From: Tetrahymena thermophila SB210
Lineage: Eukaryota; Ciliophora; Oligohymenophorea; Hymenostomatida; Tetrahymenidae
NCBI RefSeq assembly: GCF_000189635.1
Contig: NW_002476323.1
Location: forward strand, 180,998-244,997
Length of the DNA stretch: 64,000 nucleotides
Direction: 5' to 3'
Shown here: piece by piece, positions 1 to 64,000 of the stretch
How positions within the stretch are numbered: position 1 is the stretch's first letter
Layout of the letters: every line of letters begins with the position of its first letter
Notes under the pieces: generated by a model
The model's input: only the letters and a program-made list of their open reading frames with translations
What the model was told of the DNA's origin: nothing
Databases searched by the model: none
Program-made: the position numbers and the translations under genes

Positions 1-1126
1 ACTTCTAAAAGTCTCCTTTAAAAGTATATATTTCAAATTATTTAATATAGCACTTCACGTACAAATATCTGTCTGAACCAATCTTTATAACAAATAATAA
101 ATATAATATTTTTATTAAAAGATAATGTAATTTACCATGAACGAAAATAGATATCTATTAGCTGAAATTGAACCTTACACTGGAATTCCAACATTTTTTT
201 GTTAATTATAAATAAATGGTGGGCTTTTTGGAAGGCTTCTATCCCATTCTAATTTAAACATATTTAATAAATACTTTATAATCAATTTATTTGTTTACAA
301 TATAGGACTTTGTCACATAATCCAAATACAATAGAGCTATTCTATTAGAAATTTTTTTATTATAATTCATATAAATTTAATAGTAAAAATTACTTCAATA
401 TAACTAACTGAGTATACTTATTTATCGCATCCATTAAATTAGGCACTGTAAGATGTATCTTAAAAATCTTTCACTTATGAAATGCAAAAAAACTTGATTT
501 TATTTATTTATTTATTTTAAAATTACTTACTTAAAATAGTCCCTTTTACATCCCCTATTATTATCTTTTTTTATAATTTATAAAAATTATTTTTATATTT
601 TTAAAATATTGATATTACTTTAGTGTTATCTGCTCTATTAAGAGAAGTTATATCCTGTAAGGTAAATATATTTATATTATCAATATTAATCTTGTTGTTA
701 ATAGCTTAAGCTTTAAATAATTTTTATGAACTCGGAGATTTTATTAATACTGCGAAGACCCCTTACTTTAGAATTTTTAAAAATTATTTTTTTAAAAGAT
801 GCATGCATAGTTTAATACAAGTTACTTCATAATCCATATTTTCTAGGAATAGGCACTCTCCATCAATCTTTTAGGAATCTAATCTTTTTCCTTCTTCTGC
901 TATTGAGTATACTAAAAAAAGACTAAAAACATGATTTTACAAAATCTTACAAAATCTAAATACAATTTAAATAGTTATCGTCTGATTTGAAACATGCTAC
1001 AAAGTTTTATGAATTAACTACTAAAACTTTACCACTGCTAGGCAAACCATTTTCATATAATTAGCATTTAAGTATATTTAAAATGCTAAAAGTTATTAAA
1101 GAAAGTTTAAAAAACTATGATTTCAT
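1..1126 (-). CDS. Secreted beta-propeller-like protein, N-terminal part (runs off left edge)
   Basis: Starts at the ATG at 1126 with a signal peptide (MKSQFFKLSLITFSILNILK, then Cys-Gln). Exons I can splice in frame: 1126-964, 911-826, 765-619, 564-531, 473-409, 341-299, 248-136 and 82-1 (open at the edge). Short strand-like segments repeat, including IIIGDVKGTIL, VFGLCDKVLYQWD and ANRYLFSFM, as in WD40/beta-propeller proteins; no catalytic motif was found. It is a paralogue of the next gene: exons 4-6 have identical lengths (34, 65, 43 nt), the same splice phases and matching residues (FNGC / LNGC, GLCDK / GLCKN, QWD / SWD). By comparison with that copy the missing part probably holds Cys-rich repeats and a membrane region. 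Family is uncertain; the propeller assignment is inference. Confidence 0.75.
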
Positions 1127-1857
1127 TTGATAAGTAATCTTTATAAATTATTAACCTTTTTTCCTTTTTTTAATTTTCTTTTATAAATAAAAAATTGATT
1201 ATGGATATTTATTTATTGGTGTTTCTTTGATAGAATATTTTATAAAAGCTTGAATTCCTAAATATTAATTAAATTACACTCTTTACCAGCATAATATTCA
1301 TTGGTATTAAATCATAATATTATGAACACAAAAGAAAAAACAAATTTAACAAATTTCAAATAAACTTAGAATCCCTTTTGATGAATATTAAAAAATACTA
1401 TTCAATTGTAAAAATTAGCAAAAAATATTTTTTTTATACAAAACTTAAATGAATTAAAAATAAAAATTAAAATTATTAGTTAAATAATTTTATAATCAGA
1501 TACTAAATTAATTAATTATTTGCAATTTCATATTTCATAATTTGAAAAAAATTAAACTCATCAAAATAAAAAACTCCAAATAGTTTAACCTTTAATAAAT
1601 AAAAATATGATTTTTTAATTTATAATTTTTAATAATTACCACAAAAAAATTTATTCTATTTTAACTTTTTTAAATTAAAAAAAACTATTATAAATTAAAT
1701 ATTTAAATTGATAAAATTAAGTTAAGGAAATGTTTTAATTATTTAAAGATTATAAAGTTAATTAAAATTTGAAAATTACTAAAAGTAACAATTAATATGA
1801 AATTTGATACAAAATTATTTTAAACAATAAAATTTATTAAGCTCAAAAAAAAAAAAA

Positions 1858-4800
1858 TCATTTATTATCAGTTTAAGTATTTAATAAAGTTTTAGCCTAC
1901 TTAAATGTTTTTTGTGATTTAAATATTTAAGGGTCTTTTTAATTATCAGAAGTGATATTTTTAGCTTATAATATTTTATTTTTATGAATTTTGAATGCAG
2001 TCATTTAAATTACAGATTTACTTAGAGTTTAGCTTGGTTTATAGTAAACAATCGACTCTAACAAGCTCTTACTTTAATTAGGTAAAATATTCATATTAGA
2101 TTCTTTTTAATCTAAAAGATCTTCTGATTCCTTATCTTGTTTTTTCATTTTTTACTTTATCTTTTATATTATTTTTGGAAATTACAGTACGAGACTTGCA
2201 ATTATAAAGAATGGTATTATAAATATTTGAACTAAGCATAATACCATAATAATTACACTGATAATATTTAAATTTTATTAATCGTTAGTATTAAGGTTGT
2301 TTAAATCTATTTTATACTCTATTTAGTAAGCCAGTATTAGATAACAAATAAAAATTATAACCCAAATCAAATTTTACAGAAAAAGCTCAATATTATTTAG
2401 GTTTAACTTACTTGGTCTTCTTATTAAAACAAAAAGACTTAGAAGAGACTAGAAAATGAGGCATAGTATTATTTAGAAGAAGCAGTTTTAAAAAGGAGCA
2501 ATTATACAAAGTGGGATAATTATCAATTCTACAAAATCATTTATAAATATAAAATTTCTTGTAAAAAATAGAAGTTTTATGTAATCTTAAAGGTAACTTT
2601 AAAAGATAATATCAGGTAACGCAAGATCTATTTCAGATTTTAATTTTTCTTAATCTTTTTTTGAGCTTGGATTTATTAAAATGCTATGATTCATTTCTAT
2701 TAATGTCTTGTATGATGAAACTTCTTCTCTTTATTTTTAAAGGAAAAACTTATTGATGAAATGTGCATAGAATGAAAATGATCCAATTGAGTAAATGAAT
2801 ACAAAGCAAAAAAAGATCGATTTTAAAATAACCATGGCAATATCACTATCTATTGCATTATATGCATAGGATAATATTTGCAAAGTTATAGAAAAAACAA
2901 AAACTATGCTAAGAAATTCATGGATTTATAGAGTTAACAAACCTATTAATTTGTTTAGAAGCTTTATAAAAGTTCCTTGCTTATTTTACTGAATATAAGC
3001 ATCGATAGGTAGGCATAAACCTTTATAGAGATTTTAGAACTCTATGTCTTTTTATCTCTACTTTTTAAATGCAATAATAGATATAAGCAGAAGTAATAGG
3101 TAGACAAATAAAACAGGTATCATTCCACCTGCATTATTAATTATGCTGGTCTTGATTTACTCTAATTTAAATTTACCGTCTTAAAGAGGTCCAGAATACT
3201 ATTCTTCGTTTTCATTTAAGAAGTATGGGAAAATATTTATTTTGTTTAATAATGCTATTGGAGTTGTTCCACTTATAGATTTTAGAAATTAGTATAAAAT
3301 TTAAGGAAAAGGAAAATTAATCAATAATAGAAAATTAATTTTTTAAAGCGTAAATAAGATTTTGAATATCATATTATTCTAAGAAACAAAGGACAATGCT
3401 ATTGAGCTTGTAGTAGAAACTGCTATAGAAATGTATGAACTTATACCAGAGTATTTAGAAACATCTTAAACTTTGCTGTCTGGAATGCCAGAAGGAATCA
3501 TATCTCGAGAGCACTTAGAAGTATTTTAATTAAAGCTAAAATATTGCTTGCATTGTAAACATGATTAAATTTTGTCAGGCATACAAGTTTCACAATTTTC
3601 AATACATTTTAATAGACAAACGTTTGAATAATTATTTTAATCTTCTTTGTAGCCACTTTTGCATTAACACATTCCTTGTTTGTCTAAATATCTATTTTAC
3701 GAATCGAAACACCCTAAACATTCTTAAGTAGTCTTATCGCATATTTTGCATTTTGGATTACTACATATTTAACATTAGCTCACTCCGTTTTCATAGTAAT
3801 TATCTATGCAACTACAGACATTATTGATCAAAAACCTTTGATATTTATTCTCGCAAGTTAAACATTAATTGCTCGATCCTCCAAAGCAAGTTTAGCAGCT
3901 GTAGTGGCATTTAACGCAATTTTAAGTGCTATCTTCATAATAGCCATCTTAACAGACACATTAACCCTTATTATTAAGTATCCTGTTTTAATTAGTATCA
4001 CATTAACAACTTTATTGCTAATATTTGTACTCTACAAACCCTTTATTACAGACACACTAAGAATTAGATAAATGCCTAAAGTTACTTTAACTACAAGATA
4101 AACAATTAGATATTGTATTTCCTCCAATGCAAGATTCACATGTCAAATTACATGTATCACATTATGCTACTCCTTTATCGTAGTAACCTTAAATACAATT
4201 GCAAATTCCATTTTGAAGTTATCTTTTTTTTTAAATATCACACAAATTACATTAATTGTTACTTGGTCCATAACAAGTTAAACAAGAATAATGACATTAT
4301 TAACACGAGCTAGTAATTGAAGTATTTTCTGTATAACCTGGACTGCATAAACATTTAGTTTAACTTATAACTCGATTATTACTAGCGTTACAAGTAAGAC
4401 AGTCATTTTCTGATCCTCCACTACATGTTTAGCAAGTAACATGGCATGGTTTGCAGTTATATGAGTTATCTTCATAAAATCCATCCATACACTTGCAGCT
4501 ATTATTTATATCAGGTTTTCTATATTTATTTGAATCACATGTTAAACACTATTAGGCTGATATTCCTTTACAAGTTAAACAAGTTAGATGACAAGACACA
4601 CACTTTTATTAAGAGTTTTCTGTAAATTGAGCTACACAGTTACAAGTTTTATTAGAATTATCAAGCTCCCTATGGCCAGTATTTAAGTCACATGATTTAC
4701 AAGAGTTTATTTTTTCATCTGTGCAGGTTAAGCAAGTAGGATGACAAGGTTTACATATTAATGTATGATCATCATAAAATCCATCCAAGCAAGAGCACAA

Positions 4801-7501
4801 TTAGTCTTAAGTAAAAGTATATCTATTATTAATTGAAGTAATACTGCTATTACATGCTAAGCATTTCAGTTATCCACTTGAAATTTAGCATCCATTGCAT
4901 TAAATCGGACAATTAATACAAGTATTACTTTTTGAGTCAAAATATTAATTATTATTACATTAAACGCACTATTATGTTATTTAACTATTCTCTTAGTAAG
5001 TTTTTGAGCAGTCACATGTTTTATTCGTAACATTTAATTCTCTATGATCAGTATTTAAGTCACAAGATTTACAAGAGTTTATTTTTTCATCTGTGCAGGT
5101 TAAGCAAGTAATATGACAAGGTTTGCAAGTTAATGTACCATCATCGTAAAATCTATCTTAGCAAGAGCACAATTAGTCTTAAGATAAAGTATATCTATTA
5201 TCAGTTAATGTTATACTGCTATTACATGCTAAGCATTTCAGCTATCCACTTTAAATTTAGCATCCATTGCATTAAATAGGACAATTAATACAAGCTTTAC
5301 TTGTTGAATCAAAATATTAATTTGCACTGCATTAAATACATTGTTTAGAGTTATTTTCATAATAGTTAGCTTAACAATCACAAGTTTGATTTGGAATATT
5401 TAGTAGCCTATGGTCATTAATTGAGTCGCAAGATTTACAAGAATTATTTTGATTATTTAAGCAAGTAAGGCAAGTCGCATCACAAGATTTGCAAATCAAA
5501 GTACCATCATCATAAAATCTATCCTAGCATGAACATAATTTGCTTTATGTGTAATCTAACCTCTTGCTAGATGGATCTATACTATTAGAGCATGCTAAAC
5601 ACTCTATCTATCCATTAGAAATTTAACATCCGTTACATTAAATAGGACAACTGATACATTAACCTTTTAATGTATCTAAATAATAATTATTTATACATAC
5701 ACAATCTCCACTAGCATTTAGCATGAAATTATTTGTTGTATCACATTCTTTACATTTATATGGTGGTCCAGTATCTTAACATGATGTACATCCTGGATTG
5801 CAAATTAAGGGTACGAAACTAATTTCTTTAATTATATTTGAACTTTATGTTTTTATTTAATAGAAATAACTTACTTTAAATAGAATATTAATTCTTATTA
5901 CTTACATTATTACAATTGACTATAAAGTCTAAACTATCCTAATAAATAAATATATTTATTATTTTATGGTTATATTATTTTTACTGATTAATGTTTAAGA
6001 AAATAATTTAAAAATGTTTATTTTTTTAGTTATTTTTTAAAATTAACATTTTTAATTAATAATTTATTTTAGAATTTTGTTAATCGTTTAGTCATTTAAA
6101 CTATAAAATCTATTTGACAAATAAAGAATAGCAAGATATTGATTTACTGAAAATATGCTAGAAATCATAGGAGCGCATTTGACAACTGATGTCAAAGTAT
6201 CAGACTTAGTTAATTGTTTGTATCTATACACTAAATTAAATAAAATTGAAAAGTAAAATTGAAAAGAATAATTTAATATTACATTTTATATTAATAGTTG
6301 TTTTCCAGTATATCAAATTTTACTATTATCTAAAATAAGTAATTTAAGCTTAAGATGAAAGTGAAACTGAGGTGATAGAACTATCTACAGAAAATGCATT
6401 AGAGTTTAGTTAGTAGGCTTATATAGAATTAGAAATTATTCCTACCATAAATCTTCTATTTACTCCTATCTATAATCGATTTATAAAATTATTATATTTA
6501 AATAAAAATTTTACTCCAAATGAAAATAGAAAATTAATATCTCCATCTTTTAAGGCCACACCAAATGTAGTTTATGGTGAGAAAATTTTAGAAGTTCCAG
6601 ATATACTAAATACCGTTTTATCCCAACCTAAAAGTAAATGTTTATAATTCAAACTTTTTCAAATTTAAACTTACTTATAAGAATATTTTTACAAAGCCCT
6701 ACTATATTGTTATCCTACTATAAAATAATAAGAAGTTAGAATATTTAAAAATTATTAAACTAATTATACTAGAATATAACTCACAGAAAAAGTTTGATCA
6801 GTACAGCCATTAAGCTACCAATGAAATGTATTATCAAAAAAATCAATAACTTTTAATTAATTAATAATATCAAATATTTATTGATTAAAAATTGTAATAC
6901 TTTCAATAGCTCCATCTTCATATCCCAAAATAACCTTAAATATATTTGATTAAATCATTTTTAAATAATTCTAATGAATAAATAATTTTACTTTTGTTCC
7001 TTCAGCAGTATTAACTGAGGTAACTTATTTAGAAAAAATATATTTGTTAGAAAAAGATAAAGGATTTTGTTTATAATCTAAATAGTAGAGCGCAGTTTAA
7101 GTAAGCATTACAAATGTGCCTTGCTATATTTATTTGAAAGGATATATAATATTAAAATATATCTTTCAAACAAATTACTAATTAGTCTATACTTGTAAGA
7201 TTAGTGCAAATTGAATCTATTTAGTAGGCTTTAATGATTGTTGGATCACTTAAGGAATATACTTAGATTGTTTGATAAAAAGTATTTCTATAAAAAAGAT
7301 TGTTTTTATATTTAATTGATTACTGCTTAAGTAATAAGTGTTATTAGGATAAGCATGGCTTGCTGCAAACATAGATGAATTAATAACTAAAATTTGAGTA
7401 CTTAAATCAGAATCATCATATTTAACACTCTGCGCTACTATAACTGCTTTAAAAAGTGCTAATAAAGCAATATATATAAAAGATTATTATTGAATTATCA
7501 T
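1858..7501 (-). CDS. Signal-peptide, propeller-like, Cys-rich multi-pass membrane protein (~1,690 aa)
   Basis: Begins MIIQQQSFIYIALLALFKAV (signal peptide). Exons: 7501-7324, 7261-7179, 7123-6992, 6934-6901, 6849-6785, 6717-6675, 6627-6283, 6230 to about 6080, 5938-5875 and one 3,968-nt exon 5825-1858 ending in TGA; the acceptor and donor around 5.94-6.08 kb are unresolved. The first ~450 residues match the neighbouring secreted paralogue. The long exon then encodes many CxxC repeats of the growth-factor-receptor/furin-like type (about 50-residue units, DDxTLxCKPCHxTCLTC and relatives), followed by a C-terminal region with several hydrophobic membrane spans (FVYLLLLLISIIAF, LIIIPLCIIAPF, IIMVLCLVQIFIIPFF) and a charged tail. 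The fold matches the large ciliate surface proteins with Cys repeats. Ligand and function are unknown; surface reception or adhesion is a guess. Confidence 0.85.
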
Positions 7502-8699
7502 TATATAAGTAAGTATTCTTTGCTTAATTTTATATTTTTGCAAAGTTTTTGAATAATTACTTTTATTAATTTTTTTATCAAAACTTTACAGAATAATCCT
7601 AAATACAATTTGTATCTTAGAATGTAATATCAATTTTATTACTAATTAAATAATAGGAGAATTATATTGAAAAAATAATAAAATGTAACATAATTTTTAT
7701 TTAGAGTCAAATTATTTTTAAGCATTTATTTTATGCTTACAAAATTAAACAAAAGCAAATACCATTTGATACTTATCAAAAATTGATAATAATTAGGTGG
7801 AATTTTTAAATTAAATTTTGTCTATTTTGAAAAATTTATTTTTGTATAGATTTTGGTGTAAACATTTTCAAAATAGGTTAAAATTAAATAGTATTTTTAA
7901 CAAATAATAACATTTTTTGTGATATCATTTCAAAGAATTATTTTTAAGGCTGCAATAGATTATGTATTTAAAGATACTATTATTTTTTTGAAAATTAGTT
8001 GATTTAATTATGAATTTACTATCTTATTTATGGTAAAAATTGCATATAAATAAACATTTAGAGTGTATGGTAAAATATATAGTTAAGTCTTTATGATTAT
8101 TTGATTCACGATTAAAGTAACACTTATATTTAAATTATATTAATGATTGAATTTTTATATAAATTTCTTTTATAATCTTTAAATAAGTAAAATTCTTATA
8201 ACAAAGGTGTTTGCTTTTTAAAATAGCTATTATTAATATATTATTAATTGTAAAAAAGTTATTGATTCAATTTTTAGCTCAAATACATTTCATCACATTT
8301 ATTGTTATTAACTTCAAAATTGAAGTTTTTTTCACTCTTTAATATATTTTCATGATATTTTAAATTGAAAAAATATTTTAAAAGGTTAAATAAATAATAT
8401 TAGGGTACTCATTAGCTATAAAATGTCATTGAAAATAATATAATTAAAAGAGGATTCTTATTTTAAACTTCAAAAAATAGATAAAAGATTTAAAATTTAA
8501 GTAAAATCACATTACTTTATAAAAATATTAATGAAATTTTCTTTTTTTGTAGATAAAAATTTTAAATAAACTAAAAAAATAATTTTCCTTATAAAATAAA
8601 CCATTATTTAAACATCATAAAAAAAAGTTCTTTGTAAAGATGATATAATTACAATATTTTTTTTATTCACCTTAGAAAAGATAATTAAATACTCTAAAG

Positions 8700-8754
8700 A
8701 TATCAATTAAAATTAGTTTTTCCAATCTTTAAAAAAACTAAGATTAATTGATAT
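8700..8754. repeat. Imperfect inverted repeat (22-nt arms, 11-nt loop)
   Basis: Arms 8700-8721 and 8733-8754 pair at 20 of 22 positions, around the shared core ATATCAATTA. It lies in the long noncoding stretch with no gene on it. It may be a structured RNA, a relic of a mobile element, or chance in A/T-rich DNA. Confidence 0.6.
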
Positions 8755-9134
8755 ATTTAAACATTATTCATTAGTAATAATTTTTTTTGATAATCTTAAA
8801 TTTTTATTGATTTTTTTTATAATAAAAAATATTTTAATTCTTGGAAAGAGAAAAAGAATTTAAATTCTTTATATATATTAAATTTTAAACTTAATATTAA
8901 TATTAATTTATATCATCCTATTTTAATATAAAGAAATATTGAAAGTTATTGAATAAAGAGATAAACTGGATATTATCATTATTTAATCAATTTAAAATGA
9001 TTTTTATTTTTATTTTTTAGTTTAACTAAATTATGTCTTTTGTTTAATATTAAAAGTTACATATTAATTTTAATTAAAAATTAATTTATATAAAATTTAA
9101 AAAGAAGTTTGTTCAAAAATATTTATTTTATGTA

Positions 9135-9161
9135 AACTACGAGAACTACGAGAACTATAAG
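9135..9161 (+). repeat. Three tandem copies of a 9-bp unit
   Basis: AACTACGAG occurs twice and is followed by the variant AACTATAAG. The unit is GC-richer than its surroundings and lies about 670 bases upstream of the next plus-strand gene. Confidence 0.8.
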
Positions 9162-9833
9162 ACCTAAATGTAATTCTAAAATAATTTTGACTATAAAAAA
9201 TTTAATTCATTAAATTTAATAATTTTGATTAAATTTACAAGTTTGAAATTCAAAATATTGTTTAATATTATTTTAATTAATTGATTTTTAGAAGTGTTAA
9301 ATGTGATTTTTAAATATTTTACAAATAAAAATATAAATAGTTTGAAGAAGATTTAATTTTGTTTTGAAATCATAATAATGTTTTTTATAAAAAATTTATT
9401 TTAATGAAAGATATCAAAAGATATATCAGATTAAAAGATTTATTTGTAATGACAAATCGCCTAAAAATTTGATTGATTGAAGGGCAATAAATATTAAATA
9501 AAAATGGGAGAAAGACAATCAAAAATAAATAAATAAAAGAAAGAAATTAAATGTTAAAACAAATAAATAAGATATAGTTGAATAATATAGCATTAGACTC
9601 GCTAAGTATCATCATTATTTATATGTAAAATATTGATAAATCATAGTATTTTCTAAGTTTTCATTGAAATTATGAATGATTAGAATGAGGGAGGAAATAA
9701 ATAAATATTTGATACTGTTTGAAAGAAAAAAGAGAAGAAAGATAGATAAATAAATAGAGAGAAGTAATTAATTAGTTAATAAATTAATTGGAAGAAGTAT
9801 TAAAAATAGATATACATACATAGTTATAAGAAA

Positions 9834-10795
9834 ATGGGATTTGAAACTGTTGTTCCTGCTCCTCCTACAAGAGATGATGAACTTAGAATGATCAAGGCTA
9901 CTGAAGAATAATTTTTACAATAGCCCAGATATAAATTATACATGAATGAAGCTCATCGTATTGCTAAGATGAACCATGGTGATCGTCACAATAACATTAG
10001 AGCTCATTTCTGGAGTAATTTCGCTTTAGGCTTACTCATTACTGGTCCTATTTTCATTATTCCTTTCGGTAAAGCATTCAGAAATTTGAGATCAGGTGTA
10101 CCATACTACTTCAGGTAAACGAAATTTCCAAATTTTTGACTTAAACCTGCTATACTTTAATAAATCTTCTCTAGGAATAGAAATTGAGTTCTAAAACATA
10201 TTTATTTTTAATGCATCTAGATAAATAAAAATTGCAAAAATTAAAATTTAAATAAGCAAAGCTTGAATAAACTTAAATAGGATAGACTTTTAATATCATT
10301 TTTAGCACGAAATCGTTTAGTTAATAATGAAAGGATGTATAAATAATCTTAAAAAATAATTGTTTAATTTCAAAATATTTATCAAGTTCATCAAAATTTA
10401 AAATAAATGATTCATTAGCAAAGAAACAAACTTATGGCATAATGATTAAATTATAAAGATATAGCTAAAAATATAATTATATGGTATAAGCTATTATAAA
10501 ATCAAGAATAAATAAAATTGTTAGTACTGATTATGTGCAAACAAAAGACAATTTTCTGTTAATTAACACTATAAAACATTTTCTTTTAAAAATAAATAGA
10601 CCCAAGTACGTCTTTACCTAGAAAAACTAATACAACCAAGATAGAAATTGGGGTGCTATGAAGAAATAAATTCCTCTTTGGTTAGGTCTCTCAACTGCCT
10701 ATGCCTACTGGTTCACTGACTTCTCTATTAATGATGATGAATGGCTTGAAAAGGGTAAGGTTATCTATCCTCACCAAACTATTAAGGTTCTCTGA
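9834..10795 (+). CDS. Small membrane protein of unknown function (158 aa)
   Basis: Two exons, 9834-10114 and 10600-10795, joined in frame across a long 485-nt intron, give 158 residues from MGFETVVPAPPTRDDELRM to the ending HQTIKVL. Codon use is clean and the G+C content is clearly above the flanks, as in a well-expressed gene. There is one strong membrane segment (about residues 60-78, NFALGLLITGPIFIIPF) and a weaker one near 118-130 (LWLGLSTAYAYWF), each followed by basic and aromatic residues. There is no signal peptide. The size and layout resemble lineage-specific accessory subunits of ciliate respiratory or ATP-synthase complexes, but I do not recognise the sequence, so that is only a suggestion. 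Confidence 0.85.
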
Positions 10796-11378
10796 GCAAT
10801 CTAAAATTTAATTTTTAGTAAGAAAGATAGATAATAATTACAAAATATCAGCAGCTAGCTTAATATGATGATAAAAAAGATAGCTTTTTGCATAAAGATT
10901 TAAATAAAGTTAATTGCAAAAATGTATTATTTTCATCAATATATATATGGTAATTGACCTTTAATTCTCATGCACTCTAATTAAAATATCCTTCGTTCCT
11001 ATTAATCTACCTACCTTCCTTAAATACATACATACTTACTTACTTATTTCATTCAATACTTTAAATAAATGAATATTTAATTTTAAATTCTCTAACAAAC
11101 ATTTAAAAACTTAAATATTTTCTAAAATTGAAAATACAAAAAATTTGTAAAGAGTAAAATAAATAAATGAAATCTCAAAATATTTTTAAAAATTTTTAAA
11201 TTAGTTTAAAATTATTAATTTTAGATTGTTTTAATCATATTATTTGAATAATTATCTCATCTAAAAATAAAATATTTAACTAAAAAGAATTTGTTTTGCT
11301 ACTTAAAGTTTATTTACAACAAAAAAACAAACAAACTGAAACATAAATTTTTTCTTTTTTATATTTATATTTCATTAT
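10796..11378. other. Convergent intergenic region
   Basis: 3' flank shared by the small membrane-protein gene (plus) and the URI gene (minus). Very A/T-rich, with a short ACTT run near 11031. No gene seen. Confidence 0.6.
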
Positions 11379-12708
11379 TCATTTTTTTTATTCCATCATT
11401 CTTTGTTTGAATTTTGATATCTTTTTTGGTTGTTCTTACTCTTCTTCCTCTTCCTCTTCATCGAATTCATGTTTAACTTTTTTTTTAGAAGTCTTTGAGT
11501 TATCTTCTTTTTAAGGCTTAATCTTATCCATTATGTTTTCTTTAATAACTGGCTTCTATTGCTCTTCTTCTTCTTCTTTACCCAATTCTTTAGCTCTTTA
11601 ATCTAATTTAGCTATTCTATCCTTTATTTATTGATCTTTTTGTTTAAGCAAATCTTCAGGTTTCTATTCATTTGTAGGCTCAAATATTACTTTTTCTGAC
11701 TCCCCAAATTACTTTAATAAAACATTTATATGTTAAATATAAAATATTAAAAAAGTAAAAGTAAATTAAATAAATAAATAAATATTTTTTATTAAATTAT
11801 TACGACACTCTTTCTCTTTTCTTAGGAGTTGCTTGATTATTTCTTCAAATTTGATTTTTAAGTAGGTGTTGAAGATGATTTAATTTAAATTTTTTCTTGC
11901 TCTTCATTTTCTTCAATCTCCACATCATCTTAATCTTCTTCTAACTCTTCATCACTAACATAATCCTCCATTTTAAAATTTGACTTATTCATCAATTATA
12001 ATATATGTGATAAGCTACTTGTTGAGTTTGTTGTTTATTTATTGCTATTTTCTTGAGAATTATTTTCAGATTACTTTACGATTTATTCTTACTTTTTATC
12101 TTCCTATTATATTTCTTATGTAATTTTCTTAGTAGTACTTTGTTATTACTCTACTTTAGGTTTTATAGGTTTATCTTTAGTTTCCTAAACCTCCTCAATA
12201 GGTTCTTTTATTTCAAGAATTCTACTTTTATCCTACTTCTTTTTTTACTCTTTTAATTCATCCAAATTTTTTTGATATACTTTTTAAATAACAAATGGTT
12301 TAATTAATTAAGCACAGTGGATCATACAAAATTGTTCATACCTTTAATTCTACGTTCTGCAATATCTCTCGCTTAAAAACTAGTTCTTTCTACAAAATAA
12401 TCATTTCCCAAATGTACCATAATCTAAGATATAATCGAATATAAATATTATAAATGCTTCATTAATTAACATTTTTACCTCATTTGTATGATAAATTTTA
12501 GCTGGTACAAAGCAAACAGAGTTTAATTTTTACTTTTATATTTATGTATTAATATTAATAAATAGTATTAAGATTCATTTTAAATAAAATTTACTAATCC
12601 ATAATCATTTAATTTCTTAGGAAGCTCATCTAGTCTTTTTTGAAGCTATTTAAGTTCTTAGATGCACTTTTCTTAGTGCTTTGTTACTTCTTCATAAGTA
12701 GAAAACAT
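11379..12708 (-). CDS. URI1: Unconventional prefoldin RPB5 interactor (URI)-like protein (352 aa)
   Basis: URI is an alpha-type prefoldin that works with R2TP/HSP90 and binds the RPB5 subunit in RNA polymerase assembly. Five exons (12708-12595, 12532-12479, 12423-12342, 12279-11804, 11711-11379) splice in frame to 352 residues. The prefoldin head is plain: an N-terminal helix (EEVTKHQEKCIQELKQLQKR), the strand pair CFVPAKIYHTNEIMVHLGND followed by YFVERT, and the return helix AERRIKVYQKNLDELKEQ. The HTNE...LG-YFVE pattern is typical of URI. The rest is acidic and Lys/Gln-rich, and near the C-terminus has KKISKFKQRMM, resembling the family's basic SKFK box. It is shorter than human URI, mostly in the disordered part. 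All introns are 55-92 nt. Confidence 0.9.
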
Positions 12709-14228
12709 TTTAATCAGATAAAACTAAAATATATATGATTTGTCTATTTATAAAATCTAATTATTTAAGAATTTAGCTTTGTTTAAGTATCTTTTAGAAG
12801 ATTTATGTAATTATAATTAATTTTGATTGAATGTTTGAAAATATAAATTAATTTATTAGCACGCTAATATCTCTATTAGTAAAATAGTATTATATTTTTA
12901 ATTTATTTCAAATCTTCATATTATTTAAATAAATTATTTTATAATTTGTAAATTCATTTTATATTCTGATAAAAAATTTAGAATTAATTTCTTAAAAAAA
13001 TAAATGATTTAAATTTTTATTATTTTTTATGGAAAAAAAATTTACATCTTACTTAAATTATCACTCATTTTATATTTTATAATAATTTAGTATAACTTAA
13101 CTACTTTGATATGATGTAAAACAGTTTTAAGTAAGCATTATTGCTTTATAATAAATATTATTTTTATTAAATCTAAATAGTATTTAAAATAATTAACTGG
13201 GAAAAAAAAATATCATTTATCATAATTTACATAATTAACAATGTACATTTATTAATATCAAAAATATACATACTGATCAATTAATTTTAATAAAAGAGTT
13301 TTATTTTATATGATAATAAAAAATTTATATTATTTAAACAAATTTCAATATTAAAATCAATTTTAATTTTAGTTGTAATTAATTTATTTATTTACATATT
13401 TAAATTCGAAAAACACTTTAGGAAATTAATAAGTTTCTTTTTATATAATTTTTAAAAATCTTATGCCATCAAGTAATTCATCTAAATTTAATGATAAATT
13501 GAAATTATCTTACAATATTATATAATATATTCGGCAATTATAAAGAGTAAAAATAAGGTTTATTAAGTAATTTATTTTAAATTTATAATATGATGGAGAA
13601 TTCTGATCAAAAAAAAATTGTTGCAAATGTTTAAATTTATTTTTGCTATGAAATTAGAATTAAAAAACTTTTATGATAAATGATAATTATTAGCTGCTTG
13701 CTTCATTCATAATGAGTAAGATTTAGTAAATTATTTTTTTATCGGAGTGAAAACTAAAATTCTGTATCAATTTTAATATGAAAATCTAAAAATTTCTTTT
13801 TTATTTTTCATGAAAAGATTTAAATTTCGTCAGAATATACCGATTTCTGAAATAAAAGAATATCATATTTCGTAGAAACTTTAAGCGAAGATAAAATATT
13901 AATGTAAGGCTCTATAAGTTTAATGGATGGGTTTTGAAATACAAAATTGAATGAAAAAACAAGATAATTAATAGTGTAATTGTTAAAAATCAAGTATCGC
14001 AGTTTCATGCAATGCTTGGTTAAGCTATAATAAGGTAAATATTTGTTTTTATATTTGAGAAATTGTGTGAAATTCATTGACAGCTATTTATTTATTTTAG
14101 AGTGAGAAATTAAAATATAATTAATTCATTGTAGTCTAATAACTTAAATTAAGAATAACTAATTCAATTAGGATCTAAAAAGATATCAATCAATCAATCA
14201 TTTTTTAGACATACAAAATATTATAAGC
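12709..14228. other. Divergent intergenic region between URI and chitinase genes
   Basis: Holds the two promoters on A/T-rich DNA. Apart from one open frame at 13808-14077 (listed separately), no coding signal is visible. The 30 bases before 14229 look like an ordinary A/T-rich ciliate leader. Confidence 0.5.
13808..14077 (-). CDS. Possible 89-residue orphan protein
   Basis: An uninterrupted frame runs from the ATG at 14077 to a TGA at 13808. The product is rich in Tyr, Phe, Leu and Asn and has no recognisable domain or clear signal peptide. The region is slightly less A/T-rich than its flanks, which favours coding, but a single-stop code produces frames of this length by chance, and there is no paralogue or intron to support it. 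Confidence 0.25.
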
Positions 14229-15266
14229 ATGTTTAATATCAAAATTTCACAAAGTATCGGCCTTGTGCTGATATTTACTACTCTTCTTATTACAGGAGGT
14301 ATATTTATGAATGCTCTTAAGAAAGAAATCAATTAAGATGATGAAATGTTTACTGAAACTGGAAGTCGTAATTTCAGCGTTTGGTTGAAAGGAATCAACA
14401 TTCCTAAATCTCTTGAGCATATTGCTTATGTTTCTTAGGATAGAATTGACTAATGGCTCGTAGATATCACTAATGCTAGTAAGCAATATCCTACTTTCTG
14501 TAACACTGGAGATGATAAATTAGATAAGTACGAATTTGCTGCTTTCTTGACTATTATTGGTTCTGAAACTGAATTCACTTATGGATTCCCCTGTACTCAC
14601 GAATAGGGTTGCCCAGATTGCACTCATTGCTCTTACAATACCAATGGTCTTCAATGCCTTACTGATGATAAGCTTTAATATTTTGGCCGTGGTCCTGTTC
14701 AACTTTCATGGAATTACAATTATGCTGATTTTAGTTAAAGTTACTTTAAAGATGACAGACTTGTAAAAAATCCTACTTTACTTGATAGCAACACTGAATT
14801 ATGTTGGGCAAGCGCTGTTTGGTTCTGGATGGAAAGACACGATTATGGTGGCTGGTGCATGCCCTAAGCTGGTTGGGACTAGCACGATACTTGTGATGCT
14901 AAGTGTCCTAATGGTCCAAGTGGATGCTAACTTAGTTAATGCTCAGATGCTCATTGGCTTCCTAGAAAGTAAGGTTCATGCCATGATGCTATGCACTCAA
15001 GTGGTTCTATCGGATAAGTCATTAATATCATTAATGGAGGTTATGATTGCTGTCCTACAACTACTTACTTTGCTGGCTTTGGCCATACTCTTAGAAGAAC
15101 TGAATGGTGGGCTACCATAGTAGTTAATTGGGGATTAGGTCTTCCATGGACATAAGTAGACCCTGTACCTATTAATGAATGCCCTAGAGCTGTTGGTCAT
15201 ATCAACTGTACTCCTCTTAAAGATAATCCTGAAAATTGTTGGACTTGTTGCACTGAAAAGAATTGA
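14229..15266 (+). CDS. Secreted glycoside hydrolase family 19 (chitinase-like) protein (345 aa)
   Basis: GH19 enzymes cleave beta-1,4-linked N-acetylglucosamine in chitin or related wall polymers. One uninterrupted 1,038-nt frame begins MFNIKISQSIGLVLIFTTLL, a signal peptide. The family signature YFGRGPVQLSWNYNY is intact at about residues 149-163, followed by LVKNPTLLDSN, the aromatic WASAVWFWM and, later, GQVINIINGGYDCC, all in plant/bacterial GH19 order. The expected proton-donor Glu probably sits in IIGSETEF; the usual HETGG there is changed, so activity is not assured. Many cysteines suggest an extracellular disulphide-rich fold. It is intronless and clearly GC-richer than its surroundings, unlike most neighbours. 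A food-vacuole or secreted digestive role is inference. Confidence 0.93.
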
Positions 15267-16120
15267 AAAAAAATAAAGTTAAGCAAGTTGCTCAATCTTA
15301 TTAATATGTGAAAAGTATATATAAATTTAAAAAATATATATTAAAAAAGTTTTGATTACATGTAATTTTTTTATCAAAGTTTTTATAAAATTTAGAAATA
15401 TTGTTTATTTGATAATTTTGTTACCTCATTCATTAAATGTAAAAGATAGATTTGGAATCCAAATTTAATGTTCAAAATTAAAACTATTAATTCTAATAAA
15501 CTTGATATAAAAAAAAACAAATAATTTTATTAATTATTTAACTTAATTAAAAAAACAAATAAATCTTAACATTTTTAGACTTCAGAAAAAATTATAAATT
15601 TAAAATAATATCATAATTGTATTTAAAATGAGCAATTATTTATTACAAATGGATTAATATTTAATTAAAATAAATTAGATTAAATTAATTAAAAAATTTA
15701 TTTAAAAAAATTTTTAATTTAGGTTTTTACTTTCATTTAATATGAAATAGTTAGTTAGTTAGTTAGTTAGTAAATTAATTTTGATAAAAAATTTTATATT
15801 CTGGAAATCTTAATTTTAAATAAATAATTTTATTAATTATTTTTGCTTAATTAAAAAAATCTAAATAAATTTTAAAATATTTACACTAATGATAAAAATA
15901 TTGATTTAAATAGAACCATATAAGCCTATTTAAAATATTCAATTAATAATAATTATTGTAGTAAGATTTAATAAAAAATAAAGTACTACCAATTAGTTTG
16001 AATTTATATATATAATTTAGGTTTTTTAGTTTAGTAATCAATTGAGAAGGTAAATTAATTTTGATAAGAAGTTTTCTAATGCTGAAAATTTAAGGAAAAA
16101 TTAAACAAAGGTAAAAAAAT
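15267..16120. other. Intergenic region between chitinase and LRR genes
   Basis: A/T-rich spacer holding the 3' end of the chitinase gene and the promoter of the LRR gene. It includes a TAGT tandem repeat (15748-15771). No gene seen. Confidence 0.6.
15748..15771 (+). repeat. TAGT tetranucleotide repeat (six units)
   Basis: Six perfect tandem TAGT units in an intergenic spacer. A degenerate run of the same unit recurs at 42138-42160. Confidence 0.9.
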
Positions 16121-17958
16121 ATGGAAAAATAAAATATAAAGAGTTAAAAACAAGTATTAAGATCATTAGAAGAGGTAAAAAACATTCCTGTTTATTTAAA
16201 TTAATATAAAATTTTATTTTTAATTTAAAAAAAGTTGAAAAATTCTGATTTAGTAAACCTCTTTGAAGTTAAGATAAGTTTAAGGTAAATTTTTAATTTA
16301 TTTCAAAATATTGAGTCATATTTTTAAAGAAATTAAAAAATAGGTGTATTTATAATAAATAAATTGGTTTCATATTTATAATAGTGCAAAAATGTAAAAG
16401 TAATTAGCCTTGATTTAGCGTAATTTGTTAAAAATTTAAATAGTTTTAAAAGTTATTTATTTAAAAAGACATAACTAGATTGAACTTTAGGCAGCTATTT
16501 ACTTAGCATCTTCATTAAAATAACTTACTAATCTTACAAGTTTTTCATTGGACATTTCGTAAAATTTTTATTCTTTAATTGATTTAAAAACTTTTTCTTT
16601 TTTAAGAGAAAACAATTTGAAAAGTGATGGGCTTTGTTTTATTTTAGACAGCTTATGTTAATCTAATTTGGAGAAACTTAAGTTAAAATTGAAGTATAAC
16701 GTATTAATAAATTAGATTTAAAATAATTTAAATTTTAAAAAAGCAATACATGCATTGAAGATTAAGTGGTCCCTGTAATAACTTAGCTTTTTAATTAAAA
16801 ATTGAAAAAATTGTAAATAGATTTAGGGTAACATTTTTCAATTTAGCTAATTAATAAAAAATGAATAAAATTTTTTTTATTATTTATTTAATTAGCAGAA
16901 ATAAAATAAATGGATAAGGTATTTGTGATTTAGTTTCTGCTTTTTAAATCTGTGTTAATTTGGAAGAACTTTCTTTAGTTTTAGAGTAAGTTTTGATAAT
17001 TATATATATATTTATATAGAAATTATTTAAAATCAGCCTAGATTTCAGAGGGGATTTGATTGCAAAAACATTAGGTCTTGAAATTAAAAAATTAGAAAAT
17101 TTAAAAAAAATGTAGCTTTCACTTTGGTAGATAATTTCTGTAACTTAATTGATATATTTATTGAGACTTTAATAAAAATAGCCGCTTCTCATTAGATGGA
17201 TCATTTATTAAGGATCTTAATCCTATATTTGAGCAAAAAACCTAACTAAAATAATTTGAAATAAACCTCAAGTATATATTTATTTATTTTTGTTAAATAA
17301 TACTTTAAAATTCACAAAATAAAATAAAAAATTCTTTTAATTTATTTAAATAAGAGATAAATAAATATTTTCAAACCATATTAATTAACTTCAAAATGTT
17401 TTAATCTTAGAACAAACTATCTTAAAGATGAATAAGTTATTGGATTCTTTAAATAATTAGAGTTATGTAAAAACCTTGAAAGCTTATCAATAAATGTAGG
17501 GTAATGTTATAATATATATTTACCAATCATTCTGCTAATTAATATTATTTAAAAAAGTTATAATAGGCTTAAAGGTAATACCGTTGAATGCATTGGAAGT
17601 ATATTAACACAATTATATCACTTGAATTATTTGAGCCTTAATTTTGAGTAACTTTTTTTATTTAATTTTCAAAAATTAAAATTAATAAAATAATAGTGAG
17701 AATTAAATAAACGGAGAGTGTGTTAAATCTTTTGCTACTTCACTTCTATAATGCAAATAAATATTATTTATTTCATTAGTTTTACCGTAAATCTTTGCTT
17801 TATTATTTTTAAATGCTAATTAAACTATTTTTTTAATAAAACTTAGAGTTAAACAGATTGATTTAGAACAAGCTGAATATTTAAAACTTAAATTAAAAAA
17901 ATTGCCAAAATTAGTATAATTGAACTATGAAGTAGAAGATTATGATCCTTGCTATTGA
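16121..17958 (+). CDS. Leucine-rich-repeat protein with one repeat per exon
   Basis: Starts MEKQNIKSQKQVLRSLEE. The 5' exons 16121-16174, 16254-16284 and a 19-nt exon 16408-16426 are tentative. The repeat exons are firm: 16469-16558, 16607-16693, 16744-16827, 16896-16985, 17037-17126, 17182-17271, 17411-17500, 17558-17647 and 17697-17786, then the last exon 17847-17958. Each encodes one repeat of the form N-x-I/L followed by a helix and NLexLsLxL, for example NTVECIGSILTQLYHLNYL. Every repeat exon starts and ends in phase 2. Short LRRs of this kind make a curved protein-binding surface. No other domain, signal peptide or membrane span is seen. Partner and location are unknown. Confidence 0.9.
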
Positions 17959-18262
17959 TTATCTATTTATCGAGTGTATCTAATCAAATATTTTAAATTC
18001 TAAAAAAAAAAGAAAAAATTAATTAATAGTTTATTTCATAATTAAAATATTATTTTTACTAAATTTCATGAAAAATTATTTCATATTTAATCTACTAAAC
18101 TTTTTAGAAGTAATTTTTTTAGAAAGGTACATGGTTAAAAAATATAAATTTAAAGTAAAAAATAAGCAATTTAATGTTTTGATGGATGTATAAAATATTA
18201 TTCGAAAGTTAGAAAGATATAAATACAAATATATAAATAAAAAAAGAAAATTAATGTTAATT
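17959..18262. other. Convergent intergenic region
   Basis: Short A/T-rich 3' flank shared by the LRR gene (plus) and the first dilysine-tail membrane-protein gene (minus). Nothing else seen. Confidence 0.6.
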
Positions 18263-19554
18263 TCATTAAGATTTCTTTTCTTTCTTTTGTTTTTTGACCT
18301 TAATGGTTGTTTCTTGCTTGCTGAATTTATAACCTTTTATTATGATAGAATATTATAAAGATGGTAGTTTACAAATATATTTACCAAAGTATATGAGACC
18401 GCTAAATATTGCAATTATAACAACTACATAAAGCAATTAAACAGATGCAGGTAAATTATTCAATGAGAATGAACCTATTTTTGGCTTATTGTTATCTTTT
18501 TTCAAAGAACCATCTACTTTCTTTTATTTTTAATAAGTAATTATTAAATTTTTCTAGTTTTTTATAAAATGCTTACATCTACGAAATCCATAATCATTTA
18601 TTCTTGTGCATTTAAAGTAGAGTTAAAGTTACCTTCCTTGTATTTATCAAACTTAATATCAATGAAAAGAAGATCCCAATCTTCAATTTTAAAAGTCTTT
18701 TCATTAAGTTGCTTATGGATCTAGTTTTTTTATGTGTTTAAATATCTTATTGTAATATTAATTTGTAAGAATTTAATTACCTCATCAGGAATAGAGGGAA
18801 CCTTTGTAGCACTGAGACCACATTGGTAAACATGCTATGCAAAAATTTTTCTGTAAACATTAAGCTTTTCATCGTACTCTTAAACATCCTATAAAATTAT
18901 TTCTAAGTCTGCATCCTTTGTATTCAATTAGTATCTGGTAGCAATAATACACGCAATATAAAGATCATTTATTCTCTTCTTGAATTCTTCTTGACTCTCT
19001 TATTCTATTTATATTATATTTTTCCATATTATTTTCATGCTAAAGCTATTGTAACAAGAAATAAATATGGTAAATAATATTTTTACGAGTTTGAGGTTCA
19101 GCATCTACTTATTCGACAGATTCATCTGCAGTTTATTTTGTTTCAGAATTTGGTTGCTCAGCTAATTTGTTAAAATTTAATTAAAAACCATTAAAATAAT
19201 ATAAATGAAAATTAATGATAAAATTAATTAGTCCTTAAATTGCAAAATTTTTCTGTTTAAATAGCCATTTTCTTTTCATACAATTTAATCATTTTAATTA
19301 ATATTTATTCAATTTATTTTTATAAAAGGTAAGTTCCTTCCTATGTTAGTTGGACATTATTTTTTTAACATTTAGGAATTTAAAAATTGTTTTAGATAAA
19401 TTTTATTTGGCTAAAATGAATTAAGCACAATATTAAGTGTAATTCGAATGATAAATAGCTTTAAAATAATTTTAAACTTCATACTTGTAACTTCCTCAGC
19501 TATTACTAAGGCTGAGATTAAAAGGAGAGCGATAAGTAATTTTAAATTTTTCAT
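18263..19554 (-). CDS. Type I membrane protein with C-terminal dilysine tail, paralogue A (239 aa)
   Basis: Six exons (19554-19485, 19161-19087, 19004-18781, 18720-18577, 18520-18385, 18333-18263) splice in frame. A signal peptide (MKNLKLLIALLLISALVIAE) is followed by an acidic stretch, a helical lumenal domain with two cysteines (DLYIACIIATRYQLN, HVYQCGLS), a conserved block (TFKIEDWDLLFIDIK), then KPKIGSFSLNNL just before one membrane span (LLYVVVIIAIFSGLIYFGY). The short cytosolic tail is very basic and ends KKSQ, which fits the KKxx ER-retrieval rule. It is a tandem copy of the next gene, with the same exon order and the same 70- and 144-nt exons. I do not recognise the family; an ER-membrane role is inferred from topology and tail alone. 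Confidence 0.88.
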
Positions 19555-19980
19555 TATTCTTTTTTTATCTTTTTCTTCTTCTTATTTATTATTAAATTCT
19601 ATCAAAAAATTTTTGTTGTTTAATATTGCTTGATATCTATTTAAAAAAGATATCTTTGATTAAAAACAAAAAAAATCTAATAACGCCTTCGTAAAAAAAT
19701 ATGCAAAAAATAAGTAGGAGATAATAATTGTAAAAACGAAAGAAGAGAGTATGTACGTGTATAAATAAATTATCCATCAAAAAAAATTAAATAATTGATT
19801 ATATTTATAAAGTTAAAAATATGCATGATATTGATTAAAGAAAATGACTTCTTGAATTCAAAGAAAATGAATACAATATGAACTGTAAATTTACTTTACA
19901 AATAAAGTTATTATTTATTTACAAATAATATTAAATTAGATAAATAATATTTATTTCAATTTATTTATTTCATTTACGCT
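19555..19980. other. Spacer between the tandem dilysine-tail paralogues
   Basis: Promoter region of paralogue A and 3' flank of paralogue B, A/T-rich. No gene seen. Confidence 0.6.
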
Positions 19981-21349
19981 TCAATTTTTCTTTTTGTCTT
20001 TCTTGGTCTTAATCTTGGGACCATCATCTTCAATCTTCTTGTAACCTTAATTTTAAAGATAAATAAATAATCAATATTTTTTGTTTATTTTATAAAATTT
20101 AATTGCCTAAAACAAGTAAAAAAAAGAATTTACCATAAGCAATAATACCACCGAATGCTAAGATGATAGCAACGAAGTAGAATAATTGAGTAGTAGAAGA
20201 GAGATTGCTCAAAGAGAAACTACCAATTTTGGGTTCATAAGTTTTTTAGTTAAGGAAGGGAATATCATCATCTTCTTCACCAGCTTCTCCACCAGTTTTA
20301 CCACCGTTTTATTGCTTCATGGCCTCATCAAATTACTATTAAGGTAAGAAATAAAATATTTAAATAATTAACTCATAAATGAAGTAAAATAAAGTAAATA
20401 AGTAAATGTTTAAGTATTTACATCAACAAACTTTAAAATGTTTTATTCATCATCAGTAAGTTAGGTGTTGTAGTTGGGGTCGTTGTATTTCTTGATATCC
20501 AAAGACATGTAAATAACTTCCCAGTCAGAAATCTTGAAAGTTCTATCTTGTAAGGACTTGATAATCTAATTAATAATTATTGTTAAAGTAAATCTATCTA
20601 CCAATAGTTAATTTTGAACAATTTAATTACTTAATCAGGAGTATCAGGGTTTTGAGTACCATAGAGAGCACAAGTGTAAATGTGTTCAGCGAGCATCTTC
20701 TTGTAAAGATTTTATTGAATTTGCTTGTCTTGAATTCCTTTTAATAATCCCATTAATTCTTCACCATAATTGTTTAATTTATGACGAGAAGTGACAATAC
20801 AGGAAACGTATAAATTTCTAATTCTTTCTCTAAAAGATTCATCTTTCAATAATTCTTCAGCTATGTTTATAATAAAAATAATACTTTAATTTTATTTCTA
20901 TTCATTGATTTCATTTTGGTAGTTCGTTGATTTTCATATGAAATAAATTTTCATTCTTTTGTTAATTATTTCTAACTAAATGCTGTTAGATGTTATTTGA
21001 AGCATCATTTGATAATTTAATAAATATAAATATATAAATCTATACGATCAGGTTATTAGTCTTAACCTCCAAAACTTCCTTAAACATCAGCTTCAGCAGC
21101 TTCTTATTCTACCTAAACTTCTTCAACTTCAGGAGCAGCGTGAGTATCATCATCTTATTTAAGAAAAATATTAAGTATGAATAAATTAATGAAAGTTATC
21201 TAAAAATTTCAATTTTAGAGATTAAATCATCTTATTTATTTAAAAGTGATTATGTATTTCATTAATAGTATATAATTACCTTCAACTTGGGCATAAACAC
21301 AAGAAGAAATAAGAAGTAAACCTAAGATAATAGCTAATTTCTTATTCAT
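19981..21349 (-). CDS. Type I membrane protein with C-terminal dilysine tail, paralogue B (272 aa)
   Basis: Six exons (21349-21280, 21153-21046, 20860-20631, 20565-20422, 20335-20134, 20045-19981) give 272 residues. Order: signal peptide (MNKKLAIILGLLLISSCVYA), a long acidic segment, a helical lumenal domain with paired cysteines (NLYVSCIVTSRHKLN, HIYTCALYGTQ), the block TFKISDWEVIYMSLDIKKYN, a Gly/Asp-rich insert absent from paralogue A, KPKIGSFSLSNLSS, one membrane span (LFYFVAIILAFGGIIAYGY) and a basic tail ending KKKN, again KKxx-like. Codon use is cleaner and the DNA GC-richer than in paralogue A, so B is probably the more highly expressed copy. Intron positions match A throughout. Family unknown; ER localisation inferred. 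Confidence 0.9.
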
Positions 21350-23285
21350 TTTTTAAATCACAATTTAATAATTTTTTTACTAAAATATTGATTATAATTG
21401 AATCTTTTATTGATTTGATGGTTTTAATTAAAATTTTTTCTTGATAAAAGATATGCCACTTTTTGACGAATTAAATAGTCATTCGTGTTTCAATGCTTTA
21501 TAAGGAATAATAAAAATTATCTTTTATAAATTAATTAATGGGTATGTTTGGATTATAAAATTAGAATTTCATTATTATGAAATCTAAAATGCTTGAGCCT
21601 TTTTGCTGGATATCTTTACTATGCATTGGCAAGTGATTTTTTTGAATACGTGGATTCACTTCTATACAAATGACTTTTAAGCTTTATCAATAGTATCCTA
21701 TATATAGCATAAATTTCATTTTAAAAATTTCACATATAATTTTTAATTTCAAAAAACACACAATCTTCTTAAACGTGTCAATTAAAATAATAAATTTTGC
21801 CTTCTTTTTGTTTATATTCTACTTTATATTTGTCTATCTAAATGCTTTATAATCAATTTCATAAATTTTATTTAAATAACAATTTTAATTTTATTAAATA
21901 TAAATATTTGTTTTTAATCTATTTAAATTGTAAATATAAAATTATTTCATTAATTTTAAAACTTTAAATTTTATTTTCTTTTTAGCTAAATTAAATATAA
22001 AATTTTCAATATTAAAAAATATTTTAGATTTTTAAATATTTAATTTAATTAAATTCATGTTATAAAAAGTTTTATTTTTTGAAAGTTTGTTTTTTATTTT
22101 AAACAATAATTTTTACATGTTTTAAAAGTGCTAAGTTATTATAATTAAAGAATAATTTAATTTATAAGTTTTGAAATTAACTCCTAACCGATAGAATATG
22201 AAAATTTTATGTAATCTAAAAAATCAAAGAAATCCTGTAGAACGATTTAGTGTACATGCTATTCATTCTTCAATGCATATAATATATGTTTGGTATACTT
22301 TTAAAATAGTGTAGCTATAGTAAAACTATGTTAATAAAAAATAAATATATTTTATTAATATTTGATCAAATATAATTTTTGATATGTTATTCATAAAGTA
22401 TTTCCATTCGTTTATATTTTTAAAAGTAACAAAATTTTTTTTGATAATATCCCCCTTTTGCAAAATAATAAGGTGCTTATGACTTTAAATTAGCTTAACT
22501 ATTCATACAGTAAATTGTAAGTCTTAAATTTTAGTAATAGTCTGAAAAACAGCAAAATTAATGTGCATTTAATATATTTTGATGGCTTACTTGTAATCCT
22601 ATTTTACAAATGAAGTTATATGAGAAAAAGGACAAAATTATCAAATTAAAATATTCCTTCTGGAAGATATTTTACACATAGATTCGAGTTTTATACTAAG
22701 GAAAAATCAAATTGTCAGAATATTTTAGGATATCTAAGACTAATATCACGTTGAAAAAGATACATTAATCAAAGTTTTAGTGAAATATTAAATTAAATAA
22801 ATGTAAAAACATGAAAGAGTTATTAATCTTTTTCTTTTCTACAAACTCTTATCAAATATACACTCAATTTTATTTAGTTATTCATCTGAGATGGATATTA
22901 AAATTTGTAAACAAATAAAAAAACAAATCATGTTTTCATTTTTAACAAATAAACAAACAAGATATTGATTTTTTTGTTTTTAAATAAAAGCTTTTTGATA
23001 AGTCTTGAATGGAAAAAAATTGTAAAAAACAACAATTTATTTGATGTTTAATAGACAATTGCGAGAATTTCAATCACTTAAATAATAATTATTGATCGAG
23101 TATTTATCTATCTTATAATGGGTAAGTATTTTTTTATATACAGCGATGAAGATTTGTTTATTTGATGTAAAAAATAAATCATAATAAAAAATTAAAAATA
23201 AATAAAAGTAGAAAGAGAAAATCACACTCATTTTCTAAGCAATCATAAAATATAAAATTTAAGATAAGTTAGTTAGTATAATCAA
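21350..23285. other. Divergent intergenic region
   Basis: 1.9 kb between paralogue B (minus) and the PNP gene (plus); should carry both promoters. I found no exon, tRNA or snRNA that I could defend. A short C run at 22451 (CCCCC) and GC-richer patches near 22190-22310 have no explanation. Confidence 0.5.
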
Positions 23286-24268
23286 ATGACTTCTGTTTAC
23301 GACAACGCTGTTGAAGCTGCAAACTTCATTAAGACTAAGACCTCCCTTGTTCCTGAAATTGCTGTCATTTTAGGTAGTGGTTTAGGTGGTTTCGCTGATG
23401 AAATCGAAGAAAAGATTTACATTTCATACGAAGAAATTCCCCACTTCAAGAAGTCTACTGTTCAAGGACATGCTGGTAAACTTGTTATTGGTAAAGTAGG
23501 TGGTAAGGTAGTTGCTTGCATGCAAGGTAGATATCATTTTTATGAAGGTAATACTATGCAAGAAGTCGTTTTCCCTATTAGAGTTTTCAAGATTCTTGGT
23601 GTCACTAAAATGGTTGTCACTAACGCTTCTGGTGGTATTTCTAAGATGCTCTAAAATGGTGACTTGATGATCATTAGGGATCACATCAATTACATGGGAA
23701 GTAACCCTTTGATTGGTCACAACGATGAAAGATTCGGTCCTCGTTTCCCTGATATGAGTGAAATTTACAACAAGAAGCTCTCTAATATTGTAGCTGAACA
23801 TATGAGAAAGCTCGGATTAGGTGTAAAGACTGGTATCTACATCGCTTTCACAGGTCCTTCTTACGAAACCCCTGCTGAAATCTTAATGGCAAGACAAATG
23901 GGTGCTGATGCAGTTGGTATGTCAACAGTAAGACTTTATTTTATTTTTTTTGAAAGATTATTTTTGGTAGATAAAAAATATATAATTTAAAGTAGGTAAT
24001 ACAAGCAAAAAAGCCTACTAATTTTTAATTTTCAAATATGTATCAAACAAACAAACATTTGTGAACTAATTTATTATTTTTAAAATAGGTTCCTGAATGT
24101 ATCACTGCTAACCACATGGGCATTAAAGTAGTTGGTATTTCTTGTGTCACTAACATGGCTGCTGGTGTTTCTGAAAATCGTCTTACCCATGATGAAGTCT
24201 GTGAAACCGCTGGTTTTATGAGAGAAACTTTCAAAAAATTATTAAGAAACTTCATTCCCGATCTATGA
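23286..24268 (+). CDS. PNP: Purine nucleoside phosphorylase, trimeric type (273 aa)
   Basis: Phosphorolysis of purine (2'-deoxy)ribonucleosides to free base and (deoxy)ribose 1-phosphate, in purine salvage; ciliates rely on salvage because they lack de novo purine synthesis. Two exons, 23286-23927 and 24089-24268, give 273 residues, near the normal length of the family. Landmarks in order: phosphate loop ILGSGLGGFADE, STVQGHAGKLVIG, GRYHFYEGNTMQEVVFPIR, TNASGG, the base/ribose pocket FTGPSYETPAEI with the conserved Glu, MGADAVGMST, and VTNMAAG at the purine-binding Asn. One intron falls exactly after GMST. High G+C and even codon use suggest strong expression. No targeting signal, so cytosolic. 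Confidence 0.97.
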
Positions 24269-25308
24269 GATCTTTGAAATAATAATATATTAAAAAATAC
24301 CCAAAATAAATATAATTTTATTATTAATATTAAATTTTATGATTAGATATATGTTGTAAATATCTTGTAATTCCATTTTGATATTTCTCAATTCTAACAA
24401 AATAATATTTTATACTCATTAGTTGATTTTTAGGAAAATACCATTCATTAAATAATGCTAATATCTTTTTTCTTCTGATATGTATTTAAAATATGACTTT
24501 TATAGATTAAACTAGTTAAATTACCAATAAAAATTTAACTACATTAGGTTTATTAAAGAAATACAATAAAATAAATCATTTAGTTGTTAATTTATTTAAT
24601 AATTTTAAATAAATTAATAACTTAACAATTTTTTAGCTGTCTTAAAATCTCCATTAAAAAAAATATGTTAACACATCATTAATATTTTAGATGAGATAAA
24701 AGATAGAATTTCTTAGTTATTGCGGTTTATTTTTAAATATTTAAAACTACTTTTATAAAAAATAAATTTTTCTTTTTGTATAACTTTGTTTATGTAATCA
24801 TGTATGATGTATATTTAAGTATAAACTAGAACTAAAACTTATAGTACTATATATCTTTCAAAAGTTAGATCTGTAAGATTAAACCATAATTTTTTTTAAA
24901 GTGACTAACTAAACATAGTCCTAAAATATGTAAATAATAAAGATAAATAGATTGCTTAGATATCTAAATAAATAATAGGCAAAAAAATATTTACACTATT
25001 AAACATTATTTTTATTTAGAATTTAAAAATTTTAAATACGTTTTTTTAATCTTTTATAAACTCTTTTTATGTAGAATTTTATAAAAATGATATTTATTTT
25101 TAAAAAATGCAAATTTGATAGAAAACATATTACTATATTTTAATTTAATTATGAAAGTATAACAAGTTTAAAATGAGAGAGCATATTAAAAAAAACCTGA
25201 AAAAATTACACAATTTATAAATTTATTTAAATTTAAGGAATAATTTGATATCTAATGATTTAATATTTATGAAAACTTTATTAATTTGTTATTAACTATT
25301 AATTTCTA
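24269..25308. other. Convergent intergenic region
   Basis: 1 kb of A/T-rich 3' flank between PNP (plus) and the E2 gene (minus). No coding or structured element seen. Confidence 0.55.
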
Positions 25309-27575
25309 TCACTTAAGATGCAAGAGCATGGTGCTAGGATCTTCCAAATAAGATTTCCATTTATTAGAAAATTTAGTTACAGTAGCACCATCAACAACTC
25401 TATGATCGCAGCCAAAGCTAACATTCATCTATTTTTATTTAATTAATTATTTATTTATTTAATTAAAAATTTTGGCTCAAAAAGAAATATTTACTATCTT
25501 TCTTGGAGCTAGCTCTAGGTCTTCAACCTTAGGATCTAATGATTTATTGATATATCTAGGAAGGGTCATTACTCTACCTAAACCTACAATAGTTGTCTAG
25601 GGAGCAAATATTAAAGGACCAGTGTAAGTTCCACCAATAGTACCTAAATATAAAATTAATTCATAATTAATTAAAAATAAAATCTCTTAGATTTATATTA
25701 GAGTTTATTTATTTATTATTTTATAAAAAATATTTTTAAAATTCAAAAATTATTTGAAAACTTTTATTAAAATTAATTTTTAAACAAAAATTTTTTGAAG
25801 TTTTTTATTTTATTATTAATAATAAATATCTTTAATCTCTAATTTAATAAATCTAACTAAATTTGATTAAAATTTTTTGTTGGTAACTCTCTATTGCATC
25901 AGTAAAATTATTAAATAAATAATTACCTATATTTGAAATGCAAATAGAACCATCAAAAAGATCTTTGGGACCAAGGGTTCCAGCTTCTCCTTCTTTAACA
26001 AGTCTCTTTATTTCCTTTTAAATATCAAGTATAGAGAGATTTTGTACATTTTTAATATTAGGTACAACCAATCCTTTAGGTGAGTCAACTGCAAGAGAAA
26101 TATTGTGATTTTGTACTAAAGTGTATTCGAAAGGCTTGTTTACATCATATAGGGAATTCAAGATAGGATATTCCTTCAAAGCAAGAGAGAAGGCCTTGAT
26201 GAAGAAGGTCATGAAAGTAATACTTTAGTTTTATGATTTTTTAATTTATTCACGCAATACTGTTAAATTGGTCAAATCATATTCATCCTTTAAATACAAA
26301 TGAGGAATAGTATTTGCTTCAGTCATACTCTTTTGCATACCTTTCTAAAAGTCTGACATCTTAACTGTAGTTTTAACAGTTTCATTTAAACTATATTTAA
26401 ATTTAATATTATATTCATTAAAATATTCTAAATTATTTTTTTAAATCCTATTTTTATTAAAAATTATTAATTTTCAGTGATTTATTTTTGGCTATTTTCA
26501 ATATTTCTCTCTTTCCTTCATTTTATTGCTTTTTTATTTTTATTCAAAATTAATAAAATATATTTACACTCCTGATGAGGATGCAGTAGAAGCAGCTTTT
26601 GGCTTAGTAGTTTCAGGGGTAGAAGGCTTAGTTTTACCACTAATTATATCTAAAATATCATTCTTCATAACACGTCCATCTTTACCTGTACCTCTAACAT
26701 TCTTAAGATTGATATTGTGTTAACGAGCTAAAGAACGAACCGCAGGGGTTGATAAAACATAATCGTTTTCGTAAGTATTATCTACTACTGGTTAGCTCTT
26801 TTTAGACTCAGTAGAAGTAGTAGCACCTGAGCTGATTGTAGTATTTTCTTTCTTTTCTTGTTTAGCTTCATGATGATGAGTAGCAGTTGAAGCTTCTCCT
26901 GAATGATCCTCATCAACTTCAATTTCTACGAATACATCACCTACCTTTTAAATTTTTGTATTTTTGATAAGTAAATTCATTACTTAATTTGCAAAATGCT
27001 AATTACAAGACAGGTATCTTCTTCTTTGTGGAAGACTTTGTGGATTTTACCAGCATAAGAACTAGGAATTTAGGTGAATAACTTATCAGTGGCAACATCA
27101 GCAATTGTTTAAAACTTTGAATAATTTTTAAATTAAAATTAATCTAATTTTATGAAATATTTTGCTATTTTTTTAATGCCTAAATCAATCTTTATTATAA
27201 TTGTTTGTAATTACTTCTTCTACGATGTCTCCTTCTTTCACGTACAATTTTTTGACAGTGGCTTCCTTAATTTCTAGAAAATAAACATAAAAAGTTAATA
27301 AAAATGTATTCAATTAGTTATATCTAATAAAAAGATTAGAAAATATGTTTGCTTTCAATATCATTTTTTAATGCATTTGCTGAATTTAATCTAATGGAAA
27401 GGCTAAAGAATTAGTTCTCAATATAGCTAATTTGTATTTATGAAAATTATTTTATAAAATTACTTTCTCCTAAATCTGGTAACTTAAAGGGCTTAATAGT
27501 ACCGAAGTAGGCATTGAATAAATAATTGAAACTTTATCTCTACTATTATTGAACGAGCTTTCTAAAGGCAAACAT
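25309..27575 (-). CDS. DBT: Branched-chain 2-oxoacid dehydrogenase E2 (dihydrolipoyl transacylase), mitochondrial (462 aa)
   Basis: Core of the BCKDH complex, which oxidises the 2-oxo acids of Leu, Ile and Val. Seven exons (27575-27464, 27273-27215, 27114-27007, 26944-26568, 26390-25927, 25643-25495, 25428-25309) give 462 residues. Order: basic mitochondrial presequence ([10 protein letters not shown]...), lipoyl domain with the lipoylated Lys in [11 protein letters not shown], an acidic/His/Thr linker, the E1/E3-binding domain ([20 protein letters not shown]...[10 protein letters not shown]), then the catalytic domain beginning [20 protein letters not shown] and ending with the active site CDHRVVDGA and the typical C-terminus MLLHLK. 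FQKGMxKSM and IPHLYLKDE favour the branched-chain enzyme over the pyruvate or 2-oxoglutarate E2s. One lipoyl domain, as expected. Confidence 0.95.
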
Positions 27576-28346
27576 ATCTTTTTATTTAATTATTTTGGAT
27601 ATTATTTATTTTTTTCTTTGTTTTTTCGATTATTTTCTGAACAATTTTTAATTTGATAATAAATTTTTTATGAAAATTTTTTATTATCCTTTGAAGATAA
27701 ATTATTAATGTATATCTGTTGCTTGCCTGCTGACTGGTAATCAATTAAGCAAGCATCCAACTTCGCTTTGAAAAAGATATTTAATACGTAAAATTAATTT
27801 TATATTAAATTAAATTTTTTGGAATAAAGATTAAGAGATTTTCAATTTTTTTTGATATTATTTAATATTTAGTCCTCTATAAATAAAAGATTACTTAATA
27901 TGATATTTCTATTAATAATTCAAATTCTGCGAATTCTTACACTTCATATTTTACTTCGACTTCATCAATTTTCAGTACCCCACCAAATTAAAATAGCTAA
28001 TTTTAGTGTAATTAAGCTATTTTTTCTGCAAAATATTCTTAATTTATATCTTATAAATTATAATAATTCGTCATTTTTCTCCAAGTTTAATTGATTATTT
28101 AAAAACATGTTTATATATATATGGTACTTAACTTTTTGTTGGTATTTAGTGAACATAGTTTCGAATAATACTCATAAAATTTAGGCGAAAAGAGTGTTAT
28201 AATATTTGCACGAGTTTACCATGATTTAAAAAATACGAAATAAAATTGTTTTCTACATAAATAGATTAAATAAAATATAAAAGTTTTAATTAAGGAATTA
28301 TTGTGTTTTAAATTTGAATTGCTTCCAAAAATTAAGAAAATAATAT
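27576..28346. other. Intergenic region upstream of the E2 gene
   Basis: Holds the E2 promoter and the 3' end of the Q/N-rich gene. A 7-bp stem (TGCTTGC...GCAAGCA) lies near 27721-27755, too short to call a structured RNA. Confidence 0.5.
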
Positions 28347-30372
28347 TCATTCTTTGCCTACTTCTACAATATCATCTTCTATAATTTCACTATCTTGTTG
28401 CTTTAAAATTTAAGAAAACACAAATTTTTTACTACATTTTTAAACTTTATCTCCTATTTTTAGTTAAGACTGTAATCTATTTGAATTTGAATTTATTTTA
28501 CTAGAATTCTGAGTAGTTTCTGAGGAGGATTCTCTGCTTCTGAAATTTTATTTTTGCATACTTTTAAAAGGATTTTATTTTTAAGCTGATAACTTGCCCT
28601 TTTAATGTGACATAAAATGGTTATCTTAAAAAAAATTTGAATTTTTTGCTTGATTTAACTCATTAGAGTCTTCAAAATTTTATTTGTTTTATTGTTACTT
28701 TTAGGAGATAAAATTTTTGGTTTAAGCAAAAATATCTTGATTATTATTGATTAAATTTGTTGGCTAATTTTAAAATTATTAATCTTACAATCTAGAGAAG
28801 ACTTAGTATTTGGAATTGCTAACTTATCTTATTTAATCTTTTAAGCGATAATCATGGTTATTCTCATTATGACACTAAATGTTATAATTAAATTCACTAA
28901 AATTGATAGTACTACTTGGGTGGATTTATTTAACTACTTCCTGTTGTAAATTTTATTAAAAAACTCTATGCCCTTAATTTGGAATATTTATACTAGTTGA
29001 TTACTATTCTTTAATTTATTTAATGTATTTTTATTCGGAGTATTAAATTTCTTAATTTTCATTCTTTTAATTCATGCTATTATTTCCTAGATAACATTAT
29101 AGAGATTCGCCACAAAATTTTGGAACACCTAATTACCTTTAAGGTATTGATTAACAATCTTGCTATTAAATTTGATCTTATTAATTTACAAACCTTTTTT
29201 TACTTTTAGCTGTTTAATTTTGAATAATTTCTCTTTCTTCATTTTAACAATAGTGCTTATAAGTATTTGGCTAAAATAATTATTAACCTCCAATCCATTC
29301 ATTTTATTACTAAACTAAAATTTTATTTTATTATTATAGTTGTAATTTCATCTCATCTTTTTTTATGATTTCTTAAGCAAATTGTACTTTTGGCTGTACT
29401 TTCTTTATTTATGCATTTTTTGATAATGCTTCATCCTTTAAGTGGATTTTGTTAAAATTATTCTTTTGATAATTCTCAAATTTTTCAATGCTTTGCTCTT
29501 TTAGGCTCAATTTTTTTTCAGAAGCAAAATTAGTTTTAGCAATTTAAGTATTTATTTAAGAGTATATTTTATTTGCAGATTAATTATTTTGTGGTTAAGG
29601 TGAAAGCTCACCTGAAGAACTGCTTGATGTTTCTGCTATAAATTTTTTAAATTGCTCATCAAAGCTAAGAAATTTGTATTTTTATTTGTTCTCATTTATT
29701 TATTCTTTGTCGGTACTTTAATGTTTTAAAAGGTACTCTTGCCTTTTAATTGTTTCTTGTAACTTTTTTTCATGTTCTTCATAGACTTACTTCCTGGGTG
29801 TTAAGGGAATTATTGAAAGTATTTTTGACAGTTTTTTTTTCTAATGCAAGTATTTAACAAACTAAAAATTACAAGTTTTATTTCTCTTATTAAAAAAGTA
29901 CTAGATGCATTCTTTGAAATTCTCAATTTTTACATATCCATATCCTTAATACATTCTAAAATCTAATATTTGATCAAAGCTTAACATTTACTCTTATTTA
30001 CTAGATGGAACACTCTAATTTACTTACTTAAAATCTTCCATCTCTATATTCTAGATAACACTTTTACTATTTTCATTTCTTTTTTTCAAAAAATCCTAAT
30101 AAGCCCATCTCATAATTTCTAGTACCTCACTATAAAGTTCCTTACTTGAACAGACTTATATTTTTCTTAAGCCCAACCCATCTTCTGTAATAGCAACTTC
30201 ATAGTCTTCGAGCTAATCTAATTTTATTAATTTAATTTACAGTTTTTAAAGCACAATAAAAAATAATACCTGAAGGAACATTATCACCAACAAATAGTAA
30301 ACCGAACTTTAGCTTTCTTCCAGATTTAGTTATTTATGTATTCTCAGAGTATCCTTAGTCTTATGTCTGCAT
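28347..30372 (-). CDS. Q/N-rich protein of unknown function (~657 aa)
   Basis: Exons 30372-30270 and 30217-28347 join in frame to 657 residues. The first ~200 residues look folded and mix hydrophobic and charged residues (KFGLLFVGDNVPS, YEVAITEDGLGLRKIQ, LYSEVLEIMRWAYQDFLKKR, NFQFVKYLHQKKKLSKIL). The remaining ~450 are low-complexity, rich in Gln, Asn, Lys and Ser, ending in an acidic tail. Most Gln codons are TAA or TAG, so the frame survives only under the ciliate code. No known domain was recognised. The start is not certain: an in-frame leader exon further up (around 30465) is possible. It shares a ~470-bp divergent promoter with the coiled-coil gene. Confidence 0.75.
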
Positions 30373-30844
30373 TTTTTAAATCAAAAAGAATAGCTTTTAA
30401 ATATTTTTTAATATAAATTTTTTATTGAGTGTCTTCAAAATTTGGTACATTTAAATTTAAATTCATTTATGAAACACACTTTTTATAAAAAAAATCTAAT
30501 TTCATTTAAATAAATTAAAATAGTCAATTATTTAAAAACTATTCAAAAAAATAAACATTATTAATATTAATTAAATCTATGATTTATTAATAATTTTATT
30601 TAGAAAGTTAAAACTGAAATTATAGAACGAACTGTGTTTGTTTAAAAGATTTTATTGACAAACCAACTTATTTATAAAAAAGTGTCTCATTAATAAAAAG
30701 ATTGAATATTTTTAAGATACTAATAAAAATTAAAAGCACCTTAAATAAATTAAATAATATTACATTATTGATATTAATTTCAAAATAGTAATTGATAAAT
30801 AATATTTTTATTAAAGTAGTTAGGTGATAACCGCAATAATAAGT
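30373..30844. promoter_or_regulatory. Short divergent promoter region
   Basis: About 470 bases separate the starts of the Q/N-rich gene (minus) and the coiled-coil gene (plus), so the two promoters must lie here and may be shared. No specific motif could be assigned. Confidence 0.4.
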
Positions 30845-32902
30845 ATGATTTCTTAAATGATAGATTAGGAGTTGATTAATCATTTATAAGAGGTAGATAT
30901 CTTACTACTAGATTTAAATGATATTCATAATATTAGAATGAAAGAGTAGGAAGAATAGCTTAACATATTCATTTAAGAAGGTTTTATTAGACCATTAAGT
31001 GAAAGAGAAGGTCTATTTTTAATTACTTAAAATTAGCTAAATCTCTTTCATGAAAATATAAGGATTTTCAACAACAGATTAGATAAAACAGAGGAGTAAA
31101 TCAAAATTCTTAAAGAAAAAGGAATGAAATTTAGTTTAGATATTAATAAATATGAATATAAGATAAATAATCTTGAAAAAGAGAAGTAGATCTTAGAAAA
31201 AACATTGTAAAATTATCAAATTGATAAATCTTCGAAAATAGAGGAAGAAGAATTTGATGGTTTATTTGAAAAATAAATATAACAAATCAAAAATAACTTC
31301 TAAAACACTAAAATTCAGGAATTGCAAAATTAAGTTTTCATCTTAAAAAACTAGCTAGAGGAGAGAAATAATTTTTTTAGCTAATTTGAATAAACTATTT
31401 TCAATCAATCATAATAAGATTAATAAATGTCTGTAGAATCACAATAAAATGAAAATGTGGATAGCAAAGAAGATAGCAATTAAAACCTCATTCAAACTTT
31501 ATAATAAAAAGTACAACTTCTATATTCTTAGGTTAACTTCTATAAAAAGTTAGCAGATGAAAATCATAGCAAAATGAAATAGTAAATAGAATCAAGGATG
31601 AGTGCTTTCTAAAAAGAATTAAAGAAATAATAGTTTGTATATGAAGAAATAGATGATGATGTTGATGACTCAAAAGCAATAGTGGATATTCAATTTTCTA
31701 ATTCCAGAACACTTTAAATTGTTGAATTATAGAAGTAAGTATATTTGCTTGAGGAAGAAAGAGATAGAATTCAAAGAAATTTTGATAATTATTAGAAACA
31801 AACTGAATCAGAATTAAAAGAAATGCAATCACACAAAATAGAAGTTTAGGAGTATAAGCAAAAATTAGAGGAAGCACTTAAAATCCTTAAAGCAAAGACT
31901 AATGATAATTTAACTAAATAATAAATGCATTTTGAAGATTTCAAGCAATATTAATTAAAAATTGAATTACTCAATTAACAAAACTAAAACCTTAATATTA
32001 AATTGGAAGAAGAATAAAGCAAAGTTTATAAAATTAAGTCAAGTTATGAATAAAGCAGATAATAATTAGAGTAAGAGTTGCAGCTAAAAAATGAAATTAT
32101 ACGTCGTTTTGATCCATAATCAGATGTATACAAAGATTTACAAGAATAAATTAGTGAATAAGCAATGAAAGCAGAATAATTTAAATAGGATTACCAGAAA
32201 TCTCAGAAAGAGAAACATTAAATATAATCTTAGTTGTAAGAATAAATTGATAAGCTCTCAGAAGAAAATAAAATATTGCTATCATTGTGTGAGTCAGCTT
32301 AATCATAAAGTTCTATTAGTAATACTCTTTAAATTACTAATGAACCTTAAGTAGAAAACAAAGAATAAGTCCAGCAAAGTATTGCTAATAATTTATTTAA
32401 ACAACTTTATGATTTTTAGAAAAAGAAATTCTAAAGCTTAAATTTAGAGCTATAGATAATATAAGCAGAAAATTAATAAAATAAATAAGAAAAAATTAAA
32501 CTTTTAGAAGAAAATAGTAAAATTAACTAAAGATTAAGATAACTATAGCTAATTTAAAAGCAAAATAAAAAGAACGGAAATACTATCTCTTCAAGTAAAA
32601 AAGGTCCTAAATCTACATTAAAAGATTATGAGCCTTTAAGTGAAAACATACAAAATATATTAACTATTAACAAAGAATATAAATAAAAAATTCAAGAGCA
32701 ATAATTATAGATTGTTAGCTTAAGAACTTAAATAGAAACCTTAAAGTAATCGCAGGATTTAGAGAAAAGTTAATAAAGTTCATTTTCTTCTGAAGAAGAA
32801 GTTATGCTTAGAGAAGATTAACTAGAAATTAATGATGATATTCTTATCATGCAAGCATTATAAAAAACTGATTAATTCAAAGAATTATTTTAGTAAAATT
32901 GA
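30845..32902 (+). CDS. Long coiled-coil protein (~685 aa)
   Basis: A single intronless frame runs from MISQMIDQELINHLQEVD to TGA at 32900; a second ATG at 30857 is equally possible as start. Nearly the whole chain is Glu/Lys/Gln/Leu-rich heptad-like sequence (for example LEEERDRIQRNFDNYQ, VEYKQKLEEALKILKAK), broken by short acidic stretches near the middle (EEIDDDVDDSK). There is no signal peptide, membrane span or motor. The composition suits a cytoskeletal or basal-body scaffold, which ciliates have in quantity, but no family was recognised. TAA and TAG codons are very frequent at Gln positions. Confidence 0.85.
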
Positions 32903-33639
32903 AATATAAATTGATAAGTTTGAATTAAATCTTATTTTGATATGCAAAATTTATTACAAAATTAATTATAAACAAATAAATAATCATCAATTTAAAACAT
33001 TAATTAAATTTATAAATAAATAAATGTATTTCTTTTTATTTACTACATTTAGCAATTGTTTATATTAATTTTATTTAACTTTTTATAAATTTTTTGCTAT
33101 AAAATTTTATTTAAATCTTAACTAATATTGATAAATTATTTATTTTTATTTATTTATTAAAATAAAAAATGATGATTTCAGTATTTATATTATCTAAAAT
33201 AATTTAATAAAGATAAAGCTATTATTTTTACTTTTTTTATTTTATTTTTTAAATTAAAATCAATCTTTAACAAAAAAAATAATTTAAGAATTAACTTAAA
33301 CCACTTTCTAATAAAAGCGTATATTGCAGCTTATTTTTCATTAAATTATAAATTTTCTCTGTCAACATTATTTTATAAAAAACCTCTAATTCTTTTTTAA
33401 AAAAAAAAATAGAGCCAAAATTTATTTTTAAATTTTTTATTATATATATATTAATATTATTTAATTATTATATTTAATTTAAAAAATTTAATTAAAAATA
33501 TCGATTAAAAAAAATCTTATATTTAATTAAGTAAGTAATTAATAACCATTTTATAATTTAGAATGCAATTAAACAAATATAAAATATTTTTTTATTTTTT
33601 AGTAATATTTAAAATATAAATAATTATTTAATTAAATTT
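32903..33639. other. Convergent intergenic region
   Basis: 3' flanks of the coiled-coil gene (plus) and the cyclic-nucleotide-binding gene (minus); extremely A/T-rich. Nothing seen. Confidence 0.6.
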
Positions 33640-36600
33640 TCAAAACTCTTTCTTTTTTATTATTGCATTCAAAGATTTTAATTTTTCGAAAGTTTAAGCA
33701 TTTGAATTCATTAATTTATTTTATAAAATTTATGAAGCTTTGTCTTCTTTATCCTTTGAGTATATTTTGGATATTGTTGAATAATCACATATTTACAATT
33801 GCTTACTGTGATTATTTTTTTAAGTTCTTTTTGTTGGAGAAAAAATTAATCTATTGCTACTTTTTTCAGATGCTTGTAAGGTTTGATTTTATTATTTTTA
33901 ATTTACTAAAGTTTAAAATTTTTAAGGAGATCCAGTAGGTGTAATATGAGTAGATTTACTTACAGTAAGATCATGTTATACAGATTATTACACTGCTTTT
34001 CTTTTTTAAAGTATATTAAAAGATGGATTTTATACTAAATTCTTTTAGTCCTCACTAGATTGATGCCCGTTAATCAAGTTATTTTATTCTAATATTTCTT
34101 TTGAAATATCTTTTTCTCTTTATTCATCTTACTTCTTTGGCATTTAATAAAGATTTATTAAACTTTTCCTAGGAAATGTATGATCTTTAAAGGTATTAGA
34201 CTAGTTTTTTAGTTAATTAAATATAGGAGACATGTAAGCAGGGCTTTTATCCTTTACATAATTAATATCTTCTAAACTACTTCTAAAAGCTTATTAATTT
34301 TTAATTGGTTTCTATATTGGTGATATTATTGGTGATAATGAACCCTCTTTTAATTCTATAGTGTTAGAATTTTACAAATTGGTATTTTTTTATGCAGTAA
34401 TAGCTTCTATAAAACATTAGGGTTCTGCTTATGCAGGTATCAAATATCTATGAGGTTAGTTATTATTTTGTTTTTATTGATAAATATGAAATGAGTAAGG
34501 AGCTTTTTTTAAAGGAGAAGAATCTATAGACTTAGTTTGTAAATTTTTATCCAGTTTACCTTATTCCAAAAAGATGGACTATTCATTGTTTATTTGAGCA
34601 AATGATTTTTATTAGATAAAATTTTAATAACTAGGTTAGCTATTGTAATTGCTAGTTGATGTTTTTTATGGAGAAGTTAGGTCTTATGTCGAGTTAAATC
34701 TTTTAATGTATCCACTATTCTCCAAATTATAAATGGTGTTATTTTTTAAGTTCCTATTTTTAAATAATTAAAATTAATTTATTGGTTTTTGTGTATTTAT
34801 TATTTTTAAATTTGTGTTATTTATCCTCTTAAAAAATTAATCAGTAAACAAAATTAAGAATAAAAGTAATTTTTTTATCTTGTGGTTTTTATTAATGATG
34901 CAAAATTAATTACATTTCATTTAACCACAAAAAATAAATCTGGATAATAATAAAGCCTTTTGCTAATAAATTGAATAATTTTATTACATATTTTATATTT
35001 TTTTTTGTATATTTCTAATAAGAGGGCGAGACTCACTACTAGGGTCTTGTTTTATGTATTAATTATTCTGGTCATTATTCATTTTTTTTGAGTAGGTTGC
35101 TAGTTTAATAATTTAGTTTTACATCTAATGCCAGAACTTTATTGAATAATTTTCTTTTATTTCTTTAGATATATTTTTGTATGCTTGCTCTGAAAACTTC
35201 TCAAAAGATTATTCTTTTTGTTCAGCGCGTAGATTAGATTTAGCAATCTTTATTGATTCATCAGGAAGTACTATTTTAGAATTCTTTTTCACATCACCAA
35301 ATTTTCTTGTTAATTTTTTTCTTGCTTATATATAATCTATACGAAAACTTATTGGGATACATTTAAGTTATTCATTTGAGATATTGCTTTGCGAAGATGA
35401 TTTTTATATTCTTCTAATTGGTGAATTTGATTCAATAGAGTTTTGTTTTGATAAAAATTTATTTGTGTTTTCACACCATAGATCTTCATGAGTTACGTTT
35501 AGATTAGGATCATCTTCATTTGAATTTTCTTTACTCTTTTATATTGTCTAAATTAATAGATTTTCTTAAGAGTTACTTCTACTTTACAAAATTTAGTATG
35601 CATTTTTGAGTTTTTAATTTGATCTGTTAGAAGGAATAATAGTTGTATGTTCAGTTTAAGAATTATTTAAACTATTAAAAGTGCTAACTTCTTGAGGAGT
35701 AGCCTATCCCGATTATTATTTTTAGCAGCTAATTTAAGTTAAAGTACCTTGATACTTGAATAATTCATTCTATTATGTTTTTTCAAAATATTGGTATCTC
35801 TTTTGAGTTAATTTTCTCCTTTTTTGGACTTGCTAATATGTCGATTGTTATAACCCAGAAATTTCAATAAAATTTTAAATACTAATACTCAGCATATATC
35901 CATTTTCACTTTTACAGCAGACTCCATAAAATCTTTCTTGATTAATCTCATCTTCATCACCAACAACATCACCTTAACTTAAATCTAAACATTTCTATTA
36001 TGATATAGAGTAAAATTTATTTTATATTGAATAAATTTGATTAAAATTAAAGGTTTGAATTTTTGTAGAAAAAAATTGTAAATGTGATATAAATTACTTT
36101 CAATGGATTTAATTACTATCTCTAAGATTAATTTGAAGATAATTCAGGTTAAGACTAGTTCCGAACAAAGATCCTCTTGTAAATCTAAAAAAAAAAATCA
36201 ACTTAAAGAAATGGTTAATAATTGGTAATATAAAAATTTGAAATAAATCAATTATATTTTTCAAAAATATCTTTAAAAAAAATTACAGAAAATTTGCCAG
36301 AAACAACAATGTAAATAGAAGTAGATTGTTATCCTTCTTAATATACCCATTAATTTTGTTTGAAAAAAACTCTAGTGGAATTTTAGATTATTTATTCAAT
36401 TTAATTACTATTCCACTAAGAGAAGTATTTACTCTGCTATAATATATAGGTTGTCTTATTTATTAAAGCTAATTCTGAAAGCTACAGCTGATATTCTTTT
36501 TATTTTTCTAATTCTACTATTCCAAATACACAATCTTCGAGGCACTTAAAAGTTTTTTCTTTAATAATCATTCTAGCTAAACTTGTACCTCCAAAAATTG

Positions 36601-37135
36601 ATCCAGGAGAGAATTTAATTTATCTGCTAACTCCAACTATCTCTCCACTGATTAATACCAAAAAATCATCTTCCTCTATTTATAAATAATATTATTAGCA
36701 TTGTTATTATTTATAATATCAAATAAATAGTTTTATTTAATCTTTTATGAGTACCTTCTATTTAAAATTTTGAGTTTTTTGGTAAATTTTATAGTTTTAA
36801 GTTTGAGCTAATAAATTGAAGTAAGTTCAGATCATATTTCATGCACTCATGCTCAAAGCATTACTATAAATATTGTTATAAGATTTTTGAATCTTAGACT
36901 GATATTGCGCAGTTGGTGGATCTTGCCAAGATATCTATAATATCCTAACAATATAATTATGAAAAATATCTATATCATTATTTTGTGATTTTTTAAAAAA
37001 TGTGTTACTTTCATCTGTTTTGATTTGATTTTTGTTTCCTTTTTATTTATTGAAATTTGAGCTACTAGTGAAGATTTAATGATTTATAATTAGGACTACT
37101 TAATTAATTTCTGGTTTTAATTTGTTAGCTTTCAT
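33640..37135 (-). CDS. Cyclic-nucleotide-binding-domain protein
   Basis: Exons 37135-37009, 36934-36755, 36675-36287, 36201-36117 and 35994-34988 join in frame; the last segment (about 34.75 kb down to the TGA at 33640) is in a clear frame, but its junction across ~34.75-34.99 kb is unresolved. Two cNMP-type beta-barrels are visible: the first has DDFLVLISGEIVGVS, SPGSIFGGTSLAR and CLEDCVFGIVELEKQKEYQ; the second starts at YFSQWNSNQIEQI and continues through STSIYIVVSGKFS, TRGSLFGTSLNLNYL and GDVVGDEDE. The strict phosphate-binding FGE(L)AL...R motif is not preserved, so cAMP or cGMP binding is doubtful. The C-terminal half is Ser/Asn/Gln-rich and disordered. No kinase or channel domain is seen. 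This matches the expanded ciliate family of cNMP-domain proteins of unknown role. Confidence 0.82.
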
Positions 37136-37530
37136 TAAAGTTTTAATTAATTTATTATCTATCAATGTATAAGTCAAATGAATACAAATAATGTTATCAA
37201 ACTATCAAATAAAGCTATAGTTATTCATGATAGTGGTGAGATGTTTGTTTATCATGTAAACATTTTTAAAATCATTTATTTTTGATATGCAAACATACAT
37301 AATTGATATGGACAAAATACAGATTACATTTAAAGAGAAATAAATATTACTTATTTTTTGAAAATTTATAAAAATTAAAAAATAAAATAGACGATGAATG
37401 AATAAATACTACAAGATTCAATGGGTAATAATTAATTAGCAATTTTTAATATAAATGTAAATTTTAATTAAGTTGATGAATATCATTACAATTTTTTGTA
37501 TGGCTTGCATACTTATAAATATATTTTAAA

Positions 37531-40500
37531 TCACTTTCTATCTTTTTTTCTGGAAGGAGATTGAGAAATTCTTTTTTTACTTCTCACAGGATTGCTGTTT
37601 GAAGAAAGGGATCTATCTCTATCACGGTCTCTTCTGTAATTTTAATTATTATTTGAGCTGTTGTTTTGATCCCTTGGCTTTTTTTCATCTTTTGATCTAT
37701 TACGAGATCTATCAGAGTTTTTATCTCTTCTATTACTATTATCATTATCATTATAATTATTTCTTTCATTATTATTTTACTGTTGATTGTCAGAATAATC
37801 TGAATCCTGGTAATGGTTATTATTATTATTGTATCTATTACTTTAATTATTATTAGCTTTATTATAATTACCTCTATTACCATTATTGCTTGAAGAGGAA
37901 TTGTTATTTTTATAATTACTGCTACTATTTTTGGGATTATTTCTGTTAATGTTACTGTTACTTTAGTTCTAGTTACCATTTTGATCATAATTATTATCAC
38001 CATTATTATTCCTCTTTCTGTTGTTATTATAACTCATATTGTTGTTTGAACGGATGCTATTGTTACTATTCATATTTTAGTTACTCCTGTTATTATAATT
38101 AGTATTACTGCTGTTATAGTTGTTATTCTGGTAATTTTTTCCTTTGCTATTATTTTAGGAGGTATTATATTTATTTTTATATCTATTATTAGAAGATTCT
38201 TCATTGTTTCTATAATCATCGTCATTATTTAACGAGTCTTAGTCATAGTTATTATCCTAATCCTCATAATTTGAATTATGTTAGGAGTTCACATCTTATT
38301 CATTATACTAGTGATCATCTTCGTTATCATCATAATTTTGTTAATTATCTTCGTTTTAGTTTTATTGATCTACATCGTTATTGTCCTAATTATTCATATT
38401 AGGATTAAAATTATTTTCATTATTGTTTGCCATTTTGTTGTTAAACATTTTATTCATTGAATTTAAGCCAGGAATCATAGGGTTTGGATTTAGCAAATTT
38501 AGCTTAACATCTTGATTCATTCCCACTAATAAAAATTAAATTAAATTAATATAAAATATAAAAACAAAATGTTAATTTACTAAATTAATTTGGTTTCGAA
38601 AAGTTAGGATTCATCATAGGCATAGCTCCCATAGGGTTCATACCTTAATATCCCATCATACCCATAAATGGTCTCATCATTCCCATATTCATATTTAATG
38701 GATTCATAAAACCCATCATTAGAGGAGCTGTTTTAGTACCTGGTCTTGGGATTTTAGAGGCTGCTAAAGCAACTGAAGGAGTAGGAGGTAATTTCTTTTT
38801 TAAATCTTCAGAAGAAACTTACTTATCTTCTCTAGACTTAATGTTATCAGAAGATTAATTATTGTTATTTTAAATATTTTATTCAGAGGAATTGTTAGAG
38901 TTAATCTATTCTTTCTGTTCTTAGTTATTGTTATTGTTGCTATTGTTTTGATTTGAACTGTCTTCATCATTTTAATATTGATTATTTTCATTCTCATCAT
39001 CTGAAAGGTCATCTTCTTTTCTTTTTTGATATCTATTATTACTTAAGCTTTCTCGGCTTTATTAATCATTGCTGTTGTGGTTATTGTACTCAAGCTAATC
39101 TAATTAGGATTTAGATTAATTTAAATACTCTTTACTACCATCCATAGACTCGTTTTCATTTTCTAATACAGCTTAGCTATTAGCTTCATTTGTTTAATAA
39201 TTTTCTTGATTTTCATCTTATTAATTTTAATATTCTTATTCAACCTCCATAACTTCAATTTAAGATTTTATCCTATCTAAATTACCTTCAGAATTTTCTC
39301 TTACACTTTGACCATCTTAACTTGCACTAGACTAAATCTAAGAAGCATTAATTTACTTTTTATAAGGTTACAGATCTTCTAAAATATTAAAAAAATCATC
39401 TTCTGACATCTCTATGGATTAATTATATTATTTAATATTTTCACTTAAAAGTACAGTTGTATCGCTATCACTATTAGATGAACTTTTACCTAATCCTGTT
39501 TAATTCATGTTAGGATTATTTATATCATAAATACTAGACAAATTATTGGTAGAATTTAGTTTAGCATCTTCTAGCTAATTAGCTGTATTAAATCTTGGAA
39601 TTTGGTGTTATGGGTTACTAATATTTAAGTTGTTTTGAGAAGGAATTCCTTGTTAAGGACTAGGCTATTAGATATTTTAAGATTAGTTTATAATTAACCC
39701 AGGATGAATAGATTGATTTATTCCTGCTTAATTAATCATATAGGAATTATACTAGTTTGTATTGTTAAATTGAGGATTATTTAAGTTTACTTTATTTAAC
39801 ATTTAATTTTATGACCAATCATTTAACTATGCAGCTTATCCACCTGACCCTAAATATCCTACTTCATCTGTATTTAAAGAAAAACGTAGACATAACTTTT
39901 TGCCATTTTCTGAATCTATTTCTTGGCAATCTTTTGGCTTGCTTATTAATTATTCATTGTTGCACAATGCATTCTTTAAATCAGAGCAATTTTGGTGAGG
40001 TAAATCTTCAACTCTTAGCCACCTTATCAAAAAATCTTCTCCTAATTTAATTGCTTCTGTTTAAATAATAAAACCAAATTAATTTATTTTTTCATTTAAA
40101 AAAAACTTACCTGTATTTTTCCAAGGTGTTTTGTAGCTGTTCTTATCTAGAATATGCTATTGCATTCTAGCTACACCTTAAAAGTAATTTGTCTTATTGA
40201 CACCGAATACTAAAATGACATTTTGAGTTTTCTTAAATGCATCAAATAAAGCTTTCTGCAATTAAAAAAATAAAAATTAAAAACCTTTTTTAAGTAATTT
40301 AAGTTAAAAATAGTACTTCATTTTTTTAAGTAGTAGCCCATATTGACTGTTGTAAAGCAAAAGTTATATTTTCTTAATTACAACTTCTTATAAAAAAGAA
40401 CCTTGCATTTTCTAATAAACTTTAGTACTCTTTATCAGAAGGAAGATTAAGATTTTCTTTTATCTTCCTGAGTTGTTCGTTTTTCATTTACATTTATTTA

Positions 40501-41440
40501 TCAGTCTATTATTATGTCAAACCACAAAAAATACATTTTCCATTACGTTTACTTTCATCTTTACAGGTTTTACAAATTTTTTTTGAGCAGCATTATGTTT
40601 TTTAAGGATTTTGACCTTAGCACTTATCACATTTTAAAAATTTATTATTAGTAAAGTTAGTGTTCATGCTATTTTGTTTTCTTTCAACAAATACACTTGT
40701 GTGAGCAGGAATTCTTTCATTGTCTTAGTATTCTCTCTGTTGATCAGAGCTATATATACAAAGTTCCTCCTTATGTCCTTTTTTGTTTAAAAAATAAATT
40801 AATTTTTTTGAATAAATTATTTTAAATTTAAAATATCTCAAATAAATGATTAATTAAGCTAAAATGGTCTCAAACAATTAAGCAGCTAAACCTTAAAAGT
40901 ATTTAGCTAATAAAGCTTTTTATTTTATCAAAAGTTTTTTTTATTATAAATCTGCCAATTATCAAAAATAACTTTTTTTTAATTGGTATTTTAATAAATA
41001 ATTGAAAGGAAAACTTTATTCGATTTATAAAAGTAAATTTATTCTCTTTAAAGTAAATTTTTTAAGAGAATAAATTTAATTTATGTGAAATTAAGTTCAA
41101 TCATGCAAATTTATCTTTAAAAATTAAATGCTAGATTTTCAATATTTATTTTAAAAGCAAAATCTTTGATTGATTAATTAATTGAATGAAAGAATGATTG
41201 ATTATTCTTATTTGATATATATAATTTCGAATCTATTAGTCTTTAATAGTTCAGTAGTGATTTGAGAATAATGAATATATATTTATTTATATATTTGAAT
41301 ATGATTATTGAGTATTATGCAGTACCTAACTCTTGGCTGATACGTTTTTTTAGCTCACTAACAAGAATTATTTATCCTTCTATGCTGATTCTGTATTTTT
41401 TGTTTTCTGAAAGTAGTTAATAAATAATATCACCAGCCAT
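37531..41440 (-). CDS. DWNN - C8 RING - YTH domain fusion protein with RS/Asn-rich tail (1,063 aa)
   Basis: Five exons (41440-41326, 40777-40317, 40255-40111, 40056-38581, 38525-37531) splice in frame. Residues 1-73 form a DWNN ubiquitin-like domain: IIYQLLSENKKYRISIEGQ, SELKKRISQEL and, after intron 1, EYQDNERIPAHTSVFVERK. Next is CxxC-x9-CC-x4-CxxC-x9-CxxC (CDKC...CCSKKICKTC...CIFC), the cysteine spacing of the RBBP6/Mpe1 RING. Then comes a YTH domain: ENARFFFIRSCNQENITFAL, QQSIWATTQ, VILVFGVNKTNYFQGVARMQ, TPWKN, FLIRWLRVEDLPHQNC, KPKDCQEID. Trp residues in SIWATT and TPWKN fit the m6A cage. The rest is acidic/Asn-rich, then Met/Pro-rich, ending with SR/RD-rich SQSPSRKKDRK. Likely a nuclear m6A reader in 3'-end processing (inference). 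Confidence 0.9.
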
Positions 41441-42137
41441 TTGTTCTAAATTATACAAAATTAATATATTAATTCTTTGAACATAAATTTAATATTTGCA
41501 CTTGTTAAATTTAACATAAAAAAAAAATTGAAGGGAATATCTATATTATAATAGTTAATTATAGCCTAATTTAATATCCAAAAATTAAGAGTATTAAATT
41601 CAAAATTAAACTATCTAATCTGAAGCGGAGTAAAGTCAAATTAAACATTTATTTTGCTTGAAAATCTAATAAGTAGATAGTTTTCATATCGAATTAAAAT
41701 AATATGCTAGTAAGAAACATATTAAAGAAAGGATTATATTTATGGCTAACTAACAATTTGAAAGAAAACTTAAAGCAATTTAAAAACAAACAATTTATGT
41801 TGTTTTAGAAATATTTCAAAATTTTTATTATCTTTTTGCTCAAGTTGCAAATTAAATGTTTCAAACATTTATATGCAAAAGAAAAGATAATAATATCCAT
41901 ATTATATATGTAAGGAGTTTGCTTGAAGATCATTTATGAACGCTTGGTTCAGTTATGGCTAAAAATAATGAAAAGTGGCCTACGAAGAAAAAGAATAAAT
42001 TAACTATATATTTAATTACATATTGTATTTAAGAATGAATATATTTTGTTGATAATAGGTTTGTTCTTTATTTATAATATGATGTAGTTTATGTTATATT
42101 TTCAGAGCGTCTATTCTCAATACTACAATTATCGATC

Positions 42138-42160
42138 TAGTTAGTAAGTTAGTTAGTTAG
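42138..42160 (+). repeat. Degenerate TAGT tandem repeat
   Basis: Five near-perfect TAGT units interrupted by one AAGT, in noncoding DNA. Confidence 0.8.
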
Positions 42161-43369
42161 ATTATAAGTTCTCTGAATAGTTTGTTAGTTATTTATTAGT
42201 GATTTTGTTTTGTGGTATAATTGATTATAATGGAGTTGTAATTATTAATATTATTTCCTGCTAATCTAATTATGAATTTATAAATAATTATTATTATATT
42301 TTTCAATCGAAAAGCTTCTTTTAGTCTTATCTAAACCTAAATCCTGCCATTTAAATAATAAAATGAGTATATCTTAGAAAAATGAAATCAATAATAAATT
42401 TTTTACCTTCTGGTTGAAATTATTTTAATTTTGTTTTGAAGAACCTTTTTTTATATTTATTTAACTAACTTGATTGAGCTTTTTAGAACACTATTTTCTT
42501 TTTCTTTTACTTTAATTTTTTGATTTTTTATAAATATTTCTCAAATTAAAATCCCTCTTCATCTACTTAAAACTCTAAAGATTATTTATATATATATAAT
42601 ATTTATTTATTTTTTAATCCTTTCTAAACGATTTCTAAAAACAAATTTTTTATAGAACACACAAACAATTTTTACTTAAAAATATATTTAAGCAAAATAT
42701 AAACATATAAATAATTTATGGCTAGTAACATACATTCCTTATTTTGTAGACTCAATAATATAAATACAATTTAAATAATATATATACATATAACTATTCT
42801 ATAACTTTAAAAATAATTTGTAATATATATATATAGATACGAAGGTTTTTATATACAGTACATAGATTAGTCAAACCTGACAGAAAAATAAAAAATTACA
42901 TTTGAATCATACAAATCAAAATTCTTTTTATGTTCTTATGTAACTATTATAAAACATATAAATTATATTAATAAATATCAAAAAAACATAAAATTCTATT
43001 TACTTATTTACAGGTAACGAATTATATATGAAAAATCATCTTCAACATTATATAAATTAAAAAAATTAAATTAATATTTTATTTTAAACAAACAAAAAAA
43101 CTTTAACATGAAAATCATTTTAAATAACAAAAAATGTAATATTTTAATTAAAAGCTCTTTTACTCATACATTCATGTTTATTTTTTCCGTGATTTGAAAA
43201 ACAAAATCTTAAAACTATAAATTTTAATGCTGCTTTTAAATATATCTTAGTCAAAGCTGAAATAAAAGGAAATCAAAAAAATGCATAGAATTTAACTCAG
43301 AAAAATATAAATTAAAATGATATTAAAATTTGATGAAAGAATAGCTTTATTTTTTTCTTATAAAAGACA

Positions 43370-43399
43370 AATGAATGAATGAATTAATTAATTAATTAT
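43370..43399 (+). repeat. AATG / AATT tetranucleotide tandem repeat
   Basis: AATG units pass directly into AATT units over about 30 bases, in the 3' flank of the HSF gene. Confidence 0.8.
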
Positions 43400-43713
43400 A
43401 TATTTATATATAAAGTCTTTTGAAACAGATTATTTGGTAATAAAATAAATCAAATAAATTGAGTGAGTGAGTTTATAACATTATTAATATATCGTTTTTA
43501 TTTAGAAAATTTTTTAAATAATTAAAATCTTGTTGTCATTTTAATTAAAAGTATTTATTCATTTAATCATTCGTTCTATTGTTTTTTCATCCACTTAGTT
43601 GGTTTATATACACCTTTTTTAAAGTTTATACTTGTGGTTACTTTGTAACTAACTATAGGCTATTTTCTTAAGTAAAAATTTTTTAGTTTAGACTAAGATT
43701 AAATTTTAATAAC

Positions 43714-46611
43714 TCAGTAATATTTGTTTTCTTGCTTTGCCTCGGTTTTAAAGCTAGTTAAAAGATCTTATGCTAATCTTTTGTTTATATCAATATTATT
43801 TCCATTATTAGAGACGCCACCATTATTCTAGTTATTACCATAAGATAAAGTTTAATTTGCATTAGTTTAGCTAATAAACTCTTCCATATCACGTAATAAA
43901 AGAGGACTCATATTAGGAGAAGGGGATGTTAAGAAGTTTTGAAGGCCTGAAGCATTATTGCCTTAAAAATTGTTACCAAATCCATTACCATTATTTCCAC
44001 TGTTGGGATTTGGACTAGGATAAAGATTGAAAGGTATTCTTGGAGATGACTCACCTTAATTAAAATAGGACGGACTAAATAAGCCAGTCTATCCTTATCC
44101 TCCTTGAGAGTTACCACTAGTGCCATTATTATTACCACCATTGTTAAAACTTGTTTGCAATTACAACTAAATTTACTTCTGACTTCCTCCATTACTTATT
44201 CCTCCTAATTAAGAATTTTAAAATAAGCTTAATCCTTAAGCAAGGCTAACTTCAGATTTTTCAGATCCGTCTGTAATTCCAAGCGGTAAATTCAAGTTAT
44301 TATTTCCACATATTCTTTTTAAAGGATTACCCTCAAACATTGAAAGATTTTGTCTACCAGCATTACTTTAATTAGTTTAGAACATCCTTTTTGCTTGACT
44401 TCCTAAAGTATACTGGTTTATAGCTTCTTCTGAAATAGTACTTTTTCCGCTTTAGAAAACATCACGTAGATAATTATTAAATATATCAGGTTTTTAAATA
44501 TTTTTCAAATCAACATTCTTAAATACATTCACAAGATTATTTATTTATTTTTCACACAATTAACTTCTCTCTTTTTTCTTTTATACAAAAGGAAGAGGGC
44601 AGATTGGAATATTTTCCTATTTAATAAATTAATTAATTAAGTTTATTGAAATTTTCAAAATTTAAGAAAGATTTACGCCGTCTTTATTAAGTTATGAAAC
44701 AGAAGACCAATCTTGCTTTTTAGAAATTTTATGCTCCATATTTGCATTGCTTTAACTATGGACACTTTCATTTTCTCCAGCTACTATTTATTTAAAAAAT
44801 AAATAAATAAAAAGCTTTAAAAAATAAATATTTATTTATGAATTTGATGAAGAAAAATTAAACTAAGAAATAAACTACAGGTGTATAAACAATATTTATC
44901 AAAACAAACATAAATTCATCAAATTCTTTAGAAGTTATTTTATAAATAGTTAATGTTAAAATTTTATTATGAGTATGATTAATGAGAATAATCTGAATAA
45001 TTTTAAGTTTCAAAAGAAGGAGAATAAAATGTACATGAGTGATAAGAGGAACTTAAATTGTTTTATTTGTTTTATCCATATTATTCTGGGTTATTATTTA
45101 AAATGTTATTTCCGTTTCCTAAATTATTGTTTCCATATTGTCCAAAGCTATTTCCCTGTCCAAGCAATTAAGAGAGATTTTTACTTATATTATTATTATT
45201 GTTGTTGTTGCTATTATTGTTATTGTTGTTTTCGTTGCTATTACAGAAACTTGAGTTTGTACTCATATGTGATAAATTATTATTTCCATTAGAAAATTAA
45301 AAATTATTATTATTATTATTATTTTATTGCATTTTTTTTGATAGGTTGCTTAAAGCTGAGTCTTGAGTTTGCTGATAAACTCCTTAAAGCTAATCAGTTC
45401 CCATAAGAAGGTAAGATTATAAATAATAAAGTTTATCATTTGTTAACTACTGTTCTTCTCTATTTTTAACCAAAAATATTATTTAAATAATGTTAAACTA
45501 TTTTTATTCCTTAAAGGAAATTTTTTTCATTTATTTTTAGAAAAAACAATATCAAGTCCAAAAAAAATAAAAATATTTTGAGTATTTACTTGAATTTTTA
45601 AAATTCTTGTTGTAAAGCCTGCTTTTCTGAGTATACTCTTTCAATACTTGCAGCCATCTGATGCATAATTCTTTCTTATTCTGTATATTTTTGTTTGATA
45701 TTCATCACTTCAGAGAGGAAGAGGTTATAGTCTTTCTTTATTCTCTCCATCTCCATCATATCAATTGAGGACATTTAACCTTATTCAGATTAATCTTCTT
45801 GAGCATTATCACCACTTTTTCTCTTAATATCGATAAGCATATTCCTAAAATTTATTTAATTTGATGAGTATTTTCAATAAAATTTTGTTTAAAATAAAAT
45901 AATTTAAATTAAAAGTTTTTATTTTTTACTTGTTTCCTTTCTAGAAGAGCCTATGACGAAATTCCGTTTCATTATTTTCATTTCTTATTTTATGGAAGTC
46001 ATACATGTTCAACTAAAAGAAAAATGAAATAAATAAATAATTAAATAAATGAATGATTGAATGAGTAGACAAATGAAATAAATTAAAATGAATGAGATAT
46101 AATTTAATAAAGAAAATGAATGATATTCTATTCATTCATTCTTTGTATTTCATAAGAAATTATATAAAAATTTTTTTTTCTGAATGATAGAAGGCTGAAG
46201 CAAGAGATTCTATTTAAATACATGCAAATTTTCTATACAAAAAGAAAAATTATTTACTTAACGAACAAAAGAAGCAAAGTTATTATGTTTGAAGTAGTTT
46301 GAAAGTACTTTCTCAGAAAACTCATTTATATTTTTAATTACGAAAGATTGGCCATCGTTATTCCAGCAGACGATGTCTTGATAATCTTTATTCTATGAAT
46401 TAATAATCAAAAAAATTAGCAAAACAGAGTTGAATTCATTATAATTATTAAGATTAAATGATCTGAAAAAAATTACTTCTATCATTTCATAAGTTTTTAA
46501 AAGGAAAGCTGGTACTGAAAGACGTGTCTTTTGAGTAGCTATGGCTTTTTTCTTCTTCATTAAAGAAGCTTAATCTTGAGCCATAGAAGACGAGGAGATA
46601 TTAGAATTCAT
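43714..46611 (-). CDS. HSF: Heat-shock transcription factor with Q/N-rich C-terminal half (700 aa)
   Basis: Binds heat-shock elements as a trimer and activates stress genes. Six exons (46611-46477, 46392-46258, 46012-45930, 45844-45590, 45459-45035, 44783-43714) give 700 residues with every splice phase consistent. The winged-helix DNA-binding domain spans about residues 31-118: SVPAFLLKTYEMI, IVCWNNDGQSFVIKNINEFS, the recognition helix NNFASFVRQLNMYDFHKI, then TEFRHRLFQKGNKNMLIDIK. In FVRQLN the invariant Gln is TAA, direct evidence for the reassigned code. A coiled-coil trimerisation segment follows (MEMERIKKDYNLFLSEVMNI...SIERVYSEKQAL). The rest is Asn/Gln/Gly-rich, including poly-Asn, with scattered hydrophobic patches that could be activation regions. 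The last intron is 251 nt. Confidence 0.95.
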
Positions 46612-48844
46612 TTTTGTTAAGGGTTTTAAATGATAACTTTGAAATTTAGAGCTTGTTTATTGCTCTCTGATACTTCTGGAAAAAAAGAATTTTGATGGAA
46701 AAAATTTTTGTTTGTATGTATTTATTTTGTGAAAATTATTAGCACCCCCTTTGTTTTTTTAACTTAGCTGAGAATAAATTAAATTTCCTTCTTTTTTTCT
46801 TTTAATTATATTAACTAATTGTAAGCAAATTTGCTTTTATGATTTTTCTATTTTATTACATTTCACTTTTCATTTCTCATTATCATTAAATTTTATAATT
46901 TTTTTCTTTGAATGTTCTATCCATGCACTTTTATAAAGTAAAATTCATATTTATTCTTCATTTTACTCTTTTTATTTTAAGTTCATAGTTATTTTTTTTC
47001 TTTTAGACACTTGTGCCGAATCCATTTTTAAATTAAATAAATTTATTACTTAAGCAAGTAGTTTTTTTTATTTTTAAATTAATCTTGCCATCAAAATAGT
47101 TTTCTTTTTATAATAAAAAAATAAAATGATTACATTTAATAAATATTTTTGATTTCAAAATTTAACAATTTGAAAAAAATTGCCGATAGTTAGCAATAAT
47201 GAATCATAAATTCTGATAAATATTTTGTAAAATCACATAAGAAAAATGTAAATTTTAAGAAATGGAGCAATTAAAGAAAATTAAATTTAGTTAATACAGA
47301 CGACATATTTTTTAAAAATGTAAATGCACATATAAGAATATTTTCATGCTTTACTTAATATTGGATATCATCTTACAATCAATAAAAATTATAAACCTCA
47401 GTATTAAAGGCTCAAAAAATAAAAATTACATCTTTTAATCAGAAAATTAAAGAATTAATTCTAAATCTATTTCTAGAATGCTCCCTTATAGGTTTTAAAA
47501 TATAGCTATTCTTGAAATAAATCTAGTCCACAAACTGAAAAAATTTTAAATAAACATTTTATTTTGAATTTAATCAAAGTATTTATTTATTTCTTAATTT
47601 ATTTTTGATTTATTTTAAATTTGATTGAGTAATTTAGTAAAACAGAATACTGATCGATCATAAAATATATAAATTCAAATTGATAATTACTTTAATTAAT
47701 ACTTTTTCTTCTTCATAAAATATTTTTTTAACAATATTCAACTATTAGCTATTGAAAATTATTTTAAAATAAATAAATAAAATTAAATTCAAATATTTAA
47801 TTTGTAATTAAAAATCAAATAATCCAAAAAATAAATAAATAAATTTGATAATATTAAAAATATATTGTAGCTAATGTATTTTTAAATAAAAAACGAAAAC
47901 TACTGTAAAATAAATAATAAATAGATTGGGATCTTAAATGAGAGATATAACATGAATACATAAAAGCTTGATAATTAAACAATTTAAAGTTATAAAGCCC
48001 CTATATAAATGAAAATTAATTAAAATCAAATGAACATAGTCTAAAAGATAATTATAAAATTGTATCTTAATTAAATATGTTGAATATTATATTTTAATTG
48101 AACAAATTTTAAACAAAATTAACAGTATAGTAGAAGAGATTCTATATTAAGCTCTAAATAGTATGTCTACTTTATAAAATGTAAATAAGGTTGGTTTGTA
48201 AATTTAACAATAATTTTCTATTTCTTTCATAAGAAATCAATTAAATTATATTTTTTCTTTAATCTAAATTGTGGTGTAGTCAACATATTTAGTTTTTTAA
48301 ATCAGCATGAATTTATTTAAAATTATTTAGAGTTACTCATTTTTCAAATAATATAATGTAAACTTAAAAAATCTTGATTCAAAAAAATGTTTGCCTTATA
48401 AATTTTTAAATTAGACATTAATAATTATTTTTATCATTTATTTTATATTCAATTTAAGATTTTTTAATCGCTATTATTCTTTTTATTCTAATTTAAATTT
48501 ATAAGATTTTAATTAAACAAAAAAAAATTTTTTTTAAGGTTTGTACAAAATTTAAATATTAATCAGTAGTAGATTAAGTAAAATATAACATTAAAAATAT
48601 AGAAATATCTTATTTGTAACAAGCAAATTTTATTAGGTTAAATATTTTAATTATTCTGGAAATTTTTAAGAAGATTAATTTCAGCATAAAAAAGTAAGAA
48701 GCATATCGTAAAGAAACATGTAATCTATTAATAAAATAAGGAATAAACAATAAAAATTTAAATCTAAAAATAATAATAAAGTTCTCCTACATTTGGTAAT
48801 TAGCTTCAAATAAATTAGTAGATAGAGTGTAGAAGAAAGATCAA
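46612..48844. other. Long divergent intergenic region
   Basis: 2.2 kb between HSF (minus) and a small orphan gene (plus), extremely A/T-rich. It must hold both promoters. I saw no exon, RNA gene or clear inverted heat-shock elements. Confidence 0.5.
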
Positions 48845-49273
48845 ATGGAAGATGAATTTTAGATTTATGAAAACCAAAACACTTCTGAGGTATATTCTTG
48901 TATTATTTAATGCTACTGATAATTTAATATAAACATTTTGAAATAGAATTTAGAAATAAGATTTATTGAGCATGATGGGTCATTAGTACCAAAATTATTT
49001 AGAGCATCAAATGGACTGATTAAATAACTAAGAGAAAATGGAGCGGAAATTCTAAACGATAATATTACAGGAGGCGAATATATAATTTACGTCTAACAAT
49101 ATACGGAAGAGGAGTAAAATGCACTTGACAATTGTGAGGGATTTCATAGAGGATTCACAATCAAAAGTTTTTTTGAAGCAAATTCTTAACTAATTTAATA
49201 TATTAATAAAGAAAATTTGGCAGAATTTCAATTTTTTTTTGATCAAGAAACATATTAATTTCTTATACAATGA
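48845..49273 (+). CDS. Small orphan protein (123 aa)
   Basis: Exons 48845-48889 and 48947-49273 join in phase 0 to give 123 residues. The product begins MEDEFQIYENQNTSE and looks like a compact globular domain with alternating hydrophobic and acidic residues (LEIRFIEHDGSLVPKLFRAS, GGEYIIYVQQYTEEEQNAL, GFHRGFTIKSFFEANSQLI). There is no signal peptide, membrane span or cysteine cluster. No family recognised. It is followed on the same strand by the AP endonuclease gene. Confidence 0.75.
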
Positions 49274-49774
49274 GTATTCAATATTTAATACCTTAATAAT
49301 ATTTTTAAATTAATACTGGTATTGTTTATCAACAATGGTAGCCAAAACCATCTATTAATATCACCAAAATCTTACTAAATTTCATATTAAATATTTATAA
49401 TTTATTTTATATTAAAAGTTTATTATCTCCATAACTGTAATTTGTGTATTTTTAGTTATAAATAACTAACTGCTTTTTGTATTTTATCTAATGCAAATAA
49501 ATTTGTATTGATTTCTTGATTGGTTTTGATTCTAAAATTGAAAATTTTTATACAAATTAGCAAATCAATTTTATCAGAGAGTTTTTTTGATCTGTCTTTA
49601 TGTAAAATATAATAGCATCCAAGAAGATTTTATTAATTTTTATCTAAATTATGAAATCCATTTCTGGAATAATTAATTATTCCCACAAAAATTGACTACT
49701 TTTAAATATTAATTTAAATTAATGATTAAATCTTTTAGATTTTCAGCTTCTAGTCTTTTAAATTTTAGAAACCA

Positions 49775-51199
49775 ATGCTTTAATACTTAACGTGTAGGTA
49801 AGGTATTTTATGCGCCAAAGTTATTAACTTTCCCACTGTTGAAGTAAAGTAATAATAATTATAGTATTACCGCCTAAAGATATTAAATAATATATTGAAT
49901 TTTTAAAATTTAGATTTTACTCAGCTCGAAAAAGGCTCAGACTTGCAATAATCAGTAGAAAAATAAACTAAAAAGAAAAAAGGTATGAGTAAAATAATTA
50001 AAAAATCAAGCTCTATTTCAGAGCCTGAATAGTCGTAGTCCAGTACTACTACTTAAAAGACTAAAAAGCAGGCTCAATTAGGTGATTTCTTTGCTGGAAT
50101 AAAAAAAAAACCTGAGACCTAAGTTGAAGATAAAGTAGAAATAAATACAGAATTAGGAGATGGAATTTGGAAAGATCGTTAAAATATTAAAATAGCATGT
50201 TGGAATGTGAATGGATTAAGAGCTGTTTTGAAAAGAGAAGACTTATAAAAGTATATAAAGTAAGAAAATCCTGATATTCTATGCCTAAATGAAACTAAAA
50301 TAGATGAATCGAATTTTATAAAAGAAAAAGTATACAAAGATATTCCTTCAGGCTATTACTAATATTGGTAATTTTATCAAAAAACTATAATTTTTAGTTT
50401 TACATTTCTAAAAATATTAAAAAACAAATAAATAATTTTATAAATAATTAACATAATAATAGATTAATGAATTAAATTAATTTAGCTTTAATATTGTTAT
50501 AAGAATTTATTAAATACATAAATTAATAAACTAAAAAGGAATTTCTGTATACCACCAATTAAGGGTTACTCTGGCGTTTCTATTTTCTCTAAAGAAAAAG
50601 TCATTAGCATTAAAAAAGGTATAGATATTGCAGAGCACGAGAACGAAGGAAGGGTTCTTACAGCTGAATTCGATAAATTTTATTTAGTTGTAGTTTATGT
50701 CCCTAATGCAGGATCGGAATTAGTTAGACTAGATTATAGAGTTAATTCGTTTGATAAAGACTTTCAAAATTATTTAAACTAACTAAAATTGAAAAAAAAT
50801 GTGATTCTTTGTGGTGATTTAAATGTAGCTCACTAAGAAATAGATATAGCTAATCCCAAATCTAATAGAAACTCTCCAGGATTTACAATTGAAGAAAGGA
50901 ATAGCTTTAGTAAATTTTTAGAAAGTGGATGGATAGATACATTTAGATTTTTATATCCAGAAACTATAAAATATTCTTGGTGGAGTGTTAGAACTAAAGC
51001 TAGAGAATCAAATATAGGATGGAGAATAGATTATTTCGTTGTAAATAAAGAATTTAAGTCCTCTATTAAAGACTCTATGATAAATAATAATATCTATGGA
51101 AGTGACCATTGTCCAGTTGAATTTATTTTAAATTTAGATGCTATTTAATAAAATGAAACTTCTTCAAACGAAAATACATAAACAAATAAATCTAATTGA
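49775..51199 (+). CDS. APEX1: AP endonuclease, APE1/exonuclease III family (~377 aa)
   Basis: Cleaves DNA 5' of abasic sites in base-excision repair. Firm exons are 49914-50367 and 50539-51199; a 19-nt first exon (49775-49793) fits the phase, but start at the ATG at 49985 is also possible. A Lys/Gln-rich N-terminal extension of ~95 residues is followed by the catalytic fold with all key motifs: KIACWNVNGLRA (metal-binding Asn), LCLNETKID (metal-binding Glu), GYSGVSIFSK, VVVYVPNAG, ILCGDLNVAHQEIDIANPKS (catalytic Asp and Asn), WRIDYFVVNK, and the terminal GSDHCPVEF with the Asp-His pair. The basic extension suits nuclear import. There is no obvious mitochondrial presequence, unless the tentative first exon adds one. 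Confidence 0.94.
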
Positions 51200-51878
51200 C
51201 TGATTCAAAATTATTATATCTATTAAACCATTTATATATTTTACATTGTGTAAATCTAAATTTATTTGACTCCCAAAAAAAATAAATTAAAAAAATATTT
51301 TAAAAAGCAGGGTTGAGAGTAGTAAATTCTTGTAAAAATATATTTTTTAATACAAGCTAACACTCACTCTATCAAGTATTTGAAAAATTTCTTTGAAAAT
51401 TTTATAAATTAATTATATAATGTAAATGCTAATAAAATAAGTTTGCTATTATTTTTAACCAGTGTTTCTAAATGAATAATTTATATTAAATAAATATTAA
51501 TTTTTGGATTTCAAATAATTTAGAAAACAAGGAGCTAAGGTAGGTATTTTTTTTTATACTTATTGCTTTTTTAATATTATTTTCACTTAAAACCACTACC
51601 ATAATAGTAATTTTTAAATTTAAAATTTTATAATTAATATTTATATTTAAATATGCCAATTATTTTGTTTACTAACTTAAGTTTTACTTAATAAATAAAC
51701 TTTTAAGTTATTTTATCTCCAGAATTAAAAATTGATTTTTGTTATCAAATTAAGAATTATCTACCATAGATTGATTAGCAATTAAAATTAAGATAAAAAG
51801 AGTTTAATTGTTTATTTTTAAATAATATTAATTCATACAATTAAATAATATAAGTAGCATAATTTAATTGTATAAAAT
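51200..51878. other. Intergenic region
   Basis: A/T-rich spacer between the AP endonuclease gene and the next plus-strand gene. Nothing seen. Confidence 0.6.
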
Positions 51879-53453
51879 ATGGCTTTTCCAAAACTAAAAA
51901 CTAAAGGAGTAATTTTAAAGATTTAGAATTCAAATATAGAAAGTAATTCTTCATTAAAAGAAAGTCATATTGCTTCTGCAAGTCATATAAATAATAGTTA
52001 AGTACATAATAAAATAAAATACAGAATTAATTAGGACTATTAAAAAGCTTTTGAAAATTATTAAGAAAGAGAGCCATAAAAGATAAAGCCTAAACCATTT
52101 TAAAAGACTTAAGTATTTCATCTATTTTAATAATTAGAAGATGATTTGAATAATTAAGTCTCAAATTTGTCTCAACCTAAAAAGGATTAAAAACTGGAAG
52201 GTTCTACTTAGCTTTAAAATTAGTTTAACATACATTTGGCTTTTAAAAAATAAGAAAAGGAAATCAAAAAATGTGACTACTTTTATCAAGAAAAGATTAA
52301 GTTTTAAAATTTATTCCATGAAAACTCTTTTTAAAGTTCCACTGAAAATGAAATTTTAAATAAATCTGATTAAAATATAAAGTAAACTCTCAAAAGATTA
52401 GAATAAATCAATGATCTAAAATTTGAACCCAATTATCACCATAATTTAAAGAAAAATTAAGATTTGATAAATAAAGAAGTATCCAAAGTTATAAAAACAG
52501 AAAATAATAGTTATTTAAATGATGGTAAACATCAGCTTTTACCTTAATTAATAAATTTTAAGGCAAATAGAAGTCATAGTCCTAAAAGAGTTAATGAAGA
52601 TTAAAGCTAAATAGATGAATAATCTAAAAATATTTCAGAACAATCATAAAACTTAAAGTAGAAGTAAATTTATATATAAAATAAATAAGATTCCTACGTA
52701 ATCAAAAAATTAAAAAAATAAATGATTGATTATTTGGATGAAATAATTGAAAATTTTGTGAAAGATGTACAAATTTCCTAAAATGATATTTGTGGAATTC
52801 ATTAAGCTGTTATTTAGCTAATTACTAGAATATTTGTTTTGAGAGAAATATCAACTACTTAGCTAAAAAATGTCATAGAAGCTATTGATAGCCTTTACTT
52901 TTGTAAGAAGAGTAATCCGCTAATTAAAATTATTAATTAACAAATAAAAAATTCTAAAATTTAAGAAGCAAGCAAAGTTGCATACAAAGACGTAATTCTA
53001 AATATTTTCTTTCTTTTAAAAATATTTTACTTTATTTTAATTAAAGTATTTCTTTTATATAAAAATCAACAGCTTTGCTAGATTTTAAGCACAGAGCTGA
53101 CATAATTAAATAATAACTATCTCAAATAGATTAACTAATTAATTTATTAGAGAGATTAATTTAGTGAAAAAATAAAGAGCTTATATCAAATTTCAACATC
53201 GCAAAGTATATCGTAAGGAGAAAAACTAAAATAAGAAATTAATTTAAAGCAGTTAGATGATACATTCAAGCAAGTAGAAAGTATAAAATAAAATTAATAA
53301 GCATCAAAATAGTAAATTATGCAAACAATTTCTGAAATATTTGATCAAAAAAGTAGAAATAACACTAAAAGTTATGAAAATAAATGCAAAAATAATCTGT
53401 TAGAAGAAGAAGAAGAAAATAGTAAATTAGAAGATTATTTAGGCTAATAATGA
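51879..53453 (+). CDS. Lys/Gln/Asn-rich coiled-coil orphan (497 aa)
   Basis: Exons 51879-52991 and 53073-53453 join in phase 0 to 497 residues starting MAFPKLKTKGVILKIQ. The first ~310 residues are low-complexity and polar (Ser/Asn/Lys/Gln), apparently disordered. A helical section follows (IDYLDEIIENFVKDVQISQN, LITRIFVLREISTTQLKNVI, AIDSLYFCKK), then heptad-like coiled coil to an acidic end (LLEEEEENSKLEDYLGQQ). No known domain was recognised. It lies 187 bases upstream of HOP2 on the same strand; a meiotic role would be only guilt by proximity. Confidence 0.8.
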
Positions 53454-53640
53454 AGATTCATGGTCTACTTGACTCAAAAATAGTTTATATATTAAATAAT
53501 TAAATTAATTTATTTAGCTTAGCTACTAAATATTAAATTACAATTAATTAATTTTTAATTAAAATAAGCTAAAATAAATATAAATAAAACAAATTTAATT
53601 AATTAAAAAAATTAAAAATTAATTTTCTAAATAAAAAAAA

Positions 53641-54932
53641 ATGAGCGATACTGAAGTAAATACAGAAATCGATTTAGGGACAGTAAAAAAAAGGAAAAAT
53701 GCTAAAAATGTTGATAAATAATAAGATGAGGATGCTAAAAAAAAAGATCAAATGGACACTGTTAAAATTGGGTAAAATAAAAAGGAAATGCCAAAAAAGA
53801 AAAAAAGTTCTTCAAAAGAGTCTTTGGTTTCCTCTGTTTCTGAATAAAAAAACCAGTAAAAAAAAGCAGCAAAAGTAAGATAAAATTTTTCAAATAAATC
53901 TAACTAAATTAAAATTATTTTTGATTAAAGAATAATAATAAAAAAGCATTAAAAAACCTTGACGAAGAAGTAATTGGGGATGAAAATACTGATGAAAGTG
54001 ATAGCGATGAACAGATAGCAAAAGAAGATATTTCTACTTGTGACTAAAAACCAAAAGGCGGAAAGGTTTTTAGTTAACCATTTATTATTTCTTCAAATTA
54101 ATAACTCTGAATTTATTTTACTTATTTTTGATTGATAAAATCATAAGGGTGCAAAGAAAGAGCAAAAAGCTAACAATAAAAATAAATACTCTGTTTAAGG
54201 TAAAAATACTTGAATGTACTTGAGAACAAATTCTTGATACAAATAATGTTATTTTAAAATTAGATTACTAAACCTTGATTGATTACATGAAAAACTCTAA
54301 CAAGCCTTTTAATGCAACTACTCTTGAAAGTAACTTAAAAGGAAAAACATAATTTAAAAAAGGGTCAATTGAGGCTGCACTTAGTTAGGCTGTTGAAGAA
54401 AAATATATTGTTAGAAAAGCATATGGTAGTGCATATGTATTTTGGTATAACCAAGAACTTCTTCCTGTTGTAAATAAAGAGGAGATAGAGTAGTTGACTA
54501 ATGAAATTCTAAATAAATAAAAAGAGGCTTCAGAAGTAAACTAAAAATTAAGAAATTTAGTTTCTTAGTTATCGAAAGTAATGTAAGAAAAAACAAACGA
54601 TTAGTTGCAACTAGAAATAGAAAAATTTAAACAGTAAATTTTTTAATTAGATTAAGATATGCAATATTTTACTAGTGAATCGTTTATACCAGAAGACTCT
54701 AACGTTGTAAGATAAATTGAAGATAAGCTAGCTAAAATAGAAGTACTAATTAATTAATCATACCCTTTTTTAATTTCTAATTATATTTAAATAGGGTATA
54801 TTTAAAAAAAGAAAAAGAACTTGTGAAGAAGCCGTCAAGGATTTATTGGAAAACCAAGAGGAAAGCATAAGCTTATAATAGATGTTTTAAACAATAGGAA
54901 TTGATGAAGCAGATAATTCAGCTCTTATCTGA
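53641..54932 (+). CDS. HOP2: HOP2/PSMC3IP homologous-pairing protein with Lys-rich N-terminal extension (345 aa)
   Basis: Hop2 with Mnd1 stimulates Dmc1/Rad51 strand exchange in meiosis. Five exons (53641-53874, 53931-54065, 54148-54199, 54264-54742, 54795-54932) splice in frame to 345 residues. From about residue 140 the family pattern is clear: winged helix (LIDYMKNSNKPFNATTLESN, IEAALSQAVEEKYIVRKAYG, SAYVFWYNQEL), a leucine-zipper coiled coil (EEIEQLTNEILNKQKEASE onward), the KKRKRTCEEAVKDLLEN segment, and the C-terminal cap FQTIGIDEAD, equivalent to the FEEIGIETDED end of other Hop2 proteins. The ~140-residue basic/acidic extension encoded by exons 1-3 is absent from yeast and human Hop2. 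Introns are 56-82 nt. Confidence 0.9.
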
Positions 54933-55409
54933 GATAAAATAAATTCATTTTGCAATTTTCGTTTATTTATTTTAATAATTAATTTTGTAAAAATATAAAT
55001 TTATCAAGAAAACCACTTAAAATACTTTTAATTTTGTCTGATATTTACATTTTATTTATTGTAAAATTTTGGTCAGTTATTTGTTAAAATGACTTTTCAT
55101 AAAATCAATTTATTTATTTGATAAAAAATTAATTTTACTTAATTATATTTTATCAAAATTAAAACTCCTAATTCACTTATCAATCATAAATAATAGAAAG
55201 CTATTTAGTAGGATTAGAAGAATTCGTTTGAACGAGAGAATATTTAATCTTCATAAACTAATAGCTATTTATTCAAAAAAAAATTATATAAGTAACAATT
55301 ATTAAACTAATTAAAAAAAAATAATTAGTTTTTATCAATACCAACAAAAATTAAATACATTTAATTAAGTATAAGTTAACAAATTTAATAGCAATATAAA
55401 CAAGTAATT
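54933..55409. other. Intergenic region upstream of kinesin gene
   Basis: A/T-rich; 3' flank of HOP2 and promoter of the kinesin gene. Nothing else seen. Confidence 0.6.
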
Positions 55410-58400
55410 ATGAAATCTTTGAATAATACTTCTCAAAAGCAGGATTAACTAACAGCTAATTCATAAAATGAAAAGAAATAAAATATTTAGGTTTATATTA
55501 GGCTAAGGCCATTTTTACCTCATGAAGAATAAGAGGATGTTGTAGAAATAAAAAGCGAAGTAATTATTTATTAAACAAGGCAATTAATTATCAATTTATT
55601 ACAACATTCAAAAAAATATAAAATAAAAAATGATATTTATTTGAGCAAGAAATGAAATAATTTCATTAAATATTTGTAATTCATATTAAAGCTAAATGTA
55701 TTTAAATAGGAAAAAAAAATTCTAATAAAAGATAGTCTTCATTTAATGGAATCAAAATTTGATCAAGCATTCGATCCAAGTCAAAATTAAAAATAAGTAT
55801 TCGAAAATTTTAAGCCCTATCTGTAAGATATATTAGATGGTTATAACTTCACTGTTTTTGCATATGGTTAAACTGGTTCAGGTATTTATTCTGCATTAAT
55901 TTAAAATACCTGTTTTTTATTGGAATTTAGGTAATAAATAATATTTTATTTTTGGTAATTAGGCAAAACACACACTATGTTTGGAGCTGATTGGGAATAT
56001 ATGAGTGGACATTAAGCATATACAGGAAGAGATTTGAGAGTTTAACATTAATCTACATTCTTTGAATCACTAGAATCTGATCATAATTTTGCTGGAATAA
56101 TACCTAGAACCATATATGAAGTTTTTAGATAAATAACTCTCAAAAGAGAATAGAATCCTCATATGCAAATATCTGTTTATGTATCATTTATTCAAATTTA
56201 CAATGAAAAAATATATGATTTGCTTCAGGTAAATTTTTATATTACTTTCCTTAATCTTAGTTTGATCAAGTAACTTATCTAATTTTTAGTCAAAGTTACT
56301 AATCTTTTTTTTATATAAAAATTTAAATTAACTCAAATACCATGTTAAATAAAGGATAATTAGAAGCCTGTCGCTTTAGCTATACATGAGAATAAACAGT
56401 CAGGCATGTATGTTGGTAAATTATTTATTTTTATTTTATAAATTTTGAAATCACCAACAAATTAAAATAGAAGTTTGTGAAAAAAAATTTTAGCATTCCT
56501 CAAAATATTTCATATAATTATAAACTTTTGATCTTGTTTAAATAATTTGTATGAAGAGTAACTAAAATGATATATTATTTTTTACTTCTTAGTTATCAAA
56601 AGGAAGTGTAATTTAAATATTTTTAATTACAAAATGATTATTTTTACTCATTTCTATTTTTTAGAAGGTTTTAGATTTATTTTTGTTCTTAGAATAATAT
56701 AGTCATATATATCATTTTCATATATAGAAATTTATAAAAAATATGATTAATTCTATATTAATTTACTATTAATAAATAATAAGAGGGTTTATCTGAATAT
56801 TAAGTAGCTCACTATTATGATAGCTTATAATTAATGAGAAGAGGAGAAAAAAATAGAGCTATTCGAACTACATAAATGAATGTAAAAAGCAGTAGATCAC
56901 ATACTATTTTCTAACTATAAATAGAGAGAATAGATGACAGTGAATATTAAAAAGAGAAAAAAAAAATTAAAGTAAATTAATCTTCATTTAATTTGACAAT
57001 ATGTTTGTTAATCTGATCTCATTGATAATCAAATAGCGTTCAAAAATTAATTTATGTGATTTAGCAGGCTCAGAAAAAATAAATAAGAATGAAGTTATGG
57101 GAGGAGAACATTTTAATGAGTTAAGAAGCATTAATTTATCTTTAACAACTCTAGGTAATAAGATCTAAACATATCAATTATTTAGATTTTTATCATTTAT
57201 TTTTTTAACTGTAATATTGCTTGAAAAAATAGAAAATAATATTTAAATTATTTTTTAATCAAATTGGTAATGTTTTTCCAATCTAAACATTATTGCATTT
57301 AAATTTAATGGATATTAAAATAAATACATCTAAATAATTATTATTATTTATATAGGCAAAGTTATACACTCTCTAAGTAGCAATCAAAAGCTACCTATTC
57401 CATACAGGGAATCTAAGCTTACCCGTATCTTGTAAGATAGCTTAAGTGGGAATTGTTAAACTTTTATTATTGCAAATATTTCTCCTTGCTCTAATAGTTT
57501 AGAAGAAACCCTCTCAACACTAAAATTTGCAGAAAGAGCTCAACATGTAAAAATAATAACTTTTATATTTTAAAGTAGATTTTGCTAATATAATTTAAAA
57601 TTAATAGATAACTTTAAAGATTAAGCCAAACGAAATAAATGCATCAGATTTTTAAATAGTACAAAAGCTCTAAAGAGAAGTAAATTAAAATCAAATTAAC
57701 AAGGCTTTATAGATAATTAATTAATGAACTTATAATAGATAAATTACTTAAAGGATTTGCTTCATATGAAAAAGAAAGGAATCAATCCAAATGATATCCA
57801 TTAAAGATTATTAAAATTGCAAGAGGAGAATGAACGTTTAAAGAAAACTCATATATCTATAAATGAAGTAGAGAAATTGATTTAAGAAAATAGATAAATG
57901 AAATTGGAAATCACAAAAATCTAATAAAATACAGTATAGTCTATGCGTGGGATATTTGATGATTCTAAGACTGATAAAGATACTTTAAAGACACTTGCAG
58001 AATCTAAAAATTTATTAGATTAAGAAATCTTACTGAATAAAATTAATTAAGGAGATTAAAGCGACCACTTTTTTTTAAATACAAACTCATCTAATCAAAT
58101 AATCCTACCACCAATATAAGTAAAACTTAATAACCAGATTAAAATTTTGATATAAATTTTCATTTTTTAACTAGATGAATAGCAACGATAATATTAAAAT
58201 ATTATTTGGTACTTCTTAAGAAAAACCTTTCAGCTCTTATAATCCTTCTGTTAATAGCAGTAGTTAGAGAGGGACTTTTATAAATTCAGGAAAACAGATG
58301 ATGAGAAATGTTTTAGATAAAAAAACTGAATTACCTATGAGAATAAGAGGAAAAAATAATGAAATAAAAAATGAAAAGGGTTTCTTGGAAATGAGCAATG

Positions 58401-58874
58401 CTGAATCGGTGGTAAAAATTATTATTTATTTAAAAATTGTTTTAAATAATTCATAAATTATAAAAATAAATAAAGAGAATGGAATAAAAAAGGAAAGAAA
58501 AGATAAGAATATTAGAGAGATTAAATGATTTAGAGAGAATATAAAAGCATAATTAAGACAAATTAAAAAGAGAATTGCGTTTGTTAGAAAATCCTAATGA
58601 CTCAGAGAACAATGATAATTATAAAAGTGTTTCAACATCTTCAACTACAAATATTGTAAAAGCTAGTTCATTTCATACTAACAGAGTAATATTCATTATT
58701 AAAATAAATTTTCATAAATGTAATTTCTTAATAATTTAGTTAACCCAATAAAATACACCTTTAAGATCATCTTCGAATTAATTAAACAACCCAATTAATA
58801 AGTAACTGAAAAAATATGAAAGTAACGAATCAAAAATAAAAATGCTAGAAAAAAGATTCTTACAAAATCTATGA
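55410..58874 (+). CDS. N-terminal-motor kinesin (~730 aa)
   Basis: Microtubule motor. About twelve exons. The motor occupies roughly the first 410 residues: VYIRLRPFLPHEEQ (strand 1), FTVFAYGQTGSGKTHTMFG (P-loop, split by an intron inside GSG), FAGIIPRTIYEVFRQI, SVYVSFIQIYNEKIYDLLQ, NVKSSRSHTIFQLQ (switch I), INLCDLAGSEK (switch II), INLSLTTLGKVIHSLSS, IPYRESKLTRILQDSLSGN and ETLSTLKFAERAQH. After a short neck comes LQREINYLKDLLHMKKKGIN and a coiled coil, then a Ser/Asn-rich tail with a second helical piece near the end (IRILERLNDLERIQKHN). The P-loop and both switch motifs are intact, so it should be active. An insert of ~35 residues lies after MFG. Subfamily not assigned; several introns are unusually long (up to ~350 nt). 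Confidence 0.92.
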
Positions 58875-60311
58875 GCGAATTAAGTAATTGGCATTTAGCA
58901 AAATAATAAATATTAGTCAATCAATTATTAAATTTAATTATTAAAACACAAAATAAAATAAAATAATAAATGATATAATTTACAAATCAAAAATTTAACT
59001 TATTTAAATTAAATAATTTTATATAACAACCATAAAATAAACGAGTGAATAAATAAATAAATAATAAATGAATGAATGAAATATATATTTACTAAATTAA
59101 AAAGTTAAAATTATGTATATAAGGTTTTGATTTAGTTTGTATATTTTCTTTAATTTACTCACTTTTAATTATCATATTTCATAATCTTATTCTATTAATT
59201 TAATGAATATAAATAATCCAATAAGTAAATGATATTTTATATAAATAAATAAAAATTTATAAATGAGTGTTTCAGCAATATCTCTCTATAATTAATATTT
59301 TGTGTTTTCCACAAATAGAATTCATTAACATAACTAATTTTATAAATTATAGGAGATTTTAAAGTTTATAAAGAATCAGTTATCATTAAAAAAATAAAGA
59401 TTATATAATTTCCATAAATTTAAATCAATACTGCAATAATTAATTAAATAATTAATTTTTAATCCTTAGATAAAGTATTACTATTTTGATTTTTTTTTTT
59501 GAGATTAATTTGGTATAATTTTAAAAATTATCATTGTTTAAATATTTTAATAATTACTAATTTGTATTGAGAAACCCTATTTATCTCTTCAGTTAAAGGG
59601 AGATATTGTTAAAATGTAAATGGATAAGAATTTTTAAATAAATTAATTTATAATTTAAGAAAATTAATTTCATCTACATTAAAAAATTAATAAAATTTTT
59701 AATTTAAAACTTGAAATAATTTCTCCATATTTAAATTTCATTTTAAAACTCTATCTTATGTATTTATTGAATCTTAATTATAAATCATAAATAAATTATA
59801 ATATATATGCATAAAAGGTAAAAAAATAAAGTAGTTAAAATTTCTTAAAATAAATTAAGAATATTTAAATACAAAAAATAAATATAATATATTGACATAT
59901 TAAACATTTAAAATTAATATATTTTAATTACCTTAAAAATATTTAATTAAAATATTGCTTATGGTTAAGACCTAACTTTAATTTTATTTAAAAAATAATA
60001 AAAATTAATTTTAATAATTCAAAAATAACTTGAAAAGAAATAAAAAATATTTTATAAATTAATTTTTTAAAATATTTATAAAATAATGTAGAATGAAATA
60101 TCAATAGATTTTTGTTAATTTTATATATGAATAAAATGAAATTATCAATCAAATCGAAATTTTTAGTTATAGTATCTTATTTTTAATTCGTTTTCTTATT
60201 TTTAAATGTTATTTATTTATTCAAATATAATAAAATTTCGTTGCTTAATTTATTTTGTTTATTAATATAAACTCAAAAGTTTAAATAGTTACCTCCCATT
60301 CAAAAGAAACC
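58875..60311. other. Intergenic region between kinesin and MCU genes
   Basis: 1.4 kb, among the most A/T-rich parts of the window, with AAAT/GAAT tetranucleotide runs near 59045-59085. One open frame from 59263 is judged chance. No gene called. Confidence 0.5.
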
Positions 60312-61528
60312 ATGCACAAGTTTTTAGCCTAGGCTTTTTGCAAATAAAATAGATTTTATAAATTTCCATGCTACTCATTCTCAAAAATCTAAGATAAAGT
60401 GAGTAAGAATATCTATTTAATCTATTAAATTCATTACTCAATTTTATATCAGATAATTTTTAAATTACTAAGAGATGTTCACAAAAAAGTAGTGTGAATT
60501 GTTTTTTTTAACGTATTTTATAAATAGTTGATGTTCTAAGATTAGAATTTGATGAAAAAGGCTATTTTATTAACTTCCCTGGGCGTACTATGCCTGTTCC
60601 TTTAGATATGTCAGTGTCAGAAGCACAATTAGATCTATTTTAAAAATACCGTTTTGGTGAAATCCACTTTTTTAACAAAGATGGAGATTCTTATGCTGTA
60701 TCAACTCCTTTATAACTAATCATATAGGATGATTTCTATATAAATCTTGAAAACTAATTTTTTTATGTTGTAAATACGTTGAATTCGCATAATGTTGCTT
60801 TGGGAGTTTAAACTATTCATGACACAAACTTCAATTACAAAAAAATAAAAGATTTTTGCTAAGTAGGAGGACATACAATGCAATAATAAAATGTTCTTTA
60901 AGAGTTTTTTGGGGAGTTTGCAGAATATTTAAAGAAAGACTCTAAGGAATTGATTGATAGATAGCATTTAGATCTTGTTATTAAATCTGTACTTAATAAA
61001 ATGTCCATAAAAAACTCTCATCGCATTTAATAATTAGAAAAATTAATACAAGTAGTTGAAAAGCGCCTTTCTAAAGAAGAGACAGATAAAAAGGAATTAG
61101 ACGAGACTCTTGTACAAAAAAAGATGAGAAAATTCTTTAAAAGATTCTTTGGTGTCGTTTTAGCTCAAATAGGTTTAGTATAATATGGCACATACGTATT
61201 CATAAGTTGGGACTTCATGGAACCTATCACATGCCTTTTAGGTATATCTGATGCTATTATTGCATACAGCTATTGGCTTTTCGTTAACAAAAAATACGGA
61301 TACGATACTTTAGCTGAACGTAAAATAGCAAAAATATAAAAAAGCAAATATTATACAAGAGAAGTAGATGAATCAGATATTTTTGCTAAAAAAGACATTC
61401 TAGACTATCTCTATAGATAAAAATATTACCACTCAAATTCTTTGTTTGAGGTTTTAAATATTTTTGCTGATGAAAAAGATTTAGAAAAATTCACTCAAAA
61501 AAACAGTTATCTTTCAAATGATAAATGA
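60312..61528 (+). CDS. MCU: Mitochondrial calcium uniporter pore subunit (363 aa)
   Basis: Ca2+-selective channel of the inner mitochondrial membrane. Exons 60312-60402 and 60528-61528 join in phase 1 to 363 residues. The first exon gives a basic presequence (MHKFLAQAFCKQNRFYKFPC). The matrix domain follows (VLRLEFDEKGYFINFPGR onward), then a coiled coil (LEKLIQVVEKRLSKEETD), then TM1 (FFGVVLAQIGLVQYGTYVFI), the pore signature WDFMEP (WDxxEP, with the Asp and Glu of the selectivity filter), TM2 (CLLGISDAIIAYSYWLFV), and YGYDTLAERKIAK, the usual Y-rich helix after TM2. The ~90-residue C-terminal part is helical and charged. No EMRE or MICU gene is present in the window. Confidence 0.95.
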
Positions 61529-61879
61529 AATATAAATAATTAATTAATTAATTAAATAAATAAATTTATTTTATTTCACCAAAAATAAATATTAAAATCA
61601 AAGTTTTATATTATGATCCAAATCAAAATAATTTGTGTTTATTTTAAAAAATAGCAACTCTATTTGGGAAAATTTATTCATATTAAAATTATTTTTATGG
61701 CTTAAAATTATTCAAATATTTTTATATTTATTTACAAATGTATTATTTCATAAAAATTTAATCTTAAAAAATACTACTTTAAAATCTAATAAATTATTAA
61801 TTTTTTAGCAAATCTATTTGAGTTTAATATTTCTTTTAACTTTTCTTTAGCACGAACAAATTAGCTATATGTTAATTCT

Positions 61880-62215
61880 TCAAATATCTTTAAAGCATTT
61901 ATGGATGTATTATTCAAGCGTTTTAGAAGCCTCTTACTTACAGTTACTTAAGTCGTTTGGACTATTTTAAAAGCAGAGAAAAGTTGTATTTTTCCAGTAA
62001 TTAATATGATACTCAAGGCTTTTAAATGCTTTTTGATAGGCATCGCTATTTTTAATCATACATTCAACAAATTTATGCTCTTAATTGTTTGCTTTATTGA
62101 AGCAACTCTTTTCTACTGCAACAGCTTAATTATTATATTGCTTTTCAATTTTGCTAAGAGTAGGCTAGATCTAATTTACAAAGTTTTCGAATTCCTTGAC
62201 TAGTTTAATATCCAT
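61880..62215 (-). CDS. Small helical Cys-containing protein (111 aa)
   Basis: An intronless frame begins MDIKLVKEFENFVNQIQPTL and ends HKCFKDI. It is predicted all-helical, with five cysteines arranged C-x13-C, then C-x10-C-x14-C (KSCFNK...VECMI; LCFQN...SNCKQ...HKCFK). This loosely recalls twin-CxnC proteins of the mitochondrial intermembrane space, but the spacing is not the standard x9 or x3, so function is open. It is convergent with MCU and upstream of CKS1's 3' end. Confidence 0.65.
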
Positions 62216-62514
62216 TTTATCTGTATACAAATTTTGTAGAATATTCTTTATTTTTGATTGATTTTATTATCATCAAAAAATTATCAATAACAATAAAAAT
62301 AAACACAGTTTATATACTATCATCAAATATCAAAAATAAACTTTATATTAAGATTAAAAGATTAACCAATGAAATATTTTTCTTAAAAACTAAATGAAAG
62401 AAGTATTTGCAAAAGTATAACACCAAGAATATAAATTAACCACATTAAATATATATTAATATAATAGTAAATATTTTTTATTTTTTTAGTTAGTTGAATA
62501 ATTTAAGGATTTTT
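62216..62514. other. Intergenic region
   Basis: A/T-rich promoter region of the small Cys-containing gene and 3' flank of CKS1. Nothing else seen. Confidence 0.6.
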
Positions 62515-62810
62515 TCAATTCTAGAAATTGACAGGCTTTCTTAGCATAATAATGAATGGTTCTGGTTTATAGACATAAAAATGTTGCCATCCCTTTGAAC
62601 TCTATTTTAAATTGAAAAGTATATTTTTAAAAATGCGAAAATCAAAAGTATTTTTACTTTAATTCCCAGAGATCTCCAAACATCCTCAGTCATAATTTTT
62701 CCTTTAGGAATCTTTTTATATAGGTCTTAAGGCAGTCTTACATTTCTATAAAAATATGCATCATCATTATAGGTGTCAGAGTATTCGATTTCTTTAGGAA
62801 ACTTAGGCAT
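62515..62810 (-). CDS. CKS1: Cyclin-dependent kinase regulatory subunit CKS1 (79 aa)
   Basis: Binds CDKs and phospho-substrates in the cell cycle. Exons 62810-62658 and 62601-62515 join in phase 0 to 79 residues, the full length of the family. It has the signatures EIEYSDTYNDDAYFYRNVRL and LPQDL, then WRSLGIKSSKGWQHFYVYK, PEPFIIMLRKP, including the HxPEP-like hinge (here YKPEP) and the anion-binding Lys/Arg/Trp residues. The Gln of LPQDL is TAA. The single intron falls just before SSKGW. Confidence 0.95.
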
Positions 62811-63190
62811 TTTTTGTGATAAAATAGAAATAAAGAGTAATATTTTCTTTTGTTGATCTTTTTTATAATATTAAATTTTTTTTTTTTTATAAATAATAAT
62901 TAATATTTATATCCAGCTTCTCTTTTTTAAAGGTTTATATTTTATAATTTAAATATAATTCCGAATTAATCAGTTGTGTATGGTACAGTATCTTCAAAAT
63001 AATCTTTACAGTATCTTTTTTAAAATTTATGCAAACCAAAAACCTTAAAATAATCTATTTAACTTTAGAATTTATTTTTAAATGGTATCTTTTGTATAAA
63101 TTTTTTTAAATTTATAAGATATAAAATATTTTTATCATACCTTTTCTATTATAAAAATATTAAATAAAAGAAGAACGAGTTTAAATCAAG
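62811..63190. other. Divergent promoter region of CKS1 and a small gene
   Basis: About 380 A/T-rich bases between opposite starts. No motif assigned. Confidence 0.5.
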
Positions 63191-63477
63191 ATGATGAAAT
63201 AAGATACAAACAAGTAAGTAATAAATATTTTGTAAGAAACTCCATTCATTTATTTACTTCTAAAATGTATTTCATACTTTATTTTTAAAAGTTTTAAAAA
63301 ATTTTAAACTTTCATTTAAAAAAAACTAAATTTTTATTTCCTCCCAGTCTATCGGCATCTAAACCATTTACAATAAACCTTTATAAAGATAAATATTATG
63401 AAGAAAAACTAAAGGTTTAAAATTTAAAGATTATCAATTTATTAATTGATTTATTATAAAAAACAAAACATTAATGA
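63191..63477 (+). CDS. Very small protein (50 aa), unknown
   Basis: Exons 63191-63213 and 63348-63477 join in frame across a 134-nt intron that ends in an unusually C-rich acceptor (CCTCCCAG). The product begins MMKQDTNNLSASKPFTINLY, continues with KDKYYEEKLK, and ends with an amphipathic helix (LKIINLLIDLLQKTKHQ). There is no signal peptide. The intron and the clean switch of composition support it, but at this length certainty is limited. Confidence 0.5.
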
Positions 63478-63800
63478 TTAATGATAAATAAATGAATAAG
63501 TATTCACCATAATAAATTATAAGAATTCTTAAATTGATACTTTTTATTGTTATTTAGCTAATAAAATATAAAATATTTATAGAGATATAAATTTTAGTTT
63601 GTTATAATAATAAAAGCAAAGGATAAAAATTAAAATAAATATGTCTATTTAAAATTGAATAATTTTTATATAAAATGAAAAAGATAAAATAAATTTTCAT
63701 TTTATTTTTAAAGATTTTAAGTTAATTATAGAAAAATAGCTTTCTGTCAATTATTTAATTTAAGTTAATAATTAATATTTTTCTGTAAAAATACATAATT

Positions 63801-64000
63801 ATGTCTGGAGTTGCTCAATTTTAATCATAGATTATTGTAAATTATTTCATTAGTTTTTAGATATTTTAATATATGATTAGCATTGCAAAGATAAAATATA
63901 TTTTTTTTTACTATTTTATATTTAGTAAGTTTTTATCTATATCAAAAATTTAAAATTTAATCTATTTTAATACAAGAAAGAATTAGAAACTTCTATGTAT
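63801..64000 (+). CDS. Start of a gene running off the right edge
   Basis: ATG at 63801 opens MSGVAQFQSQII, directly followed by a GTAAAT donor. A later stretch after an AG near the edge reads KELETSMY in a possible frame. Too little is present to name it. Confidence 0.4.

Follow-up and report, generated by a model that had tools for sequence, protein, structure and literature searches.

The DWNN-YTH gene lies on the minus strand of a 64,000-nucleotide stretch of the Tetrahymena thermophila SB210 genome (contig NW_002476323.1), called the window below. It runs from an ATG at 41440 to a TGA that ends at 37531. Its five exons encode a protein of 1063 residues when read with genetic code 6, the ciliate code in which TAA and TAG stand for glutamine (Table 1). 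All four introns are bounded by GT and AG, and their GC content is 7-17%, compared with 26-30% for the exons. The preliminary description of this DNA, made from the letters alone, had placed the gene at 37531-41440 with a first intron of 548 nt, and the five-exon model on the minus strand bears this out. For intron 2, a version of 29 nt (donor 40284) was dropped in favor of the 61-nt version with the donor GTACTA. This is because the residues joined by the longer intron run, in our judgement, in line with known YTH domains.

Table 1. Features of the DWNN-YTH gene, with position in the window, strand and basis of the assignment
Exon 1: start Met and first DWNN half (aa 1-38 and first base of codon 39)	41326..41440	-	DWNN profile match; top peptide against Mpe1
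Intron 1: 548 nt, 16.6% GC	40778..41325	-	In-phase junction gives back the complete DWNN
Exon 2: second DWNN half, C8 finger and YTH start in a single open frame	40317..40777	-	DWNN and YTH profile matches
DWNN domain, aa 5-71, split by intron 1	40680..41428	-	Pfam PF08783, 38.5 bits; yeast Mpe1 is the best solved match
Eight-cysteine finger, C88-C123	40524..40631	-	Cysteine pattern; the RBBP6 RING profile fails to recognize the finger
Intron 2: 61 nt	40256..40316	-	Gene model
Exon 3: middle of YTH, including cage W237	40111..40255	-	Gene model, residue positions
Intron 3: 54 nt, a multiple of 3, open frame if retained	40057..40110	-	Gene model
YTH domain, aa 163-299, containing introns 2 and 3	39881..40406	-	Pfam, 128 bits
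Exon 4: YTH end, then a low-complexity N/Q/S-rich and a Met/Pro-rich stretch	38581..40056	-	Gene model
Intron 4: 55 nt	38526..38580	-	Gene model
Exon 5: N-rich tail with a terminal RS/RD-rich stretch, TGA stop	37531..38525	-	Gene model

Two Pfam domains are recognized in residues 1-331. These are DWNN (E 1.4e-9; 38.5 bits, with 26 required) and YTH (E 2.6e-37; 128 bits, with 22.1 required), and a separate scan of just the first 75 residues raises DWNN to 41.5 bits. The preliminary description had read a DWNN-like fold and a YTH domain in one spliced frame, and both matches agree with it. It had also named the lack of any DWNN profile match as one outcome that would overturn this reading, and a match to the Pfam profile is found. 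The other outcome named was RNA-seq that assigns exons 1 and 2 to a different transcript from the YTH exons; at the level of the DNA nothing points that way, as exon 2 contains pieces of both domains. Exon 2 is one open exon of 461 nt that bears the end of DWNN and the start of YTH. On its own, it matches positions 41-72 of the DWNN profile (16.7 bits, below the cut-off of 26) and positions 1-30 of the YTH profile (26.2 bits, above the cut-off of 22.1). Exon 1 alone matches DWNN positions 1-32 (19.7 bits, again below 26). The two DWNN halves stand in the correct order and exceed the cut-off once joined. Since exon 2 by itself contains pieces of both domains, the fusion hardly rests on the splicing model, and most of the doubt about the transcript is removed. 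In addition, the exon 1 peptide ranks first among 1254 ATG-started peptides of the window when compared with the N-terminal half of Mpe1 (score 56, runner-up 36). When only the RBBP6 piece is used for comparison, its score is 30 and it loses first place, as other peptides of the window score up to 39, so that the control gives a clear answer for Mpe1 but not for RBBP6. Judged from the sequence, the DWNN-YTH fusion is real and well supported.

The DWNN domain is located at the extreme N-terminus, and its alignment starts at Met1 of Mpe1. Among solved structures, the matches are to Mpe1 (E 7.8e-5 and 2.1e-4), RBBP6 (0.83) and ISG15 (0.86). Phe9 of Mpe1, which belongs to the Ysh1 interface, is aligned with a leucine at position 9 here. 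When the DWNN model was run over all 101 Mb of the genome, nothing matched at E <= 0.001, and the single match at E <= 10 was exon 2 of the DWNN-YTH gene, with 25.8 bits. The DWNN domain is thus found once in the genome, as in RBBP6/Mpe1, though intron-split copies could escape, as the genome searches with DWNN, RBBP6 and zinc-knuckle queries may all miss domains divided by introns. The human RBBP6 query gave five RING loci. We set these aside as other RING proteins, reading them as, for example, PCGF-like and TRAF-like. The alignment of the whole protein to RBBP6 was unusable past the DWNN domain.

The finger begins after a gap of 16 residues (aa 72-87) that holds no cysteine. Its eight cysteines, at positions 88, 91, 101, 102, 107, 110, 120 and 123, form the pattern C-x2-C-x9-C-C-x4-C-x2-C-x9-C-x2-C. 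The consensus given for the RBBP6 RING is C-x2-C-x11-CC-x-[NS]-x2-C-x2-C-x12-C-x2-C (PMC1360078). The order of the cysteines is the same, with shorter spacing (x9 and x9) and a lysine at the N/S position. A search of the spliced protein against DWNN, RING and YTH profiles had been proposed at the outset; the first and the last are recovered, and the finger has no Pfam match in the scan of aa 1-331. It scores -0.8 bits on a profile of 49 RBBP6 RING sequences, and 333 of 500 shuffles that preserve the cysteines score equally well or better. On the same profile, scores of 16.7-39.0 are reached by five other RINGs that the genome encodes. This profile was built from 48 distinct sequences chosen by cysteine pattern from DWNN-match proteins and one further sequence, and it represents close relatives, so that a very divergent RING could escape it. 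When the finger alone was compared with the PDB, the matches were at chance level only. Of the RBBP6-type finger first described, the eight cysteines in RING order stand, while kinship with the RBBP6 RING finds no support in the sequence. A TRAF-like RING encoded elsewhere in the genome shows this cysteine pattern too. We suggest that the finger probably binds zinc, and we assign it to no particular kind.

The zinc knuckle had been reported as missing, and this is upheld. A pattern search of the whole protein found no CCHC knuckle, the knuckle family PF13696 has no match in aa 1-331, and the last cysteine lies at or before residue 296, with none in the gap between DWNN and finger and none beyond. 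Because this gap is just 16 residues long, neither a knuckle nor the sensing region of Mpe1 type can occupy its usual place. Searching the genome with the zinc-knuckle model turned up 12 matches, all weak and none above the cut-off, and this counts as weak evidence, since the search overlooked a CCHC stretch beside the fingers of the CPSF30 relative (L039). Because it lacks this hallmark, the protein is better described as Mpe1-like than as a true RBBP6/Mpe1.

The best solved match of the YTH domain is CPSF30 (E 1.1e-22, 83.8 bits), a chain that we take to be from Arabidopsis. It is followed by YTHDC1 (78.0 bits), YTHDC2 (64.5), a Toxoplasma CCCH-type protein that is presumably Toxoplasma CPSF30 (61.6), YTHDF3 (60.0) and other YTHDF proteins. 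Methylated RNA-binding protein 1 (49.0) and Mmi1 (29.7 bits and lower) are weaker, the latter being the weakest of all. Pairwise scores give the order CPSF30 (223), YTHDC1 (205), YTHDC2 (177) and YTHDF1 (131). The residues of the cage are W185 (40340-40338), W237 (40123-40121) and L245 (40045-40043), together with N175 (40370-40368). We assigned their roles from W377, W428, L439 and N367 of YTHDC1, where leucine is also the state of the third cage place. The preliminary description had counted at least two cage tryptophans, which are W185 and W237. By these residues, the methyl-binding cage is predicted to be intact. The scans of aa 1-331 and aa 314-1063 showed no zf-CCCH match.

The genome has six YTH matches at five loci. 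One locus (L007) is YTHDC2-like, and in the alignment to YTHDC2 its first cage tryptophan is replaced. Another (L009) is YTHDF-like. The remaining two are scored from fragments, one (L008) with 108 for YTHDF1 and 98 for YTHDC2, and the other (L010) being ambiguous with 93 for YTHDF1 and 87 for CPSF30. By these comparisons, the DWNN-YTH gene is the clear CPSF30/YTHDC1-type domain among the five loci with the cage kept.

For the rest of the protein (aa 314-1063), Pfam gives no match even when E values as high as 1 are allowed. It had been described as an RS-type tail, and this holds only for its terminal end, where the last 100 residues contain 6 RS/SR and 10 RD/DR pairs; the tail as a whole is asparagine-rich (25% N).

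The partners that such a protein would need were looked for in the same genome. A CPSF30 relative (L039, contig C78) has five CCCH matches, and with its pieces joined at guessed junctions its best PDB matches are CPSF4 (2.4e-13) and Yth1 (6.8e-13). Two other CCCH loci were rejected as CPSF30. One (C279) has four CCCH patterns in an ORF that is otherwise unrelated, and the other (C173) has three. There is no YTH match at E <= 0.001 on contig C78, in keeping with the early proposal that the m6A reader sits on an Mpe1-like protein rather than on CPSF30. Relatives of CPSF73 (L043, 6e-29), Fip1 (L044, 44.6 bits), METTL3 (L011, 7.9e-39) and METTL14 (L012, 1.4e-20) are also present. An MTA1-like fragment shares 52 of 115 aligned positions with the best solved MT-A70 chain. 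In Paramecium bursaria, by contrast, CSTF and CPSF are reported as missing in a paper that raises the possibility of a distinct 3'-end mechanism in ciliates (PMC12862383); in this genome, all three CPSF subunits looked for have relatives.

Relatives with the same fusion were sought in several ways. No match came from a protein search that used 778 of the 1063 residues, and scans of viral contigs and genome contigs yielded no relative. PF08783 is found on 0 of 90 YTH-profile matches, and PF04146 on none among the best 120 of 661 DWNN-profile matches. A local scan of the retrieved proteins found none with both domains. The named entries of both database lists are animal proteins, and hence these lists have little bearing on ciliates.

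In our view, the product is rather probably a divergent subunit of Mpe1/RBBP6 type in the nuclear cleavage and polyadenylation machinery, one that has no zinc knuckle, would read m6A through its YTH domain and would activate the CPSF73 endonuclease. This putative function is plausible, and its context narrows it down. Like Mpe1/RBBP6, the protein has an N-terminal DWNN domain from residue 1, a single DWNN match and a cysteine-rich finger next to it. Unlike them, it has no zinc knuckle, a finger whose sequence differs from the RBBP6 RING, and an added YTH domain. The Mpe1-like reading is supported by the sole DWNN match in the genome together with the report of DWNN in the RBBP6 family only (PMC1360078). 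Further support comes from Mpe1 and Arabidopsis CPSF30 as the best solved matches of the two domains, from the relatives of CPSF30, CPSF73, Fip1, METTL3 and METTL14 in the genome and from the Toxoplasma YTH2 pull-down described below. It is weakened because, of the three hallmarks of the family, the zinc knuckle fails and the RING is unproven. The leucine in place of Phe9 at the Ysh1 interface and the lack of a fused relative in the searches made weaken it further.

In yeast, the UBL domain of Mpe1 contacts Ysh1/CPSF73 at the active-site tunnel (PMC6436931). By homology, the DWNN domain would dock on the CPSF73 endonuclease beside the active site as in yeast, while the finger and the disordered tail may aid assembly. 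The YTH domain, given its intact cage, would bind m6A placed by METTL3/METTL14 near the 3' end and so supply the subunit with an m6A-dependent RNA contact. Methylation might then help to position and license cleavage.

In plants and apicomplexans, m6A steers 3'-end formation via the YTH domain of CPSF30 (PMC8354455). The gene described here resembles this CPSF30-L/CPSF4-YTH system in that an m6A reader is covalently attached to a protein of cleavage-machinery type, and the closest solved YTH domain comes from it. The carrier here is a DWNN protein, unlike in that system, and the CPSF30 relative is a separate gene. Toxoplasma has in addition YTH2, a YTH domain without the CPSF30 zinc fingers (PMC8354455). 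In that report, the YTH2 pull-down gave 6 and 8 peptides of the RBBP6 orthologue in two replicates (0 and 0 for YTH1) and 2 and 3 peptides of CFIm25, other CPSF subunits were absent from it, and the discoverers left the role of YTH2 in 3'-end formation open. Our gene is similar in linking a CPSF30-like YTH domain to an RBBP6-type protein. It differs in that there are two proteins in Toxoplasma and one polypeptide here.

When two proteins are joined in one species, their separate counterparts elsewhere frequently bind each other. By this analogy, the fusion may be the covalent form of the Toxoplasma YTH2-RBBP6 pair and not an independent invention. Because Toxoplasma YTH2 co-purifies with the RBBP6 orthologue, the pairing of YTH with RBBP6 may go further back in alveolates, the present gene having only joined the two. 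The same co-purification (PMC8354455) weakens the preliminary idea of an independent route to m6A-guided 3'-end processing, and its attribution to ciliates is too broad for the one genome covered. The fusion described here and the YTH-RBBP6 interaction of Toxoplasma both occur in alveolates. Since YTH2 left the other CPSF subunits behind in its pull-down (PMC8354455), the Mpe1-like reading is also weakened.

The zinc knuckle and RING of Mpe1 are thought to contact pre-mRNA, and the bound polyadenylation signal is sensed by the segment that follows the knuckle (PMC9380774). We tentatively put forward a more specific possibility, in which m6A licenses the endonuclease module in this lineage, with the YTH domain standing in for the two parts that in yeast Mpe1 detect the bound polyadenylation signal, namely the zinc knuckle and the pre-mRNA-sensing region. 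On that view, CPSF73 would be under a single ancient m6A gate of alveolates, distinct from that of CPSF30-YTH, and the ciliate fusion and Toxoplasma YTH2-RBBP6 would each represent one form of it.

To our knowledge, YTHDC1 has no DWNN domain, though it is like our protein in its W-W-L cage and its RS/RD-rich end. The protein could be a nuclear YTHDC1-like m6A reader for splicing or nuclear RNA sorting, with DWNN a mere protein-binding fold and no place as a subunit of the cleavage machinery. YTHDC1 is nearly equal to CPSF30 as a match (205 and 223; 78.0 and 83.8 bits), and the RS/RD-rich terminus, the loss of the zinc knuckle and the undetectable RING kinship fit this as well. We regard it as unlikely, since the genome search turned up DWNN in this gene alone, DWNN is reported in the RBBP6 family only (PMC1360078), the genome has relatives of CPSF73 and CPSF30, and Toxoplasma shows an association between YTH and RBBP6 (PMC8354455). 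Distinctly less probable is a true Mpe1-like subunit whose YTH domain binds unmodified RNA like fission yeast Mmi1 and has no role in m6A. The YTHDC2-like locus without the first cage tryptophan suggests that reading may be lost in the lineage, and the third cage position is a non-aromatic leucine. However, W185, W237 and N175 are retained, the leucine is the state of YTHDC1, METTL3 and METTL14 relatives are present, and Mmi1 is the weakest of the solved YTH matches. An artefact, in which a wrong gene model or assembly has fused two adjacent genes, is very improbable, for though a single assembly lies behind the gene model and no relative was recovered in the genome and viral scans or the one protein search, the open frame of exon 2 carries parts of both domains, and two DWNN halves and three YTH pieces are in phase across GT..AG introns, whose AT content exceeds that of the exons.

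Under the preferred reading of an Mpe1-like subunit, m6A would be read by the very component that homology predicts to contact the endonuclease, and this in an alveolate whose CPSF30 contig shows no YTH match. The open-licence papers searched, in the parts seen, yielded no description of a DWNN-YTH protein. One of them (PMC9380774) appeared to mention DWNN and YTH together and was set aside, as "yth" and "yth1" occur 28 times each in the text seen, so that Yth1 is meant. A review counts Tetrahymena thermophila among the organisms whose poly(A) proteins show no homology to YTH (PMC9778586), and the DWNN-YTH gene shows where such a link could hide. The fusion suggests a direct way for the m6A mark to help decide where messages end, and it suggests a testable role for Toxoplasma YTH2.

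Relatives of three subunits of the cleavage and polyadenylation machinery, CPSF30 (L039, contig C78), CPSF73 (L043, C91) and Fip1 (L044, C178), are all found in this ciliate genome. These finds run counter to a published statement that CPSF is missing in ciliates (PMC12862383).

The genome also carries four MT-A70 loci (L011, C190; L012, C248; L013, C179; L014, C184), including a METTL3-like one complete with the zinc-finger region and a METTL14-like one with a DPPW motif. Another we take to be MTA1-like, and the remaining locus is left without a class. Writers of RNA m6A and of DNA 6mA may coexist here.

L007, a second YTH gene, encodes a YTHDC2-like domain with another residue in place of the first tryptophan of the cage; behind the domain lies a very long tail, rich in N/S and in RS/RD. 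The product is possibly an m6A-blind YTH protein. MNPMMNMM-like Met/Pro-rich segments are common to L007, the Fip1 relative and the tail of the DWNN-YTH gene, and may represent a candidate shared interaction motif.

Within the window, the Pfam scan took in 10 ORFs. The ORF with a class I chitinase match runs uninterrupted for 386 aa, and its GC content of 35% is the highest among the listed window ORFs of at least 180 aa; it is a candidate for gene transfer. Four further matches close the table in order of listing.

Features of the window and of the second YTH locus
Feature	Location	Strand	Score
L007, YTHDC2-like YTH domain	G000 C115:142000-151000, ORF 1253-5551	-	
Met/Pro-rich segment, DWNN-YTH gene tail	window, about 38600-38760	-	
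ORF with class I chitinase (GH19) match	window 14106-15263	+	66.8 bits
Phosphorylase superfamily (Pfam)	window 23166-24218	+	
E3-binding domain (Pfam)	window 26501-27085	-	
Kinesin motor (Pfam)	window 56944-58326	+	
Mitochondrial calcium uniporter (Pfam)	window 60140-61525	+
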